A stretch of DNA of 64,000 bases, taken from positions 66,740-130,739 of the forward strand of contig JAKVCD010000001.1 of the NCBI GenBank assembly GCA_022446815.1, read 5' to 3'. The DNA comes from Planctomycetota bacterium. Its GTDB lineage: Bacteria; Planctomycetota; UBA1135; GCA-002686595. This document shows, in pieces, positions 1-64,000 of the stretch (position 1 is the stretch's first letter; the number at the start of each line of letters is the position of its first letter). The notes below the pieces were generated by a model, which was given only the letters and a program-made list of their open reading frames with translations, searched no databases and was not told the origin of the DNA. The translations under genes were made by a program, and so were the position numbers.

Positions 1-744
1 CTCCTTCACGTCAGCCTCTGTCTCCTTCTCAATCGCTCCCGTCTTCGCGAGCGCCTCCTCCACAGCCTGCAGGCTCTTCTCTAGGAGCGTGAGCTGCTGC
101 TTGAGCTGCCTGTCTTGAAGTTTTTGCTCATAGGCATCAGGGAAGCGCACAGCGCGGATGAGCAGGAGGTCCGGGACGATGTGGAACTTCTTCAAGGCCT
201 CGCGCAGGACCGGAACGGTCTGCTCTGCACGAGCGAGGCGCACCTCTGTGTCGACGAAGTCTTCAGGAGTGAGCTGCGCGAGCTCTTCACGCAACACGCT
301 CTGCACTGTGGAGACAACACGATCGCGGTAGGAGTTCTGCAAACCCTCTGCGACGAGCAAGTTCGCCTCGTTCTCGATGATTCGATACGTCATCGTCACA
401 TCGAGGGCGGCCGTGTTGTTGTCCTTCGTACGGATGTCGAGGGGTGGCCTGCGCTGAGAGTTGTTCGCGCTCATCTCGAACATGCCGCGACCTGACTGGA
501 CTGCGTCTGTCGAGGTGAAGGTCAAGAAGTGAGTCCTCCTGTCCAGACGGTGCCACTTGTGGATCCCGATGACGCCGAGGTGAAAGCCCGGCTCGTAGTC
601 TTGCTCGTTGATACCACCAGAGCCCCAGAGGTTCTGCTTCACGCCGATCTCCCCAGGATTGATCTTCTCGATGAGCCCCGTAGAGATCACGCCGAGGAGC
701 GCGATAAGCACGATGGCGGTCCCGATGAACTTGAAGAACTTCAC
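1..744 (-). CDS. SPFH/Band 7 (HflC-like) membrane protein, 3' end outside the window
   Basis: The frame starts at a GTG (744-742) that overlaps the TGA of the upstream SPFH gene (GTGA), so the two are translationally coupled. The first 25 residues form one membrane segment (VKFFKFIGTAIVLIALLGVI). An SPFH/prohibitin-type domain follows (INPGEIGVKQN near residue 27), then charged helical sequence rich in Glu and Gln (about residues 195-248) typical of the coiled coil of these proteins. 248 codons are visible and the frame is still open at base 1. Such pairs form membrane rings that act as scaffolds or protease modulators; the HflC likeness is inferred from pairing and order. The GTG start means an ATG-only call would misplace this gene. 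Confidence 0.8.
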   Translation of the reverse strand, partial: MKFFKFIGTAIVLIALLGVISTGLIEKINPGEIGVKQNLWGSGGINEQDYEPGFHLGVIGIHKWHRLDRRTHFLTFTSTDAVQSGRGMFEMSANNSQRRPPLDIRTKDNNTAALDVTMTYRIIENEANLLVAEGLQNSYRDRVVSTVQSVLREELAQLTPEDFVDTEVRLARAEQTVPVLREALKKFHIVPDLLLIRAVRFPDAYEQKLQDRQLKQQLTLLEKSLQAVEEALAKTGAIEKETEADVKE

Positions 745-1910
745 TCTTCACCTCCTGCTTTCTTGGCCTCTTCCATCAGAAAAGCGCCATCTCTTGAGTC
801 CACGTGCTCGAGCCGCTTTGGGGCTGGGTCACGGTTGTAGGGGACCAACGTGAAGTCGATCGACATCAGCTTCGTGATCAGGGCCTCACGGACGACGACC
901 TCGCCGCGCCGCTCTAGGGCCTCCGCCCTCGCGAGGATGCCCTCCGCCTCTTTTGTGTACTTCGCCGTCAAACCGACCGACTGCTGGACGAGTTGTGCAT
1001 TCTCGGCCTTGGCCTCGAAGCCCTTCGCGACCGCATAGGCGTCAGCCGCTTTCTCAAGCTCGATCTGGCTCTGCTCAGCGTTGAGGAGCTGCTTGGTCAA
1101 GGTCCCCTGCAAGCTCTGCCACTCGATCTCCTTCTCCTTCTTCGCCGCAGCGAGCATCCGCTCGCGCTCATTCAGGAGCCGGCTCTCCTCCTCCCGAAGC
1201 TTCTCGACCTCTTGGTCTGCGACCTTTCGGTCCTCGATCGCCTGCTCATAGTCAGGGTCGAAGCGAGGCTTGGGGCAGATCACCTGGATGAGCTCGATCC
1301 CGTGGGCAGCGAGCATGTCCCTGAGGCGCTCTTCGCTCGCGATACGCGCCGCTTGATAGCTCGTCGGATCGGCCACCTCGACGGCAGAGTACTTACCAAA
1401 CTCATCGCGCAAGACAGAGCGCGCGTACGCCCGGATCCACTCGCGCTTGAAGCCGTCGCCAGGACCGGAGTCATCCAATGTCTCTCCTGCGTCGCCAGGG
1501 ATGATCGCGTATTGGATCTCTAGCTCATCAAAGGAGAAGTTTGAACCGTCCTTTGCGCGGACCGTGAGGAAGGGCACGTGGTTATGCGACACGGCACGAT
1601 CACCCTTCATCTCAAACTTCTGCGGGGTTCGGTCGAGCTTGAAGACCTCCTCGAGGAACGGGATGTAGAGCTGGTAACCAGGGGTCGCGACAACCGTTCG
1701 GTTCCCCGTGACGTAGTTCAACTTCACCGCCACCTCTTCGGCGGAGACGCTGACAACGCCCAGCTTCCCCATCGCCGCCATCATGCCTCCCACGACGACA
1801 ACTAGGGCGACGAGCGCCCCGGCGATCGCCTGCTTGGCCTTGTCGCCGACTTCGCTCATGTCCGGTCCTTTGCCGCGCCCCCCGGGGGGGTCGACGTTGA
1901 TTGTTTTCAT
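741..1910 (-). CDS. SPFH/Band 7 (HflK-like) membrane protein
   Basis: A 389-residue protein. I chose the ATG at 1910 because AAGGAG lies 7 nt upstream; a second ATG at 1859 also has a purine-rich leader. The N-terminus (NVDPPGGRGKGPDMSEV) is a short Gly/Pro-rich cytoplasmic tail like that of HflK. One membrane helix (about residues 28-48) follows, then an SPFH domain (VAVKLNYVTGNRTVVATPG onward) and a long Glu/Lys/Ala-rich coiled coil (about residues 205-330). It overlaps the next SPFH gene by 4 bp. HflK and HflC families form a large ring around FtsH in other bacteria; no ftsH is visible here, so the partner is unknown. It could also be a generic prohibitin homologue. Confidence 0.78.
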   Translation of the reverse strand: MKTINVDPPGGRGKGPDMSEVGDKAKQAIAGALVALVVVVGGMMAAMGKLGVVSVSAEEVAVKLNYVTGNRTVVATPGYQLYIPFLEEVFKLDRTPQKFEMKGDRAVSHNHVPFLTVRAKDGSNFSFDELEIQYAIIPGDAGETLDDSGPGDGFKREWIRAYARSVLRDEFGKYSAVEVADPTSYQAARIASEERLRDMLAAHGIELIQVICPKPRFDPDYEQAIEDRKVADQEVEKLREEESRLLNERERMLAAAKKEKEIEWQSLQGTLTKQLLNAEQSQIELEKAADAYAVAKGFEAKAENAQLVQQSVGLTAKYTKEAEGILARAEALERRGEVVVREALITKLMSIDFTLVPYNRDPAPKRLEHVDSRDGAFLMEEAKKAGGEE

Positions 1911-2151
1911 CTGTTCGCTCCTTAAGGGAATGGGCTCGAGCCCTGTTCGCCGCGGATGGTAACGCATCCAAGACTCAGAGCGCGGCTCCGGCGCACTTAC
2001 GGGTCCTAGACCTCAATATTCACTCTTTCTTAAGACGCTCTGACCTAGCCCTCCCTCGCGCGATGCATGATTCTTGCGACTCTTGAGAATGATGTTCGCC
2101 GGGGCGCGTAAGGGGTGCACCTTCGACCCTCTGCGACCGCAGAGTCCACAA

Positions 2152-2673
2152 ATGAGCCATTCAGACGACCCCTTCGCACCTAAGCCCGAGCCTGACGCCG
2201 AAGAGCAGCCAGCGCCCCAAGAGGCGGAGGCCAGCCCTGAGAGTGAGCCTGTAGAGGTCGAGGCCGAGCCTGTTGAGCCGGGCGAGGCCGCTCAGGTCTC
2301 AAAGACGTTCGATGTCTCGGAGGAGCCTAAGAAGGCCAAGGGTGACAGCACGACATGGGCGCTCGTGGCGCACCTAGGACCCGTGGTCGTCCTCTTTATG
2401 GGGATCTCCATGCCGCTCGTGTTTCTCCTACCGTTGGTCCTCCTCCACACCGTCGCAGAGGGCAACAGCGCCATCGAACACCACGCGAAGGAGGCTTTAA
2501 ACTTCCACCTGAACGTCGCGCTGATCTCTCTCGTGCTAACAGTGACCTGCATCTTGATCCCCCTCCTGATCCCTCTGTGGGTCGGCGCCATGGCCTTTGG
2601 GGTGATCGCGACGATCAAGACAGCGAACGGAGAGCTGTACCGCTACCCCTGGATCTACCGCGTAGTCGAGTAG
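2152..2673 (+). CDS. DUF4870 domain membrane protein
   Basis: A 173-residue protein. The ATG at 2152 begins MSHSDDPFAPKPEPD. About 65 residues of acidic, Pro/Glu-rich low-complexity sequence follow. The C-terminal ~105 residues hold three hydrophobic segments, with the DUF4870 hallmark of a conserved histidine/lysine stretch (EHHAKEALNFHLN) between helices and a C-terminal YPWIYRVV motif. DUF4870 proteins are small Tic20-like membrane proteins of unknown function. The gene diverges from the SPFH pair and converges with the antiporter gene, with only 12 bp between their stops. Function cannot be assigned beyond the domain. Confidence 0.75.
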   Translation: MSHSDDPFAPKPEPDAEEQPAPQEAEASPESEPVEVEAEPVEPGEAAQVSKTFDVSEEPKKAKGDSTTWALVAHLGPVVVLFMGISMPLVFLLPLVLLHTVAEGNSAIEHHAKEALNFHLNVALISLVLTVTCILIPLLIPLWVGAMAFGVIATIKTANGELYRYPWIYRVVE

Positions 2674-2685
2674 GTCGAGCCCGCG

Positions 2686-3639
2686 CTAGAACTGCACGAA
2701 GAGATACGCAACGTACCCGAGCAGGAGGGCCCCGCCCATCCACTTCCCTGGCGGGCCTACCCGCGGCAGGACCGCCGCCGCCAAGCTGAAGCCGAGGACG
2801 AGCGGGAGATCAAACCACAGGACACGCTCCACGAGCGCGGCGTCCGCCTCGGAGTCGCCGAAGGGTCGCACGACCCCTGCAGCGCCTACAGCCACGATCA
2901 CGTTGAACACGTTGCTGCCGACGACGTTGCCGATCCCGATCTCTGTTTGCCCCTTGAGCGCGCTCGCGACGCCCGCAGCCAGCTCTGGTAGTGACGTCCC
3001 GATCGCGACGACAGAGAGGCCGATGACGCGGTCGCTCACACCCATAGAGCGCGCGATCGCCTCAGCCCCGTTGACCGTGAGCTCCGCCCCCAGAGCTACC
3101 GCGACCGCTGAGACGACCACGAGGGCGACGGCCTTTCGCATGACCCCCTGGCCCTTGGGGAGAGCCTCTTCGTCGTCCTCTGCGCTAGAGGTCTTCCAGA
3201 GATGAAGGTTGTGGATGAGGAAGAGCCCGATGAGGAGCCCACCCCCGAGCCGGCCAACCCCGCCCTCCAAGAGGAGCACGACACCTAGCGCTGCGACGGA
3301 GGCGAAGAGCCAGCCGGTCTCACGGGCGCGCATGGGCTTGCCGAGGACCGCAGGTAGGAGGAGCCCGGTCGCGCCGAGGACGAGGCCGATGTTCGCGACG
3401 TTGCTCCCGAGGGCGTTCCCTAAGGAGAGGCCTGGTCGCCCCTCGGCCGCGGCCAGGGTCGAGACGACGAGCTCTGGGAGCGACGTGCCCCAGGCGACGA
3501 TGGTGAGGCCGATCATGATCGGTGAGACCCCGAGCCTGCGCGCGATCTTCACGCCCCCGTCCACGAGCCAGTCCGCTCCCTTGACGAGCAGGATGAGGCC
3601 AAGTAGCAGGGCCGCTGCGGGGGGGAGGTCTTCGAACAT
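2686..3639 (-). CDS. Calcium/sodium antiporter, CaCA superfamily (YrbG-like)
   Basis: A 317-residue, almost wholly hydrophobic protein with the internal repeat that defines the cation/Ca2+ exchanger superfamily. The N-terminal copy has GTSLPELVVSTLAA followed by LGNALGSNVANIGLVLG; the C-terminal copy has GTSLPELAAGVASAL followed by GNVVGSNVFNVIVAVG. The acidic and Asn residues of these alpha repeats coordinate the cations. A charged loop (about residues 145-165, EDDEEALPKGQG) separates the halves. The length matches the bacterial YrbG/CaxA type. It would exchange Ca2+ against Na+ or H+ across the inner membrane. It appears monocistronic. Confidence 0.92.
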   Translation of the reverse strand: MFEDLPPAAALLLGLILLVKGADWLVDGGVKIARRLGVSPIMIGLTIVAWGTSLPELVVSTLAAAEGRPGLSLGNALGSNVANIGLVLGATGLLLPAVLGKPMRARETGWLFASVAALGVVLLLEGGVGRLGGGLLIGLFLIHNLHLWKTSSAEDDEEALPKGQGVMRKAVALVVVSAVAVALGAELTVNGAEAIARSMGVSDRVIGLSVVAIGTSLPELAAGVASALKGQTEIGIGNVVGSNVFNVIVAVGAAGVVRPFGDSEADAALVERVLWFDLPLVLGFSLAAAVLPRVGPPGKWMGGALLLGYVAYLFVQF

Positions 3640-3721
3640 GCAGGCATCCTAGGGCCATAGATCGCGCCTTCCGAACGTGTGGCGCGGGATTCCGACCCGG
3701 GCAGCCGATTAGAATCCCTGC

Positions 3722-4450
3722 ATGGACCTCCGCGCCCCCCTCGTCGCCATCAACGGCCTCCTCGATGAGAGGCCTGCAGGTGATCGGCTCTCTCTGCCTG
3801 TGCGCTACGCCGAGCGCGTGCGTGAGGCGGGCGGCGTCCCCGTCGCCATACCCCCTGCTGGAGACGAGCGAGACCTCATCATGCTCCTCGACCGTGTAGA
3901 CGGTCTGGTCTTCTCGGGAGGCGACGACTTCGACATGGAGCGCCTCGGCCGCGGCCCAACCCACCCGGCGGCCGACTGCACTCCTGGAGTGAAGCAAGAC
4001 TTCGACCTCAAGCTCGCTCGGCTCGCGATCGACCGCGGCGTCCCGGTACTCGGGATCTGCTATGGGATGCAGCTCCTCGGCCTCGCCGAGGGCGCGCCCC
4101 TCCTCCAGCACCTCCCTGAAGACAGGCCGGGCTGCCAAGAGCACACCGGCAGCGCAGTCCACTCCGTCAGCGTCACCCAAGCCTCGAAACTCAGCGCCCT
4201 CCTCGGGGTAGAGTCCCTCGAGGTCGTCTCACGTCACCACCAAGCGCTCGAGGACGCTCCCAAAGGGTGGGTCGTCGCAGCGCTCGACGAGGAGGGTCTA
4301 GTAGAGGCGATAGAGCACCCTCACCACCCATTCGCCGTGGGCGTCCAGTGGCACCCGGAGCTCTCACCCGGCACCGCGCACGACGCGCTCTTCGCCGGCC
4401 TCGTCAAAGCAGCCACCGAACACAGCATCTCTAACGCGACCAGCTCATGA
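3722..4450 (+). CDS. Class I glutamine amidotransferase-like hydrolase, peptidase C26 (PuuD-like)
   Basis: A 242-residue protein of the gamma-glutamyl hydrolase type. The nucleophile elbow is visible as GICYGMQLLG (Cys113) and the His-Glu pair as QWHPEL (His211, Glu213), which completes the Cys-His-Glu triad. The oxyanion strand FSGGDDFD near residue 63 is typical of the family. Relatives cleave gamma-glutamyl bonds, for example gamma-glutamyl-GABA in the putrescine pathway; no other putrescine genes are nearby, so the substrate is open. Its last codons overlap the next gene by 4 bp (ATGA), so the two are probably co-translated. Confidence 0.85.
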   Translation: MDLRAPLVAINGLLDERPAGDRLSLPVRYAERVREAGGVPVAIPPAGDERDLIMLLDRVDGLVFSGGDDFDMERLGRGPTHPAADCTPGVKQDFDLKLARLAIDRGVPVLGICYGMQLLGLAEGAPLLQHLPEDRPGCQEHTGSAVHSVSVTQASKLSALLGVESLEVVSRHHQALEDAPKGWVVAALDEEGLVEAIEHPHHPFAVGVQWHPELSPGTAHDALFAGLVKAATEHSISNATSS

Positions 4451-5820
4451 AAAAGGCACCCTTCGAAGCCGCGCCTGACGGAAAGCTCCTGAACAGCGGT
4501 GAGCGCAAAAAGCTCATCTCTATGGGTGTCCTCGTCGTCTTGGTCATCGTGGCCTTCGTCTACGTCCGGATCCAAGACTCCAATCGCAAGGCGAGAGAGC
4601 TCAACGAGATCGCGACGAACGACGACGAGATCTCTGTCCAGCTCATTGTCCCCGAGCTAGACCCCGAGCTCTTAGCTGGAAAGATCTTGGACGCGCGCGA
4701 GGGAGACCGGGTCCTGCTGCAGCGCGAGACCCTCGACCCGCTCCTCGAGTACACAGACTCCTTCCACGCTGGGCACTTCAGCGCCCTAGGCATTCGATCC
4801 CTCGATGCCGAGGCGCGGGCTGAGCTCTCCAGCGCACCTGAGGAGCACCGCGGCGAAGCCTTTCTGGCGCGCGGCTGGATCGACGATATGGACCAGCGCG
4901 TCGGCCCCGAGGGGAGGCGTGAGTACCACGGGCGCCTGCGCCTCGAGGACGAGAGCTACTGCCACTTCGTGGTCCGGGACATCCCCGACGGCCTGATCGT
5001 CGACGACTTCGTGCGGATCGACGGCCTCTTCCTGAAGCTCTACCGCACAGAGGCTGAGAGCGGCTGGGTCGAGGGCCCCCTCTTGGTAGGCGCGGAGCTC
5101 ATCGACTCTTGGCCGCGCCCTGCAGAGATCGACAAAGAAGAGCTCCGCTCCAAGCTCGCCCTCATCACTGACGACACCCTCGACGGCGGCCTGACCGGGC
5201 TCGGCGGCGAGACCTTTGACGCGCAGTGGCTCTTGATGGACGACATCCTGCGCGGCGGCTACGACGACATGGACTGGGAGCAGGCTCCGACCCTCGAGGA
5301 CGGTAACCTCGTCAACATCATGACCAACGGTGCTGAGTGGCGCGGCGCGCCGTTCAACATCCCTATCGCGCGCAACATGGACCTCTGGACGAGCGCACCC
5401 GGAGAGAACCCCGCGCGCGCCGACAAGGTGACGATGGGCTGGATCGGGTCCTGGACATGGACGAACAACAAGTCAGCTGTCCTCCATTACGTGCTGCCTG
5501 ACGATGCCGAGAACCTGCGCGGTGCTAGGCTCATCAGCGCGCGCGGCTTCTTCGTCAAGAACTTCGCCTACGAGACCCGCGACGGGAACTTGAGGGTCGC
5601 GCCCTTCTTCGTCCTGACTCAGCTCGAAGAGTTCATCCCGCCGGCGGACAACACCATCAAGTACATCGGCTTCGGCGTCTGCGCCTTGGCCGGCGCGATC
5701 ATCGTCTTGATCTACTTCGGCCTCCGCAGGGACAAGCGCCGCGCCGCAGAGTTCCAAGCAGATCTCGTCCGCAGGCGGCGCGCGCGCAGGGAGCGCGCCC
5801 AAGCCAAGCAAGGCGACTGA
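4447..5820 (+). CDS. Uncharacterised two-helix membrane protein
   Basis: A 457-residue protein of no family I recognise. One membrane helix lies near the N-terminus (about residues 20-37, SMGVLVVLVIVAFVYVRI) and one near the C-terminus (about residues 406-426), followed by a strongly basic tail rich in Arg and Ala. The ~360 residues between them would lie outside the cytoplasm and are acidic, with patches such as ARGWIDDMDQRVGPEG and YRTEAESGWVEGPLLVG that suggest beta-rich domains. It overlaps the amidotransferase-like gene and is followed 6 bp later by aroB, so it sits in a short operon. Nothing in the sequence tells its role. Confidence 0.8.
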   Translation: MKKAPFEAAPDGKLLNSGERKKLISMGVLVVLVIVAFVYVRIQDSNRKARELNEIATNDDEISVQLIVPELDPELLAGKILDAREGDRVLLQRETLDPLLEYTDSFHAGHFSALGIRSLDAEARAELSSAPEEHRGEAFLARGWIDDMDQRVGPEGRREYHGRLRLEDESYCHFVVRDIPDGLIVDDFVRIDGLFLKLYRTEAESGWVEGPLLVGAELIDSWPRPAEIDKEELRSKLALITDDTLDGGLTGLGGETFDAQWLLMDDILRGGYDDMDWEQAPTLEDGNLVNIMTNGAEWRGAPFNIPIARNMDLWTSAPGENPARADKVTMGWIGSWTWTNNKSAVLHYVLPDDAENLRGARLISARGFFVKNFAYETRDGNLRVAPFFVLTQLEEFIPPADNTIKYIGFGVCALAGAIIVLIYFGLRRDKRRAAEFQADLVRRRRARRERAQAKQGD

Positions 5821-5826
5821 GCTGCG

Positions 5827-6891
5827 ATGTCTGAGCTGCGCACCGTCACCGTCGAGACATCTCCGCCTTACACGGTCTTCGTAGGACCGAACGCCCTCGC
5901 TGCGTCAACTGACACGCTCGCTGCCGCGAGCGCGCTCATCGCAGACGAGCGCGTCTTCGACCTCTTCGGCGACAGCCCCGCGCTATCAGAGCTCCCGCGA
6001 CACCTCCTGCCTGAGGGCGAGGCTGCCAAGACGATCAGCCAGCTCGAGCGCGCCCTCAACTTCCTCTGCGAGGAGGCGCTCGATCGAAGCGCCTCAATCA
6101 TCGCGCTCGGAGGCGGCGCAGCGACCGACCTCGGCGGCCTCGCGGCGGCGATGTATCTGCGCGGCGTCTCCTGGATCGCGTGTCCGACGACCCTCCTCGC
6201 GATGGTAGACGCCTCCGTCGGCGGCAAGACCGCGGTGAACTTAGAGAGCGGAAAGAACCTCGCGGGGAGCTTCCACCAGCCCAGCGCGGTGATCGCCGAC
6301 ACCACCGCCCTCATGACCCTCAGCTCGACGGAGTACTCCTCTGGCTTAGGAGAGGTGCTGAAGACCGCGCTCATTGAGGGCGAAGAGCTGCTCGCCCTCT
6401 TGGAGGCGAACGTGACCGCGATCGTGACCCGGCACGCTGACGTCATGGCGGACGTCATCTGCCGCTGCGTCCAAACAAAGGCTCGGGTCGTCGCCGCAGA
6501 CCCGCTTGAGGCCGAGCAGCGCAAGGTCTTAAACCTCGGCCACACCTTCGCCCACGCGATCGAGCAGGCCGCTGGTCACGGCGTCATCCCCCACGGCGTC
6601 GCCGTCGCTGCCGGCTGCGGCGTCGCCCTAGAGGCGGCCGCCGCGGCGGGCCTCCTCCAAGACGCCGCGCTCCCCGAGCGCATCCGAGCGCTCTCTAGAG
6701 ACTTGGGCCTCCCCGCAGATCTCGCTGAGCTGCGCGACTCCACAGGCTGCGCTCTCCCCGCCGACGAGCTCATCGCGGCGATGCGACACGACAAGAAGTC
6801 CGTCGCCGGAGCGCCCCGCTTCGTCCTCCCCCGCGCTGCAGGCGACCTCGCGCTCGATGTCGACCTCGACCCAACCCCGCACCTGTCCTGA
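5827..6891 (+). CDS. aroB: 3-dehydroquinate synthase
   Basis: A 354-residue protein. It converts DAHP to 3-dehydroquinate, step 2 of the shikimate pathway, in the cytoplasm with NAD and a divalent metal. Visible signatures are the NAD-binding GGGAATDLGGLAAA, the substrate/phosphate stretch PTTLLAMVDASVGGKT, and the metal histidines in NLGHTFAHAIE and HGVAVAAG. Length is normal for AroB. It begins 6 bp after the preceding gene, which points to shared transcription, although no other aromatic pathway gene is present in the window. Confidence 0.95.
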   Translation: MSELRTVTVETSPPYTVFVGPNALAASTDTLAAASALIADERVFDLFGDSPALSELPRHLLPEGEAAKTISQLERALNFLCEEALDRSASIIALGGGAATDLGGLAAAMYLRGVSWIACPTTLLAMVDASVGGKTAVNLESGKNLAGSFHQPSAVIADTTALMTLSSTEYSSGLGEVLKTALIEGEELLALLEANVTAIVTRHADVMADVICRCVQTKARVVAADPLEAEQRKVLNLGHTFAHAIEQAAGHGVIPHGVAVAAGCGVALEAAAAAGLLQDAALPERIRALSRDLGLPADLAELRDSTGCALPADELIAAMRHDKKSVAGAPRFVLPRAAGDLALDVDLDPTPHLS

Positions 6892-6934
6892 GGCTAACGA
6901 GGAATCCGCCCTCTCTCCGCGGTAACCTGCCTTC

Positions 6935-8188
6935 GTGAGCGTGGCACCCATCTCATCAACAACCCGTGACAGCGACGACCCCGTCGAGATCGCTGGCGGC
7001 TTCCCTAGGCACCTGACCCAGGAGCTCCTCGAGGAGAAGGGTCGGCGGGAGGAGCGGCGCAGGTGGCTTGCGCCCTGGTTCTTTGGCGCGGCCTACGCGC
7101 TCTTCGCGCTCTCCTTTCCTCTCCTGCGCGTCATCGGGAACTTCCCTATCAAGGCCGAGGCCGGTGAGAGCCTCTGGTGGATGCTGCTCGAGAGCATGGG
7201 TGGAGAGGCGTGGGGCTTCGCCATTTCTGCCGCGGCGGCAGGGCTCTTCCTCCCCCTCTCGACTCACGCCTTGGTCGCGACCGGGCTCCCACGCGGGGCC
7301 GCCCTCACCGCGACCTTATGCATCGGGCTCTCTCCTCTGATGATCCACGCGGCGACGCTGCCGGGCCCGGAGGCCCCCTGCGCGCTCCTCTGCCTCGCCG
7401 CCTTCTGGGTAGCGGCGCCCTACGACGTCGGCTCTGTGCGCACCTCTCTCGCCATCGCCATCGGGGTCGCTGCCTCCGTCCTAGATCCCGGCGCGTTGAT
7501 GATCCTGCCTGCGCTCCTCACGCGACACTTCTCACGCAGCGGCACAGGCCTCTCCATGCCCATGTACGGCTGGTACGGCGTCGCTTGGGGGGTCGCCTCC
7601 GTCGTCGCCATGCAGATCTTGGAGGGCTTCCTCATCCCAGACGTCCCAATCAGCCGGGACTCTAGAGTCCTGCGATACGCGATCTTCCCAGGCGTGATCG
7701 GCCTAGGCCTCGGCCTCCTCGCGGCCTTTGGGCTCTTCAGGAGGCAGCGCGAGGGTCTCACTGAGGACACGCCGACCTGGCTCAGGCTCTGGGTCGTAGG
7801 TGGGGCGGTCTCGCTCTTCTTCCCCGGCGCCTCAGGCCTCTGCCTAGCCCCAGTGGCCGCTTTCGCGATCGGCGACTTCCTCTCGAGAGGCATCTCAGCC
7901 AACAAGGGCGCCGCGACCCTCATCATCATCGGCCAGCTCATTCTCGGCCTAGGTTCAATCCATAACGTCCGCTCTAGAGACCCCCACACTGCCTGGAGGC
8001 GTGAGTTCAGGAGCGTCGTGGAGGACGGAGACGTCCTCATCTCTGAGAGTCCCGTTCACAGGTACCTCTCAAGGGTCCGCTGGGGCTTCGACGCCTACCG
8101 CCCTGACGACCCAATAGGGAAGCTGCGGAAGCCCTACATCGTGGACTACGGCAACCGGCCGCCCTTCCTCGAGCGCATCGAAGATTGA
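6935..8188 (+). CDS. Polytopic membrane protein, possibly glycosyltransferase-like
   Basis: A 417-residue protein starting at GTG (6935) without a clear Shine-Dalgarno sequence. A cytoplasmic N-terminus of about 45 charged residues (QELLEEKGRREERRRW) is followed by roughly eight or nine hydrophobic segments and a soluble C-terminal domain of about 75 residues. The alternation of helices and the motif FPIKAEAGESLWWML after the first helix resemble the topology of bacterial GT-C/PMT-type proteins, where an acidic first loop is catalytic, but no diagnostic motif is certain. It follows aroB by 43 bp and lies upstream of carB. I treat the function as unknown. Confidence 0.7.
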   Translation: MSVAPISSTTRDSDDPVEIAGGFPRHLTQELLEEKGRREERRRWLAPWFFGAAYALFALSFPLLRVIGNFPIKAEAGESLWWMLLESMGGEAWGFAISAAAAGLFLPLSTHALVATGLPRGAALTATLCIGLSPLMIHAATLPGPEAPCALLCLAAFWVAAPYDVGSVRTSLAIAIGVAASVLDPGALMILPALLTRHFSRSGTGLSMPMYGWYGVAWGVASVVAMQILEGFLIPDVPISRDSRVLRYAIFPGVIGLGLGLLAAFGLFRRQREGLTEDTPTWLRLWVVGGAVSLFFPGASGLCLAPVAAFAIGDFLSRGISANKGAATLIIIGQLILGLGSIHNVRSRDPHTAWRREFRSVVEDGDVLISESPVHRYLSRVRWGFDAYRPDDPIGKLRKPYIVDYGNRPPFLERIED

Positions 8189-8317
8189 GCCTCCGAGTAG
8201 TCCTAGGCAAACGTCGACCCGGCGGCTTCGGAATGCTCTAATGGTCCAGTTTGCGACGGCGAGGAAGCCGCATTTAGTGGCCTCCCCCATCGCGACGGCA
8301 ACCACCGCACACCGTCT

Positions 8318-11563
<3,246 letters not shown>

Positions 11564-11574
11564 GGCTCCCGGGA

Positions 11575-12150
11575 TCAGGCGTCCTGCTTCACGCGGGACG
11601 TGCACACCGCGTCGAAGAGCCAAGCGTCAGGCGGGATCTCGTGAGGCTGAACCCGACCGCCTTTACTGGAGAGGCGCAGGTTCAAGTTCGTCACGCGGAT
11701 CTGCTGACTCTTCAGCTCGAGCTCACGCAGGAAGGTCACGATGTTCCGTCTGCCGAGCGTCGTGTCGCTGGAGTAGGTTTTGATCGTGTAGATGTGATCA
11801 ACGATCCCAGCCTTTCGGTCGATCTCGTTCTCGTTGTGCGAGGTGGAGATCTGACCGATCTCCGCGTTCTTCGCGGCAGCGCAGCGCCGGATGTAAGACT
11901 CGACGTTCTCCTGCCCCAAGAAACCCTCGCCCATCTTGGCCTTGTAGAGAGCCGAGTACTTGCGAGAGAGCTCCTGCATGTTGTTCGCCATCACCTTGAC
12001 GCCCTGCGGGCCACGCTCGTCTTCCCAGTGCGTCTTGAGCTCTTCCAGCTTCCCGCTGGTCTCAAAGCCTGAGTAGAGGAGGCCGACAGAGCCGAGGAGC
12101 GAGAGGATGATGAAGACGCGCTCTAGGGTGAGGTCTTTGAAGAAGCTCAT
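11575..12150 (-). CDS. PilO/GspM-like inner-membrane assembly protein
   Basis: A 191-residue protein with an N-terminal cytoplasmic stub, one membrane helix (about residues 10-27), a coiled-coil-prone stretch (about 30-70) and a periplasmic alpha/beta domain of about 110 residues. This is the architecture of PilO/GspM/GspN proteins in type IV pilus and type II secretion inner-membrane platforms. It overlaps the PilM/GspL-like gene by 4 bp and is last in the sigma/anti-sigma operon. The assignment rests on architecture and on the neighbour, not on a signature motif, so a diverged unrelated protein remains possible. Confidence 0.55.
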   Translation of the reverse strand: MSFFKDLTLERVFIILSLLGSVGLLYSGFETSGKLEELKTHWEDERGPQGVKVMANNMQELSRKYSALYKAKMGEGFLGQENVESYIRRCAAAKNAEIGQISTSHNENEIDRKAGIVDHIYTIKTYSSDTTLGRRNIVTFLRELELKSQQIRVTNLNLRLSSKGGRVQPHEIPPDAWLFDAVCTSRVKQDA

Positions 12151-13868
12151 GAGGCGGCCTCCTCTGTCTTGGAGACGTCCATCTTGATCGTGATGCGTTC
12201 GACGATGATGCCCTCACCGTTCTCGAGCGGGTCAGTCCGCGCGGGGTTGAAGTCTAGATGCCAGGGCTGCTCTTCGATCGCGCCCCTGAAGGCCTCAAAG
12301 TGCTCCGTCCCGGTCGCGGCGTCCTCCGCGAAGAAGGTGATATCCATGATCACGACCACGCTGTCAGGGGTCGTGCTGTTGCCTCGGTTGTAGGTCGACT
12401 TGAGGGAGCGGATCGAGGGGCGCGCGCCGGCCGACTTCGTGTCATCTAAGACGTCGAGGACGTAGGTGGCCCCTTTCAGCGCCGACTGCGGCTGAACGAA
12501 GTCGCCGCCCTGCCCGAGCTCTTTCTCGAGGCCCGCGACCATGCCCTTCAAACGGCTCTCTAGATAGTCCATCTGCCCGTAGCTCGAGAGCTCGGGGTCC
12601 GTCCGGAACTCATTCTCTGGGGTGCGACCCGTGAAGTTCTTCACGTACTTCGCCATCCAGTCGGGCGGCGGGTTCAGGTTCCCCGCGTCCTCCATGTTCG
12701 GCGGAATCATGAAGCTCACCGCCGCGTCTCTCCAGTAGCTAACGGCGGTGTTGATCTTCTTGTACTCCTTGTCGAGGCCGATATTCCAGACGCCCAGGAA
12801 CGTCAGCAAGAGAAGTGATGCGACCGCGAGGGGCAGCTCAAGTCTCTCCATCGTGCCTGTGAATCGCAGCTCCTCTCTCCGGAGGCTCTGGCTCACGATG
12901 CCGCCGCCGAGCTGGCTCACAGCTGCTCCATAGGCGGCAGCGCAGCGGCTCGCGCAGGCAGCGGTGTCAGGGAGGCCCTCGATGGGCACGACCGGGACGT
13001 CCAAGATCTCCGAGCCGATCAGCCCGGGCATGTCATAGCCGGCGACGATGACTCGGTCGAGGGGATGGAGCGTGCGAGCGCCTGAGATGGAGCGCGCGAG
13101 CTCTCGCTGCATCCTCGCGAGCACTTGTGCCCGCGCCGCCTCGAAGCCGCCTTCGTCGGCGGGCTCATCGAAGACGTCTTCGTCCTCGAGCAACTCCACC
13201 TCACCGTCAGGAGCTGCGGCCTCCTCCTCTTCGGTAGGCGCTGCGGGGGCGATGTGAGTCATGGCGCCCTGCTTGATAGAGCGCAGCTCGCGAAGCTCGC
13301 CGCCGTCTAAGACGGCGATGGATGAGCTGTCTTCCCCTACGAAAACGACCAGGCTCGCGCTCTCGGGCGTGAGGGCTCCGGCAGCGGTCGCTGCGTTTAC
13401 GATCGAGCCGTTATCAGCATCTACCTCGATGGGTTCGACCCCTCCCTTCTCGCAGAGGTCTAAGATCGCCTGCAGGTCTGCCTTCGGGACGATCGTCGTG
13501 AGCAGCGAGCACGAGTCCTTAGTAGAGCTTAGGCGGTGCCAGTCGACGACAACGTCGTCGATGTTGAACTGAGGGAGCTCGCTCTCGACCTCAAACTTGA
13601 CGACCTTCTCGATCTTGTCGTCGTCATTGATCGGCAGGTTGAGTCTCCGGAAGGCCGCGAGTCCACCCTCCACCACGACACGTAGCCCGTCCTTCGGGAT
13701 GTCGTGACGTGAAGCGAGGTCTCTCAAGACCTCTGCCGCGCCGTCCGGGTCAGCGAGGGAGAGCTCTCCCGCCTCCGAGGCTACGACCTTGTGCTTCTTC
13801 GCGCTCCCATCTAGGAGCACGAGCTCATAGCCCCTCGGGCCGATTCTGAGTCCGCATGCCTTGGCCAT
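12147..13868 (-). CDS. PilM/GspL-like protein: actin-fold domain plus membrane anchor and periplasmic domain
   Basis: A 573-residue protein. The N-terminal ~320 residues resemble the actin-like fold of PilM/GspL (GLRIGPRGYELVLLDG at the start; conserved-looking RLNLP and KFEVESELPQF segments). An acidic linker rich in Glu and Asp (about residues 203-235) interrupts this part. A membrane helix lies at about residues 340-360 (LPLAVASLLLLTFLGVWNIGL), and ~210 periplasmic residues follow, as in GspL or a PilM-PilN fusion. The gene starts directly after the TAG of the upstream gene (TAGATG) and overlaps the PilO-like gene. No pilB/gspE ATPase, secretin or prepilin gene is in the window, so the machine it serves cannot be named. 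Confidence 0.65.
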   Translation of the reverse strand: MAKACGLRIGPRGYELVLLDGSAKKHKVVASEAGELSLADPDGAAEVLRDLASRHDIPKDGLRVVVEGGLAAFRRLNLPINDDDKIEKVVKFEVESELPQFNIDDVVVDWHRLSSTKDSCSLLTTIVPKADLQAILDLCEKGGVEPIEVDADNGSIVNAATAAGALTPESASLVVFVGEDSSSIAVLDGGELRELRSIKQGAMTHIAPAAPTEEEEAAAPDGEVELLEDEDVFDEPADEGGFEAARAQVLARMQRELARSISGARTLHPLDRVIVAGYDMPGLIGSEILDVPVVPIEGLPDTAACASRCAAAYGAAVSQLGGGIVSQSLRREELRFTGTMERLELPLAVASLLLLTFLGVWNIGLDKEYKKINTAVSYWRDAAVSFMIPPNMEDAGNLNPPPDWMAKYVKNFTGRTPENEFRTDPELSSYGQMDYLESRLKGMVAGLEKELGQGGDFVQPQSALKGATYVLDVLDDTKSAGARPSIRSLKSTYNRGNSTTPDSVVVIMDITFFAEDAATGTEHFEAFRGAIEEQPWHLDFNPARTDPLENGEGIIVERITIKMDVSKTEEAAS

Positions 13869-14267
13869 CTAGACCTCTCTTTCCGTCTTGAGCATCACGA
13901 GATTTTGCTCTGCGAAGCGATCAAATTCACTGCGCGAGGCGGGAGGAATCACACGTTCTCGGATCAGCGACCAGTAGCGGCTCCCCAGCTCGAGCAGCTC
14001 GGGCTCCATGTTCTCCATTGAGCGCGCCGTCTGCTGGTCTCTCACTCGCGCGAGGTCTTGCTCATAGTTCACCAAGACCACGCCCAGGAGCTCTGCGCGC
14101 TCGGGGTCGAGCTCGAACTGCTCAACGAGGCGCTTGCGGTAGCCCCCGAAGTCGCCGGAAGCGGCCGGCTCTTCAACCCTGAGGGCAGAGAGCAAGAGCC
14201 CTGCTGCGAGGCCAGCGAGGAATGAGGTGCCAGCCAAGAGCGTGATCCAGGCGCGCGGTCCGCTCAC
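13869..14267 (-). CDS. Small membrane-anchored protein, Spy/CpxP-like helical domain
   Basis: A 132-residue protein with one N-terminal membrane helix (about residues 8-28, TLLAGTSFLAGLAAGLLLSAL) and a helical, charged periplasmic part (YRKRLVEQFELDPERAEL onward). The pattern of short amphipathic helices with conserved-looking LDPER and RSEFDRF resembles periplasmic metal-sensor or Spy/CpxP-type proteins that often accompany ECF sigma systems; this is an inference from pattern only. It overlaps the anti-sigma gene by 4 bp and abuts the PilM-like gene. Confidence 0.6.
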   Translation of the reverse strand: MSGPRAWITLLAGTSFLAGLAAGLLLSALRVEEPAASGDFGGYRKRLVEQFELDPERAELLGVVLVNYEQDLARVRDQQTARSMENMEPELLELGSRYWSLIRERVIPPASRSEFDRFAEQNLVMLKTEREV

Positions 14268-14746
14268 CGGTCGAGCCCTTCAGAGGGTCGCCCCTCTCCG
14301 TTGTCCATGGCCTCGAGCCTGTTGAGGGCCTCCTCGAGGCTCATCGTGGCTCCGTCATCCGCGCGCAGTTGGCCACCCGTAGGGACATCCACTGCACGGA
14401 TCACACCAGAGAGCACCAAGAGCAGGGCTGCTGCCGCAGCGGTCATCCTCAAGACGAAGGGCAGGATCGGCGCGAGGGGCTCGGCCGTGACCGGCGCCTC
14501 GCCGGTGTCTCCTTGGAAGGCGCGGCGCGCGACCCGAGCAGCGAAGCCGTCAGGGACGCTGACCTCAGGGGTCGGGACGAACCAGTGCCGCTGAGCCTTG
14601 TGTGCTTGAGTCTTCGTGCGACAGTCCGCGCATTCCATCAAATGCTGACGTAGCGGGCTGGCCCGATCAGCCGAGAGCTCACCGTCTAGGTAGGCCGGCA
14701 CGAGCGCTCGCGCTTCGTCGCAGGTGAAATCATTCGAGTTCTTCAT
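14264..14746 (-). CDS. Anti-sigma factor with N-terminal zinc finger (zf-HC2)
   Basis: A 160-residue protein. Its first ~45 residues carry the zinc-binding anti-sigma motif Cys9 ... His35-x3-Cys39-x2-Cys42 (HLMECADC), the fold that clamps ECF sigma factors. A membrane helix follows at about residues 96-118 (VLRMTAAAAALLLVLSGVI), then a short periplasmic acidic tail. It lies 45 bp downstream of the ECF sigma gene and overlaps the next gene. The expected role is to hold the sigma factor at the membrane until released by a signal. Confidence 0.88.
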   Translation of the reverse strand: MKNSNDFTCDEARALVPAYLDGELSADRASPLRQHLMECADCRTKTQAHKAQRHWFVPTPEVSVPDGFAARVARRAFQGDTGEAPVTAEPLAPILPFVLRMTAAAAALLLVLSGVIRAVDVPTGGQLRADDGATMSLEEALNRLEAMDNGEGRPSEGLDR

Positions 14747-14791
14747 GGTGTGTCCCCTAAGAGTTCTGGGTCTCCTTGGGATGTGATGCCC

Positions 14792-15424
14792 CTAGGCGTC
14801 GCCTCCAGGGCTGAATTCAGGGAAGTCCTTCGTCAAGCGCTCTCTGAAGCGGGCTCGCGCGCGGAACAGGCGAGACTCGACGGTCCCGATCGAGATACCG
14901 AGCACGTCGGCGATCTCCTGATAGGAGCGCTCCTCGAACTCGCGCATGACGAGCACGGTGCGGAAGATGTCCGGGAGCTCGGCCAGCACCTTGTGCGTCA
15001 CCTCGGCGATCTCTTCGCGCTCGATGTTCACGTTCGGCGCGAAGCCGTCAGTGGGCTCAGGGCGTGCTAAGACCTCAGGGTCTTCGACGCTCTGAATGGG
15101 TGAGCGGCCTCGGCGCTTGAGAAAGTCGAGGATCGTGTTCGTCGCGATCCGGTAGATCCAGGTGTAGAAGCTGGACTGATGATGGAATGTGTCGAGCCGG
15201 CGGAAGGCCTTGAGGAAGGACTCCTGCACCACGTCCTCGATCTCGACGGGGTTCTTCGTGTAGTGGCGGGCGAGGGCGAAGAGCCGCTCTTGGTAGCGCT
15301 CGACTAGGAGCTGGAAGGAGAGCTGGTTCCCCGCGAGGGTCTCCTCCACGAGGAGCGCGTCCTCACGCGCCTGGGCAGACCGCGAGGTCCGCTCCTCGTG
15401 GCTGTCGTTGGAGTTGGTGGTCAT
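14792..15424 (-). CDS. ECF-type RNA polymerase sigma factor
   Basis: A 210-residue protein. The ATG at 15424 was chosen because GGAG lies 8 nt upstream; the upstream ATGs at 15439 and 15451 lack this. Region 2 is seen as FQLLVERYQERLFALA and EDVVQESFLKAFRRLDTF with the -10 recognition stretch FYTWIYRIATNTILDFLKRR. Region 4 is the helix-turn-helix YQEIADVLGISIGTVESRLFRARARFRE. It is followed by its presumed zinc-finger anti-sigma factor and then by the pilus/secretion-like genes, so it probably controls its own operon. Confidence 0.93.
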   Translation of the reverse strand: MTTNSNDSHEERTSRSAQAREDALLVEETLAGNQLSFQLLVERYQERLFALARHYTKNPVEIEDVVQESFLKAFRRLDTFHHQSSFYTWIYRIATNTILDFLKRRGRSPIQSVEDPEVLARPEPTDGFAPNVNIEREEIAEVTHKVLAELPDIFRTVLVMREFEERSYQEIADVLGISIGTVESRLFRARARFRERLTKDFPEFSPGGDA

Positions 15425-15470
15425 CGCAAGGGCTCCCATAACGAGGCCCATAGACGCCGCAGGCAGGACT

Positions 15471-16727
15471 CTATTCCCGCTCGCCTGACGATCCCTCGAG
15501 GCCCTCGAAGGCATGTCCAAGCTTATCGCGCTTTGTGCGCAAGTACTTGAGGTTCTTAGGGTTGGGGTCGGCCACTAGTGAGAGTTGGTCGACGATATCC
15601 AGCCCGTAGCCCCCTAGACCGGCGATCTTCTTGGGGTTGTTTGTCAGGAGCCGCATGTGGCGGACCCCTAGGTAATGGAGGATTTGGGCCCCTAGACCGT
15701 ACTCCCTGAGGTCCGGAGCGAAGCCCAAGGCCTGGTTCGCCTCGACCGTATCCAAGCCCTGATCTTGAAGGCTGTAGGCCTTCAGCTTGTTGGCTAGGCC
15801 GATCCCGCGGCCCTCTTGGCGCATGTAAACCAGGCAAGCGTGCTCCTTCCCGCCGAGGATCTCGAGCGCCTGATCAAGCTGCTCGCCGCAGTCGCAGCGC
15901 AGCGAGTGAAAGACGTCGCCGGTCAGGCACTCAGAGTGCACCCGCACGAAGACGGGCTCCTCACAAGCTAGGTTAGGCCCATCTGGACCAGCACTCTGCA
16001 TGCCTCTGGTCAGCGCCATGTGCTCCTTCCCGTCGATCTTCGAACGGAAGAGGTGCGCCCTGAATGAGCCAAAAGGGGTGGGCATGGGGAGGTCCAACTC
16101 CACGGGCTCGATCAGGCGTTCATTGATGCGCCTGTATGCGATGAGGTCTGCGATCGTGCAGATCTTGAGGTCGTGCTTCTCCGCAAAGGCCTCGAGCTCT
16201 GGCATGCGCGCCATCGTCCCGTCGTCGTTCATGATCTCGCAGATCACGCCAGCGCCGCGTGCACCAGAGAGGTGTGCTAAGTCGACAATGCCTTCTGTTT
16301 GACCACCACGGACCAAGACGCCGCCATCTTTGGCCCGCAGCGGGAAGATGTGGCCGGGGCGGGCCAAGTCTTCTGGGACAGCGTTCCTGCGCGCTGCGGT
16401 CAGGATCGTGTGCGCTCGGTCAGCGGCGCTGATCCCTGTAGTGACTCCTGTTGCAGCCTCAATAGAGACGGTGAACCCCGTCCCCATACTGCTCGTGTTC
16501 ACGGAGGCCTGAGGCTCCAGCTCGAGCTGGTCACAGATCTTGTCCTCGAGGGGCATGCACACGAGGCCGCGCCCTTCACGGACCATGAAGTTGATCGCTT
16601 CAGGGGTGACGTGCTCTGCGAGCATCGCCAGGTCGCCCTCGTTCTCGCGACCGGGGTCGTCCACGAGGATGATCATCTTCCCTGCGCGGAGGTCTTCGAT
16701 GACTTCGGGGATGCTGCTGGTGGCCAT
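15471..16727 (-). CDS. ribBA: Bifunctional DHBP synthase / GTP cyclohydrolase II
   Basis: A 418-residue protein that makes both starting branches of riboflavin: dihydroxybutanone phosphate from ribulose 5-phosphate (N-terminal half) and the pyrimidine intermediate from GTP (C-terminal half). The ATG at 16727 gives the canonical start (IPEVIEDLRAGKMIILVDD); an ATG at 16772 is upstream. RibB signatures are DDPGRENEGDLAMLAEHVTP and the HIFPLRAKDGGVLVRGGQTE stretch. RibA signatures are the zinc ligands in HSECLTGDVFHSLRCDCGEQ and the QEGRGIGLANKLKAY loop. No FMN riboswitch was recognised in the leader. Confidence 0.96.
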   Translation of the reverse strand: MATSSIPEVIEDLRAGKMIILVDDPGRENEGDLAMLAEHVTPEAINFMVREGRGLVCMPLEDKICDQLELEPQASVNTSSMGTGFTVSIEAATGVTTGISAADRAHTILTAARRNAVPEDLARPGHIFPLRAKDGGVLVRGGQTEGIVDLAHLSGARGAGVICEIMNDDGTMARMPELEAFAEKHDLKICTIADLIAYRRINERLIEPVELDLPMPTPFGSFRAHLFRSKIDGKEHMALTRGMQSAGPDGPNLACEEPVFVRVHSECLTGDVFHSLRCDCGEQLDQALEILGGKEHACLVYMRQEGRGIGLANKLKAYSLQDQGLDTVEANQALGFAPDLREYGLGAQILHYLGVRHMRLLTNNPKKIAGLGGYGLDIVDQLSLVADPNPKNLKYLRTKRDKLGHAFEGLEGSSGERE

Positions 16728-17072
16728 TACGTTCAGCTCGTGGTGGGTGGTGGGCCCCTCTTTGGGCTCCATGGACCACGCATTCTAAGCCAGCCCGCCT
16801 TAAGGCTCGCCCCCCTACCCCCCAGATCCTGCGTTCAGATCCGGTGAACGCTCTATAAGCCTGTTCTGACGGGGTTTTTCGTGGGCTCTGAGCTCCTCGT
16901 CTGCCGTGCAAGCGCCTAGGGGGCTCACCCTACAGCCTCGAGAGGCTGAGCGCTGACGGCCCTGCCCAGCCTGAGATGCCTTCGGAAAATCCAAGGAGTG
17001 CTCCATTTCTTCGAGTTCGCATTCCGAAGAGGTTGGGTACCGGGGAGGCCTACCCAGCCCCTCGACGTCCCC
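16728..17072. other. 345-bp intergenic region between ribBA and the protease gene
   Basis: This divergent region should hold promoters for ribBA (minus) and the protease (plus). It contains a short inverted repeat TGGGTA...TACCCA at about 17034-17056 and a direct repeat of CTGACGG, but no ORF with a protein-like translation and no recognised riboswitch, tRNA or terminator with a T tract. The conserved core strings of the FMN riboswitch are not seen. Confidence 0.5.
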
Positions 17073-18263
17073 ATGCGAAGCTCACAATGGATCATCGCGC
17101 TCTTAGCCCTCTTAGGCGCCGCGCAAGCCCATCAGGCCTGGATGACTTCAGGGCGCCTGCGCGCTCTGGAGACTACGGACGCTTGGGCACGTGAGAGCGC
17201 GCAGCTTGAGCGTGAGCGCCGCTCGCAGGCGCGCGCACAGCTCAAGGCGCAGACCGAAGAGCTCACAGAGCTGCGCGGAAAGCTAGGCGACCTCGATCAG
17301 TGGCGCGCCGACTTCGACGCCTTCGCCGCTGCCACGCGCAGCTCCAACCGACTCCTGAAGATCGAGCTTCAGAGCGCGCTCGCTGATCGAGGCCCTGATG
17401 CGAGCGGAGGGGAGGAGCTCGAGGCTAGGCTCCGTGCGACCCTCAGAGAACATGAGGAGCGCTTGGACGCGACGGACAGCGTGATGGCCGACCTCCAGCT
17501 GCGCTTCGAGTCCAACAAAGACTCCCTCGCGATGTTGAGCGAGGCTGCCTCCTCCATCGCGTCTCAGGACGAGGCTGCGCGCTGGGACAATCTCTTGGGC
17601 CCTGCAGTGCAGCTCACCGGCGGAGGCACGATCGGGAGCGCAGTGCTCTTGCCTGGGGAGCTCACCCAAGATGGCTGGCGGACCCGCGCGCTGACAGCCT
17701 GGCACGTGGTGAGAGACATCCGCCTCGGGCTCGGCGAAGACGCCTTGATCCCAGTGATGATCTACAGCGAGGACGGAAGCGCTCGTGAAGAGCGTGCGCG
17801 TCTCCTCTGCAAAGACGCAGGCATGGACATCGCACTCCTAGAGATCACCTCCACCAACGCTCGCCTCCCTCAGGCTCGCCTCGCCTCCCGCGAGCGACTC
17901 CGCGAGATCGAGGTCTTCGAGCCGATCTACGCTGTCGGCTGCCCCCTGGGCAACGACCCGATCCCTACTCATGGTCAGCTCAGTGACCCTCATCACGAGG
18001 TGGATGGCACCAACCACTGGATGATCAGCGCGCCTACCTACATCGGAAACTCCGGCGGCGGGATCTTCCACGCGAGCACTGACGAGCTCATCGGGATCTT
18101 CTCCAAGATCTACACCCACGGCACTTTGCGACCCACGGTCATCCCCCACATGGGCCTCGCCGTGCCCCTAGATGAGATCTATGACTGGCTCGAGGTCGAA
18201 GGCTTCGCCTCCCTCACTCCTCAGCCGACTGAGCCCATCGTGGCTACGGCCTCCGCACGCTGA
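17073..18263 (+). CDS. Trypsin-like serine protease with N-terminal coiled coil
   Basis: A 396-residue exported or membrane-anchored protein. The ATG at 17073 gives a signal-like helix (SSQWIIALLALLGAAQAHQAW); an in-frame GTG at 16998 would only add an uncharged leader. Residues ~30-170 are Glu/Arg/Leu-rich coiled coil. The protease domain follows, with the triad as TAWHVV (His), DIALLEI (Asp) and YIGNSGGGIF (Ser). GCPLGNDPIPTHGQLS resembles the S1C/HtrA core, but no PDZ domain follows, so this is not a standard DegP. Substrate and stimulus are unknown; the coiled coil probably drives oligomerisation. Confidence 0.85.
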   Translation: MRSSQWIIALLALLGAAQAHQAWMTSGRLRALETTDAWARESAQLERERRSQARAQLKAQTEELTELRGKLGDLDQWRADFDAFAAATRSSNRLLKIELQSALADRGPDASGGEELEARLRATLREHEERLDATDSVMADLQLRFESNKDSLAMLSEAASSIASQDEAARWDNLLGPAVQLTGGGTIGSAVLLPGELTQDGWRTRALTAWHVVRDIRLGLGEDALIPVMIYSEDGSAREERARLLCKDAGMDIALLEITSTNARLPQARLASRERLREIEVFEPIYAVGCPLGNDPIPTHGQLSDPHHEVDGTNHWMISAPTYIGNSGGGIFHASTDELIGIFSKIYTHGTLRPTVIPHMGLAVPLDEIYDWLEVEGFASLTPQPTEPIVATASAR

Positions 18264-18360
18264 GCTGTTGCAAATAGATACAGACTTCGCTGTAGAAGGA
18301 CTTTCGCCCTCGTCTCATCGCCTCGACATACTCGACGATGATGACGATCAAGGGCGCAAC

Positions 18361-19944
18361 TCAGTGACGGAAGTGCCGCTGGCCAGTGAAGACCATCGTC
18401 GCCCCCAACCGGTCACAAGCTGCGACGACCTCGTCATCTCGCACGCTACCTCCGGGCTGAAGGATCGCCGTCGCGCCGGCCTCGATCGCAGCTTCCACCC
18501 CGTCAGGGAAGGGGAAGAAGGCGTCCGATGCCAGCACGCAACCTTGTGCTTCATCACCAGCCTTTCGAGCGGCGAGGTGCACAGAGTCCACCCTGCTCAT
18601 CTGACCAGCGCCCACACCCATGACCCTTGTCCCCTTGCAGAAGACGATCGAGTTGGACTTCACGTGCTTGCCGACCTTCTCAGCGAAGCGAAGTGACTCC
18701 TCTTCCGCAGGAGTCGGCTTCTTCTCGGTCGCGACCGTCCACTCTCCAGAGATCGCGAGGTCACGGTCCTGCAGCAAGAAGCCGCCAGCGAGCTTCTTAA
18801 ACTCGACGTCTTCGCATGAGCGCGAGCTGGGGCCATAGGGGCCGCAGGCTAAGAGCCTGACGCTCTTGCACCACTTGGGCTTCGTGGTGAGCAGCTCGAA
18901 GGCGTCCTCATCAAAGGAGGGGGCGATGATCGCCTCCACGAAGCGATTGCCGTCCACAAGGAAGGTGGCCGAGGCCATGTCGACCGGCCGAGTGAAGGCT
19001 AAGACCGAGCCGAAGGCTGAGAGCGGGTCACCGGCCCAAGCCGCCTCCAGCGCCTCGGCGATGGTGTCCGCGACCGCTGCCCCGCAAGGGTTGTTGTGCT
19101 TGGTCACAGCGACGAAGGGCTCGCTGAACTCCTTCGCGAGGTTGTGGGCTGCGTCGAGGTCGACGAAGTTGTTGTAGCTGAGCGCCTTCCCGTTGAGGAC
19201 CTCCGCGTTCGCCGCGCTCGGCTCTCCAGTGTCGCCCGTCGTGTAGAACGCCGCAGTCTGGTGCGGGTTCTCGCCATAGCGAAGCTCCATCTGCTTGAGC
19301 CCTGCCGTCGCGTAGCTCGAGGGCCAACGTGACTCGGTGCGTTTCTCCGCGACCTCTTGGCTGTGAAGCCAACCTGAGATCGCCGTGTCATAGCGCGCGG
19401 TCAACGCAAAGGCCTTCGCCGCGAGCTCGCGTCGGAACTCTTCACTGATGACGCCCTCCTGCGACTGCATCTCTTCGACAGCGCGGCCATAGTCGGCCGG
19501 GTCTGTGAGGATCGCGACGTGACGATGGTTCTTAGCGGCGGACCGGACCATGCTCGGACCGCCGATGTCGATCTGCTCGACCGCCTCAGGCCGCGTCACG
19601 CCCTCCCTCGCGACGGTCTCTTCAAAGGGATAGAGGTTCACGACGACGAGGTCGATCCCGCCGATGTCGTGGGCCTCCATCGCCTCGACGTGCGACGCCT
19701 CATCGCGTAGCGCGAGGATGCCGCCATGGACCTTCGGGTGCAGGGTTTTCACCCGCCCATTCATCATCTCGGGGAAGCCAGTGTGCTCAGACACCTCACG
19801 CACAGGGACGCCCGCCTCAGCGATCGCCTTGTGTGTTCCGCCCGTGGAGAGGAGCTCGACCCCGAGCTCGTGGAGGGACTGGGCCAAGGCCGTGATCCCT
19901 GTCTTGTCGCTGACGCTGATCAGCGCGCGCTGAATTCTCTGCAT
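18361..19944 (-). CDS. purH: Bifunctional AICAR formyltransferase / IMP cyclohydrolase
   Basis: A 527-residue protein performing the last two steps of IMP synthesis. The ATG at 19944 is taken; an in-frame TTG two codons earlier is possible. The N-terminal cyclohydrolase domain starts RALISVSDKTGITALAQSL and has VSEHTGFPEMMNGRVKTLHPK. The C-terminal transformylase has YGENPHQTAAFY, KHNNPCGAA and the terminal MVFTGQRHFRH typical of the family. It lies 131 bp downstream of, and on the same strand as, the UGA-containing thioredoxin-like gene. Confidence 0.97.
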   Translation of the reverse strand: MQRIQRALISVSDKTGITALAQSLHELGVELLSTGGTHKAIAEAGVPVREVSEHTGFPEMMNGRVKTLHPKVHGGILALRDEASHVEAMEAHDIGGIDLVVVNLYPFEETVAREGVTRPEAVEQIDIGGPSMVRSAAKNHRHVAILTDPADYGRAVEEMQSQEGVISEEFRRELAAKAFALTARYDTAISGWLHSQEVAEKRTESRWPSSYATAGLKQMELRYGENPHQTAAFYTTGDTGEPSAANAEVLNGKALSYNNFVDLDAAHNLAKEFSEPFVAVTKHNNPCGAAVADTIAEALEAAWAGDPLSAFGSVLAFTRPVDMASATFLVDGNRFVEAIIAPSFDEDAFELLTTKPKWCKSVRLLACGPYGPSSRSCEDVEFKKLAGGFLLQDRDLAISGEWTVATEKKPTPAEEESLRFAEKVGKHVKSNSIVFCKGTRVMGVGAGQMSRVDSVHLAARKAGDEAQGCVLASDAFFPFPDGVEAAIEAGATAILQPGGSVRDDEVVAACDRLGATMVFTGQRHFRH

Positions 19945-20075
19945 GTTCAACAGCCCACCCGGGCTCGAAGAAACCTGTGGAACGCTCCCCGTTGACCCCG
20001 CCGGCCCCGAGGAAGGGGGCGAGTGTACCGGGCAGCGGCGCGCCCCTCGATCTCTGTCTCAGGGAATCCGAGCGC

Positions 20076-20465
20076 TCAGCCGTCAGCGCCGAGGAGGGCC
20101 AGCAAGCTCTCCGGCGTCTGCATCCCGCTGGCCCCTCCGAGGAACTGGCCGCTGGAGTCTGCCACGATCACGAAGGGCAGCATGTAGGCGTCCTCGAGCT
20201 TACGGGCGAGGTCGACGACCTCCTCCTCGGGGTCATCGCAGTCCGCCGCGAGCGCGACAAAGCCCTCCTGGAGGACAGGTCCGATATCTGGGCGTGGGAT
20301 GAGAGCCTCGACGAGGCTCCTGCACTGGCCTCACAACTCCCGCCCAAACTCGATGAAGATCTTCTTCCCCCCCTCAGCGGCCGCCGCGTGGGCTGCGCCC
20401 CACTTGGTGTGCCAGTCGAGGGTTCCTTGGTCGTTGAAGTGGGGGTGTGCTCTCAATTCGCTCAT
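20076..20465 (-). CDS. Probable selenoprotein: thioredoxin-fold protein with in-frame UGA (U-G-Q-C)
   Basis: One frame runs from ATG 20465 to TGA 20078-20076 and is interrupted only by a TGA at 20333-20331 (codon 45). Read as selenocysteine it gives 129 residues. KKIFIEFGREL precedes U45-G-Q-C48-RSL, exactly where a thioredoxin active-site CxxC sits after the first core strand. The downstream part has LPFVIVADSSGQFLGG, the cis-proline loop and beta hairpin of the fold. A perfect 7-bp stem with loop GUC starts 12 nt after the UGA, matching a bacterial SECIS. The frame is open and protein-like on both sides. The true stop is also UGA. The alternative is a recent nonsense mutation of a Cys codon, which the hairpin argues against. 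A redox role, probably disulfide or peroxide handling, is inferred. Confidence 0.85.
20303..20319 (-). promoter_or_regulatory. Candidate bacterial SECIS stem-loop (thioredoxin-like gene)
   Basis: On the minus-strand RNA, GAGCCUC - GUC - GAGGCUC forms a perfect 7-bp stem with a 3-nt loop. The first loop base is G, 19 nt after the UGA at 20333-20331. Bacterial SECIS elements are hairpins inside the coding sequence just 3' of the UGA with a G among the first loop bases, so position and form fit. SelB binding is inferred. Confidence 0.75.
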
Positions 20466-20547
20466 GTCTCTCGTATTCGGTTCCAAGAGCATCGGATCGG
20501 CGTGCAATCTTGAGACGCTAGACTCCTGCACCGAAGATCATCATGAG

Positions 20548-22041
20548 ATGTGCCAGATGAACCCGCTCCAGAGACTCCCGCTCGCCCTCGCCCTGCTCGC
20601 CGCCTCATGCGGGGGGTCGGAGCTGGAGGTCGGCCAGATCCCTGGGCAGCCAGACATCATCCTCGTCACGGTCGACACCCTGCGCGCAGACCACCTCGGA
20701 TGCTACGGCTACTTCCGCGAGACCTCGCCGACTCTAGACGCCCTCAGCGAAGAGAGCCTCCTGTTCGAGCGCTGCATCGCGCCGATGGCGACCACCCTGC
20801 CCTGCCACCTCTCTCTCTTTACTGGACTGTGGCCGCACCAGCACGGCTACGTCGCGAACACAGGGGCGGTCACGACGCCCTACTCTCCTTCGAGCGGGCG
20901 CCAGCCGATCTCCGCTGTCCTCGCCCGCGAGGGATACGTGACAGCCGCGTTCGTCTCGGGACCTACGGTCACGAAACCCACAGGGATTCACGCCGGCTTC
21001 GATCACTTTGACGAACACCCAGCTAAGAGCGCTCGCACCTTCGAGGACCGCTCTCGGCCAGCAGCTGACACTGTGGCTCGTGCGGTGGAGTGGTTGCGCG
21101 AGGAGGCGCCCGAGGGCAAGCCCCTCTTCCTCTGGGTTCACATCTGGGACCCACACGAACCCAACATCCCGGCTCCAGAGCACGAGGTCTTCCAAGCAGA
21201 CGCTGCACTCGACGCGCTCCTCGCAGAGCGTGAGGTAGATATCGCAGAGCTCCAAGAGCTAGACGCGGTCCAGCTTCGTCGACTCTTAGACGCAGGCTTC
21301 GCCAAGCGTGTGCCGCTCGAGAGCGACTCCGAACGGATGGAGGTCAACGTCGAGTTAGTCCGCGACCTCTACGATCGCTACGACGCCGACGTCCTCGCCA
21401 CGGACGAGGCTGTCGCGACGCTCAAGGAAGCCTTGCACGAGCTCGGTCGGTGGGATGACTCTGTGTTCTGCTTCACCTCAGACCACGGTCAGTCCCTCGG
21501 TCAGCACGCCTGGCTAGAGCACGGAACGATCACACGTGAGAACGTCCATGTGCCGCTCATCATCCGCTTCCCTGGCGATGCCATAGAGCAGCCGCGGAAG
21601 ATCTCCCAGACGATGAGCCTCGTCGATGTCTTTCCGACGATGCTCGCCCGCCTGAACCTCGGCGCCTCATCAGAGTTCTTCTCACAGGCCGCAGGTCTCG
21701 ACGTCCTCAACCCCGACTTCGATCGACCCTTCGCCCTCTCGCAGCGCTCTGTCCGCCCCACCCGCTGGGGGGCGGAGCTGCGCTTCGCGATCTCCGACGA
21801 CCGCTATCGCTGGTACCACATCCCCGGCGGGGCAGAAGAGCTCTACGACCTGCAGAGCGACCCAGGAGAGCTCCGCGATCTTGCTGAGGAGTTCCCAGAG
21901 CGCTGTGAAGCCTTCAGAGAGGCCATGCTGAGCATCCTCGAGGACCGCCCCTTCACTCTCCCTGAGGGCAGCGCTGATGACGCCAACCGCCTCTTCCTAG
22001 AGCAGTTAGAGGCCTTTGGATACACCGGCACGGGGGATTGA
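20548..22041 (+). CDS. Sulfatase-superfamily lipoprotein with Thr in place of the formylglycine Cys/Ser
   Basis: A 497-residue alkaline-phosphatase-superfamily hydrolase. The start may be ATG 20548 or 20557; both give a short signal ending in LALLAASC, a lipobox-like site. Metal ligands are seen in DIILVTVDTLRADHLG near the start and in FTSDHGQSLGQHAWLEHG. The nucleophile segment is TTLPCHLSLFTG. True sulfatases have Cys or Ser in C/S-x-P-x-R, but here it is T-L-P-C-H, so the enzyme cannot be activated to formylglycine and Thr is the likely nucleophile, as in phosphotransferase or phosphodiesterase members of the superfamily. A second paralogue follows 117 bp downstream. Substrate unknown. 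Confidence 0.85.
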   Translation: MCQMNPLQRLPLALALLAASCGGSELEVGQIPGQPDIILVTVDTLRADHLGCYGYFRETSPTLDALSEESLLFERCIAPMATTLPCHLSLFTGLWPHQHGYVANTGAVTTPYSPSSGRQPISAVLAREGYVTAAFVSGPTVTKPTGIHAGFDHFDEHPAKSARTFEDRSRPAADTVARAVEWLREEAPEGKPLFLWVHIWDPHEPNIPAPEHEVFQADAALDALLAEREVDIAELQELDAVQLRRLLDAGFAKRVPLESDSERMEVNVELVRDLYDRYDADVLATDEAVATLKEALHELGRWDDSVFCFTSDHGQSLGQHAWLEHGTITRENVHVPLIIRFPGDAIEQPRKISQTMSLVDVFPTMLARLNLGASSEFFSQAAGLDVLNPDFDRPFALSQRSVRPTRWGAELRFAISDDRYRWYHIPGGAEELYDLQSDPGELRDLAEEFPERCEAFREAMLSILEDRPFTLPEGSADDANRLFLEQLEAFGYTGTGD

Positions 22042-22158
22042 GCCTGCTCGCACCCTTTGTGGTGCCAAGGCCGCATCCGGAGCCCCAGAACACTGAAGCT
22101 CTGGGTGCCTATAGGTCGATAAGTGGGCCTGGAGCGCCTCTTTGCGCTCTAGAAGCTC

Positions 22159-23670
22159 ATGCGCGCGCCCCTCGCAGTCCTCACCTTCTCTGCCCTCACT
22201 CTCGTCCTCGTAGGCCTGCCCACGAAGCGCGAGGAGGACCGCCGCAGAGAGAACGTCCTCTTGGTGGTGGTCGACACTCTCCGCGCAGACGCCATAGGCC
22301 GTGGGATCACGCCAAACATTGACGCCTTAGCGCAGGACGGCGTCTTGTTTGAGCAGGCCTTCGCGCACGCCCCGATGACCCTGCCTGCGCATGCCTCGCT
22401 CTTCTCCTCACTCCTCCCCTCAGAGAGCTTGGTCCTCACCAACGGTCAGACTGTCGAGCGCGAGCTCCCCCTCTTAGGCCACCACCTCGCACTACGCGGC
22501 TATGAGGCTCTCGCGGCAGTGAGCCTCGCGACCTTGTGGCCAGTTGTTGCCGGCTGCGGCGTCGACCGAGGCTTCCATCTCTACGACACAGGGCGCCGCC
22601 CTGTTGAGCGCGGGCACGAGGTCCTGCCGCGTGTCACGCGGCTCCTTGATGGGCGCGATGACTCCAAGCCCTTCTTCCTCTTCGCGCACTTCTCAGACCC
22701 CCACGAGCCCTATAACTGCCAAGGCACTGCCGGACACACAGCACACGTGTGGATCAACGGAGAACCTGCTGGCAGCGCCACGACCTCAGAGATGAGCTGG
22801 TGGAAGCGGACCCTCAACCTCTCACCTGGCGAGCACACGATCCGCTTCACCTCTCACTTCCCCTTCAAGGCTCGCGAGGTCAAGGCGTCTTCAATGGGCA
22901 CCTTGCTTCCGATTAGATTCGAGGAGGGGGCGCCGCTGAGAGCGAACACTGAGCTCTCGTTCACCTTCAAAGCTACCGGTGAACCAGTCGAGCTCAGCGT
23001 CTGGCTGAACGATGCGCCGGAGCTCGACGAGATCCGTCGTCGCTACGACCTCGAGGTCGAGGCCGTTGACCGCGCTATCGGAGACCTCATGCGCGACCTA
23101 GAGCGGCGCGGTGTAGCCGATGAGACCCTCGTCATTGTGACCTCAGACCACGGAGAAGCCCTCGGAGAGCACGGACAGATCGGGCACGTGAACACTCTCT
23201 ATGACGAGGTCTTGCACGTGCCTCTCGTGATCCGCCCGACAACGAAGCGGGCCGAGTATGCCCTCAAGAGGAGCGCTCAAAAGCTCGTAACACACATCGA
23301 CCTCGCCCCCACCATCCTCGAGCTGGCCGACGTCGCACCCTGGAGTGGAATGCGGGGCGCGTCCCTCGTCTCGAAGACTCGGTCCCGCACCCTCTTCGCG
23401 GAGACCCACAAGCCCGAGGCCCCGCGTGACCTCCTCTGCCTCCGAGACGAGGAGACCAAGCTCATCTTTGATCCTGCCGCCGACAGCTTCACCTGCTTTG
23501 ACCTGACAGCTGACCCTGGTGAAGAGCGCGATATCTATGCAGCGCGCGCAGACTCGCTGGCCCAGTGGCGCGCCAAGCTCCGCATGCACGCAGCCAAGGC
23601 CTCTGGAAGGAGCGCTACGAGACGCGACGAAGCAGGCCACTTAGCCGCCCTCGGCTACGCGGGAAACTGA
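22159..23670 (+). CDS. Sulfatase-superfamily hydrolase with an inserted ~105-residue module
   Basis: A 503-residue paralogue of the preceding gene. An N-terminal hydrophobic signal or anchor (residues 1-22) is followed by the metal-binding NVLLVVVDTLRADAIG. The nucleophile segment is MTLPAHASLFSS, again with Thr instead of Cys or Ser. DPHEPY (residues 180-185) and VTSDHGEALGEHGQIGHV complete the active site. Between residues ~186 and ~290 lies an extra beta-rich segment (HVWINGEPAGSA, LSPGEHTIRFTSH) absent from the first copy; it resembles a carbohydrate-binding or jelly-roll insertion. The catalytic domain resumes at RRYDLEVEAVDRAIGDL. Substrate unknown. Confidence 0.85.
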   Translation: MRAPLAVLTFSALTLVLVGLPTKREEDRRRENVLLVVVDTLRADAIGRGITPNIDALAQDGVLFEQAFAHAPMTLPAHASLFSSLLPSESLVLTNGQTVERELPLLGHHLALRGYEALAAVSLATLWPVVAGCGVDRGFHLYDTGRRPVERGHEVLPRVTRLLDGRDDSKPFFLFAHFSDPHEPYNCQGTAGHTAHVWINGEPAGSATTSEMSWWKRTLNLSPGEHTIRFTSHFPFKAREVKASSMGTLLPIRFEEGAPLRANTELSFTFKATGEPVELSVWLNDAPELDEIRRRYDLEVEAVDRAIGDLMRDLERRGVADETLVIVTSDHGEALGEHGQIGHVNTLYDEVLHVPLVIRPTTKRAEYALKRSAQKLVTHIDLAPTILELADVAPWSGMRGASLVSKTRSRTLFAETHKPEAPRDLLCLRDEETKLIFDPAADSFTCFDLTADPGEERDIYAARADSLAQWRAKLRMHAAKASGRSATRRDEAGHLAALGYAGN

Positions 23671-23671
23671 G

Positions 23672-24785
23672 CTACTCCGTCTGCGCGCCCTTCGTGCGCA
23701 GATAGGTCTCGATGAATTCGTCGAGGTCACCGTCTAAGACAGCCTGCACGTTGCCCTTCTCCACGTTCGTGCGGTGGTCCTTAACCATCTGGTAGGGATG
23801 CAGAACATACGAGCGGATCTGACTCCCGAAGGCGATCTCCCCCTTCGCGCCGTACATCTTAGACATCTCTTGATCGCGCTCCGCTAGGCGCATCTGCAGC
23901 ACCTTCGCCTGCAGGAGCTTCCATGCCAGGGCGCGGTTCTTGTGTTGAGATCGCTCGTTCTGGCAGCGGATCACAATCCCAGTCGGCATGTGCGTCAAGC
24001 GCACAGCAGACTCTGTCTTGTTGACGTGCTGCCCACCTGCGCCGCCGGCGCGCATGGTGTCAACCTTGACCTCCGACTCCGGGATGTCGATGTCGAGGTC
24101 GTCCTCTACCTCAGGCGAGACGTCCACAGAGGCGAAGGCGGTGTGGCGCCGAGCCTGTGAGTCAAAGGGGCTGATCCGAACCAGTCGATGGACCCCAAGC
24201 TCCGCCTTCAGGTGGCCGAAGGCGAAGGACCCCTTCACGTAGAGGGTCGCCGAGCGGATCCCTCCCTCGGTCTCTTCCACCCTGTCGATGAGGTTGGCCT
24301 CGTGGCCCTTAGACTCCGCCCAGCGCGTGAACATCCGCAGGAGCATCCCCGCCCAGTCGCAAGAGTCGACGCCGCCCGCGCCGGCTGAGATCTGCAGGTA
24401 GGCGTTACAGCCGTCTTGGGGTCCGCCGAGCATGACGCGAAACTCGAGCGCGTCGATCCCCTTCTTCGAGGTCTCGACGATGGCCTCCATGTCTTCGAGG
24501 ACAGCCTCTTCGCCCTCTTCTACTGCCATCTCAACGAGGATCTCAGCCTCATCATGAGCGCCTTGCACGAGCTCGATCGGCTCGATGACCGTCTTCGCCC
24601 GCTTGAGCTGATTGATCAGCTTCTGACTCTCATCTTGGTCGTTCCAGAAGGCGGGCTGGCTCTGCGCCTCCTCGATCTCCTTGAAGCGGGTTACTGCGCC
24701 TTCATAGTCAAAGAGACTCCTTCAGCTGCAGCAGCCGATTGGAGTGTCCTTCGAGCTGGTCGGTGAGTTCTTTGAGCGTCGCCAT
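23672..24785 (-). CDS. prfB: Peptide chain release factor 2, with programmed +1 frameshift
   Basis: The ATG at 24785 opens a 25-codon frame ([10 protein letters not shown]...LLQLKESL) ending at TGA 24710-24708. The slippery context is AAGGAG TCT CTT TGA C, the classical RF2 autoregulatory site with an internal Shine-Dalgarno-like AAGGAG. After the +1 shift (CTT, skip T, GAC) the frame continues [16 protein letters not shown] and runs to 23672, giving about 370 residues, the normal RF2 length. RF2 identity is shown by the SPF tripeptide ([13 protein letters not shown]) that reads UGA/UAA, and catalysis by [18 protein letters not shown] with the GGQ motif. It terminates translation at UGA and UAA, so its level also bears on the two in-frame UGAs in this window. 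Confidence 0.95.
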
Positions 24786-24840
24786 AGTGGGCGGATTCTA
24801 GCGAGGTGGCCGGAGATTTCGAGGTGCAAGCGTGGAGAGA

Positions 24841-26211
24841 TCAGCGACCATCCATTGCGTCCAAGATCCCGGCGCTCCCGACGATGGCCTCGACCTCTTC
24901 TCGCTCCCTAGGGCAGCTCTTAGAGAGGTTGATGCAGCCATCCTCTGTGACGACCACGACGTCTTCGATCCTGATCCCGATGGAGGTCTCGAGTTCATAA
25001 AGCCCAGGCTCGATCGTGAACGTCATGCCGGCCTCTAGCTCACCGCGCATCCCGCCGACGTCATGCACCTCCATCCCGACAAAATGAAAGAAGCCGTGGC
25101 GTACGAGATCTCTCATCCCGTGATCTTCGATGACATCCATGGCTGCCTTCTGCACATCACGGATGGTGACGCCAGGCTTGACCGCAGCGATCGCCGCCTT
25201 CTGCGCGGCCAAGACGCAGTCGTAGATCTCCGCCTGACGCTCAGTGAACTTGCCGTTCACAGGCCACGTACGCGTGATGTCCGTGATGTAGTGGTCCACC
25301 TCTGGCGCGAAGTCGACCAAGAGGAGGTCGCCGTCTTTGCAGACCTCGTGATTTGAGATGTAGTGCAGGATGAGGGCGTTAGCTCCAGCGCCGACGATCG
25401 CCTCGTAGGCCGGCCCCGCCGCGCCCATACGACGCTGGACGAAGCTCATCAGACTGTCGAGCTCCCACTCGCTCACACCTGGCTTGGTCGCGCGCATCGC
25501 CTCGATCATCGAGGTCACGCCGATGTCATTCGCTCGTCGCATCGCCTCGATCTCTTCAGGGGTCTTCACCTTTCGGAGGTCAGCGATCTGCCCTTGGCAG
25601 TCCTTCACCTTGACGTCATATCGCTCGATGAGCTTGTCCTCGAGCGCTTGCTCGCGGCTCACTCGCCCGTCGAGGGGGTCCCGCTTTCGGTTGCGGTCGT
25701 AAGGCCCAGCGCGGTCATAGCAGCCGGCCAGCTCCACATGCGGCTCCTTAGAGATCCACACCGTGGGCTTGTCCGCTAGCCGCTCCTTCAAGAAGGAGGT
25801 GATCTGTGTGCTCGGACGGACGTCGGTGAAGCCGCTGACCTCGCTGACCCACTCATCACCTGCGTCCCACATCTCACCCTCCCAGCGCTCAAGCCCGAGG
25901 TTCTGCTTGGGCAGGAAGAGGACCTCTTCCTTTGTGCGGGTGTCCATCACGATCGCCGCGTTCGGAGTCTCGATCCCCGTCAGCCACCAGAAGGTCTTGT
26001 CTTGGTGGAAGCGACGGTAGGTGCGCGTGTTCGGCATGCCCCGGAAGACGAGCACGCCCTCCCCAACAGCTTCAGCGAGCGCAGCTCGGCGGCCCGCATG
26101 GAAGGCAGCGCCCAGCCCGCATGAAGTGGGGCTAGCCACGAGGGGGGCCTCTTGAGGCGATTCCTGAGGGGCAGAGAGGAGGAGGCTGAGCAGGAGGGCG
26201 ATGTACTTCAT
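24841..26211 (-). CDS. Exported Xaa-Pro aminopeptidase (M24B, PepP-like)
   Basis: A 456-residue protein starting at ATG 26211 with a signal peptide (KYIALLLSLLLSAPQ). The N-terminal ~170 residues form the AMP_N-type domain (FHQDKTFWWLTGIETPNA). The C-terminal pita-bread domain holds the five metal ligands: two Asp in VDFAPEVDHYITDITRTW, His in HFVGMEVHDVGG, Glu in TFTIEPGLYE and Glu in GIRIEDVVVVTEDG. It removes an N-terminal residue before proline; the export signal suggests use on periplasmic peptides. It lies 55 bp downstream of the divergent sfsA region and ends 55 bp before prfB. Confidence 0.92.
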   Translation of the reverse strand: MKYIALLLSLLLSAPQESPQEAPLVASPTSCGLGAAFHAGRRAALAEAVGEGVLVFRGMPNTRTYRRFHQDKTFWWLTGIETPNAAIVMDTRTKEEVLFLPKQNLGLERWEGEMWDAGDEWVSEVSGFTDVRPSTQITSFLKERLADKPTVWISKEPHVELAGCYDRAGPYDRNRKRDPLDGRVSREQALEDKLIERYDVKVKDCQGQIADLRKVKTPEEIEAMRRANDIGVTSMIEAMRATKPGVSEWELDSLMSFVQRRMGAAGPAYEAIVGAGANALILHYISNHEVCKDGDLLLVDFAPEVDHYITDITRTWPVNGKFTERQAEIYDCVLAAQKAAIAAVKPGVTIRDVQKAAMDVIEDHGMRDLVRHGFFHFVGMEVHDVGGMRGELEAGMTFTIEPGLYELETSIGIRIEDVVVVTEDGCINLSKSCPREREEVEAIVGSAGILDAMDGR

Positions 26212-26281
26212 CTGCACAGGATAGAGGACAGCGAGAGCTTGCGGGGACGAGAGGGCGGATAGGATCTTGAGCCTCACGCCC

Positions 26282-26995
26282 ATGACCTCACCTAAGCCCA
26301 AGAGACAGCTCGCGAAGCTCCTGCGGCGCTACAAGCGCTTCCTCGCTGACGTCGAGCTCTCTGACGGGGAGACGCTCACTGTCCATTGCCCCAACCCTGG
26401 CCGACTCCTCTCGGTTGTAGAGGAGGGGCAGCCCGCGTTGATCAGGGACAACGAGAACCCCAAGCGCAAACTGCGCTGGACTCTAGAGGCTCTCAAGGCT
26501 CACGGCACCTGGGTGCACGTCGACACGATGGCCTCGAACGGCGCGGTGGAGGCGGCGATCCTCGCCGGAAAGGTCCCCGAGCTCGCTGGCTACGAGAGCC
26601 TCAGGCGCGAGGTCCCCTATGGAGAGAAGAGCCGCATCGACATCCTGCTCGAAGGCCCGGGGAAAGGCCCGTGCTATGTCGAAGTGAAGACGACGACCTA
26701 TCTGGACGACACGGTGGCGCGCTTCCCTGACGCCGTAACTGCGCGCGGCTTGAAGCACCTGAAGGAGCTCCAGCAGCTCACAGAGAGCGGGACGCGCGCT
26801 GTCTGCTTCTTCCTAGTCACTCGGGACGACTCACAGTCATTCGGGCCGGCTGCAGAGATCGACCCCAAGTGGGCGGCGGCCTATGAGGAGGCGCGCGCTG
26901 CGGGCGTCGAGGTGATCGCTTACGACTCCCGCGTCAACGCGGGCTCGATTGAGCTAGGCGTCCGCCTAGCGATCGAGCGACCTGCTGAGGCCTGA
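26282..26995 (+). CDS. sfsA: SfsA family protein (DNA/RNA nuclease-like)
   Basis: A 237-residue protein from the ATG at 26282; a TTG at 26267 is the only longer option. SfsA signatures are CPNPGRLLSVVEEGQPALI near residue 40, RKLRWTLEALKAHGTWVHVD, VPYGEKSRIDILLEG and the nuclease-type core CYVEVKTTTYLDD ... ARFPDAVTARGLKHLKEL, which matches the PD-(D/E)xK pattern. SfsA was first described for an effect on maltose genes in E. coli and is now classed as a nuclease-fold protein. It is divergent from the aminopeptidase gene. Confidence 0.93.
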   Translation: MTSPKPKRQLAKLLRRYKRFLADVELSDGETLTVHCPNPGRLLSVVEEGQPALIRDNENPKRKLRWTLEALKAHGTWVHVDTMASNGAVEAAILAGKVPELAGYESLRREVPYGEKSRIDILLEGPGKGPCYVEVKTTTYLDDTVARFPDAVTARGLKHLKELQQLTESGTRAVCFFLVTRDDSQSFGPAAEIDPKWAAAYEEARAAGVEVIAYDSRVNAGSIELGVRLAIERPAEA

Positions 26996-27001
26996 GCGAG
27001 C

Positions 27002-27682
27002 TTATGCCTCGCCTAACTGGACGAGCTCTACCTTCCTGAACTCGCAGGGCGCGCCCTCGGCCTGGATCGCGATCTGGCCGCTTGTGGCTGTGCAGTCGAA
27101 GCCTTCGTTTACCAAGTCTCCGTTCACATAAACCGTGACGGTGTCACCGAGACACTCGATGACCATCTGATTCCACTCGCCAATCTCGTTCTCCGAATCG
27201 TCCGTCATGTTGCGGATGCGGCGGTTCTTGCCCTCCGTTACACCCCACTTCTCCTCAGGCCCGCGGCGGGGGATCATGTTCTCGACAGCGATGTCTTCTC
27301 CGATGCACCAGAAGTCGCCGGCGTTACCCACGTGCATCTGACACTCAATGGACTGCGGGAACATCTTGTAGAGCATGCGCGGCTTTGAGGCGTGGACGAG
27401 GACGCCGCAGTTCCCAGGCTTTCCAGCCCAGCGGTACTCCACCGTCAAGCGATAGTCGCTATAGGACTCGTTCGTGATGAGGTGCCCGTTGGGGCTGCCA
27501 TTCGAGACGAGCAAGCCGTCGCGCGCCTCAAAAGAGGCCGGGACCTCCTTCCCGCCGTCGGCTGCAGGCACATCAGCGTGCCAGCCGCTCAAGTCTGTGC
27601 CGTTGAAGAGAGACACCGGCTGCGGTCCAGAGACGCAGGAAGTGCAAAGCGAGAGGAGGCAAGCTGTGAGGAGTCCTTTCAT
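27002..27682 (-). CDS. DUF1080 lipoprotein (3-keto-disaccharide hydrolase-like fold)
   Basis: A 226-residue protein from ATG 27682 with a lipoprotein signal (LLTACLLSLCTSC). The DUF1080 hallmark SLFNGTDLSGWHAD follows, then NCGVLVHASKP, IECQMHVGNAGDFW and the C-terminal WNQMVIECLGDTVTVYVNG and GQIAIQAEGAPCEFRKVEL. The family is a concanavalin-like beta sandwich greatly expanded in Planctomycetota and linked to glycan or keto-glycoside breakdown. It is 40 bp downstream of the DUF1552 gene. Confidence 0.93.
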   Translation of the reverse strand: MKGLLTACLLSLCTSCVSGPQPVSLFNGTDLSGWHADVPAADGGKEVPASFEARDGLLVSNGSPNGHLITNESYSDYRLTVEYRWAGKPGNCGVLVHASKPRMLYKMFPQSIECQMHVGNAGDFWCIGEDIAVENMIPRRGPEEKWGVTEGKNRRIRNMTDDSENEIGEWNQMVIECLGDTVTVYVNGDLVNEGFDCTATSGQIAIQAEGAPCEFRKVELVQLGEA

Positions 27683-27722
27683 GCACTCTATTTTAGAGCG
27701 CAGCCACCTCCTGTGGGATGGC

Positions 27723-29144
27723 TCAGGCGAAGAAGCCCTCGAGCGGACCCGTGCTGTCAGCGAAGCTCTCGGTCTCAATCCCGAGGGCTTGGAGCATGCT
27801 GACATAGAGGTTGCTGCAGGGCAGGTCGTCCTCGCCGACCTTCTCGACGGCTCTCTCGAGGACAGCGCCTGTGAGCTGGTCTGCACCTGAAGACATCAGG
27901 CCGACCTTGCTGTAGCGCGAGTAGTGACCGTGGCGTATGCCGAGGTTCTTGCCTCCTACAATCGCCATGGGGTAGTTCCGCGCGTTGTGCGTCGTAGTGC
28001 AGGAGCTTCCGTACAAGGTCATCGTGTTGTCTAGGAGCGGGCCCCACTCGTCAGTGGTCTCCTTCATCCGACCGATGAAGTAGGCGAACTGCTGCGCGTA
28101 CCAGTTGTCATAAGGGCCCCACTCATCCCAGTGGCCCTCGTGAGCGTCGTGGCTGATCGTGTGGTGCCCCTTGTTCACTCCGACGGTGAGAGAGGGCCAG
28201 CTGTCTCCGAAGCCCATGCCGTCTTCGCGAGCGAGCATGTATGTCATGACGCGGGTGACGTCTGTCTGGAAGCCGAGCACGATGAGGTCGTACATCGTGC
28301 GCACGTAGGCCTTCGGGTCGGCCTTCGGGTTCGGATCTAGCTTGAGGTGGTCTGCGTTGAAGGGCTTGAGCGGTGTGTCTAGCCACTCCTCGTTGCGCTG
28401 CACCTGCTCCTCGACGGAGCTCAGAGACGAGAGATACTCGTCCATCTTGCGCTTGTCGTGAACGCCGAGGCGCTTCCAGAGTCGCTTGCTCTCTTCGAGG
28501 ACGAGGTCGACGATCTTCTTGCCTTCTTTGATCGATCGGCGGCGCTCTGCCGTCGTCTCCCCCCCTTGAACGGAGAAGTAGCGCTCAAAGATCTGACGGT
28601 GTCGGTGCTCCGAAGGGATCGGTCGACCGTTGTCATCGAAGGAGAGGGTCGAGACACGCGACTTGTAGCCGACGCCTCCATCTGTCGAGAAGATGAATGA
28701 GGGGTAACGCGTGTGCTTCTTAAGGTGCCGCGCGGCGAGCTGGTCGACCGAGATGCTGTTCTTGTAGTGACCGCCGCGGAGGTCGCCGCCTGTGAGCCAG
28801 GTGTCGCCGGCGAGATGCCCGAGGAGCTCGCGGCTGCGGGGGTGGCTCAAGCCGCCGTAGATCGCCGTCTGATCACGGAAGGGCTCGAGAGGCTCGAGGA
28901 CCTTTGTGTACTCGAAGTTCGCGCCTTCGCCCTTTGGGAACCAACGCCAGTGGGCGTACTTCTCATCGTCCTCGTCCGGGAGGCTGCAGCCGTTCGGGAA
29001 GTAGACGAAGCAAGCGCGCTTCGGCTCCTTCGCGTCGAGCGCCTTGACGTCGAGCTCCATCGCCTCGAGATACGGCAGCGCGCATGAGACGCCGACGCCG
29101 CGCAGGAAAGACCTGCGGTCGAGGTGCCAGGATTTTCGACTCAT
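27723..29144 (-). CDS. DUF1552 protein with Tat signal
   Basis: A 473-residue protein with a twin-arginine signal at the N-terminus (LDRRSFLRGVGVSCALPYLEAM), so it is exported folded. The body shows the DUF1552 pattern: FVYFPNGCSLPD, YGGLSHPRSRELLGHLAGDTWLTGG cut into blocks, SISVDQLAARHL, VMTYMLAREDGMGF, and the C-terminal LDNTMTLYGSSCTTTHNARN. DUF1552 proteins are distant DUF1501/sulfatase-fold relatives and are almost always paired with DUF1592 cytochrome-like proteins, as here (14 bp downstream). Biochemical role unknown. Confidence 0.93.
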   Translation of the reverse strand: MSRKSWHLDRRSFLRGVGVSCALPYLEAMELDVKALDAKEPKRACFVYFPNGCSLPDEDDEKYAHWRWFPKGEGANFEYTKVLEPLEPFRDQTAIYGGLSHPRSRELLGHLAGDTWLTGGDLRGGHYKNSISVDQLAARHLKKHTRYPSFIFSTDGGVGYKSRVSTLSFDDNGRPIPSEHRHRQIFERYFSVQGGETTAERRRSIKEGKKIVDLVLEESKRLWKRLGVHDKRKMDEYLSSLSSVEEQVQRNEEWLDTPLKPFNADHLKLDPNPKADPKAYVRTMYDLIVLGFQTDVTRVMTYMLAREDGMGFGDSWPSLTVGVNKGHHTISHDAHEGHWDEWGPYDNWYAQQFAYFIGRMKETTDEWGPLLDNTMTLYGSSCTTTHNARNYPMAIVGGKNLGIRHGHYSRYSKVGLMSSGADQLTGAVLERAVEKVGEDDLPCSNLYVSMLQALGIETESFADSTGPLEGFFA

Positions 29145-29158
29145 GAGCTGATCTCTGG

Positions 29159-32100
29159 TTAGCGCTGGGAGAAGGAGGGTGAGGCCACGATGGCCTCAAT
29201 CACGGACCGGATCCGGTGATCTTCTGATCTTACCGTCTCCAGAATACTCTGCAGTTCTTCTTCGTCCGCGTAGCCCACATCCCGCCCTGTGGCGTACGCA
29301 AACAAGTGTTCGATAACCGAAGACGCGAAGGCGTCGGGCACGTCTTGGAGGATGTAGGCCCTCAGGCCGTCCGGGCCGACGATCTCTGTCCCATCAGGGA
29401 GGATCGTGCTTGCATCAACTGGCTTACCCTTTCGCTTGGTCTCTAGGCGTCCGACTGCGTTGTAGCTCTCGAGGGCGATCCCGTAAGGGTCAAAGCTGGC
29501 GTGACAGTCACGACAAGAGTCGCTGTCGCGGTGCAGCTCGATCTGCTCTTTGAGGGTCAGCTTGTCGAAGCCTGGCGTCTCTGGGTCGATGTCCGGCACG
29601 TTCGGTGGTGGCGGGAGGGGCGGCTGGCCGAGGAGCTTCTCCTTCACCCACACGGCGCGCTTTATGGGGTGGGGCTCGTTTCCGTCGGAATGACCTGCGA
29701 GGAAGGCGCCGTGTGAGAGCAGCCCGCCCCTGCCCTGCTCTGCCGCGACCTGCACCGGTCGAAACTCCACGCCCTCGACCCCTTCGATCCCGTAGAACTC
29801 GGCGAGGTTCTGGTTAAGGATCGTGAAGTCCGCGTCGACGAGCGTGAAGAGGTCCATGTCCTCCCGCAGCACGTGCGACACGAAGTGATAGGTCTCCTCA
29901 GCCATATCTCGTTTCACGAAGCGCGTGAAGTCACGGAACTTGTTGGGGTTGATCGTCATCCCCTCGAGGCGGTCGAGGCGCAACCACTCGCGGGTGAAGG
30001 AGCGAACGAAGCGCTCTGAGCGCTCATCGTCGAGTAAGCGTGTCACTTGGACGCCAAGCTCTGTGCGAAGCGCCCCACGCGCTGCGAGGTCACGCAGCTC
30101 TTCGTCAGGAGGAGAGTTCCACAAGAAGTACGAGAGCCTCGAGGCGAGGACCTCTTGGGAGATTTGCTCTTCCGACCCATGCTCAGGCTCAATGAGGAAG
30201 AGGAAGTTCGGTGAAGAGAGCGCTGCGACGAGGACCTCTCGCACGCTGTGCTCGTAGTGCTCGTACTCTCCGCGGACGCTCCGCCAGAAGCTCAGGTAGC
30301 GATCGGCCTCCCCGTCGTCGAGCGGACGGCGGAAGGCTCGACCGAGGAAGCGGGTGACGATCTCGCGCGTATACACCTCCTCATCCCCTGAGTTCGGAGA
30401 GTCGAAGAAGATCCGCTTGTGAGATTCAGGCGGCCAACTCGGAAGATAGGGGGCCTCGAACTCCATCGCCTCGATGAGCAGCGGAGGGCCAGTCTCCTTG
30501 CTCGACTTCACGAGGTGATCGTTCCATACACCCAAGACCATGATCCCCGAGAGAACCTCGAGGTCGCCTGACTCGGGCTCAGGGATCGGGAGGTTCTCCA
30601 GGCGGCCTTGGAAGGTGTAAGTCTCAGCCTCACCTAGGCGCGCGCGGACCTCTTGGGGTTCATCAAAGGTCTTGTAGTCCATCCCGTCATCCGTGCGAGT
30701 CCCGATGAAGGCTCGCATAGCAGGGAGCTCATCGAACTCCTCCTCACCAGCCTGCGCTTCGAGGCGCGCCACCAGGGGATGTTCTCCGGCAAGGGGCGTG
30801 ATGATGAGCTGCGAGAAGCCGACGAAGATGGGGCCGCCCAGAGTGATGACGTGGCGACCTGCGTTCATGTAGCCCCCACCGAGCGCCGTCACCACATGAC
30901 CGCGCTCGACCTCCTCATCGCTGAGCTGCGGGCGCAGGTCGAGCTTGAGGTCGCCGACCTTAAAACGGATCGACCCCATCGCTGCCGGAGGGGTCGCGGG
31001 ATGCACCAGATCAAACTGGTAGTAGCCGCTCTCTTCAAAGTTATGGACGAGGCGCGCATTGCTCACCTCTGTCGAGTCGATCGGGACGAGGCCTCCGTCC
31101 TTGAACGTGAGGTTTTGGCGCGCGTCGCTGCGGTCAGCCTTGAGGACTGTGGCGCTCGCGCCTGTGTGCACGTCATAAGGGGTCGACCCAGCAGCCGTGC
31201 CATCGTGGACGACGCGGTGATAGCTGCCGAATCCACCGAGGTAGTTCACGACCTTGATGAGCAGGTCATTCCTGCCCTGCTTGAGCGAGAGGGTCAGCGC
31301 GTCTTGGTCTGCGGCCACTCCGCGTCGAACGTCTCGCTCTAAGACCTCCTCACCGTTGAGCCAGACCCAGACAGCGTCATCGCTCCCGATCGTGACGTCC
31401 ATTGTGCGCGCGCTAGGCGCCTCGATGACCCTCGCGAGGTGCACCGTACCTACCCCATTTCGGTAGCGGATGACCGCGCCATCCTCGCCCTCAGTTTGCT
31501 CCCACGCCGTGACGCCATCCGAAAGGAGGGCGTCGAAGTCGAGCGCCTCAGCAGGGTCCACAAAGATCGTGTCCCTAGCCTCTTCACCTGTCGTTGTAGA
31601 GATCGGTCCGGCGCGATACATCGGACCGATGCGCGTCGCCTCTAACTCCAGCGTTCGCGCCTCACTGAGCTCTCCCGGGGTCTGGAAGTTAGAGAGGCTC
31701 GCGAGCGGCTTGGGGTCTTCGAAGCTGAGGAGGAGCTCTTTGCGCTCCTTGACCAAGTAGCCGCGCGAGGCGGTGACGCGCAGCACGAAGTCTCCCTCCT
31801 CAGGGAAGACGCGCTGCATCTCGAGCTTCATGTTCGGCGAGGGTCCCTGCCATGAGCCCGGCGCGACCTCCTTGTGCGGCAGGCTCGAGTAAAGGACGAC
31901 CCCCTCATCCACTGTGTGGATGCGGTCTTGTGAGGAGCCCCTAAAGCCCACCGTCACCTTCCGCTTCACTCGGTCTAGCTCAGCCTGCTCTTCCGGCGTA
32001 GCCCCGACCTTGGCCTCACCGGCAGAGTCGAGGATGTCGACGGTGAAGTCGTTCACGTTCAAGGGGACGGCCTGATACCCGCCGGTCGTCGCTGAAGGTA

Positions 32101-32776
32101 GGCCCGCGCCGCGACCCTTCCCGAACTCCAGCTTGTAGCGCGTCGGCTCTGGGCGATCACCGATGACGATCGCTTGGTTGAGCCCTGCGCGCGCGATCTC
32201 TTGGTAGTACTCGAGGTGTAGCGGGCTCGCGAGGAGCACCTCGCCGTTGTTCGTGAAGCCCATCTCCGACTTGCTGTCGTCAGGTAAGACCTGCCCAAAA
32301 TCGATCGAGAGCCCGAGGAGGTCTTGGAGAGAGTTTGTGTACTGGCTCTTGTTCAGCCGGCGGAGCACTGAGCGCCGCTCCCCCTCGTGCGCCCGCGCGG
32401 CCTCTTCAAGTGACGCGTTCAACCACGACACCACCACTCGACGCTCATCTGCGGTCGGCTGGGCTGAGCGCCCCGGCGGCATGTCGCCGCTGTTCAGCAT
32501 GTCCCGCGCGTAGCTCCAGATCTCCGCGTCGGGCCCATTGACCATGTCTGGGTCGACCTCATCGAATCGGATGTCTGACTTCTGCTTCTCTGGCCCATGG
32601 CAACTCAAGCAGTAGCGCTCGAGGACCGGGTAGACCTCTCTCGCGTAGACATCGTCGGGCTCATGCGCCTCTGCTCCTGACTCTTCGACGGCGAGAGCGC
32701 TCGCCACCAACAGCGCGAGCGTCGAGCTCAGCGCGAGGGCGCGAGGGCGCCTGCGTCGTTCGGTGCTGTCATACAT
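29159..32776 (-). CDS. Large planctomycete-type c-type cytochrome protein (DUF1587/1592/1588/1585)
   Basis: A 1205-residue exported protein. A signal peptide (about residues 12-32) is followed by one haem-c site, CLSCH at residues 56-60. DUF1587 follows (LRRLNKSQYTNSLQDLL, about 143-205). About 650 residues then hold extra beta-rich modules, including AVWVWLNGEEVLERD with LKQGRNDLLIKVVN (galactose-binding-like). The C-terminal third carries DUF1595 (FLGRAFRRPLDDGEADRYL), DUF1592 (LVAALSSPNFLFLIEPE to REWLRLDRLEG), DUF1588 (RGGLLSHGAFLAGHSDGN, and DSCRDCHASFDPYGIALE with a second CxxCH) and DUF1585. The family is typical of Planctomycetota and Verrucomicrobiota. It is longer than most members because of the central insertions. 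Confidence 0.93.
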   Translation of the reverse strand: MYDSTERRRRPRALALSSTLALLVASALAVEESGAEAHEPDDVYAREVYPVLERYCLSCHGPEKQKSDIRFDEVDPDMVNGPDAEIWSYARDMLNSGDMPPGRSAQPTADERRVVVSWLNASLEEAARAHEGERRSVLRRLNKSQYTNSLQDLLGLSIDFGQVLPDDSKSEMGFTNNGEVLLASPLHLEYYQEIARAGLNQAIVIGDRPEPTRYKLEFGKGRGAGLPSATTGGYQAVPLNVNDFTVDILDSAGEAKVGATPEEQAELDRVKRKVTVGFRGSSQDRIHTVDEGVVLYSSLPHKEVAPGSWQGPSPNMKLEMQRVFPEEGDFVLRVTASRGYLVKERKELLLSFEDPKPLASLSNFQTPGELSEARTLELEATRIGPMYRAGPISTTTGEEARDTIFVDPAEALDFDALLSDGVTAWEQTEGEDGAVIRYRNGVGTVHLARVIEAPSARTMDVTIGSDDAVWVWLNGEEVLERDVRRGVAADQDALTLSLKQGRNDLLIKVVNYLGGFGSYHRVVHDGTAAGSTPYDVHTGASATVLKADRSDARQNLTFKDGGLVPIDSTEVSNARLVHNFEESGYYQFDLVHPATPPAAMGSIRFKVGDLKLDLRPQLSDEEVERGHVVTALGGGYMNAGRHVITLGGPIFVGFSQLIITPLAGEHPLVARLEAQAGEEEFDELPAMRAFIGTRTDDGMDYKTFDEPQEVRARLGEAETYTFQGRLENLPIPEPESGDLEVLSGIMVLGVWNDHLVKSSKETGPPLLIEAMEFEAPYLPSWPPESHKRIFFDSPNSGDEEVYTREIVTRFLGRAFRRPLDDGEADRYLSFWRSVRGEYEHYEHSVREVLVAALSSPNFLFLIEPEHGSEEQISQEVLASRLSYFLWNSPPDEELRDLAARGALRTELGVQVTRLLDDERSERFVRSFTREWLRLDRLEGMTINPNKFRDFTRFVKRDMAEETYHFVSHVLREDMDLFTLVDADFTILNQNLAEFYGIEGVEGVEFRPVQVAAEQGRGGLLSHGAFLAGHSDGNEPHPIKRAVWVKEKLLGQPPLPPPPNVPDIDPETPGFDKLTLKEQIELHRDSDSCRDCHASFDPYGIALESYNAVGRLETKRKGKPVDASTILPDGTEIVGPDGLRAYILQDVPDAFASSVIEHLFAYATGRDVGYADEEELQSILETVRSEDHRIRSVIEAIVASPSFSQR

Positions 32777-32871
32777 ATCGAGAGGGGCGCGAACTCACGT
32801 CTGCTGAGCCGGGTCGAGCCTGGGGACACCACTTTATCCTGACCTCGCCCACTTGTGCGCTCGACGCTCTT

Positions 32872-33255
32872 TCAAGCCGCTGGCAACAGGCTCAAGCGCC
32901 ACAGGGCGAAGGCCGTGTAGATGACTTCGATCGCTAACAGCGCCCACATGAAGGCCGTCGCGCCCCCCTCAGCAAGGACTCCTGCGGCTCTCCCGACCCC
33001 AAAGCCGGCGACGAAGAGGGTGGCGGCGATGAGCCCGATGTGATGCCAGTCCTCACGCCATGCACACCAGAAGAGGAAGGCTGCGACGCCGAGCTCAAAG
33101 CCCCCGTATGTGGCGCGGATGTCGGTGCGCGCGCTCGGGCTCGTCGCCTCGATCCCGATCCCAGCGAGGGCCGTGGGCTTGATGATGAACCAGACACCGA
33201 AGCCCAAGAAGATGAGGGCTGCGATGATGATCAAGAGCTGCTCTGGGGGCTTCAT
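32872..33255 (-). CDS. DUF4345-like small membrane protein
   Basis: A 127-residue protein with four hydrophobic helices. The sequence between helices 1 and 2 (SARTDIRATYGGFELGVAAFLF) is the conserved core of DUF4345, and the helix 3 pattern (VAGFGVGRAAGVLAEGG) also fits. Function is unknown for the family. It lies 48 bp downstream of the UGA-containing FG-GAP gene on the same strand and may share its transcript. Confidence 0.75.
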   Translation of the reverse strand: MKPPEQLLIIIAALIFLGFGVWFIIKPTALAGIGIEATSPSARTDIRATYGGFELGVAAFLFWCAWREDWHHIGLIAATLFVAGFGVGRAAGVLAEGGATAFMWALLAIEVIYTAFALWRLSLLPAA

Positions 33256-33303
33256 GACTCAGAGACTACCTGCGCACACAGCCGGGGTCAGGTCTCCTGG
33301 CGC

Positions 33304-34560
33304 TCACTTCCTCAGAATCACCCAGACAACCCCTTCAGGCTCATCTTCGCGCTCTTCAGCGCTGCTAAGCAGCTCGACCTCATCGATGATCGGCTCCATC
33401 TCTGCGTAGACCTGAGAGACCAGGGCCTGAGCCTCGTCGGCCTTCTCCTCGTCATGCCAGCCTCGCCCCCAATAGGTTCGCTCTTCGCAGGCCGCGTCGA
33501 AGGTGTCTACGAGCTCGATGTAGGCCTCGTTAAGCTCCTGGAAGCGCCTCTTCTCTTTCTTGCTCAAACCCTTCCTGGGGGCGTAGCCGCGCTGGCTCTG
33601 GTAGTCCCCCACCAAGAGATCGGACACGCCATCATGGTTCCAATCACAGACGGCTAGCTTCAGGCGCCCGCCGACGCGCTCGACATAGGAGCGGTCACCA
33701 CTCTTCACCATGGCCCGCGGAGCGAAGAGCAAGCGCGGGAAGCCCAGCTCGACGCCACCCTCTGATGACTCGTCGCGGATCCAATAGATCGCGCCCTCCC
33801 CTGTCCCCAACAAGACGTCGGTCCGTCCATCACCGTCCCAATCACCAGTCGTGACCCCGGTGTGAGACCCTAGGCCAGAGAGGTCGAAGCCCTCGACACG
33901 AATAGATCTCTCGTTGAGGACCGCGAAGCGGGAGACACCTTCCCCGCCGCGGTTCTCTAGGACGTACAAGCCACCCCAGAACTCTCCGCCAAGGAGGTCC
34001 ATGTCTCCGTCACCGTCCCAATCGATCGGCGCAACGTTCGTCGCTTGACCGTACTTGACGGGCTCCCCGAGCGGATCGAGCAGCTCCTCGCGCTCCGCCC
34101 AGCCATCCTCTGTCGCAAGGTAGTAGTAGAGCTTGCTCGGCCAGGAGCCGGAGATGAGGTCCTCATGACCGTCGCCGTTGAGATCCACAAACTGTGGACC
34201 GAAGCCGACGCATCAGCCGGTGGGCACCTTGAGCTTTGACTTTTGTGACTTAGCCCAGACTCGCTCGCTGAGCTCGGGCGGGCCTGACTCTGCGCTGTTT
34301 GGATACACCCCTAAGTACCCCTTCCCGAACTGACCGACGAGCAGGTCGAGGGTCCCATCACCGTCCCAGTCTCGCATCATTGGAGCGGCGTGGCCGGTCT
34401 CAACGTCGATGGGTTGGCCATCCACTCGAACGAGCCTCGGCCTTATGAGGGTCCCCGTCTCGTCCTTCGGCTCCGGTCGTTCTGGAGATTGACCCCACGC
34501 AGACAGCGCGCTGAAGAGCAGCGCTGCTGCGAACAAGGGTTCAGATCTAAATGCGCTCAT
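33304..34560 (-). CDS. Probable selenoprotein: FG-GAP/VCBS repeat protein with in-frame UGA (U-C)
   Basis: One frame from ATG 34560 to the stop at 33306-33304 is interrupted only by TGA at 34215-34213. Read as selenocysteine it gives 418 residues with Sec at 116, next to Cys117. A signal peptide (FAAALLFSALSAWGQ) is followed by five Asp-rich calcium-type repeats: DWDGDGTLDLLVGQ before the UGA, then DLNGDGHEDLISGS, DWDGDGDMDLLGGE, DWDGDGRTDVLLGT and DWNHDGVSDLLVGD after it. The UGA therefore falls inside one beta-propeller, 11 codons before the second repeat. A strong SECIS-like hairpin sits just downstream. Without recoding, the 5' part would end after one repeat and the 3' part would lack start and signal. 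A redox or metal role is inferred. It lies in an operon-like run with the M1 peptidase. Confidence 0.83.
34182..34200 (-). promoter_or_regulatory. Candidate bacterial SECIS stem-loop (FG-GAP gene)
   Basis: On the minus-strand RNA, GGUCCACA - GUU - UGUGGAUC forms an 8-bp stem (one G-U pair) with a 3-nt loop starting with G, 21 nt after the UGA at 34215-34213. The geometry is nearly the same as the hairpin in the thioredoxin-like gene (loop GUC, G at +19). Two unrelated genes sharing this element after an in-frame UGA is hard to explain by chance. Confidence 0.75.
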
Positions 34561-34583
34561 CTCGTAGAGCGTGGCTCCCCGCT

Positions 34584-35624
34584 CTAACCACGCACCATGG
34601 CTGCGAACTCGTCATCTTCCCCGAGGGGATAGCGCGGACCACCGGGGCCACCGATCGACTCCTTCCAGGGGTCGGGCTTAGCGATGGGGCGGACGAGCTC
34701 ACGGCTCACGTGGACCGCAGCGTAGTAGCGCGCGCCCCTGGTCAAGTGACGCAAGGCGATGGCGACGCGGCCAATGGCAAAGATCACGACGAGGGTCGCG
34801 AGCCCGGTGTCGGTGTCGAGGTCTCCGCTGAAGCTGGAGAGGGCGAGCCCGCAAAGGAAGACCACCGCTAGATCGACGCAGAAGAGCATGAAGAGTGGCC
34901 GCAGCGTCCGGATCGGATGACGGAAGATCGTCACTAAGGTGCAGAGCCCTGCCCACAGCGCCGACTTCGTGTCGTGCAGAGCGAGGCGAGTACGTGTGTA
35001 TAGGCTCCACGAGGAGACGAACGCGAAGAGCGCAGCGTAGAGGCCATCTTGGAGCCAGGTCAGGTTGCGGACAGTGGCCTCTGAGTCGAGGGTCTCAAGG
35101 GAGACGTAGTCTCCGTCAGGGACCCCCATAAGCCCTCCGAGGATGAAGCGCTCCCAAGGCATCTCGTAGACGACCCACCCAAGGAACGCGAGGAAGAGGA
35201 GCTGAATGAACATCAGGCGCAGGAAGCGCCAGAAGAAGCGCGCGCTCCCGCCAAAGAAGCGACGCAGCGAGCGGCCCTCTGTGCGCTCGAGTGCGATCTG
35301 CAGCCAGCCTCCGCCTGTGAAGGCTCCAAACAAGAGGGCGATGAAGGCCAAGATCGCTCCGAGCCCCGCGGCGTACTCTGAGGCGGCGCTCATCGAGCCG
35401 CGGTGGTCGATGCGGAAGTTCGCGCCGAGGTCGTTCAAGAGCGAGCCGGGCGCATAGCGATTCTGGAGCACGTCCGCCATCCAATCGAACCAGCCCATCG
35501 CCACGGTCAGGGCGAGGAGCTCAAAGATGAGCCAGCAGCTCACCCAGACGGCGGTTCGTCCGACCGCGCCGTTCAAGGCGCGCATGGTGATCGGAGCTGT
35601 GTTGGAGTTCTTCTCTTCGCTCAT
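34584..35624 (-). CDS. Uncharacterised polytopic membrane protein
   Basis: A 346-residue protein with about six hydrophobic segments (for example VWVSCWLIFELLALTVAMGWF, GLGAILAFIALLFGAFTGGG, FIQLLFLAFLGWVVYEM) and charged loops such as RTEGRSLRRFFGGSARFFW. The layout resembles generic integral membrane proteins of the DUF4013/ABC-2 type, but no signature is decisive. Its ATG lies directly beside the stop of the M1 peptidase gene, and the UGA-containing FG-GAP gene follows 23 bp later, so the three are probably one transcript. Confidence 0.7.
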   Translation of the reverse strand: MSEEKNSNTAPITMRALNGAVGRTAVWVSCWLIFELLALTVAMGWFDWMADVLQNRYAPGSLLNDLGANFRIDHRGSMSAASEYAAGLGAILAFIALLFGAFTGGGWLQIALERTEGRSLRRFFGGSARFFWRFLRLMFIQLLFLAFLGWVVYEMPWERFILGGLMGVPDGDYVSLETLDSEATVRNLTWLQDGLYAALFAFVSSWSLYTRTRLALHDTKSALWAGLCTLVTIFRHPIRTLRPLFMLFCVDLAVVFLCGLALSSFSGDLDTDTGLATLVVIFAIGRVAIALRHLTRGARYYAAVHVSRELVRPIAKPDPWKESIGGPGGPRYPLGEDDEFAAMVRG

Positions 35625-35625
35625 C

Positions 35626-38013
35626 TCAGCCCCCCACGCTCATGTACCAGAGCAACATGTGCTCCCACTGTGAAAGGACCCGTTCAGACCAGCGCAAGGC
35701 TGTGACCTCGTCAGCCTCGGCGTACCACTGGTTGTCCGACATGTCCGTGTCGATCCAGTAGTTGGAGTCTGGGTCAAGGACGACAGATGCGACCTTGATC
35801 TTCGATTCGAAGGACTTTCTGAACCAGTTGTCCTTGAGTTGCTGCGCGCGCGTCCAAACACCGCGCTCGACGGTGCCATCCTCATAAGTGATCTCCCACG
35901 GCAGCGGGATGCAGAACTCTCCCTTCTGCGACAGGAGGATGGAGACCTCCCAAGGCGGTGAGGTCTCTCCGCCCTCGTCCGAGGCTCCCTCTTCACCTTG
36001 GCCGCCTGCGTAGACGGTGTTGCTCTTGGGCTCCTCGCCTGCGGCGAGCTCTTTGAAGGGGCCATTGCCCTCTTGGAACCAGCCCGCAGGCTTAGAGGCC
36101 CGAGACTGCGAGACCGTCACGCCCCAGTTTGCCTGCTTCACAGAGCGGAAGGCGTCCTCAAGGAACCACTGGCAGTCCACACCAGCGCCCTCTTGGAAGG
36201 CGGCGAAGAAGTCGTCGGTGTAAGGGTGCCTGTTGCGCCACACCTTGGAGTAGTGGCGCATGCCGCGCAGAAAGACATCGTTCCCGACGAGACCCTTAAG
36301 GGTCCTCAGGAGGACCGCCGGTCGCGGATAGGAGTTCGATCGATAGGTGAGGCCGTCACGGTAGACCCATGCGTGCTTGTCGACAGGGTCCCCAGCCGGC
36401 TGCCGCAGGAAGCTGCCGCGATCGCTCCAGCGGGGATCGTCATAGGCCCTCTGGAAAGTGAGCCAGGGCTGATCGCGCCACAGGTTTAGGAAGCCTGAGG
36501 AGCGCATCGGCTTGAGCGCCGGATAGCCCTCGATCTCCCAACGCCGCGCGAGCGCCCAGTCGCCGAACTTCCCGCCCGCGGGGAGCCCAGTCATCCGTCG
36601 ACCGTCGACGAAGATCCTCGAGTACTCCGTCGTCCTGCGCTGCGGACCGTACTCTCGCCAGAGCACCTCTGAGTCGGTGTAGGAGTTGAAGCCCTCGTCT
36701 AGCCACGCCGCCTCGAACTCGTTGTTCCCGACGAGCCCATACCAGAACTGGTGTCCCGCCTCGTGGACCGTGACGGACTCGGGGACGTACATGTCGGGGG
36801 TCGTGCCGAGCTTTGTGCCGCAGGTGAAGATCGTCGGGTACTCCATCCCGCCGGCAGCTCTGCCTCCCCAAGCCGGGTCGATGACGGTCACCTCTTCGTA
36901 CGGGTACTCGCCAAACCAGAGCCCATAGAAGAACAGCGCCGCCTCTGTAGCCCGGATGTGCCGCTCCGCTTGTTCCACGCGCTCGGGTTGAATCAGGAGC
37001 TTCACGTTGACGTCTCGAAGCTCTAGCTCGACCTCCGGCCCGAAGGCCGCGCGCGCGATCTCTACCTCCTCCGGGTGCTTCTCAGCCCACTCCTTCCATG
37101 TGAAGGTGTGCTCCTTGACCACGAACTTCGGGTCTGCGGTCCAGGTGAAGTTGTGGATCATCGGCATGTGGCCGAGGTGATCCTCTGTAACGCGATCTTC
37201 CTGACTAGGAGCCTCGTAGTAGACCTCGATCCGGTCTTGCCCCTTCTCCTCATACGTCGGTGACGCGACGCCAGAGCCTCCCACGCGCAAGACCCCGTCT
37301 TCGCCTAGGTACTCGCGCGGCAAATCCAACGTGACCCGGTAGTAGCCGAAGTCTGCGTAGAACTCAGTCGAACGATGGAACTCATGGCAGTTCCACTCGC
37401 CACCTTCGAGCACGCCGAGCTTCGGGTACCAGTGTGCGTTGAGATAGAAGTCGCCCTTGTAGCCGGTGCGCCTCCTGACCCGCGGCAGCTGCGACTCCCA
37501 CTCAAGCTCTATGGTGATCGTCTCACCGCTCTTCACCGGCGTAGGAAGATCCACAGAGAACACTGTGCGGTCGTCGTTCTGAACGTAGTTCCCTTCAGGG
37601 GAAGGCTGGGTGTCGGGCAACCTGTAGCGGAAGCTCTCGATCACGCTCTCTCCATCGACCTTCAGCTCGCGAACCCACTGCCAGCCCCACTCGTTTGAGA
37701 CCTTCGTGTCTCGCAGCTTTCCCCCAGACTCGATCAAGTGCGTCGAGCGATTGTTTGAGAAGGCGTTCAGGTAGGCGTGGAACCAGAGGTCCTTCGTGGT
37801 CTCACCGCTGCGGTTCGTCCAGGTGATCGTCTCGGAGCCGCGGAGGTACTTCGCCTCGTTATCGAGCACCGCTCGGATGTCGTAGGTCACGAAGTTGGAC
37901 CTGTCATCCATCGCCTTCTCAGGAGGGCGAACGACCTCCTGCGCGAGGACTGGGGCACACCAAAGTAGTGCCGCGCTGAAGGCGGCCGAGGCCGCGGTGA
38001 GGGGGGTCTTCAT
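35626..38013 (-). CDS. M1 family metallopeptidase (aminopeptidase N-like)
   Basis: A 795-residue exported zinc peptidase. ATG 38013 gives a signal peptide (TPLTAASAAFSAALLWCAPVLAQ). The N-terminal beta domain (residues ~30-270) starts with FVTYDIRAVLDNEAKYLRG. The catalytic domain holds the substrate loop GGMEYPTIF and the zinc site TVHEAGHQFWYG with the third ligand Glu in AAWLDEGFNSYT, which gives HEXXH-x18-E. It removes N-terminal residues from peptides or proteins in the periplasm. Planctomycetes carry several such enzymes. It is first in a run of three or four genes including the UGA-containing FG-GAP gene. Confidence 0.92.
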   Translation of the reverse strand: MKTPLTAASAAFSAALLWCAPVLAQEVVRPPEKAMDDRSNFVTYDIRAVLDNEAKYLRGSETITWTNRSGETTKDLWFHAYLNAFSNNRSTHLIESGGKLRDTKVSNEWGWQWVRELKVDGESVIESFRYRLPDTQPSPEGNYVQNDDRTVFSVDLPTPVKSGETITIELEWESQLPRVRRRTGYKGDFYLNAHWYPKLGVLEGGEWNCHEFHRSTEFYADFGYYRVTLDLPREYLGEDGVLRVGGSGVASPTYEEKGQDRIEVYYEAPSQEDRVTEDHLGHMPMIHNFTWTADPKFVVKEHTFTWKEWAEKHPEEVEIARAAFGPEVELELRDVNVKLLIQPERVEQAERHIRATEAALFFYGLWFGEYPYEEVTVIDPAWGGRAAGGMEYPTIFTCGTKLGTTPDMYVPESVTVHEAGHQFWYGLVGNNEFEAAWLDEGFNSYTDSEVLWREYGPQRRTTEYSRIFVDGRRMTGLPAGGKFGDWALARRWEIEGYPALKPMRSSGFLNLWRDQPWLTFQRAYDDPRWSDRGSFLRQPAGDPVDKHAWVYRDGLTYRSNSYPRPAVLLRTLKGLVGNDVFLRGMRHYSKVWRNRHPYTDDFFAAFQEGAGVDCQWFLEDAFRSVKQANWGVTVSQSRASKPAGWFQEGNGPFKELAAGEEPKSNTVYAGGQGEEGASDEGGETSPPWEVSILLSQKGEFCIPLPWEITYEDGTVERGVWTRAQQLKDNWFRKSFESKIKVASVVLDPDSNYWIDTDMSDNQWYAEADEVTALRWSERVLSQWEHMLLWYMSVGG

Positions 38014-38172
38014 AGTCTCAATGAGGGGGTAGGACGTCATGATGCGCGCCCTGGCGGATCCCCGCAAGGGCCACAGCCGTAAACCTTTGCAGGAGCTAAG
38101 GTTGGGTTCGCAGATGGCCTCTAGGGCCTTGCCTTGAGCGCTCCCCACCATGAACCCTTAATGATGGTGCCC

Positions 38173-38197
38173 TAAGTTGCTTTTTTTCAACAACTTA
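38173..38197. repeat. Inverted repeat around a T run upstream of flgM
   Basis: TAAGTTG and CAACTTA are perfect 7-base complements separated by 11 bases that include seven T. It lies about 120 bp before the flgM start and 160 bp before the M1 peptidase start on the other strand. It may be an operator or a weak terminator; no partner is known. Confidence 0.4.
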
Positions 38198-38268
38198 CAC
38201 CTGCCTCACGGTTTCGGGCGGAAGAGTGAAAAAGGTGGGCGATTTCCCCTCATCCCTGGTCCGCACAG

Positions 38269-38276
38269 GCCGATAA
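38269..38276 (+). promoter_or_regulatory. Exact sigma-28 -10 octamer (GCCGATAA) upstream of flgM
   Basis: GCCGATAA is identical to the sigma-28 (FliA) -10 consensus and ends 38 bp before the flgM start codon. The expected -35 TAAAGTTT 11 bp upstream is not visible (TCATCCCT instead), so only half of the promoter is supported. flgM is a usual sigma-28 target in other bacteria. Confidence 0.42.
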
Positions 38277-38314
38277 CGGGCCTGGAGACCCCGAACCCTC
38301 CACGGAGGGACGCC

Positions 38315-38623
38315 ATGCATATCCGAAACGAAAACACTCGCCCCAGCAACGAAGCCGCTCGGACCAAGCCCCACGAGATCGACCTCACCAAGTCGAACCG
38401 TGAAGGCATCCAAGACACGGTCGATCGTTCCCGCCAAGCCGACAGCGTGGACCTCTCGAAGGCAGCACATGCCGCCGAGGGACACGTCGGACCTGAGGGA
38501 TCGACTGAGACCGGAGAAGAGCGCGCCCTGCGCCTCGACGCCCTGCGCGCCGAGGTGGAGGCTGGCACCCTGAACTCGCCTGAGCGCGTTCAGAGCGCCG
38601 CCGAGAAGCTGCTAGGGGACTGA
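38315..38623 (+). CDS. flgM: Anti-sigma-28 factor FlgM
   Basis: A 102-residue protein from ATG 38315 with GGAGG 7 nt upstream. The C-terminal half carries the FlgM pattern: a short D-SVDLSKAA motif, then LRLDALRAEVEAGTLNSPE and RVQSAAEKLLGD, which matches the sigma-28-binding helices of FlgM. The N-terminal half is polar and low in hydrophobics, as expected for a protein exported unfolded through the flagellum. It holds FliA inactive until the hook is complete. It stands alone on the plus strand, converging on the fliA operon, and ends at a strong terminator. Confidence 0.82.
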   Translation: MHIRNENTRPSNEAARTKPHEIDLTKSNREGIQDTVDRSRQADSVDLSKAAHAAEGHVGPEGSTETGEERALRLDALRAEVEAGTLNSPERVQSAAEKLLGD

Positions 38624-38678
38624 CGAGAACACAAACGAGTCCCTGCTCCGCCACCGCAACGGAGCGTGGGTATAGATG

Positions 38679-38717
38679 AAGGCAGCGACTCATCGCCGGG
38701 TCGCTGCCTTCTTTTTT
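38679..38717 (+). terminator. Rho-independent terminator of flgM
   Basis: AAGGCAGCGAC pairs with GTCGCTGCCTT (11 bp) around a 10-nt loop and is followed by CTTTTTT on the plus strand, 55 bp after the flgM stop. Confidence 0.9.
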
Positions 38718-38732
38718 CGACTTAGACATAAG

Positions 38733-38773
38733 AGAGCGGCCGAAGACAGCGCTCAGCTGACTTCGGCCGCTCT
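38733..38773 (-). terminator. Terminator-like hairpin at the end of the fliO-fliA operon
   Basis: AGAGCGGCCGAAG and CTTCGGCCGCTCT form a perfect 13-bp stem with a 15-nt loop. It lies 17 bp beyond the stop of the last minus-strand gene and next to the flgM terminator. The minus-strand tail (CTTATGTC) is only weakly T-rich, so termination may be imperfect or partly Rho-dependent. Confidence 0.65.
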
Positions 38774-38790
38774 ATCGAACTGTGGAGCTG

Positions 38791-39417
38791 CTAGAGCAGC
38801 TGTGATAGCTGCCAGGCGGCGAAGCGCGCGAAGCGTCGCGGAGAGAGCAGCGCGAGGTCAGAAGGCTCCGACCCTCTGTGTTCAACAGCCTGTGCGTCTG
38901 TAGCCCAGATCATCAAGCTGTCACGGACGGTCGAGTCGGACGCGTCGAGGTGGACTGATCCAGACCAGATCGCTGCGCCAGTCTCACACGCCACGAGGTC
39001 AAGCTGCACCGCGAGACGCTGAGGCGCGAAGAACTGCGCGTCTGCGAGCGTCCCTACAAAGACGGCGTCCAGCTGGTAGCGCTTCGCGAGCGCGATGATC
39101 GTGCGGGGGTCATACCAGCCGCGACGGTAAGGGTCGCTGCCGGGGATCTCAGCGAGGTCTCCCTCCCCGAGGGAAACGACCTCAAAGGGTGTCGTGCGAG
39201 AGAGCTCGCTCAGGAAGCCCGATTGCACCGGCTCACTCTGCGCGCTCCAGATCTCCTGACCGACGAGGGGCAGCAGACCGACGCGGTGCAGGTCATAGCT
39301 CTCGAAGTCTGTTACGACGCGCGCCGTGGCGAAGAGCTGGGCGTCCTCTCTCGTTGGTGTGCTCGTGCACGCAGAGAGAGCGCAGCACAGCGCTAGGGTC
39401 GCGAGGCGAGCTCTCAC
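38791..39417 (-). CDS. Uncharacterised lipoprotein in the flagellar operon
   Basis: A 208-residue protein with a lipoprotein signal (LATLALCCALSAC). The mature part contains RVGLLPLVGQEIW, TPFEVVSLG and a segment YQLDAVFVGTLADAQFF followed by LAVQLDLVACETGAAIWSG. This order (strand, stress-type loop, AxxVG strand, metabolite-like WSG end) resembles CsgG/LpoB/TolB-N-type outer-membrane lipoproteins, several of which assist flagellar rings or secretion channels. The family is not certain. It overlaps the preceding lipoprotein gene by 4 bp and closes the operon. Confidence 0.7.
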   Translation of the reverse strand: MRARLATLALCCALSACTSTPTREDAQLFATARVVTDFESYDLHRVGLLPLVGQEIWSAQSEPVQSGFLSELSRTTPFEVVSLGEGDLAEIPGSDPYRRGWYDPRTIIALAKRYQLDAVFVGTLADAQFFAPQRLAVQLDLVACETGAAIWSGSVHLDASDSTVRDSLMIWATDAQAVEHRGSEPSDLALLSPRRFARFAAWQLSQLL

Positions 39418-40028
39418 TGCTTAGCTCCTGTGGTGGCCTCGGTGGAAAGGCCGGTCGTGAGCTCATCGCTCTCCACGAGGGCCTTCACCTGAAGTCGCTC
39501 GATGCTCTCTTCGAGGAGGATGCGCTCCGCCTCAAGGCGTGCGATCTGTGCCGTCGTGAGTCGCTCAGCGAGGTCTGTGTTCTCACGCTTCAGGCGGTCT
39601 ATCTCAGCCTGGAACAAGGCGGCGGTGCTGTTGGCTTGACCGAGGTCTGACTCGAGACCGGTGATCTTCGCGCTCAGCGTGTCGATCATCGCACTCTGTC
39701 CCATGACCTCACGGGCTAAGGAGTCGCGCTCATCGACGACATCTTGATAGCGCTCAAGGAGGAACATGCGCGAGCCCTGAGGCTGCGCGTCGCTCTCGTG
39801 GGTAGGCCAGGCGCTCCAGGTCACTTGGCCGGGCTCCGCAGGCTCGACGACGCCCTCGAAAGAGCGCTGCTCCCACGCAGGCGTGGCGGGCGCCCAGGGC
39901 TCGGGCTCAACGACGACCTCGTGGGTCGTGGCAGCGACGGCTTCGGTAGTCGCCTCCTCTTCAACAGCCGGCAGCGAGCAAGCAGCGAAGAGCGAGAGGG
40001 CGGGAAGGGTGCGTATCAATGAGTTCAT
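39414..40028 (-). CDS. Uncharacterised coiled-coil lipoprotein in the flagellar operon
   Basis: A 204-residue protein starting at ATG 40028, which overlaps the stop of the upstream mini-gene (ATGA). A lipoprotein signal (LPALSLFAACS) leads to a Pro/Glu/Thr-rich spacer (~30-85) and then a heptad-rich coiled coil (about residues 95-190, AMIDTLSAKITGLESDL and RLKRENTDLAERLTTAQ). No known family. Operon position and tight coupling suggest an envelope accessory of the flagellum. Confidence 0.7.
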   Translation of the reverse strand: MNSLIRTLPALSLFAACSLPAVEEEATTEAVAATTHEVVVEPEPWAPATPAWEQRSFEGVVEPAEPGQVTWSAWPTHESDAQPQGSRMFLLERYQDVVDERDSLAREVMGQSAMIDTLSAKITGLESDLGQANSTAALFQAEIDRLKRENTDLAERLTTAQIARLEAERILLEESIERLQVKALVESDELTTGLSTEATTGAKQ

Positions 40029-40219
40029 GAGGTGGCCTCCCTCGAGGGGTACTCGAGTTCGATGACAGTGGTTTCTCCACAAGCGCAGGTGACTTCGATG
40101 GCCTGCACTCGCCCTTCGATCTCGTGGACCTTCACGCCCGCTGTCTCGCAGGGCTCGCTCGGGTTCACCACGGGCTCTTCGAGCCGCGCGTCTCCTCTCT
40201 TGATGATCGTGGGGTTCAT
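40025..40219 (-). CDS. 64-residue mini-protein of the flagellar operon
   Basis: ATG 40219 has AGAGGAG 8 nt upstream, which decides the start over the GTG/ATG candidates further up. The protein has no membrane segment. Its second half (IEGRVQAIEVTCACGETTVIELEY) is a compact beta-rich stretch with a C-A-C-G pair that could bind metal together with Cys31. It overlaps the next lipoprotein gene by 4 bp. No family recognised. Confidence 0.65.
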   Translation of the reverse strand: MNPTIIKRGDARLEEPVVNPSEPCETAGVKVHEIEGRVQAIEVTCACGETTVIELEYPSREATS

Positions 40220-40236
40220 AGCTTCGTCTCCTCTCT

Positions 40237-40452
40237 TCAAGCGATCACGTCCAGGCGTCCGCCTGACTCGTCCTCGCTGCGAGGCGCGACATCGCCGCGC
40301 TCGCGTTCGGTGTTAGGGCTCGAACTGCGCTCTCCGCCGCCCTCGAGCTGGAACTCTGCCGCCTCTTCGTCCCTGCGCTTGTTCGCCCCGTCACGCGTCG
40401 CTTGGACGCGCTGAGCGGGAGCAGCCGGTCGTTGGATAGGTGAGCCGTCCAA
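40237..40452 (-). CDS. 71-residue polar mini-protein of the flagellar operon
   Basis: A TTG start at 40452 with GGAGG six bases upstream, embedded in the last codons of fliA. The product is highly polar and probably disordered (Arg, Glu, Ser, Gly rich), with no membrane segment or Cys. Good ribosome-binding site, operon position and spacing support it; the composition is a reason for caution. The alternative frame at 40245-40457 has no such site. Confidence 0.5.
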   Translation of the reverse strand: MDGSPIQRPAAPAQRVQATRDGANKRRDEEAAEFQLEGGGERSSSPNTERERGDVAPRSEDESGGRLDVIA

Positions 40453-40453
40453 G

Positions 40454-41188
40454 TCAAACCTCCACGTCTCCAGCGAGGGGCGCGAGGGTCCGGTTGAGGC
40501 GATAAAGGGCGCGCGTGTGGATCTGGCTCACACGGCTCTCCGTTACCCCCAAGAGCTCGCTGATCTCTCGAAGGAGCAGCTCCTCGGCGTAGTAAAGCGT
40601 GATGACCGACTTCTCTTGCTCCGGGAGCTCAGCGACTGCCGCAGCCAGCGCCTGCAAGAGCTCTTGCCGATCGAGGGCGTCCTCAGGCGCGCTGGCCTTC
40701 GGGTCGCTCAAGAGCTGCCCGAGCTGCGCGGTCTCCCCCTCGTCGATAGATGCCTCCATCGCGGTCTTAGCAGAGGCGAGGACCTCGTCGAGGTCTTCGA
40801 GGGAGATGTCTAGGTGAGCTGCGAGCTCTTCCGGAGTCGGAGGGACGCCGTTGGCTTGCTCGAGCTCAGCGACTGCGCGCTCAACATGACGCACTTTGTC
40901 CCGGCGTCCACGCGGCAAGAAGTCGAGCTTACGGAGCTCGTCGAGCATCGCGCCACGCACGCGGGTGTACGCGTAAGTGGAGAACTTAAGACCCCTGCTC
41001 GGGTCCCATGAGTCAGCTGCGGCGATCAGGCCAAGCATCCCGAAGCCGTAGAGGTCGTCACGATCCACCGAGGAGGGCAGGTCGACGCCTACTCGCCCCA
41101 CGATGTGCTTTAAGAGCGGGATGTGCGCGAGGATCAGGTCCTCACGCTCTGCCTCGCTCAAAGCATGCGTGCTCACACAGCGTTCCAT
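40454..41188 (-). CDS. fliA: Flagellar sigma factor sigma-28 (FliA)
   Basis: A 244-residue sigma-70-family protein from ATG 41188 (a GTG one codon earlier is possible). It has regions 2, 3 and 4 but no region 1: VDRDDLYGFGMLGLIAAAD and FSTYAYTRVRGAMLDELRKLDFLPR are the FliA-type region 2 with the 2.4 helix; TPEELAAHLDISLEDLDEVLA is region 3; LPEQEKSVITLYYAEELLLREISELLGVTESRVSQ, read in parts, is region 4 with its helix-turn-helix. It directs late flagellar transcription and is inhibited by FlgM (38.3 kb). It lies inside the long fliO operon after flhG, the usual place in FlhF/FlhG organisms. Confidence 0.95.
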   Translation of the reverse strand: MERCVSTHALSEAEREDLILAHIPLLKHIVGRVGVDLPSSVDRDDLYGFGMLGLIAAADSWDPSRGLKFSTYAYTRVRGAMLDELRKLDFLPRGRRDKVRHVERAVAELEQANGVPPTPEELAAHLDISLEDLDEVLASAKTAMEASIDEGETAQLGQLLSDPKASAPEDALDRQELLQALAAAVAELPEQEKSVITLYYAEELLLREISELLGVTESRVSQIHTRALYRLNRTLAPLAGDVEV

Positions 41189-41217
41189 CACGGCTGCTCC
41201 GGTCTACAGCGAGGGCG

Positions 41218-41463
41218 CTAGCGCCCGGCTGCGTCGGCCTCCTCTTGAGGACGCTCGAAGAGCTCGAGCATGGTCTTGACGAAGTAGAAGATCGCTCTCA
41301 GGACGAGGACGCTCACGATCCCACGGATACAAGCCGTCGAGAGAGAGACCCCCCTCAAGAGAGAAACAAAGGCGGCGAAGGCCCCTGCGGCGACCGCCGC
41401 ATGGCCTCCTAGTGCGCCCCACTGGATAGATAGAGCCTGCATATCGCGGTTTTTTTCGACCAT
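41218..41463 (-). CDS. 81-residue membrane protein between flhG and fliA
   Basis: ATG 41463 with AAGGA about 10 nt upstream. The product has two hydrophobic stretches (AAVAAGAFAAFVSLL, and ACIRGIVSVLVLRAIFYFV) and a charged, Glu-rich C-terminus (LELFERPQEEADAAGR). Small membrane proteins are often found between flhG and fliA; no family name is assigned. Gaps to both neighbours are under 30 bp. Confidence 0.7.
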   Translation of the reverse strand: MVEKNRDMQALSIQWGALGGHAAVAAGAFAAFVSLLRGVSLSTACIRGIVSVLVLRAIFYFVKTMLELFERPQEEADAAGR

Positions 41464-41485
41464 TTCTGAGTTTTCCTTGAGTCCT

Positions 41486-42286
41486 TCAGGCCCCCTCGCA
41501 GACGAGCTCTCTCGTGTTGGGGTCGACCAGGGAGGCGAGGTCCCCGACACATCGGGCGGCCAGGCCCTCTGGGGCAGCCTCGACGAAGGCCGCCTGTGCT
41601 GAGGCGGCGCCTCTTACGTCCTGTGAGTCAGGGATCCAGCCCATCATGCGTGGTGAGCGGCAGAGGAAGCGCTCGCTCACGCGACGCAGCCGCTGGTTCG
41701 TGGCTTGCGCCTCTTCACGGCTAGGAGCGAGGTTCACGACTAGGTCCGGGGTAGGGACCTCTAGGTCTTCGCGCAGCGCATAAGCATCGAGGGCCTTCAA
41801 GAGCCCGTAGGCATCCGTAAGAGCGGGGCCTTCTCCGGTGGTGACGAGCAGCACACGGTCAGCGGCAGCTGCGAAGCCGAGGACATCACCGCCGATACCC
41901 GCTGCGCCGTCGCAGAGGATCACGTCGTAGCCAGCACCTACCTCTCGCAGCCCTTGTAAGAGCTGCTCCCTCCGACCCTTGTCTGAGTCACCCCAACCGA
42001 GCTCGCCTGAGCCGCCTGCGATGAGGTGGACTCCGGAGGGGCCGGTCGAGACGCAGTCAGCGAACTCTACTCGCCCGCTGATAGCGTCTACGAGGGTGTG
42101 ATGGGTGGGGACGCGCAGCATCACGTCCGCGTTAGCGAGCCCGAGGTCTAGGTCGCACAAAAGGACCTTACGTCCGCGGCGCGCGAGCTCGACGGCTAGG
42201 TTCACAGTGACCGTGCTCTTACCAACCCCTCCCTTCCCGCCGGTCACATACCAGAGGGCCGGCTTGATCTCAGCTGAGCTCTTCAT
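41486..42286 (-). CDS. flhG: MinD-like ATPase FlhG (YlxH)
   Basis: A 266-residue ParA/MinD-family ATPase. The deviant Walker A is GGKGGVGKST (residues 16-25), Walker A' and switch regions follow (LLCDLDLGLANADVML, DVILCDGAAGIGGDVLGF), and the C-terminal part is RMMGWIPDSQDVRGA. FlhG works with FlhF to set number and place of flagella. It overlaps flhF by 4 bp. Order flhA-flhF-flhG-(small)-fliA matches many polar flagellates. Confidence 0.93.
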   Translation of the reverse strand: MKSSAEIKPALWYVTGGKGGVGKSTVTVNLAVELARRGRKVLLCDLDLGLANADVMLRVPTHHTLVDAISGRVEFADCVSTGPSGVHLIAGGSGELGWGDSDKGRREQLLQGLREVGAGYDVILCDGAAGIGGDVLGFAAAADRVLLVTTGEGPALTDAYGLLKALDAYALREDLEVPTPDLVVNLAPSREEAQATNQRLRRVSERFLCRSPRMMGWIPDSQDVRGAASAQAAFVEAAPEGLAARCVGDLASLVDPNTRELVCEGA

Positions 42287-43275
42287 GACACCCTCCCCAT
42301 CAGGAAGAGGTCCGCGAAGCTGTCCGGCGTCGCCCGCACGAGATCACGGGCGAGGTCGCTCCCTGCGGAGAGGAAGGCGATGGGCAAGCTCTCTTCGCAG
42401 ATCGCCTCAAGGACTCTGGCGGGCCGCCGGGTCTCGTCCAGCTTCGTCACGACGCAGCCACCCACAGGGAGGACGCTGGCCGCCTCGAAGAGCGCAGCCC
42501 AGCTGTCAGCCTGCTGGTTTGCGCCGAGGACGAGCTGAACATCGAGCACAGCTCCTGAGTTGGCGAGGGCTCCTTCTAGCTCCACAAGACGCGCCACGTC
42601 AGCGTCTACATCTCCAGTCGTGTCTAAGAGGACAGCCTCGGGCCCGGGGGCGCCGAGCGCCTGAGCAGAGAGAGATACGCCGGGCGAGATGAGCTTCACA
42701 TCAGCGCCCAGGAGCGCGCCGTGCGCCTCAAGAGGAGCGGTCGCTCCCACGCGGCCATCGGTGAAGCCAGCGAGTTGAACGCGCCTGCCAGCGCGGACGA
42801 GCCGCGCGCTGAGCTTGGATAAGCTGAGGGTCTTGCCTGCGCCAGAGTGACCGAGCATCGCGAGGACGCGTGTCTTACCAGGCAGCTTCGGGAGCTTGGC
42901 GACCTGGATCCGCGCACCTAACACCTCTGCAGCCGCGTCGAGAGGGTGCCTCCCCTCATAGCTCGCGGCCTCTTGCCACGCCGCGGCGGCGAAGCCGAGG
43001 GTGCAGCCGTGTCCGATCAACCGCTCTTCGACCTCAGAGGTCTCTGCGGTTGTCACGGTCTCATCGCTGCGCGCGACGTCCTTGAAGAGCTCGTCAGCCC
43101 GCTTTCGCATGCGCTCTAACTCAGAGTGGCTCGCGGGCGCGGTCGTCGTGACCGCGAGGGCGACACCCCCCGTAGCCTCGCTCTGTCCGAGCACCACCGC
43201 GCCGGCGCCGTGCACCTCTTGGGCGCGCTCAAGCGCCTCTCGTATGTTCCTACCTGTGATCTTGTGAACGTTCAT
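42283..43275 (-). CDS. flhF: SRP-type GTPase FlhF
   Basis: A 330-residue protein. The N-terminal ~110 residues (MNVHKITGRNIREALERAQ) are the basic/variable FlhF domain, followed by the NG domain with G1 GHSGAGKTLSLSKL, the GFTDGRVGATAPLEAHGAL stretch, G3-like LLDTTGDVDAD and G4 VVTKLDETRR. The G1 loop is GHSGAGKT instead of the usual GPTGVGKT. FlhF recruits early flagellar proteins to the correct site. It starts 4 bp after the flhA stop. Confidence 0.92.
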   Translation of the reverse strand: MNVHKITGRNIREALERAQEVHGAGAVVLGQSEATGGVALAVTTTAPASHSELERMRKRADELFKDVARSDETVTTAETSEVEERLIGHGCTLGFAAAAWQEAASYEGRHPLDAAAEVLGARIQVAKLPKLPGKTRVLAMLGHSGAGKTLSLSKLSARLVRAGRRVQLAGFTDGRVGATAPLEAHGALLGADVKLISPGVSLSAQALGAPGPEAVLLDTTGDVDADVARLVELEGALANSGAVLDVQLVLGANQQADSWAALFEAASVLPVGGCVVTKLDETRRPARVLEAICEESLPIAFLSAGSDLARDLVRATPDSFADLFLMGRVS

Positions 43276-43279
43276 TTCT

Positions 43280-45376
43280 TTAGGCCTCCATCTTCACGAC
43301 GGCAGCGGTCTCGACGGAGCGCGCCGCCACGACTTCGCTGTAGGACAACACCGCGACCCTCGGGAGGGAGGCTCGCACGAGCTCACCGACGAAGCGGCGA
43401 ACGTTGGAGCGGACCAAGAGGACGACGTCCTTGCCGTTCTTGGTGGCTTGAGAGATCTGGTCGCCGATCTCCTCGACGAGCTGCTGCAGCCACGCAGGGC
43501 TGACGACGCCTGCACTGGCGTCATGAGCGCCGCCTACAGCGCTCGCGAGGCCAGCCTCAACGTCGGGGTCGAGGGTCACAGCGTGGACTACACCGCCGTT
43601 GTCGGCGTACTGCTCACACAGGGCTCGGCCGAGGCGCTGCCGGACGAGCTCGGTGAGGGTCTCAGGGTCCTTCGTGCGGGACACGTTGTCAGCGAGCACC
43701 TCGAGGATCGTCGGCATGCTGCGCAGGCTCACGTCCTCTCGCAGAAGGTTGCGCAAGACCTGCTGCACCTCGCCGTAACCCATCTTGTCCGGGATCAGCT
43801 CCTCGACGACGCTCGGGGCGCTCTTGCGCGCGCTCTCAACGAGCTCCTTCGCGTCGTCACGGTTCAAGAGCTCTGGCAGGGAGGTACGGAAGCTCTCAGA
43901 GAGGTGCGTCACGATGACGCTGACAGGGTCGATCACGGTGTAGCCGGAGAGCTCTGCGTTCTCGCGCTGCGCCTCACCAATCCACCAAGCAGGGAGCCCG
44001 AAGGCAGGGTCTGTGGTCTCGACGCCGTGGATCTTTCCGTTAGCGGTGCCGCTGTCCATCGCGAGGAACTGACCGGGCTCGACCTCTCCGCGCGCGACCT
44101 CATGACCACCGACTAGGAGCCTGTAAGCAGAGGCTCCGAGGCGGACGTTGTCCTTGATGCGCACAGGAGGTAGCACGACGCCCTCGCTCAAGGCGAAGCG
44201 ACGTCGCAGCTGACTGACGTGATCGAGCACGCCCCCACCAGCGGGATCAGAGACGAGCGGGATCAAGCGATAGCCCACCTCGAGTGAGAGGCGGTCGACG
44301 TGCAAGAGCTCGTCCACATCATCCTCTTCCGTCTGGGCTTCCTCCTCTGTGACCAGAGCCGCCTCGACCTCAGACTCGAGGGCGCCCTCCGGCAAGTCCT
44401 TGGTGTTCCTCCAGGTCAAGACGAGGACGGTGCTGAGCATGAAGAAAGGCAGGCGAGGCATGCCGGGCAGGCAGCCGATGACGAAGAGCATCCCGGCGGC
44501 GATGAGCGTAGCCTTGGGGCGCCCTGCGACCTGGCCGATCAAGTTGTGGCCGAGGCTCTTCGCCTCCGAGTTCTTGGTGACGAGGACGCCGGCTGCGGTC
44601 GAGATGAAGAGCGCCGGGATCTGACTCACGAGCCCGTCACCGATAGTGAGCTTGCTGTATGTCTCCCCCGCCTCTGCGAGGCCCATCCCGTTCGTCATTG
44701 CGATCGCCACCCCTCCGATGAGGTTCAGCGCGGTGATGATGAGGCCGGCGATCGCGTCTCCACGGACGAACTTGCTCGCGCCGTCCATAGCGCCGAAGAA
44801 CTCAGCCTCACTGGCGACCTTCTTGCGACGCTCCTTCGCCTCGCTGGCGTCTATGAGCCCAGAGTTGAGGTCAGCGTCGATCGCCATCTGCTTGCCAGGC
44901 ATCGCGTCCAGGACGAAGCGCGCCGCGACCTCGGAGATCCGGCCTGAGCCCTTCGTGATCACGACGAACTGAATGATGATCAAGACCAAGAAGACCACGA
45001 GGCCCACGGTCAGGTTATCTCCCGTCACATAGTCGCCGAAGGCGGTGATGATGTGCCCAGCCTCTCCCCCAGACAGGATCAAGCGCGTCGAGGCCACGTT
45101 GAGCCCCAAGCGGAAGAGCGTGGCGAAGAGCAGGATTGTCGGAAAGGTCGAGAGCTCTGTCGCCCCCCGCGCGTTCATCGTCACCATCAAGAGCAAGATG
45201 GAGATCGTGATGTTCGTCGCGAGCAGAAGGTCTAGCGCGAGCGGCGAGATCGGCGTGATGAGGGTCACGAGGAGCCCGAGGACTCCGATCCCCATCGCCC
45301 AGTCGGCGTAGCGCTTCAGCGCGCCGCCAGCGGCGTCGAGTCCCCCGTTCGGGGCAGTGCTTTGGTTTGCTTGCAT
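43280..45376 (-). CDS. flhA: Flagellar export gate protein FlhA
   Basis: A 698-residue protein. The N-terminal ~330 residues hold eight membrane segments and the FHIPEP signature region (VLIIIQFVVITKGSGRISE; KQMAIDADLNSGLIDASEA; EFFGAMDGASKFVRGDAI). The C-terminal ~350 residues are the cytosolic ring domain (RLSLEVGYRLIPLVSDP onward; VTHLSESFRTSLPELLNRD). FlhA is the main gate and chaperone-docking protein of the flagellar type III export apparatus. Standard length. Confidence 0.97.
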   Translation of the reverse strand: MQANQSTAPNGGLDAAGGALKRYADWAMGIGVLGLLVTLITPISPLALDLLLATNITISILLLMVTMNARGATELSTFPTILLFATLFRLGLNVASTRLILSGGEAGHIITAFGDYVTGDNLTVGLVVFLVLIIIQFVVITKGSGRISEVAARFVLDAMPGKQMAIDADLNSGLIDASEAKERRKKVASEAEFFGAMDGASKFVRGDAIAGLIITALNLIGGVAIAMTNGMGLAEAGETYSKLTIGDGLVSQIPALFISTAAGVLVTKNSEAKSLGHNLIGQVAGRPKATLIAAGMLFVIGCLPGMPRLPFFMLSTVLVLTWRNTKDLPEGALESEVEAALVTEEEAQTEEDDVDELLHVDRLSLEVGYRLIPLVSDPAGGGVLDHVSQLRRRFALSEGVVLPPVRIKDNVRLGASAYRLLVGGHEVARGEVEPGQFLAMDSGTANGKIHGVETTDPAFGLPAWWIGEAQRENAELSGYTVIDPVSVIVTHLSESFRTSLPELLNRDDAKELVESARKSAPSVVEELIPDKMGYGEVQQVLRNLLREDVSLRSMPTILEVLADNVSRTKDPETLTELVRQRLGRALCEQYADNGGVVHAVTLDPDVEAGLASAVGGAHDASAGVVSPAWLQQLVEEIGDQISQATKNGKDVVLLVRSNVRRFVGELVRASLPRVAVLSYSEVVAARSVETAAVVKMEA

Positions 45377-45395
45377 AGTTCAGTCTCTAGAGGAG

Positions 45396-46487
45396 TCAGG
45401 CTCCGACAGTGCGTCGATCGACGCGGTAGACGTAGGCGAGGACAGCTGCGACGGCCTCGAAGAGATCAGCGGGTACCTCATCTCCGATCTCTGTGCGCGC
45501 GTGCAGAGCGCGCGCGAGCGGGCGGTCCTCAAAGAGGGTCACGCCGGCATCCGCTGCGACCTTCTTGATGCGCTGCGCCACGGCGTCGAAGCCCTTTGCG
45601 ACGACCTTCGGAGCGCCGCCGTCTGCTGAGTCTCGGTCGTACTGCAGCGCGACGGCGTAGTGGGTAGGGTTGGTGACGACGACGGTCGCGTTCGGGACAT
45701 CAGCCATCATCCTGCGGCTGGCGACGTCACGTTGGATCTGGCGCACACGCGCCTTCAGGTGAGGGTCACCCTCGGTGTTCTTCATCTCTTGCTTCACCTC
45801 TTCGCGCGTCATGCGGAGGTCCTTCGAGTGCTGGCTACGCTGAAAGACCAAGTCGATGAGGCCGAGGGCGAGGATCGCGATCAGCGCGCCAGCGACGCAG
45901 CGCACCAGGATCGCCCCCACCATCTGCATTGCGGGGCCGAGCTCTGCGCCGGCGAGGGCGCTGACCTTCGGCGCTTGTAGCCACGCTAGGACGCCGATCG
46001 TCGCCATGACTACGAGCACCTTTGCGAGCGCCATCGTCGCGCGGACAACGCTGCGCGCGCTGAAGAGGCGCGTCATCCCTTTAGCTGGATTGAGCTTGGA
46101 GGGGTCCATCGAGACCGCCTTAGGCGCGAACTGCAGACCCGCTTGTCCATAGCCGACGAGCGCGGCGACCGCGAGCGCCGGGAGGATGACCAAGAAGAAC
46201 TCAGAAGAGACCCCTCGGATGGAGTCTGTGATGAGGGCAGCGGCTGAGTCGCTCTCGAGGGTCAAGAGGCCCTTAGAGCTGACGCCCTCAATGGAGGCCG
46301 CGACCATCGCGCCGACAGCCTGAGCCAAGAACCCACCCAAGATCAGGAGGCTCCCAGCGACCGCGATGAGCGACATGGCCGAGACCGCTTCCGTCGAGAG
46401 CGCGACTTGCCCCTTCTCGCGAGCCTCACGGAGGCGCTGAGGGGTCGCCTCTTCAGTCTTCTGTTGCTTGTCCGGTTGCTCAGCCAC
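45396..46487 (-). CDS. flhB: Flagellar export switch protein FlhB
   Basis: A 363-residue protein. The N-terminus (EQPDKQQKTEEATPQRLREA) is the conserved FlhB leader; four membrane helices follow; the cytosolic C-domain contains the autocleavage motif in VVVTNPTHYAVAL and a type III switch tail (PLARALHARTEIGDEVPADL). It sets the change from rod/hook to filament export. Its ATG overlaps the fliR stop. Confidence 0.96.
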   Translation of the reverse strand: MAEQPDKQQKTEEATPQRLREAREKGQVALSTEAVSAMSLIAVAGSLLILGGFLAQAVGAMVAASIEGVSSKGLLTLESDSAAALITDSIRGVSSEFFLVILPALAVAALVGYGQAGLQFAPKAVSMDPSKLNPAKGMTRLFSARSVVRATMALAKVLVVMATIGVLAWLQAPKVSALAGAELGPAMQMVGAILVRCVAGALIAILALGLIDLVFQRSQHSKDLRMTREEVKQEMKNTEGDPHLKARVRQIQRDVASRRMMADVPNATVVVTNPTHYAVALQYDRDSADGGAPKVVAKGFDAVAQRIKKVAADAGVTLFEDRPLARALHARTEIGDEVPADLFEAVAAVLAYVYRVDRRTVGA

Positions 46488-47248
46488 TAGAGCACCTCCA
46501 AGAGTCCGGTGAGGCCCGTGTCGAGCCGCTCGTACAGCGCGTGCAGCGCTGGCTCGAGGAGCGGAGCGAAGAGGTACAGCGCGAGCAGCGCTGCCGAGAT
46601 CCGCAGCGTGAAGCCGATCTCGAGCACGTTCATCTGCGGGACCGCCCTCGCTAGGAGCCCGATCAAGACAGAGACGAGCATGAGGACGACGAGCACAGGT
46701 GCGGCGAAGGTGATGCCGGCGCGGAAGAGCTCTCCGAAGAGGTCGACGATGTAGGGGACCGCGCCGTCTGAGAAGTCGACGGTCCCGACCGGCGCAGCGA
46801 AGAAGGTGTCTGAGAGCGCCCTCAGGATGAGGTGGTGCCCGTTGACCGCGAGGAGACCCAAGAAGAAGAAGGCCTCATAGAAGCGCGTTATGAGCGGCGA
46901 GGAGATGCCGGTCGTAGGGTCCACCTGGCCTGAGAGGTTGAAAGCCATCTCATGACCGACGAGCTCACCTCCGACGCGGACCGCGATGATGACCGCCTGC
47001 AAGACGAAGGCGAGGGAGAGGCCGATCAAGGCCTCGCGCATGCAGAGCATCCCGTACTGGACCCCGCCGACCGCGCCCTCGAGGGGCGCGCCTGTCGCGC
47101 TGAACAGCGCGAAAGAGACGAGGGCGACGAGCGCGACCTTGTAGCCAGAGAACGCAGCTCCGTTCCCCAAGAGCGGCGTCGCCAAGAGGAGGGCGCTCGT
47201 CCGCACGAGGTAGAGGCCGAAGGCTGCGATGGTTCCGACAGAGATCAC
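46487..47248 (-). CDS. fliR: Flagellar export protein FliR
   Basis: A 253-residue protein with about six hydrophobic segments and FliR-type motifs: RTSALLLATPLLGN at the N-terminus, GELVGHEMAFNLSGQVDP in the middle and FTLRISAALLALYLFAPLLE near the end. Part of the export-gate complex with FliP and FliQ. Gap of 17 bp to fliQ, direct overlap with flhB. Confidence 0.95.
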   Translation of the reverse strand: MISVGTIAAFGLYLVRTSALLLATPLLGNGAAFSGYKVALVALVSFALFSATGAPLEGAVGGVQYGMLCMREALIGLSLAFVLQAVIIAVRVGGELVGHEMAFNLSGQVDPTTGISSPLITRFYEAFFFLGLLAVNGHHLILRALSDTFFAAPVGTVDFSDGAVPYIVDLFGELFRAGITFAAPVLVVLMLVSVLIGLLARAVPQMNVLEIGFTLRISAALLALYLFAPLLEPALHALYERLDTGLTGLLEVL

Positions 47249-47265
47249 GTGTTCGCTCCGGAGGC

Positions 47266-47541
47266 TCAGGAGAGGCCGAACTCGACCAGCTGGCCGAGGA
47301 TGTCCACGGTGTAGTCACGAATGACTTGCAGCGCGGGGGCCAAGAGGAGCAGCGTCACAAGGATCACTGCGACCATCTTCGGGACGAGAGAGAGGGTCTG
47401 CTCTTGGACGCTCGTGAGCGCCTGGAAGAGGCTGACCGCGACGCCGACGACGAGTCCGACGAGCAAGACAGGTCCCGCGAGCATGAGGGACGTGAGCAGC
47501 AGCTCGCGAACGAGGTCCGAGATGTAGAGGTCTTGGCTCAT
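47266..47541 (-). CDS. fliQ: Flagellar export protein FliQ
   Basis: A 91-residue protein with two membrane helices and the FliQ signature between them (VGVAVSLFQALTSVQEQTLS LVPK, read across the second helix start). Member of the FliPQR core. 10 bp downstream of fliP. Confidence 0.95.
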   Translation of the reverse strand: MSQDLYISDLVRELLLTSLMLAGPVLLVGLVVGVAVSLFQALTSVQEQTLSLVPKMVAVILVTLLLLAPALQVIRDYTVDILGQLVEFGLS

Positions 47542-47551
47542 CGCTGCGCTC

Positions 47552-48310
47552 CTAGGCCACCACCTGGAAGGACTGGATCATCGAGCTGCAGATCAGGCCC
47601 CAGCCGTCTACGAGCACGAAGACGAGGATCTTGAAAGGCGTCGAGATCATCACAGGCGGCAGCATGAACATGCCCATCGAGAGCAAGATCGAGCTGACCA
47701 CGAGGTCGATGACGAGGAAGGGCAAGAAGAGCAGGAAGCCCATCTGGAACGCCGTCTTTAGCTCGCTCAAGACAAAGGCCGGGACGACGACGCTCATAGG
47801 CAGCTCCTCGGCGCCTTCGTCCGTGGCTTGGTAGTTGGAGAGCTCAACGAAGAGCTGCAGCTCAGCCTCTCGTGTGTTCGCGACGAGGAAGCCTCGCAGC
47901 TCGGTCCACGCGGCCTCTCCAGCCTCTTCGAAGCTGAGCTCGCCGTCGTTGTAGGGGCTGATCGCCGCTTCGTTGACCCGCTCAGCGACTGGCGCCATGA
48001 CAAAGCAGGTCAAGAAGAGCGCGAGGCCGATGATGACGGGGTTCGGCGGGAGCTCGTTGACGCTGAGGGCTCGACGGACAAAGGACAAGACGATCACGAT
48101 GCGCGTGAAGCTCGTGACGGTGACCAAGATCGCAGGCAAGAGCGAGAGGACGGTCAAGAGGACCGCGATCTCGACCGCCGTGGAGAGCGAGCCCTCCGCA
48201 GGGTCATCACTCAAAACAGCAGCGGCCTCCACGGCCTCCTGCGCTATGCACAGGTCACCGAGGAGGGCGACAGCGCACAGCGCGCCTAGTGTGCGTAGGA
48301 GCCGCTTCAT
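47552..48310 (-). CDS. fliP: Flagellar export protein FliP
   Basis: A 252-residue protein with a cleavable-type signal (RLLRTLGALCAVALLGDLCIA) and four membrane helices. FliP signatures are TSFTRIVIVLSFVRRAL, LPPNPVIIGLALFLTCFVM and the C-terminal FLPFLVIDLVVSSILLSMGM with MLPPVMISTPFKILVFVL. Core of the export channel. It overlaps fliO by 4 bp. Confidence 0.97.
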   Translation of the reverse strand: MKRLLRTLGALCAVALLGDLCIAQEAVEAAAVLSDDPAEGSLSTAVEIAVLLTVLSLLPAILVTVTSFTRIVIVLSFVRRALSVNELPPNPVIIGLALFLTCFVMAPVAERVNEAAISPYNDGELSFEEAGEAAWTELRGFLVANTREAELQLFVELSNYQATDEGAEELPMSVVVPAFVLSELKTAFQMGFLLFLPFLVIDLVVSSILLSMGMFMLPPVMISTPFKILVFVLVDGWGLICSSMIQSFQVVA

Positions 48311-48759
48311 CCGACGAGCTCTCCGAGCCCTTCGGTGGGCTTTAGGGGGGCCTTCGTGCGCGGCTTGCGGCCAGGCATAGCGCGCGCGACGAGATCGAGG
48401 GCGCGCTCAAAAGACTCACCCTTCGAGGCGGGCACGTTCTGCTTGTCTTCGGCGAGGACGCCATCAAGCTCGCTGATCGGCGAGATCTCTTTGTCTCCGA
48501 GACCGACGAGGAAGGTGCGGTCATAACAACGGACGACCGCGAGCTTCTGCCTCCCGCCCATCGGCAGGACGTCCAGGATCTGCAAGTTTCGTTTCGCAGC
48601 TCGCGCGGAGAGGTTGCCAGCGACGAGCCTCTTGAAGCCCCACGCCAGAAGCGTGATCGCGCCAAGGAGGACACCGCAGACGACGAAGTAGCGCGTGAGG
48701 TCCGGGCCATTGCTGCCCGCGCCCTGTGCGACGATGGTTGAGATGGTGGATGCATGCAT
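48307..48759 (-). CDS. fliO: Flagellar export assembly protein FliO
   Basis: A 150-residue protein with one N-terminal membrane helix (RYFVVCGVLLGAITLLAWGF) and a FliO-type beta domain (NLQILDVLPMGGRQKLAVVRC; FLVGLGDKEISPISEL). The ATG at 48759 is chosen because the longer GTG frame at 48798 would start inside the sigma-54 promoter core at 48790-48805. FliO stabilises FliP. First gene of the export-gate operon. No strong ribosome-binding site is visible. Confidence 0.88.
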   Translation of the reverse strand: MHASTISTIVAQGAGSNGPDLTRYFVVCGVLLGAITLLAWGFKRLVAGNLSARAAKRNLQILDVLPMGGRQKLAVVRCYDRTFLVGLGDKEISPISELDGVLAEDKQNVPASKGESFERALDLVARAMPGRKPRTKAPLKPTEGLGELVG

Positions 48760-48766
48760 GAGTTGA

Positions 48767-48780
48767 GTGGTTCGAACCAC
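48767..48780. repeat. Perfect 14-bp palindrome at the predicted fliO transcription start
   Basis: GTGGTTCGAACCAC is fully self-complementary. With +1 expected about 12 nt past the sigma-54 -12 element (near 48778), it covers +1 to about +12, so it could be an operator or the 5' end hairpin of the transcript. Confidence 0.5.
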
Positions 48781-48789
48781 CCCCTCTTC

Positions 48790-48805
48790 GCAATCCACGT
48801 GCCAA
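48790..48805 (-). promoter_or_regulatory. Sigma-54 promoter of the fliO-fliA operon
   Basis: Minus strand TTGGCACG-TGGA-TTGC matches the sigma-54 consensus (TGGCACG-N4-TTGC) with exact GG/GC spacing. It lies 31 bp before the fliO ATG. Two sigma-54 activator genes are in the window, so activation by a FlrA- or FlrC-type protein is the natural reading. Confidence 0.9.
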
Positions 48806-48865
48806 GTGGTGAAGCGCGTCTCTTGGGGTCAAAAAGACCGCTCGCAGCCTCTCATCCCCTCACAC

Positions 48866-48906
48866 TGTCGAGATCTTCGACAGCAGCAGTGTCGAAGATC
48901 TAGACA
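48866..48906. promoter_or_regulatory. Two tandem 17-bp palindromes upstream of the sigma-54 promoter
   Basis: Site A is TGTCGAGATCTTCGACA (48866-48882) and site B is TGTCGAAGATCTAGACA (48890-48906), 24 bp centre to centre. Each is a palindrome and the two are also complementary to each other. They lie about 60-100 bp upstream of the -24 element, where bacterial enhancer-binding proteins bind. A related site is at 53748. No T tract follows on either strand, which argues against a simple terminator. Confidence 0.65.
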
Positions 48907-48923
48907 CTCCCAAGCCTGCGGGG

Positions 48924-49274
48924 CTACGCCTTCAAGTCGCAGGAGGTCCCGCCTTGGACGGGGGCGTCTGCGCCGAGCGTTCGACGCGCGCGCTGCGTTG
49001 CGGTGATCAAAGTCCCCGCTTCATCACGCTGAGTCTCGACGAGGTCTCGCGCGATGACGTTCAGCCGCTGGGCTCGACGGAGCGCCGGCCCAGCCTCCTC
49101 AAGCTCTCGCCGCGTGCAGCTCGTGGTCGCTTCAACGAGCTCCGCTGTGAGGGTTGCGCAGCGATCGCTCAAGCTCTCGACTGCTTCAGGGTTAGACCTG
49201 TCCGCGTGGAACACAGAGAGCAGGTCTTGGAGCGCCGCTTCGAGCTCGCTCGCAGCGCGCTTGGGGCTGCTCAT
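48924..49274 (-). CDS. FliT-like flagellar chaperone candidate
   Basis: A 116-residue, all-helical, charged protein with no membrane segment (KRAASELEAALQDLLSVFH; RRELEEAGPALRRAQRLNVI). It overlaps fliS by 4 bp, and fliD-fliS-fliT is a common order, so a FliT/FlgN-type export chaperone is likely by position and shape. Sequence alone does not prove the family. Confidence 0.6.
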   Translation of the reverse strand: MSSPKRAASELEAALQDLLSVFHADRSNPEAVESLSDRCATLTAELVEATTSCTRRELEEAGPALRRAQRLNVIARDLVETQRDEAGTLITATQRARRTLGADAPVQGGTSCDLKA

Positions 49275-49663
49275 GCCGCGCTCTCGCCCAGCTTGGGGGC
49301 GACCGCGCCTGCCTCAAGCCAAGCCTCTTTGAGGATGCTGAGGACCTCTGCGGCATTCTCTAGACCAGCCACATCGGCTTCATCTGTGGCGCGCGCGAGC
49401 TCATCTTCACAGAAGAGGTAGAGGCCCTCGAGCTGCTCGCAGATCTCAGCGTCTCTGTTGGGATCGAGGCTGATGCGGAGCTCCTTAACGATCGCGTCGG
49501 CGCGCCCGACCCAGGCACAACCTTCAGGGCTATCGACCCCAGCGTCTTGCGCGCGAGAGATGAAGCGGAGCGCGCCCTCGTAGAGCATGCGGACGATCTT
49601 GAGAGGCGGCGCGGTCTCGACAGAGGCGGCCATGTACGTGTTTGCGGCAGAGTGGTTCTTCAT
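49271..49663 (-). CDS. fliS: Flagellin export chaperone FliS
   Basis: A 130-residue helical protein with the FliS signature: an N-terminal SAANTYMAASVETAPPLKIV followed by RMLYEGALRFISRAQ and a helix bundle ending LSILKEAWLEA. FliS binds the C-terminus of flagellin and prevents early polymerisation. It follows fliD by 12 bp. Confidence 0.92.
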   Translation of the reverse strand: MKNHSAANTYMAASVETAPPLKIVRMLYEGALRFISRAQDAGVDSPEGCAWVGRADAIVKELRISLDPNRDAEICEQLEGLYLFCEDELARATDEADVAGLENAAEVLSILKEAWLEAGAVAPKLGESAA

Positions 49664-49675
49664 TGCTAGCGTCTG

Positions 49676-51142
49676 TTAGTTGAGGCCGTTGAGGGCGTTC
49701 TGGAGCGCCATGCCCTGAGCGTTTAAGCCGGACATCAGCTCCTCGAGAGCGGTGAAGCGTCGTACGAGGCGCTCCTCGTACTGAATGAGGTAGGTCTCGC
49801 GCGCCTCGATGCGCTCAGAGAAGCGCTCGATGCGTGCGTTGATCGCGTCTTCGCGGGTGTCAAAGATCCCGCTGACTGTCGCGCCGCCGACGTTATCGAG
49901 GACCCCAAACATGGCGTCGATCGCGCGGTCGAGGCTGGCAGCGAGGCCGGAGTCCGTCGTCCCGGAGTCCACGTAATAGCCGGGCGTGTTCGCCGCGGCC
50001 CCTTCATTGTTGAAGCCGTCGAGGTCAGCGAAGAGGTCCACAAAGGCCTCTAGGTCACCTTCGAGCTTGGAGGCGAGCTTGTCACTGTCCACGCTCAAGG
50101 TCCCGTCGCTCTCCCGGTCGATACCGACGAGACCGAGCGTTGAGTAACCCTCCGTGTCCGCCTGAACTGTCGCGATGTCGATGTTGAAGAGGGCGCCGTC
50201 GATGCTGCGCTTGACCTGCGCGAGGAGGTTGTCACCAAAGAGCGCCCCACCAGCGCCCCCATCCTCGGTGTATGCGTTCTGATCGTTGATGAAGCCGACG
50301 ACGTCGTTGTAAGCGTCGACGAGCTCTTGCACGCGACCCGTGATGGCCTCGGTGTCGGCCCCGACCTCGATCGTGACCTGCTGAGAGGGGTCAGCGGAGA
50401 GGAGGTCGATCGTGACGCCCTCTATGACGTCGTCAAAAGCGTTCTGTGTGCGCTCAACCGTGATGCCATCGATGATCGCGACAGCGTTTGAGGCCTGCGC
50501 GACGTGGTTTGAGCTACCGACAGCTCCGTCGATGTTCAGGCCAGCGACAGCGCTTGAGAGCCCGCTCAAGGCGTAGTCTGTGCCGGTCTCGTCGGCCGCG
50601 AGCACGAGCTGCCAGTCAGGCGCAGAGGAAGTGCCAGCGTTTACGACTGAGGCGGTTACTTCATCGCCTGCAGCCTCATTGATCGCGTTCGAGATGTCAT
50701 AGAGGCTCGAAGATGCGGCGGTGAGCGCGACGTCATAGGTCGTACCGTTCACCGTGAAGGAGACGGACTGGCCGTCAGCAGAGGCGAGGTTCGTGCTCGG
50801 ATCAGCGACCCCGTCAAAGGCCCAGCGATCGGCCTGTGCCAACGCTTGCACTGTGAGCGTATGGGTGCCGCTCTGCGCCTCTCCGGTGCTGCTCACATTA
50901 GCGACACCCTCCTGGCTGACGCTCGCTGTGTAAGAGAGGAAGCTCTCCGAGGAGGCGAGCGCTGCCGCACGCGACTGGAGGTCTTTCACGAGTCCGCTCA
51001 GGGTCCCGACTAGGTCCAAGCGACTCTGCTCCGTCGCCTTCTGAGCCTCGAGCTGCTGGATCGGTAGCCGCTCGATCGCGACGAGCTGCTGAATGATCGT
51101 GTTTGTGTCGAGGCCACTGGCCAATCCGCCGAAGCTGAACAT
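49676..51142 (-). CDS. fliD: Flagellar cap protein FliD
   Basis: A 488-residue protein from ATG 51142 (GGAGAACAG precedes it). The N-terminus FSFGGLASGLDTNTIIQQLV is the FliD signature, with coiled-coil at both ends (RLPIQQLEAQKATEQSRLDL; ERFSERIEARETYLIQYEER) and the central cap domains between. It forms the filament cap and helps flagellin assemble. It lies upstream of its partner gene fliS and is separated from fliC by a terminator. Confidence 0.95.
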   Translation of the reverse strand: MFSFGGLASGLDTNTIIQQLVAIERLPIQQLEAQKATEQSRLDLVGTLSGLVKDLQSRAAALASSESFLSYTASVSQEGVANVSSTGEAQSGTHTLTVQALAQADRWAFDGVADPSTNLASADGQSVSFTVNGTTYDVALTAASSSLYDISNAINEAAGDEVTASVVNAGTSSAPDWQLVLAADETGTDYALSGLSSAVAGLNIDGAVGSSNHVAQASNAVAIIDGITVERTQNAFDDVIEGVTIDLLSADPSQQVTIEVGADTEAITGRVQELVDAYNDVVGFINDQNAYTEDGGAGGALFGDNLLAQVKRSIDGALFNIDIATVQADTEGYSTLGLVGIDRESDGTLSVDSDKLASKLEGDLEAFVDLFADLDGFNNEGAAANTPGYYVDSGTTDSGLAASLDRAIDAMFGVLDNVGGATVSGIFDTREDAINARIERFSERIEARETYLIQYEERLVRRFTALEELMSGLNAQGMALQNALNGLN

Positions 51143-51176
51143 CTGTTCTCCGTTGAAGGGGGGTGTTGCTGAGCAG

Positions 51177-51184
51177 TTATCGGG
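51177..51184 (-). promoter_or_regulatory. Sigma-28-like -10 element upstream of fliD
   Basis: Minus strand CCCGATAA matches the sigma-28 -10 consensus in 7 of 8 bases, 34 bp before the fliD ATG. A TAAC lies 12-13 bp further up where TAAA is expected, so the match is partial. Confidence 0.3.
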
Positions 51185-51321
51185 AGGTATGGGCGTTCGC
51201 GTTAGCGCGACTTTGCAGCTGTTCTCACCCTTTCCCGGAGCACCGCTGCGGTGAAGAAAGGGCTTCCTCACTCGCTGAAAAAACTTCCAAGCTCCCCCTC
51301 CCTTCGAAGCCTGAGCCATAC

Positions 51322-51357
51322 AAAAAAATGGGAGGGACTCCGTGAGGAGTCCCTCCC
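51322..51357 (-). terminator. Rho-independent terminator of fliC
   Basis: GGGAGGGACTCC and GGAGTCCCTCCC form a 12-bp stem with a 4-nt loop, followed on the minus strand by ATTTTTTT. It lies 40 bp after the fliC stop and makes fliC monocistronic. Confidence 0.93.
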
Positions 51358-51397
51358 TGTGTGTGGTGCCGCGGCCGCTAAGGGCCGAGGTTCCGAC

Positions 51398-52216
51398 TTA
51401 GCTCAGGAGCGAGAGCGCCAGCTGGGGCTGGAGGTTCGCCTGGGCGAGGACTGAGGTCGCGGCCTGCTGGAGGATGGTGTTCCTCGTGAGGTCAGCGGTC
51501 TCGAAGGCCACATCCACGTCACGGATGCGGCTCTCTGCGGCTGAGAGGTTCTCGGTCGAGTTCTGGATGCTCGCGAGAGTGCTCTGCAGGCGGTTTTGGA
51601 ACGCGCCCATGGTGCCGCGGAAGTCGTTGACGGTGTCCTGCGCCGTATCAAGAGCAGCAAGGGCGGCGTTGGGGTTACCCGTCGAGGAGATGTCCAGAGC
51701 GTCGATGCCGAGGGCAGCGGTCTGCATGTCGGCGAGGTTGATGGTGATGGTGTCGCCAGCGTCGATTCCGACCTGGATCGCCATCGTGCCGCCCGCGTTA
51801 TCGAGCAGGTTGACGCCGTTGAACTCAGCGTTCTGAGCGATGCGATCGACCTCTGCAAGCAGCTGAGTGAACTCAGAGCCGAGGGTGTCCTTGTCGGCGT
51901 TTGAGAGGGTCCCGTTCGCGGACTGAACGGCGAGCTCACGCATCCGACCGACGATGTTGCTAACCTCGGCGAGGGCGCCCTCAGCGGTCTGAACGAGGCT
52001 GATACCGTCCTGGACGTTGCGACCGGCGACGCCATAGGAGCGGATCTGAGAGCGCATGCGCTCGGAGATGGCGAGGCCCGCGGCGTCGTCAGCGGCTGAC
52101 ACGATGCGCTGGCCGGAGGAGAGGCGGGCGAAGTTGCCCTGAAGCCTGCTGGTGACAGCGAAGAGGTTCCGCTGAGCGGTGAGCGAGGCGATGTTGGTGT
52201 TGACACGAAGTCCCAT
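51398..52216 (-). CDS. fliC: Flagellin
   Basis: A 272-residue flagellin with both conserved ends: N-terminal LRVNTNIASLTAQRNL, SRLQGNFARLSSGQRI and AADDAAGLAISERMRSQ; C-terminal LSAAESRIRDVDVAFETADL and LAQANLQPQLALSLLS. The central part between residues ~150 and ~190 is short, so this is a compact flagellin with only D0/D1 domains and little surface domain. It is the only flagellin gene in the window. A strong terminator follows. Confidence 0.97.
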   Translation of the reverse strand: MGLRVNTNIASLTAQRNLFAVTSRLQGNFARLSSGQRIVSAADDAAGLAISERMRSQIRSYGVAGRNVQDGISLVQTAEGALAEVSNIVGRMRELAVQSANGTLSNADKDTLGSEFTQLLAEVDRIAQNAEFNGVNLLDNAGGTMAIQVGIDAGDTITINLADMQTAALGIDALDISSTGNPNAALAALDTAQDTVNDFRGTMGAFQNRLQSTLASIQNSTENLSAAESRIRDVDVAFETADLTRNTILQQAATSVLAQANLQPQLALSLLS

Positions 52217-52718
52217 GATGTTCGCTTCCTTATTTGAGGAGGTGAGTGGGCTGGGGGCCCAGGTGTGTGAGATGCCCTCGCTGGTTTGCGGGCCTCATGA
52301 TGGAACGCCGAGGAGACCTAAATCGGCGCTCGCATCGGACACGGTGGAGGCCGCGCTGACTGCGCGGGGCACGTTGTTTGGGTTCTAGAGAGCCTCTCCT
52401 TCAGCGGCCGCTGGCTCCGGCAGTGATGCGCGGCGCTCTGGGTCCGGGCGGTTTTCGGACAGGCTCCGCTGGGCATGAGCGGAGAATTTGAGATTTCCTG
52501 CGCCGCAACCCTGTAGCATCCTGGACCCCCCTCATTTCACCCCAAAAACGGTTGTAAGTTGCTTTAGGGATTACACTTACATCTCAAGTGGCGGGGTGGC
52601 GCGCCCTAGAGAGGGTCTCCGAATTCTCTCAATCGGGACCTTTTTTCGACTCAGGCCATGGGTCCAAAGGCCTGAAAGGACGAAAGCTTTTCCCGGTCGG
52701 GGCTCCCCGGCTCTCCCT
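52217..52718. other. 502-bp divergent region between fliC and the sigma-54 activator gene
   Basis: This region must hold the fliC promoter (minus) and the activator promoter (plus). Seen: a weak sigma-28-like -10 (GCCGATTT, 52327-52320 minus, 6 of 8 bases), a 7-bp hairpin CTCCGCT/AGCGGAG at 52464-52484, and the palindrome GTCCG-N9-CGGAC near 52443-52460. No canonical sigma-54 site, no T-tract terminator and no protein-like ORF were found. Confidence 0.5.
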
Positions 52719-53693
52719 ATGCACGTCCTCCCCACCCAAGACAGCGAGCTCCAGCCCGTCGAAGGCCTGATCGGTCCCTCTCCGGAGCTGAGGCGCTTGC
52801 GCGAGAAGATCGCGCGTGTCGCTGCTGCTCCGAGGACCACCGTCCTCGTCACCGGCGAGTCCGGCGTGGGCAAGGAGGTCGTCGCTAGAGGCATCCACGC
52901 GCACTCTGAGCGTCGAGATGGTCCCTTTGTGGCCCTCAACTGCGCCGCTCTGAGTGACGGACTCCTCGAAGCAGAGCTCTTCGGACATGAGCCTGGCGCC
53001 TTCACCGGCGCTAGCAGCAAAGGCCGAGATGGCCTCTTTGCCGCCGCCAACGGAGGCACACTCCTCTTGGATGAGATCGGAGAGCTCGCACCTGAGCTGC
53101 AGGCGAAGCTCCTGCGCGTCTTACAAGAGCGCTCCTACCGCCGCGTCGGAGGCAACGAGGACAAGGCGACAGACGTACGTATCATCGCCTGCACGAACCG
53201 CGACCTCTCCAAGCTCGTTGAAGAGGGGCGCTTCCGTGAAGACCTCTACTACCGACTCAACGTGCTCGTGCTCCGCGTCTCTCCCCTTCGAGAGCGCAGA
53301 GACGACATCGCCCCTATCGCGCAGCACCTCTGCGAAGAGCTCGAGGCTGAGCACGGCCTGCAAACAGAGGGCCTGAGCGAGGCGACCATCGCGACGCTTG
53401 AGGCTCATAGCTGGCCTGGAAACGTTCGAGAGCTAAAGAACGCTGTAGAGCGCGCCGCCGTAGAGTGCGCGGGCAGCCTGATTGAGCCTGAGCACCTTGG
53501 CATCGCTGTCGCTATCACGCCCTCTTCAGAGCAAGAAGAGGATGACTCTCCTTTGAACCTAAAGAGGATGGAGGAGCGACTCATCAGGCGCGCCCTGCAA
53601 GAGACAGGCGGCAACCGCAGTCGCTCAGCTCGCCTCCTCGGGGTCAACCGCGCCACGCTCTACAACAAGCTGCGCGCGTACGAGATCGCCTGA
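52719..53693 (+). CDS. Sigma-54 activator without receiver domain (FlrA/FleQ-like)
   Basis: A 324-residue enhancer-binding protein from ATG 52719 (no good start lies further up). A very short N-terminus (~20 residues) leads into the AAA+ domain: Walker [17 protein letters not shown], the sigma-54-contacting loop GAFTGAS in full, Walker [13 protein letters not shown], and the [11 protein letters not shown] and LYYRLNV stretches. A Fis-type helix-turn-helix ends the protein ([20 protein letters not shown]). It lacks both a receiver and a FleQ-type regulatory domain. Position between fliC and the second regulatory operon suggests it is the upper activator of the flagellar cascade. Confidence 0.9.
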
Positions 53694-53997
53694 GCGCACC
53701 TGGGAGCGCGCGCGTCTCATGCCTTGAGCGGCCTGTATTGCCGCATGTGTCGAACATTCCGACACCCCTCTGCACAGAGCTCATGGGAAGGGACAGCACA
53801 CGCCGGAACAGAGTGACGCACAGCTTGGAAAACTTTGCTGGATTTCGGCGCTCAGTCATAAAGCCGACTGGAGCAGTTGGTCGAAGTAGGCATGTCGAGA
53901 GGAACTCGGCGCTCACGATGTCACTTCAAATCACAACATCCCGTCGCTCTCCTGCGCAGCCCCACCGCGCTGGAGCACCTAAGAGAGAGGTGGTCCG
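53694..53997. other. 304-bp region upstream of the flagellar regulatory operon
   Basis: It contains the palindrome TGTCGAACATTCCGACA (53748-53764), a close match to the paired sites at 48866-48906. Downstream, TTGG at 53825-53828 followed by TTGC looks like a sigma-54 promoter but with only 8 bases between GG and GC instead of 10, so it is not canonical. No gene is seen in this stretch. Confidence 0.5.
53748..53764. promoter_or_regulatory. 17-bp palindrome matching the fliO upstream sites
   Basis: TGTCGAACATTCCGACA shares TGTCGA and GACA, the 17-bp length and the symmetry of sites A and B upstream of fliO. It lies 234 bp before the first gene of the plus-strand flagellar operon. A common regulator of both operons is inferred. 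Confidence 0.6.
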
Positions 53998-54963
53998 ATG
54001 ATGCACAACGCCCTCAAGGTGCTCGTCGTAGAGCCCGAGCGCGCGATCGCGAGCTCCCTCTGCGCAGCCCTAGACCGCCGAGGTCACCGCGCCCTCTTAG
54101 TCGCCGAAACCAGCGACGCACTCGAGCACGAGGCGCCCGACGTCTTGATCTGTGGCGTCGGCCCTGAAGATGAGGACCGCTATGAGCTCCTCGAAGAGTA
54201 CGGCCGACGCGGCAGCCAGCCCCGCTCCATCCTTGTCCTCGCTGACCCGAGCGCCCTGTCCTTTAGCCGAGCTCGTGAGCTCGGAGTCGAGGACGTCTTC
54301 GCGCGCCCCTTCCGGCTCACCGAGATCATGGAGAGCGTCGAACGTATCAGCGGAGCTAGCTCCTCAAGCAGCACCCCCTCCTTCTCAACCTTCACCCGCT
54401 CATACCCGAGCGGCAAAGACTCTGTTGATCGCGCCGCCCGCGACATCGCTGCCTTCGCGCTGCGCTGCGCTGTCGGCCCCACCCCGCGCGCTCGCCTCGC
54501 GACCGCTGTCGCAGAGCTCGCGCAGAACTGCGTGCAGCACGCTTACCCCACCGGCGGCGGCATCTTTGAGGTCGCGGCCAGACTTGAAGAGCGTGACGTC
54601 TGGGTCTCCTTAAGAGACTCCGGCCAAGGCTTCGACACTGCCTCTGCTCACGGAGAGAGCGGCGGCATCGATCGCGCAGCCTCTCTCGTAGAGGGCCTAG
54701 ATATCACCTCCAACATCGGCGAGGGCACTGAGGTCACGCTCCGCGCGAGCATCTTCAAGGCTGACTTCGATGACGGTCACCAGGTCGACCTCTCTGAGCT
54801 CGACTTCTTCACCCCTGAGACCTCTGAGCAGGTCCTGAACGTCGTTCAAGACGAGCAAGGCGGCTCCTATCTCGACCTCTCTCCTGCCCTCGCGGTCGTC
54901 CTCGGACGACTCCTCTCTGGCCCTAGTCAGCGCGCCGCCGCCTCGGTGTCGCTTTGGAGTTAG
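53998..54963 (+). CDS. Pseudo-receiver domain fused to an anti-sigma-factor-type HATPase
   Basis: A 321-residue protein. Residues 1-~118 have the fold pattern of a response-regulator receiver (ALKVLVVEPERAIASSLCAAL), but key residues are gone: the acidic pair is Glu-Pro, the phospho-acceptor position in PDVLICGVG has no Asp, and the Lys of the KPF motif is Arg (FARPF). Residues ~140-250 form an RsbW/SpoIIAB-type HATPase with N box AVAELAQNCVQHAYP, G1 LRDSGQGFD and a final GLDITSNIGEGTEVTL. About 65 unassigned C-terminal residues follow. It heads the operon leading to the flagellar kinase and FlrC. Control of a sigma or anti-anti-sigma partner is inferred. Confidence 0.85.
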   Translation: MMHNALKVLVVEPERAIASSLCAALDRRGHRALLVAETSDALEHEAPDVLICGVGPEDEDRYELLEEYGRRGSQPRSILVLADPSALSFSRARELGVEDVFARPFRLTEIMESVERISGASSSSSTPSFSTFTRSYPSGKDSVDRAARDIAAFALRCAVGPTPRARLATAVAELAQNCVQHAYPTGGGIFEVAARLEERDVWVSLRDSGQGFDTASAHGESGGIDRAASLVEGLDITSNIGEGTEVTLRASIFKADFDDGHQVDLSELDFFTPETSEQVLNVVQDEQGGSYLDLSPALAVVLGRLLSGPSQRAAASVSLWS

Positions 54964-54965
54964 AC

Positions 54966-55727
54966 ATGAGCGAGCAAGACAAGAGCCTAGATATGACTGA
55001 GGACCTGTTCGACTTCCCTCAGGTCGAGGGCTTCTCACCTGAGTTCATCGAGGCCGCCCGCCTCCAGACAGAGGCGACGCAAGACCACGGGCCTGAGACA
55101 AGCGCCAGCTTCGACGAGCAAATGAGCGAAGACGAGCTCGCCTACGACGACTTCGAAGATGAGTTCGCTGACAACTTCGCGGACCTCATGGGTGACCCCG
55201 CCCCGCAAGAGGAAGTCGAGGTCGGCGTGAATGGACCCGCTGAAGAGCCCGTCCCGGCGATCGCCGAGAAGGGTCAGGGCTTTGACCTCCGCTTTGTGTG
55301 GGGTGCGCTCGCCCTCCTCTTCGCGACCAACCTCATGTGGGCTTGGACCTGGCACTCCTCTGAGGGTCGCCTCCGAGGAGAGATGGATCAGCGCTTCCAG
55401 GGCTACCTCGCTCAGCAGCGCAGCCAACTTGATGAGGTCGTCACCGCCCTCACCCCCGCTCAAGAGAGCGCTGAGCTTCCCAGCACACCTCGCCCCCTCG
55501 CTCAAGAGCTCGTCCAACCTGACCCGAGCGTCGCGACGCTCGAAGAGATCAAGCGTGACCTCTTCCACATGCGACACGACACCGCGCGGGCGAAGGCCTG
55601 GCGTCTCATCGCGACCGTGGACGGTCTCCCCAAAGAGCGCAGGGCCTCTGCCGAGGCCTCCGCGCGCCTCCTCATCGCAGAGTCATATGAGCTCGAAGGC
55701 ACCGACACACAGGAGAACGAAGGATGA
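54966..55727 (+). CDS. Bitopic membrane protein with acidic cytoplasmic tail
   Basis: A 253-residue protein from ATG 54966, with GGAG 8 nt upstream. The first ~105 residues are very acidic (DELAYDDFEDEFADNFADL). One membrane helix lies at ~107-127 (FVWGALALLFATNLMWAWTW). The periplasmic part is helical with coiled-coil tendency (EEIKRDLFHMRHDTARAKAW), similar to a TPR-like end. No family is recognised. It overlaps the next gene by 4 bp. Confidence 0.75.
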   Translation: MSEQDKSLDMTEDLFDFPQVEGFSPEFIEAARLQTEATQDHGPETSASFDEQMSEDELAYDDFEDEFADNFADLMGDPAPQEEVEVGVNGPAEEPVPAIAEKGQGFDLRFVWGALALLFATNLMWAWTWHSSEGRLRGEMDQRFQGYLAQQRSQLDEVVTALTPAQESAELPSTPRPLAQELVQPDPSVATLEEIKRDLFHMRHDTARAKAWRLIATVDGLPKERRASAEASARLLIAESYELEGTDTQENEG

Positions 55728-57202
55728 AGCTCTTCCTCCTCTTTGCGCTCGCGGGTCAGCCCGCGGACGTACAAGTCGACATCGCGACGATTGGCGGTAC
55801 AGCCCGCTGCACGGTACGCGCCGAACAGGCGAGCCCGCAGGAGATCTTCGGAGCCCTCATGCGTGAGGCTCGCCCTCTCCCCGGGGTCGGCTCCCTCTTC
55901 GTCAGCGGCGCTGACAAGATCCCCTCAGAGCCGCTGCTCGACATCCATATGACCGAGCGCCCCTTCGGTGAGGTCCTCGGCGCAGTGATGGGGAGCGTTG
56001 GGCTCCGCCTCGAGCGCCGCGGCAGCTCCCTCGTCATTCACCCTGAAGCAAACCCAGAGGCTTCAGATGCTGAGCTCCTTGAGCGCTCCCGCCGAAACCT
56101 CATTACCACGCTCAACAAGCTCCCGAACACCGACGTCTCAGCCCGCGTGCTCTTTTCACTCGCTCGAGTCGAGGAGAAGCTCGGTGATCTAGACGCCGCG
56201 CAGACTCACCTCCGTCAGCTCGCTGAGCAATACCCAGAGAGCGACCTCGTCCCCAGCGCCCTAGCCAAGGCCAGCACGATCTTGCAGCGTGAGGGTAAGT
56301 GGGGTGAGGCGAAGGAGGTCTTAGCTGACCTCTGCAACTTGCCCTACGCACACCAGCAGTACCCCTTCGGACTGCTCGAGCTGGCCCGCTGCCACGCTCA
56401 ACTCTCGGAAGGACATGAGGGCCAGCGCGTCCTCGACGCCCTCGATGCGATCTGGCCCTTGGAGAAGATCGAGTCGACCCGCGCTGAGCGCGCCGAACGC
56501 CTCTTCGTCCGCGCAGCCTGCCTCTACGAGGCCGGAGATGCTGGCCGGGCGCTCGTCCTCCTCGACAACTGCAACGACCTCGGACACAGGGGCGACCTCG
56601 ACCCTCAGGTCTTCCCCCTCCGCGCAAAAGCGCTCGAGGCGGTCGACCGACCCGCCGACGCTGCGATCGCCTGGCTCGCACGCTCTCGGACTACGACTGA
56701 CGAACACATTCAAGCGCACTCCTTGAGAGAGGCCGCCCGCTTAGCCCTCGCCGCTGATGACCAGCTCGCGATGGACCTCATCTATGCACGTGGCGTGGAG
56801 CTCGGCGTAGAGGAGTCTCTGCGTGGCCTGCGCTTCGAGGCCCGCGCTCGACTCGGCCTCACCACCGACGGCGCCAACCCCGACACCGCAGCGGGCCTCC
56901 TCCTGCTCGGTCGCACCCGCCTCAACTCAGGTGACGCCCAGGGCGCGTTGAGCGTTCTCGTCCAGGCCAAGTCACATCGACAGGAGCTCAAGGGTGACGA
57001 CCTCCTAGAGCTCAACATCCTCCTCGGCCACGCCGCTCATCAAGTGCTCGGCGTGGATAAAGCGGTCGCAGAGATGCGAGAGGGCCTCTCCAGTCTCTCC
57101 AGCCGCGGTGACCGCGCACAGATCTATCTCCTCGCTGCTGAGTTCTACGAGGCCGCAGGCCGCTACGACGACGCCATCGACGCTTATGGAGGTCGCCTCT
57201 AA
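55724..57202 (+). CDS. Exported TPR protein with N-terminal secretin-like (STN) segment
   Basis: A 492-residue protein with a short signal (KLFLLFALAGQP). Residues ~20-110 resemble the short N-terminal (STN) domain of secretins or TonB receptors (VDIATIGGTARCTV, PFGEVLGAVMGSVGLRLERR). The remaining ~370 residues form about nine helical pairs of TPR type (VLFSLARVEEKLGDLDAAQT, AERLFVRAACLYEAGDAGRA, YLLAAEFYEAAGRYDDAID). It overlaps the next gene at TAATG. Family not recognised; it is likely a periplasmic scaffold. Confidence 0.75.
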   Translation: MKLFLLFALAGQPADVQVDIATIGGTARCTVRAEQASPQEIFGALMREARPLPGVGSLFVSGADKIPSEPLLDIHMTERPFGEVLGAVMGSVGLRLERRGSSLVIHPEANPEASDAELLERSRRNLITTLNKLPNTDVSARVLFSLARVEEKLGDLDAAQTHLRQLAEQYPESDLVPSALAKASTILQREGKWGEAKEVLADLCNLPYAHQQYPFGLLELARCHAQLSEGHEGQRVLDALDAIWPLEKIESTRAERAERLFVRAACLYEAGDAGRALVLLDNCNDLGHRGDLDPQVFPLRAKALEAVDRPADAAIAWLARSRTTTDEHIQAHSLREAARLALAADDQLAMDLIYARGVELGVEESLRGLRFEARARLGLTTDGANPDTAAGLLLLGRTRLNSGDAQGALSVLVQAKSHRQELKGDDLLELNILLGHAAHQVLGVDKAVAEMREGLSSLSSRGDRAQIYLLAAEFYEAAGRYDDAIDAYGGRL

Positions 57203-58005
57203 TGTTGAAGTTCACCTACCTCGCCCAGCTCGGGCTCGCTGGCACCGTCCTCGCCCCGGCGGTCGTCCTCAAGCAGGACCCCGCAGGCGGCCTAACGGAC
57301 GCCCTCGCCAACACCCGCGCGTCCATCTCTTCTCTAGAGCGCTTGCACACCGCGCTCACTGAAGGTGACTACGCCAAGGTCTCTACCACCATCGAGGCCA
57401 CCCAGACCCCCGGCGGCGCACCCCAAGCTCAAGATGAGCGCCTCAGCTACCTCCGCGAGGAGGTCTCTAAGCTGCAGATGCGCTGGGACGCGCTCGAGAC
57501 AGCCATGAGCTCGAAGGCCCCTGCGCCGCAAGCGCCCGAGGCCGTCACGACCCCCGCCCCCCTGCCCACCGAGGGCGCAGAGACGACCACTGGCCTCGAC
57601 GAGCACAGCCGCGCAGCTATCGCGCTTCGTCTTGAGGATGAGAGCAGCGCGCCGGACACCCCGGTGGCTCGCGAAAAAATCGCTTACGAGCCCGCAGGCT
57701 ACACAGCAGACGCCGTCCGTCACGGCCGCGCCTACTACAAGGCCGGACGCTACGAAGAGGCCCTCGTGCTCCTGCAGCGCAACAAGGTCCAAGCTGGCGC
57801 GCGCTTCTGGATCGCATGCACCCTCGAGAAGTTAGGCGAGACCGAGGCAGCCATCGCCGCTTATCAGGACGTCATCGACAGCCCGCTAGAGTCCGAGCAC
57901 GCCGACCACGCGCAGCGCAACCGGGACTTCCTCGTCTGGAAGCGCGACTTTGACTCCCGCATCTCCACGACCACCGCAGGCCTGAGCCCCCAGGAGAGCA
58001 AGTGA
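57202..58005 (+). CDS. Exported coiled-coil/TPR protein
   Basis: A 267-residue protein. A signal-like N-terminus (FTYLAQLGLAGTVLAPAVVL) is followed by a helical coiled-coil (about residues 32-110), a Pro/Thr/Ala-rich linker and two TPR-like repeats (HGRAYYKAGRYEEALVLLQ; WIACTLEKLGETEAAIAAYQD). The layout resembles CpoB/YbgF-type periplasmic proteins, but no Tol-Pal gene is near. Its end overlaps the kinase start (GTGA). Confidence 0.7.
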   Translation: MLKFTYLAQLGLAGTVLAPAVVLKQDPAGGLTDALANTRASISSLERLHTALTEGDYAKVSTTIEATQTPGGAPQAQDERLSYLREEVSKLQMRWDALETAMSSKAPAPQAPEAVTTPAPLPTEGAETTTGLDEHSRAAIALRLEDESSAPDTPVAREKIAYEPAGYTADAVRHGRAYYKAGRYEEALVLLQRNKVQAGARFWIACTLEKLGETEAAIAAYQDVIDSPLESEHADHAQRNRDFLVWKRDFDSRISTTTAGLSPQESK

Positions 58006-59105
58006 GCCAGACTCAACGAGAGAGTACGGCCGTCGAGAGCCTCGACGAGATGGCGCGCGCAGTCGCTGCCGTCTCAGGAGATCTCCTCGCCAGCTACGAG
58101 CGCCTTGAGCAGCGCGCCGGCCGCATGGAAGAGGAGCTCGAGCGTCGCGTCGGCGAGCTCGAGGCCGTCCTCGCCTCCCTCCCCACCGGCGTCGCAGTCC
58201 GCGACGCAGAGGGTGCGATCGTACGCTCAAACAGGGCCTTCGATGACCTCACCGCAAGCGCAACGACACCTCTCTCCGACACCGACGGTGAGTGCTCCTT
58301 CATCGACGAGAGCGGCGCCGAGCGCCACATCTACAGGAAGAGCTCTGAGGTCTGCTCGGCGAACGGCACAGGTATCGGCTCTGTCGAGATCGTGGACGAC
58401 CGCACGGAGCTCCACGACCTCAGCGAGCGCGTCCACCACATGAACAAGATGGCCGCCCTCGGCACCATGGCCACAGGGATCGCTCACGAGATCCGTAACC
58501 CACTCAACGCCGTCCAAGGCTACTCAGAGCTGATCCGTCACCGCCTTAGCGATGACGAAGAGCTTGCCGAGTGGACCGCGTCCATCATCGCTGGAGTTCG
58601 CGAAGTTGACGGGATCATCTCATCCCTCCTGACGATCGCGCGCCCCGAGCCCCTCTACCTCGAGGCCTTCGAGCTCGAGGATGTCTGCCGCGAGGCTGCC
58701 GCACGCGCCTTCGAGGGAGACTCTTCCTCTTGGTCTGTCGAGATCATCGCCAGCGACGAATCGATCACTGGTGATCGCATCAAACTCCGCCAGGCGCTGC
58801 GCAACCTGATCGCGAACGCCGTCAACGCTCAGCCCGAGGGCGGGAGCGTGCGCGTCACCGCGACCGCTGACACCGAGCGCGCGACCTTCAAAGTCGAAGA
58901 CGCTGGCGCCGGCTTCAACCACTCGACGGTAGCGCGCTGCCGCGAGCCCTTCTTTACGACACGCGCCGAAGGCTGCGGCCTCGGACTCCCGCTCGTCGAG
59001 ACCATCGTTCGTTTACACGGCGGCCAGCTAGAGATCGACCCTGCGGGGTCGGAGCTCGGCGGCGCCTCCATCTCCTTTTGGGTCCCTACTAACCCCTGCA
59101 ACTGA
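58002..59105 (+). CDS. Flagellar sensor histidine kinase (FlrB/FleS-like)
   Basis: A 367-residue soluble kinase starting at GTG 58002. A coiled-coil region (~30-50) and a PAS-type domain (~50-140, ASLPTGVAVRDAEGAIVRSN) precede the HisKA domain with His162 in GIAHEIRNPLNAVQGY. The catalytic domain has the N box LRNLIANAVNAQPE, G1 VEDAGAGFNHS and G2 GCGLGLPLVETIV. There is no membrane segment, as in FlrB/FleS. It lies directly before the FlrC-like activator, its expected phosphorylation partner. Confidence 0.92.
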   Translation: MSQTQRESTAVESLDEMARAVAAVSGDLLASYERLEQRAGRMEEELERRVGELEAVLASLPTGVAVRDAEGAIVRSNRAFDDLTASATTPLSDTDGECSFIDESGAERHIYRKSSEVCSANGTGIGSVEIVDDRTELHDLSERVHHMNKMAALGTMATGIAHEIRNPLNAVQGYSELIRHRLSDDEELAEWTASIIAGVREVDGIISSLLTIARPEPLYLEAFELEDVCREAAARAFEGDSSSWSVEIIASDESITGDRIKLRQALRNLIANAVNAQPEGGSVRVTATADTERATFKVEDAGAGFNHSTVARCREPFFTTRAEGCGLGLPLVETIVRLHGGQLEIDPAGSELGGASISFWVPTNPCN

Positions 59106-59108
59106 TCC

Positions 59109-60509
59109 ATGTCCATCCACCGCGTACTCATCGTCGACGACGAAAAGCTCTCTCGCGAGTTCCTCGCACACGCCACTGAGGCCCTCGGATATGAGGCCCA
59201 TGCTGTCTCCTCGGGCGCCATGGCGCTCAAGGCGCTGCAGGAGGACTCCTTCGACCTCGTGTTCACCGACCTCCGCATGCCCGAGATGGACGGCATCGCG
59301 CTCGTCGAGCGGCTCAACGCTGAGCACCCTGAGCTCCCGAGCGTAGTAGTCACCGCGCACGGCTCTATCGACGACGCTGTCAAGGCGCTGCGCCTGGGCG
59401 CGTCGGACTTCCTGATGAAGCCTTGCTCGCCCGAGACGCTCTCCATGGTCATCGACCGCATCGCCCAGACCGCGAAGCTCATGCGTGAGAACGAGTACTT
59501 GCGCGACGAGCTCTCAGGGATGGATGGTGAAGACTTCATCGCCAAGAGCCCCATCACCAAGGCTGTATTTGAGTCAGCGGGTCGCATCGCGAACTCCAAG
59601 GGCACAGTCCTCATCACTGGTGAGAGCGGCAGCGGCAAGGAGTGTGTCGCTCAGTTCATCCACAAGCGCTCACCCCGCGCGAACGGACCCTTCGTCCGCG
59701 TGAACTGCGCAGCTCTCTCTCCGCAGCTCCTCGAGTCCGAGCTCTTCGGTCACGAGAAGGGCGCTTTCACTGGTGCGCACAAGACCCGCCCTGGGCGCTT
59801 CGAGCTCGCTGACGGCGGCACCCTGCTGCTCGACGAGCTCGGTGAGATCTCTCCTGCCCTGCAGGCCAAACTCCTCCGCGTCCTCGAGGAGGAGGAGTTC
59901 GAGCGCGTCGGCGGCAGCACGACCATGAAGGTCGACGTGCGAGTTATCGCATCGACCAACCGTGACCTCCCTAAAGAGGTCGCCGAGGGCCGCTTCCGTG
60001 AGGACCTCTACTACCGACTGCACGTACTCCCTGTGCACCTCCCCCCCCTGCGGGAGCGCACCGAGGATATCGCGCCCCTCGCCCTTCACTTCGCCGCGCT
60101 CCACGCGGAGAAGAACGGCCGCAGCGCCCCGACCTTCACTCACGAGGCGCTCGTGCGCCTGAGAGATTGGAGTTGGCCCGGCAACGTCCGCGAGCTTGAG
60201 AACGTCATCCAACGCGCCGTCGTCCTCCTTCAAGGAGACGAGATCAGTCTGCGAGATCTGATGTTCAGCACCCAGACGCCTGCGCAGCCCGAGCCGGAGC
60301 GCCGCTACTCACACCTGCAGACCGGTGAGGAGGACCTCGGTCGCATGCTCGCCAACCGACCCATCGCTGACATCGAGCGCATCGCGATCCTCGCGACCCT
60401 CGAGCGCACCGGTGGCAACAAGACGGAGGCTGCGCGCCGCCTCGGCGTCACCGCGCGGACCCTCAGCAACAAGATGAAGCTCTGGAGGCAAATGGGCCTG
60501 GTGGCCTGA
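59109..60509 (+). CDS. Sigma-54 response regulator (FlrC/FleR-like)
   Basis: A 466-residue NtrC-family activator. The receiver (residues 1-~120) keeps the acidic pair Asp10-Asp11 and phospho-acceptor Asp54 (LVFTDLRMPEMDG), with Thr and Lys in VVTAHG and MKPCS. The AAA+ domain has Walker A TGESGSGKECVAQFIH, an intact GAFTGAH loop and [12 protein letters not shown]. The Fis-type helix-turn-helix is TGGNKTEAARRLGVTARTLS. It lies 3 bp after the kinase and before flgB, so the basal-body genes may be controlled from the same operon. Confidence 0.94.
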   Translation: MSIHRVLIVDDEKLSREFLAHATEALGYEAHAVSSGAMALKALQEDSFDLVFTDLRMPEMDGIALVERLNAEHPELPSVVVTAHGSIDDAVKALRLGASDFLMKPCSPETLSMVIDRIAQTAKLMRENEYLRDELSGMDGEDFIAKSPITKAVFESAGRIANSKGTVLITGESGSGKECVAQFIHKRSPRANGPFVRVNCAALSPQLLESELFGHEKGAFTGAHKTRPGRFELADGGTLLLDELGEISPALQAKLLRVLEEEEFERVGGSTTMKVDVRVIASTNRDLPKEVAEGRFREDLYYRLHVLPVHLPPLRERTEDIAPLALHFAALHAEKNGRSAPTFTHEALVRLRDWSWPGNVRELENVIQRAVVLLQGDEISLRDLMFSTQTPAQPEPERRYSHLQTGEEDLGRMLANRPIADIERIAILATLERTGGNKTEAARRLGVTARTLSNKMKLWRQMGLVA

Positions 60510-60521
60510 GGAAGGACTCTC

Positions 60522-60878
60522 TTGGACTCACTCCAATTCAACGACCCCCTGCTGGTGCGCCTCCTCGGCGCCACCTCTCAGCGCGGGAGTGTCATCTCCA
60601 ACAACCTCGCCAACGCGAACACCCCTGGCTTCACGCCGGAGCGTGTCGAGTTTGAGTCGCGCCTCCGGGCAGCGCTCGAGCGCGGGGACTCTCTCGACGC
60701 CGTCGAGCCCGAGCTCCAAAAGGACAGCTCTGGCCCCGCTAGCCCTGACGGAAACACCGTCTCGCTAGAGGACGAGATGGGCGCGATGTTGGAGAACCGC
60801 ATGCGATACGAGACCTACGCCTCAATCCTTGAGGCCCAGTTCGAGCAGATCCGCACCAGCGTCCAGGAGGGCCGTTAG
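60522..60878 (+). CDS. flgB: Flagellar rod protein FlgB
   Basis: A 118-residue protein starting at TTG 60522, with AAGGA about 10 nt upstream. The N-terminus DPLLVRLLGATSQRGSVIS then NNLANANTPGFTPERVEFE is the flagellar rod signature. The C-terminal helix is EDEMGAMLENRMRYETYASI. Normal length for FlgB. First basal-body gene after the FlrC-like gene. Confidence 0.94.
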   Translation: MDSLQFNDPLLVRLLGATSQRGSVISNNLANANTPGFTPERVEFESRLRAALERGDSLDAVEPELQKDSSGPASPDGNTVSLEDEMGAMLENRMRYETYASILEAQFEQIRTSVQEGR

Positions 60879-60880
60879 TC

Positions 60881-61315
60881 ATGACAAACCTCGGCGATGT
60901 CTTCCGCGGATTCCGCATCTCCTCTTCCGGCCTCTCTGCTGAGCGCACCCGGATCAACGTGATCGCGAGCAACATCGCGAACGCGCACACCACCCGGATG
61001 CCTGGCAGTGAAGAGCCCGCCCCCTACCAGCGCCAAGTCGTCCACTTCGAGCCTGTCCTTGACCGGCACGCAAAAGGTACGACTCCCATGGGCGTGCGCG
61101 TGGTCGAGGTCAGCAACGACAACGACACCCCCTTCGAAGAGATCAACGACCCCTCGCACCCCGACGCGGTGGACGGAGTCGTTCGTTACCCCAACGTCAA
61201 CGCGACGAAAGAGATGGCTGACTTGATCACTGCCATGCGCTCTTACGAAGCGAACCTCAAGGCTCAAGAGAGCTTCGTGCGAATGGCCGAGCGCGCCCTC
61301 CGCATCGCCCGCTGA
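60881..61315 (+). CDS. flgC: Flagellar rod protein FlgC
   Basis: A 144-residue rod protein. FRISSSGLSAERTRINVIAS and NIANAHTTRMPGSEEPAPYQ form the N-terminal signature; the C-terminus is VNATKEMADLITAMRSYEAN followed by LKAQESFVRMAERALRIA. Begins 2 bp after flgB. Confidence 0.95.
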   Translation: MTNLGDVFRGFRISSSGLSAERTRINVIASNIANAHTTRMPGSEEPAPYQRQVVHFEPVLDRHAKGTTPMGVRVVEVSNDNDTPFEEINDPSHPDAVDGVVRYPNVNATKEMADLITAMRSYEANLKAQESFVRMAERALRIAR

Positions 61316-61338
61316 GCCATCACAAGGAGACCTGAACC

Positions 61339-61731
61339 ATGACACGCAGCATCGGATCTAATCCCAGCATCGCGAGCGCCTTGATCGAGGGCGCGCGGGC
61401 CGCCGCGTCAAAGCAGCCCGCAGGGGATGCGAAGGGTCTCGCAGATGAGTTCCGCAAGAAGCTCGTTGATCGTCGCGCAGAGCTCGAGGCCAAGCTCAAT
61501 ACAGAGCAGGCGACCGAAGTCTCCGGCGGGACCTTCTCAAACACCATCCAACACCTCGACCAAGAGGTGAGAAAGGTCGACGACCTCACTGAATCCTTCC
61601 TCAAAGGAGAGAAGGACTTCCATGAGGTAGCCGTCCAGATCCGCCAGTCAGACCTGGCCCTCAAGTACGCCTTCGCCGTCCGCAACAAGCTCGTTGACGC
61701 CTACCGAGAAGTCATGCGCATGAGCGTGTGA
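61339..61731 (+). CDS. fliE: Flagellar hook-basal body protein FliE
   Basis: A 130-residue protein. The C-terminal half carries the FliE pattern (FLKGEKDFHEVAVQIRQSDL followed by ALKYAFAVRNKLVDAYREVM), which packs between MS ring and rod. The N-terminal half is polar and about 20 residues longer than usual. Gap of 23 bp to flgC. Confidence 0.93.
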   Translation: MTRSIGSNPSIASALIEGARAAASKQPAGDAKGLADEFRKKLVDRRAELEAKLNTEQATEVSGGTFSNTIQHLDQEVRKVDDLTESFLKGEKDFHEVAVQIRQSDLALKYAFAVRNKLVDAYREVMRMSV

Positions 61732-61759
61732 TTGACCACCCACCTCCTTTGAATCGGAC

Positions 61760-63289
61760 ATGAAAGACTTCGTCCAAAAGCTCACCCACTCCTTCCGCTC
61801 CTCCACCCCCGGCGCCCGCGTCGGGATGGTGGTGAGCACCCTCGCGATGTTGGGCCTGATCGGTTTCACGACGTTCACCGCTACGCGGCCGAGCTTCGTC
61901 CCGCTGGTCTCTGGCCTCAACGAGACACAGCGCGCAGCGTGCACGAACGCCCTCGCTCAGGGCGGCGTGTCCTACCGCGTCAGCCCGCTCCCCGGGCCCT
62001 TCACCCTCGAGGTTGACGAGCGCGACATCTATAACGCGCAAGGCCTGATCGACGCCGCTGGTGCGCTCACCCCCCCCGCGCGTGGGATCCTCACAGACAA
62101 GACCTCCGGCTCTGTCTTCATGGGGATGCGCGAGCGCGATCAGGTGACCCGCAAGCGCGAGTGGGAGGACTGCGAGCAGCAGCTCCGCGCCCTCGAGTTC
62201 GTCCGCGACGCTAGCGTCGGCGCCTCAGCTGAGGGCGGCGCCTTCTCGCGCAACGATGACCGCACAGTCGCTGTCACGCTCAGCTTGGCGCACGGTTACA
62301 TCTTGAGTCGCGGCCAAGCCCAGACCGTCGCCGCGCTCGTCAGTCGCCGCTTCGGCATCCCCACCGCCCAAGTCGTGATCGCTGATCAAGACGGTCGCTT
62401 GCTCTATGGAGGCGGTCTTGACCAGGAGGGCTTCGGGATGACGGACGCCTACGACATCAAGCGGCGCTACGACGCTGATATGGAGGCCAAGGTAAACGGC
62501 ATGCTCTCGAGAGTCTTCGGAGAAGGCACCGCGTACGCGATGATCGACTCCACCTGGACCTACGACAAGACCGAGAGCCTGACCGAGACTTACGACCCTG
62601 AGAACAAGGTCACGAGCACCGACTACTCCAGGACAGAGCGCAGCATGAACGAGGGCGGTACGGTCGGTGGGCCGGCTGGGACGACATCGAACATCGAGAC
62701 GAACTCCTCCGCTGCTGGGGCTGGCTCCAACCTGAACAACGACACGATCGACGAGAAGCGGACCAGCACCCAGGTCGGCAGCACGCTGCTCTATACGCAG
62801 AAGCGCACCCCGGAGCTACAGCAGCTCTCGGTCTCGCTCGTCGTCGATGAGACGCTCTCAGAAGAGCTCTCCAACATCACGAGGAGTGTCCAAGCTGCGG
62901 TCGGCTTCTCTGAGCGACGCGGCGACACCATGAACTCCATCTCCACGATGTTCGCCGGCCTCGAGCGCGGCGAAGACGGCGCGCCTGTGGCCGCCGTAAT
63001 TGAAGAGGTGAAGCCCAACCCTTGGAAGGTGTGGGCTATGGACCACGGCCTCGAACTCCTGGCCGGGGCGACCTTCCTCTTCGTCCTCTTCCGCAGCTTG
63101 CGCGGCTCAAAGCGGGCCCTCGAGCAGGCGATTCGCGGCGAAGAGGGGAGCTCTCTCGAAGACCAAGACCCCGAGCTCGTGGCGCGAGTCACCGTGGAAG
63201 AGCTCGTTCAAAGTGACCCCGATCAGGTCAGCGCGATCCTCTCGCGCTGGGCCCAGGACCAGCCGCAGGCAGCGGTTTCACAACGATGA
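61760..63289 (+). CDS. fliF: Flagellar MS-ring protein FliF
   Basis: A 509-residue protein with two membrane helices, at ~22-42 (VGMVVSTLAMLGLIGFTTFT) and ~430-448 (ELLAGATFLFVLFRSL). Between them lie the ring-building motifs (VPLVSGLNETQRAACTNALA; GPFTLEVDERDIYNAQGLID; DARVQ-like FVRDASVGASAEGGAFSRND). The acidic C-terminus (EEGSSLEDQDPELVARVT) is the FliG-binding tail. It overlaps fliG by 4 bp. Confidence 0.96.
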   Translation: MKDFVQKLTHSFRSSTPGARVGMVVSTLAMLGLIGFTTFTATRPSFVPLVSGLNETQRAACTNALAQGGVSYRVSPLPGPFTLEVDERDIYNAQGLIDAAGALTPPARGILTDKTSGSVFMGMRERDQVTRKREWEDCEQQLRALEFVRDASVGASAEGGAFSRNDDRTVAVTLSLAHGYILSRGQAQTVAALVSRRFGIPTAQVVIADQDGRLLYGGGLDQEGFGMTDAYDIKRRYDADMEAKVNGMLSRVFGEGTAYAMIDSTWTYDKTESLTETYDPENKVTSTDYSRTERSMNEGGTVGGPAGTTSNIETNSSAAGAGSNLNNDTIDEKRTSTQVGSTLLYTQKRTPELQQLSVSLVVDETLSEELSNITRSVQAAVGFSERRGDTMNSISTMFAGLERGEDGAPVAAVIEEVKPNPWKVWAMDHGLELLAGATFLFVLFRSLRGSKRALEQAIRGEEGSSLEDQDPELVARVTVEELVQSDPDQVSAILSRWAQDQPQAAVSQR

Positions 63290-64000
63290 ACACGCAAGAC
63301 CTACGCGGTGACCAGCGAGTCGCCGCCTTCCTCCTCAGCCTTGACCGAGATAAGGCAGCAGAGCTGATGTCCCGGCTCGACCCTTCGGTCGTCCCCGCGG
63401 TCGCTAAGGCCATGCTGGAGCTCGACCAGAGCTTCCAAGACCCTGAGTCTGTCGACGTCCTCTACACCGAGGTCGCTCGAGACCTTCACACGCGACGCGG
63501 CGTCGACTGCGCCCCCGTCGACGCGCTCCATGAGCTCCTAAGTAAGTCCTTCGGTGATGCTAAGGGCGACGAAGTCGCAGGTGAGATCGAGAGTAGGCGC
63601 CTCGCTGAGCGCCCCTTCCGCGTCATAGAGGAGTCCTCCCCCGCGAGCATCGCCACCGCCCTCGCTGAGGAGTCCATCTCCATCGTCGCCGTAATCCTCG
63701 CGCACATGACTCCGGCGATCGCCGCCGAGGTCCTCGGCCGTATGGAGGAGTCCCGAGGCCTTGAGATCGTCCAGCGCATGGCGAACCTCGAGCCCATCCA
63801 ACCTGGCACCCTCGCGAACCTCGCGCAGCATCTCGGAGCACAGGTCGCGAGACATGAGGAGAGCCGCATCACGGAGGGGCCTGCGAGGGTCCAGTCCATC
63901 GCGGAGATGCTCAACTTCACACGCCAAGACGTAGAGCGCTCTATCCTCGAAAACCTCGAGAAAGAGGACGAAGAGATGGCCTCTGAGATCCGTGAGAACA
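63286..64000 (+). CDS. fliG: Flagellar motor switch protein FliG, 3' end outside the window
   Basis: 238 codons are visible from ATG 63286 and the frame is open at the window end. The start RGDQRVAAFLLSLDRDKAAELM is the FliG N-domain that binds FliF; the middle domain shows ESISIVAVILAHMTPAIAAE and VLGRMEESRGLEIVQRMANL. The torque-generating C-domain is beyond the window. FliG links the MS ring to the C-ring. Confidence 0.95.
   Translation, partial: MNTQDLRGDQRVAAFLLSLDRDKAAELMSRLDPSVVPAVAKAMLELDQSFQDPESVDVLYTEVARDLHTRRGVDCAPVDALHELLSKSFGDAKGDEVAGEIESRRLAERPFRVIEESSPASIATALAEESISIVAVILAHMTPAIAAEVLGRMEESRGLEIVQRMANLEPIQPGTLANLAQHLGAQVARHEESRITEGPARVQSIAEMLNFTRQDVERSILENLEKEDEEMASEIREN

Follow-up and report, generated by a model that had tools for sequence, protein, structure and literature searches.

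A probable selenoprotein family of Planctomycetota with a Sec-Cys pair in a predicted FG-GAP/VCBS propeller

In a 64,000-nucleotide stretch of DNA from a Planctomycetota bacterium (contig JAKVCD010000001.1; hereafter, the window), two open reading frames that would ordinarily be called as separate fragments are interpreted here, with high confidence and in the absence of any measurement of the protein or of selenium, as a single gene for a genuine selenoprotein, in which a selenocysteine (Sec, U) and the Cys that follows it are carried by a propeller. The alternation of U-Cys and Cys-Cys at a single site, a codon bias that preserves an RNA hairpin next to the UGA, and the distribution of the Sec machinery jointly point to a selenoprotein family in which Sec is the dominant form.

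The gene, its in-frame UGA and its orthologues

The gene occupies positions 33304-34560 on the minus strand, from an ATG at 34560 to a terminal TGA at 33306-33304, and is seen in the ORF list and in the sequence as two same-frame pieces split by a single TGA at 34215-34213. The upstream piece (34560-34213, 115 amino acids) contains a hydrophobic N-terminal segment and one Asp-rich repeat, and the downstream piece, which the ORF finder starts at the first GTG (34188-33304, 294 amino acids), contains four repeats. An earlier note on this DNA had proposed that the two are joined by KVPTG-U-C-VGFGPQFVD, and reading the TGA as U indeed yields this junction within a 418-residue protein with one Sec, in which U is residue 116 (Sec116) and is followed directly by Cys117 (TGC, 34210-34212). 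The hydrophobic segment, FAAALLFSALSAW, which forms a helix at residues 9-22 in the structural model described below, is regarded as a probable signal peptide (residues 1-23, 34492-34560) without the backing of a signal-peptide prediction; export of the protein is probable, and is inferred from its N-terminus only.

The neighbours of the gene encode a DUF4345 protein, an M1 peptidase, a PSD/PSCyt protein and a 346-residue protein without a Pfam match, and their Pfam annotation provides no functional hint. A PSD/PSCyt multidomain protein (DUF1592/1588/1595/1585/1587) is encoded at 29159-32776 of the window; next after it, in the same direction, comes a 473-residue ORF (27723-29144) with a twin-arginine-like leader. 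The same genome also holds a paralogous UGA-Cys propeller (L002, G000:C13:25384-26685), with the motif NW-U-CIGMGSQFVDLNADG.

Of 101 genomes searched in the window's order, its own among them, 81 yielded a match; general FG-GAP proteins account for many of these matches, and most of the best ones held one TGA. An alignment of 31 sequences provided a profile with which 392 genomes of the phylum were searched, 328 of them matching, distant ones included; a scan of genome contigs returned mostly distant FG-GAP proteins. The profile had Cys at the Sec site, and therefore favours the alignment of Cys pairs there. A capped sample of the top-scoring loci provided 136 distinct aligned sites (100 with U-Cys, 11 with Cys-Cys and 25 with other residues), of which 109 were kept as orthologous. 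The 27 that were dropped comprised 26 FG-GAP proteins that are distant and lack the motif, a stray Cys-Cys (L151) among them, and one short copy, the third Cys-Cys copy of a Rikenellaceae MAG, with fewer than 60 bases remaining. A Cys after the site was a selection criterion for the 109, but all 100 U sites were followed by Cys before this filter was applied.

The orthologous set consists of 100 distinct UGA-Cys and nine Cys-Cys sites (TGC or TGT in place of UGA), in line with the expectation that homologues would display a conserved U-Cys or Cys-Cys. The UGA-Cys sites are found in at least 84 genomes, from 34 Planctomycetota families and one MAG labelled Armatimonadota; the number of genomes is a lower bound because sites sharing an identical context entered the count only once, and additional genomes, such as G215, G280 and G301, share the U-Cys context of those counted. 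The Cys-Cys sites belong to six genomes of genus g118, to genome G278 and, in two copies, to the Rikenellaceae MAG. The earlier note had also considered that homologues without Cys would refute its proposal: the orthologues all carry it, and the more distant FG-GAP homologues lack the pair, weaker ones such as those of G259 (172 bits) and G124 (119 bits) having neither Sec nor Cys at the site.

These counts bear on the possibility that the gene is broken, that it contains a sequencing error or that it represents two genes, with the UGA acting as a true stop. The mechanical calling of two ORFs is consistent with such a situation, but a UGA stands at this very codon in 100 distinct orthologues and alternates only with Cys codons, never with TAA or TAG, neither of which was found at the site in the examined loci with all stops read through. 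The existence of two separate genes, which would have overturned the earlier note, can be excluded on these grounds, and with an RNA hairpin under selection at the UGA (see below) a true stop is scarcely conceivable.

A quick tree was calculated for 108 of the 109 sequences, one being too short; its root is arbitrary, and no careful tree was completed. In this tree, Cys-Cys requires three changes in three separate places: g118 clusters with Sec forms (98% support), G278 lies inside a group of Sec forms (99% support), and a long branch carries the Rikenellaceae copies. Sec is the common form in these sequences and, at least in Planctomycetota, the Cys forms look secondary. One UGA-Cys member (L087) comes from a MAG that bears the label Chthonomonadaceae (Armatimonadota), where its contig is 7 kb long, and could stem from either transfer or a misplaced contig. 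The Rikenellaceae MAG (L089), a member of Bacteroidota and thus not of Planctomycetota, harbours three copies of the Cys-Cys motif on one contig.

The downstream hairpin and the selenocysteine machinery

A bacterial SECIS element is a hairpin located just downstream of the UGA, with a conserved G near the start of its apical loop. The minimum free energy (MFE) fold of the window copy (34182-34200) contains the 8-bp stem, the GUU loop and the G at +21 that had been pointed out previously, at -17.2 kcal/mol versus -11.3 +/- 2.5 in shuffled sequences. The corresponding z of -2.36, with 5 of 200 shuffles equally good, is weak evidence when taken from a single sequence, and codon and covariation tests were therefore employed instead. 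The part that is conserved in the 100 UGA orthologues is a stem of 5-6 bp with a five-base loop, represented in the window by a SECIS-like core of at most 6 bp with loop AGUUU (34183-34199). The loop reads AGUUN in 72 copies and AGGUN in 22, and a G occupies its second position in 97; in the window this base (34192, +21 from the UGA) is the third base of a Gln codon, CAG. In terms of both downstream position and loop G, the element predicted from these sequences meets the bacterial SECIS rule.

The distance between the UGA and the PQF/V-D motif is invariant, so that the RNA aligns without gaps and synonymous positions can be followed codon by codon. The fifth codon after the UGA, which precedes Pro, ends in T in 98 of 100 members, 11.1 being expected from the same genes, and does so whether it specifies Gly, Thr, Cys, Ser, Asp, Val or other residues. 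The sixth codon (Pro) ends in A or G in 96 of 100 (expected, 56.1), and the ninth (Val or Ala, before Asp) ends in G in 97 of 99 (GTG in 73 and GCG in 24; expected, 40.0). Elsewhere in these genes GTC is the commonest Val codon, and the Val or Ala codon that precedes their other Asp boxes is GTC or GCC in 110 of 187 instances. The P-values for codon bias ignore relatedness, and counts with one sequence per family are given alongside: T in 33 of 34 and G in 34 of 34. In the nine Cys-Cys orthologues the bias is gone, with T at the fifth codon in three, A or G at the sixth in six and G at the ninth in one.

Pairing is maintained in a similar manner, since the synonymous base of the Pro codon tracks its partner (A-U in 61, G-C in 26, G-U in nine and C-U in four copies). 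In 15 divergent sequences, 94.4% of cells are paired, three pairs have changed on both sides, and the covariation score (0.233, compared to 0.138 in shuffles) was not reached in any of 500 shuffles; furthermore, the hairpin is present in the MFE fold of 92 of 100 UGA copies and in that of one of nine Cys copies. The covariation term of RNAalifold is near zero because the stem is almost invariant, which led to reliance on the synonymous sites, the Cys controls and the 15-sequence test. Rfam gave nothing at gathering score in the window, and a permissive search of the site returned only three matches, all far under family scores and none to a SECIS family; known SECIS families thus do not cover this hairpin. 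The comparative evidence nevertheless indicates that the RNA hairpin is under selection.

The machinery required for Sec incorporation is general in the window's order: of the 101 genomes, 92 have SelB above cut-off and 95 have tRNA-Sec above gathering score. The window's own assembly (92% complete) contains SelB, together with a SelA match cut short after position 325 of 455, precisely where contig C14 (10,105 bases) ends; SelD and tRNA-Sec were not found there over cut-off. The interruption of SelA by a contig end makes a gap likely, albeit not proven, and probably explains the absence of selD and tRNA-Sec. The concern that Sec machinery might be absent is consequently allayed for the order and, by SelB and the cut SelA, partly so for the assembly itself, where it persists for the other two factors. 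In the same genus, G001 carries SelA as well as a contig that bears both SelD (with a TGA) and tRNA-Sec, and has no SelB above cut-off, while G002 has SelA, SelB and tRNA-Sec and no SelD; these assemblies are 71-76% complete, and show all four factors jointly, neither doing so alone.

Beyond the order, SelB and SelD were each above cut-off in 30 of the 31 UGA genomes tested, and tRNA-Sec reached at least 60 bits in 29; this threshold for the tRNA was chosen in view of secondary matches at 40-54 bits, which are presumably ordinary tRNAs. Missing are SelB in G383 (64% complete), SelD and tRNA-Sec in G407 (82%) and tRNA-Sec in G310 (83%), and SelA is present in G435, the only one of the 31 searched for it. 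In the six Cys-only g118 genomes, which are 99-100% complete, SelA, SelB, SelD and tRNA-Sec are all missing over cut-off, the maximum scores being 172 bits for SelB, 73.2 for SelD, 49.3 for SelA and 42.8 for the tRNA. G278 possesses both the Cys copy and the Sec machinery. Among SelD matches above cut-off in Planctomycetota genomes, 31 of 35 have an in-frame TGA, which makes SelD itself a probable selenoprotein in the majority of these lineages.

These observations also allow evaluation of the idea that the UGA is read as another amino acid, through a changed code or a suppressor, or that it undergoes regulated partial read-through. An in-frame reading alone cannot separate Sec from Trp; however, many genes of the family, including that of the window, terminate in TGA, all nine orthologous sites that lack the UGA carry Cys instead, and the Cys-only g118 genomes are devoid of all four Sec factors, which nearly all of the UGA genomes tested possess. 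This idea is hence highly improbable, and the comparative evidence makes it almost certain that the UGA at 34215-34213 is decoded as Sec. In the proposed mechanism, SelB and tRNA-Sec would perform this decoding, directed by the hairpin immediately downstream.

The propeller and the proposed role of the Sec-Cys pair

Pfam recognizes the window protein as FG-GAP_3 (78.4 bits) and FG-GAP (35.7 bits), both above cut-off, and the sequence and alignment reveal five Asp boxes: DWDGDGTLD (34345-34371), DLNGDGHED (34159-34185), DWDGDGDMD (33997-34023), DWDGDGRTD (33817-33843) and DWNHDGVSD (33619-33645). An AlphaFold2 model in which Cys replaces Sec (pLDDT 85.9, pTM 0.82) displays five strand groups, followed by a helical hairpin (residues 334-397, 33370-33561) placed between repeat 5 and a closing strand (residues 411-415, within GVVWVILRK). 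Sec116 and Cys117 are positioned by the model in a loop that precedes strand 123-125, and this loop, PQFV and the second Asp box follow each other directly, with the strand just before the box; the assignment of strand 123-125 as axial strand in blade 2 is inferred from the fold and not from coordinates. The assignment to the FG-GAP/VCBS propellers, which upholds the beta-propeller of the earlier note, is thus supported by Pfam, by the five Asp boxes and by a structure that is itself a prediction.

The likeness to FG-GAP/VCBS propellers (PF13517, PF01839; integrin alpha, CRTAC1, ITFG2 and PVL lectin) rests on Pfam, profile and Foldseek matches. Profile matches of known structure are integrin alpha-4 and PVL lectin, CRTAC1 being a further sequence relative, and the top Foldseek matches are CRTAC1 (E 7e-6, TM about 0.33, rmsd 11.5) and a KICSTOR chain (ITFG2); other low-TM fold matches are further propellers, including neuraminidases. 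Propellers of the integrin alpha type have seven blades, a criterion that the window protein, with five repeats in both sequence and model, does not meet. It differs from all four proteins in its five repeats and in the low TM-scores (about 0.3), which could perhaps be due to differing numbers of blades, and none of the four is known to us to carry Sec.

Since most FG-GAP propellers whose structure has been solved function in binding (integrin alpha, CRTAC1, fungal lectins), the Sec-Cys pair could play a structural or regulatory role, in which a selenenylsulfide locks the loop or senses the redox state for ligand binding. The retention of Sec in 34 families seems costly for a purely structural link, however, and some members are fused to redox domains, so that such a role is considered unlikely.

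Evidence for a redox function of the pair comes only from fusions and neighbouring genes. The N-terminal domain of DsbD passes membrane-derived electrons to exported thiol proteins. DsbD_N motifs, detected by regular expression, are fused C-terminally in 11 of the 100 Sec members, and Pfam confirmed DsbD_N above cut-off in all three fusions submitted to it (L024, L086 and L200). A twelfth locus, L226, turned out to be an out-of-frame chance match, and the C-terminal extension of L189 is not DsbD_N by Pfam. Five of the 11 have a TPGU motif after DsbD_N, and probably contain a second Sec. Such triple fusions, in which DsbD_N motifs and then a peroxiredoxin-like domain containing UGA in TPGUT are joined to the Sec-Cys propeller, were observed at L021, L022, L024, L026 and L027; in L024, Pfam identifies AhpC-TSA with 111.7 bits. 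The remaining 89 members, the window's included, have no fused DsbD_N by motif, and 47 of the 97 loci without any motif match have less than 2000 bases downstream. DsbD_N (PF11412) and AhpC/TSA peroxiredoxin (PF00578) are fusion partners in some members and not part of the window protein, and the relationship is one of association, not homology.

The next downstream gene in all six g118 genomes belongs to one common cluster that is DsbD_N-like; one translated copy is a probable lipoprotein with YQACDEQRC, and two copies compared to Pfam DsbD_N scored only 22.8 and 18.4 bits against a cut-off of 25. Because 17 of 18 genomes examined contain DsbD_N, its co-occurrence alone is uninformative. Clustering of the neighbourhoods of 17 loci of at least 6 kb revealed no recurrent neighbour other than the g118 gene sets, and among ten neighbours run through Pfam only the DsbD_N-like gene was of interest. 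In the complete genome G435 (L175 / L074), the propeller gene adjoins selD in divergent orientation; a tblastn search with SelD matched the examined loci solely at the two loci of this genome, most loci having short flanks.

The proximity to selD in G435 lends some weight to another possibility. Vicinal Sec/Cys pairs are good soft-metal ligands, and a secreted propeller might use the pair to sequester or deliver such a metal or a metalloid (copper, mercury, arsenic or selenium itself), without electron cycling. On the other hand, selD is a neighbour in one genome only, with the reservation that most loci are short-flanked, and the fusions identified involve DsbD_N and a Sec-peroxiredoxin and no metal carriers; metal binding can be entertained as a minority explanation. 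The choice between redox and metal chemistry remains a matter of inference from sequence, in which the DsbD_N and Sec-peroxiredoxin fusions favour redox.

In the redox mechanism, the most likely of the functions considered, the propeller would serve as a scaffold for the vicinal Sec-Cys pair, whose inferred place is a loop leading into the initial strand of blade 2, and the pair would act as an extracytoplasmic oxidoreductase site by switching between selenol/thiol and selenenylsulfide. Electrons would flow from a DsbD_N-type domain to the pair, and from there to an oxidized target such as a peroxiredoxin. Participation of the pair in an extracytoplasmic thiol/selenol relay is inferred from fusions and neighbours, in the absence of data on redox activity, and its chances are evenly balanced. 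The fuller proposal is more tentative and somewhat short of even: a secreted selenoenzyme with Sec-Cys at the propeller axis, which would receive electrons from the membrane via DsbD_N and reduce extracytoplasmic peroxides or disulfides. Such an enzyme would be present in much of Planctomycetota and would have been missed since Cys forms are rare.

Relation to known selenoproteins and implications

The suggestion that a selenoprotein of this fold had not been described agrees with the catalogues that were checked, from which the family is absent. Table 1 of PMC13188914 (2026) holds 119 bacterial selenoprotein families or subfamilies, and also cites those of Haft and Tolstoy 2025; no entry of this table is named FG-GAP, VCBS or beta-propeller. 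NCBIfam has no model above cut-off, the best scores being 22.3 bits (cut-off, 35) for the window protein and 15.9 bits (cut-off, 729.4) for the paralogue, both to unrelated families. The portions available of PMC9312934 and of the deep-Sep article (PMC12013277) make no mention of FG-GAP, VCBS, propeller or Planctomycetes, and no description of an FG-GAP, VCBS or propeller selenoprotein was recognized in the open-access literature searched, that on Planctomycetota selenoproteins included. The planctomycete Porphyra isolates P1 and P2 (PMC4807772) are of the same phylum and were reported to have Sec machinery, with fdhA and fmdB named; an unnamed member of the family among the candidates of that work (S9 Table) is not excluded by the portion seen.

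As far as can be judged from the accessible part of PMC13188914, the propeller family shares with the families listed there an in-frame UGA, a SECIS-like hairpin immediately downstream, the Sec machinery and Cys counterparts. It differs in that Sec is dominant and Cys rare, and in its fold: the CU or GxUC motifs that appear in that source sit in domains other than a propeller, and the majority of characterized selenoproteins are stated there to have a thioredoxin-like fold. The rarity of the Cys form may explain why the family was missed; the authors of deep-Sep indicate, in the part of their article available, that their method may miss selenoproteins without Cys homologues.

Sec and Cys forms that occur naturally, with and without the machinery, offer a ready comparison. 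If the interpretation presented here is correct, pairs of genes annotated as FG-GAP fragments may each be a single gene, and both selenium use and the exported redox chemistry of Planctomycetota would have been underestimated.
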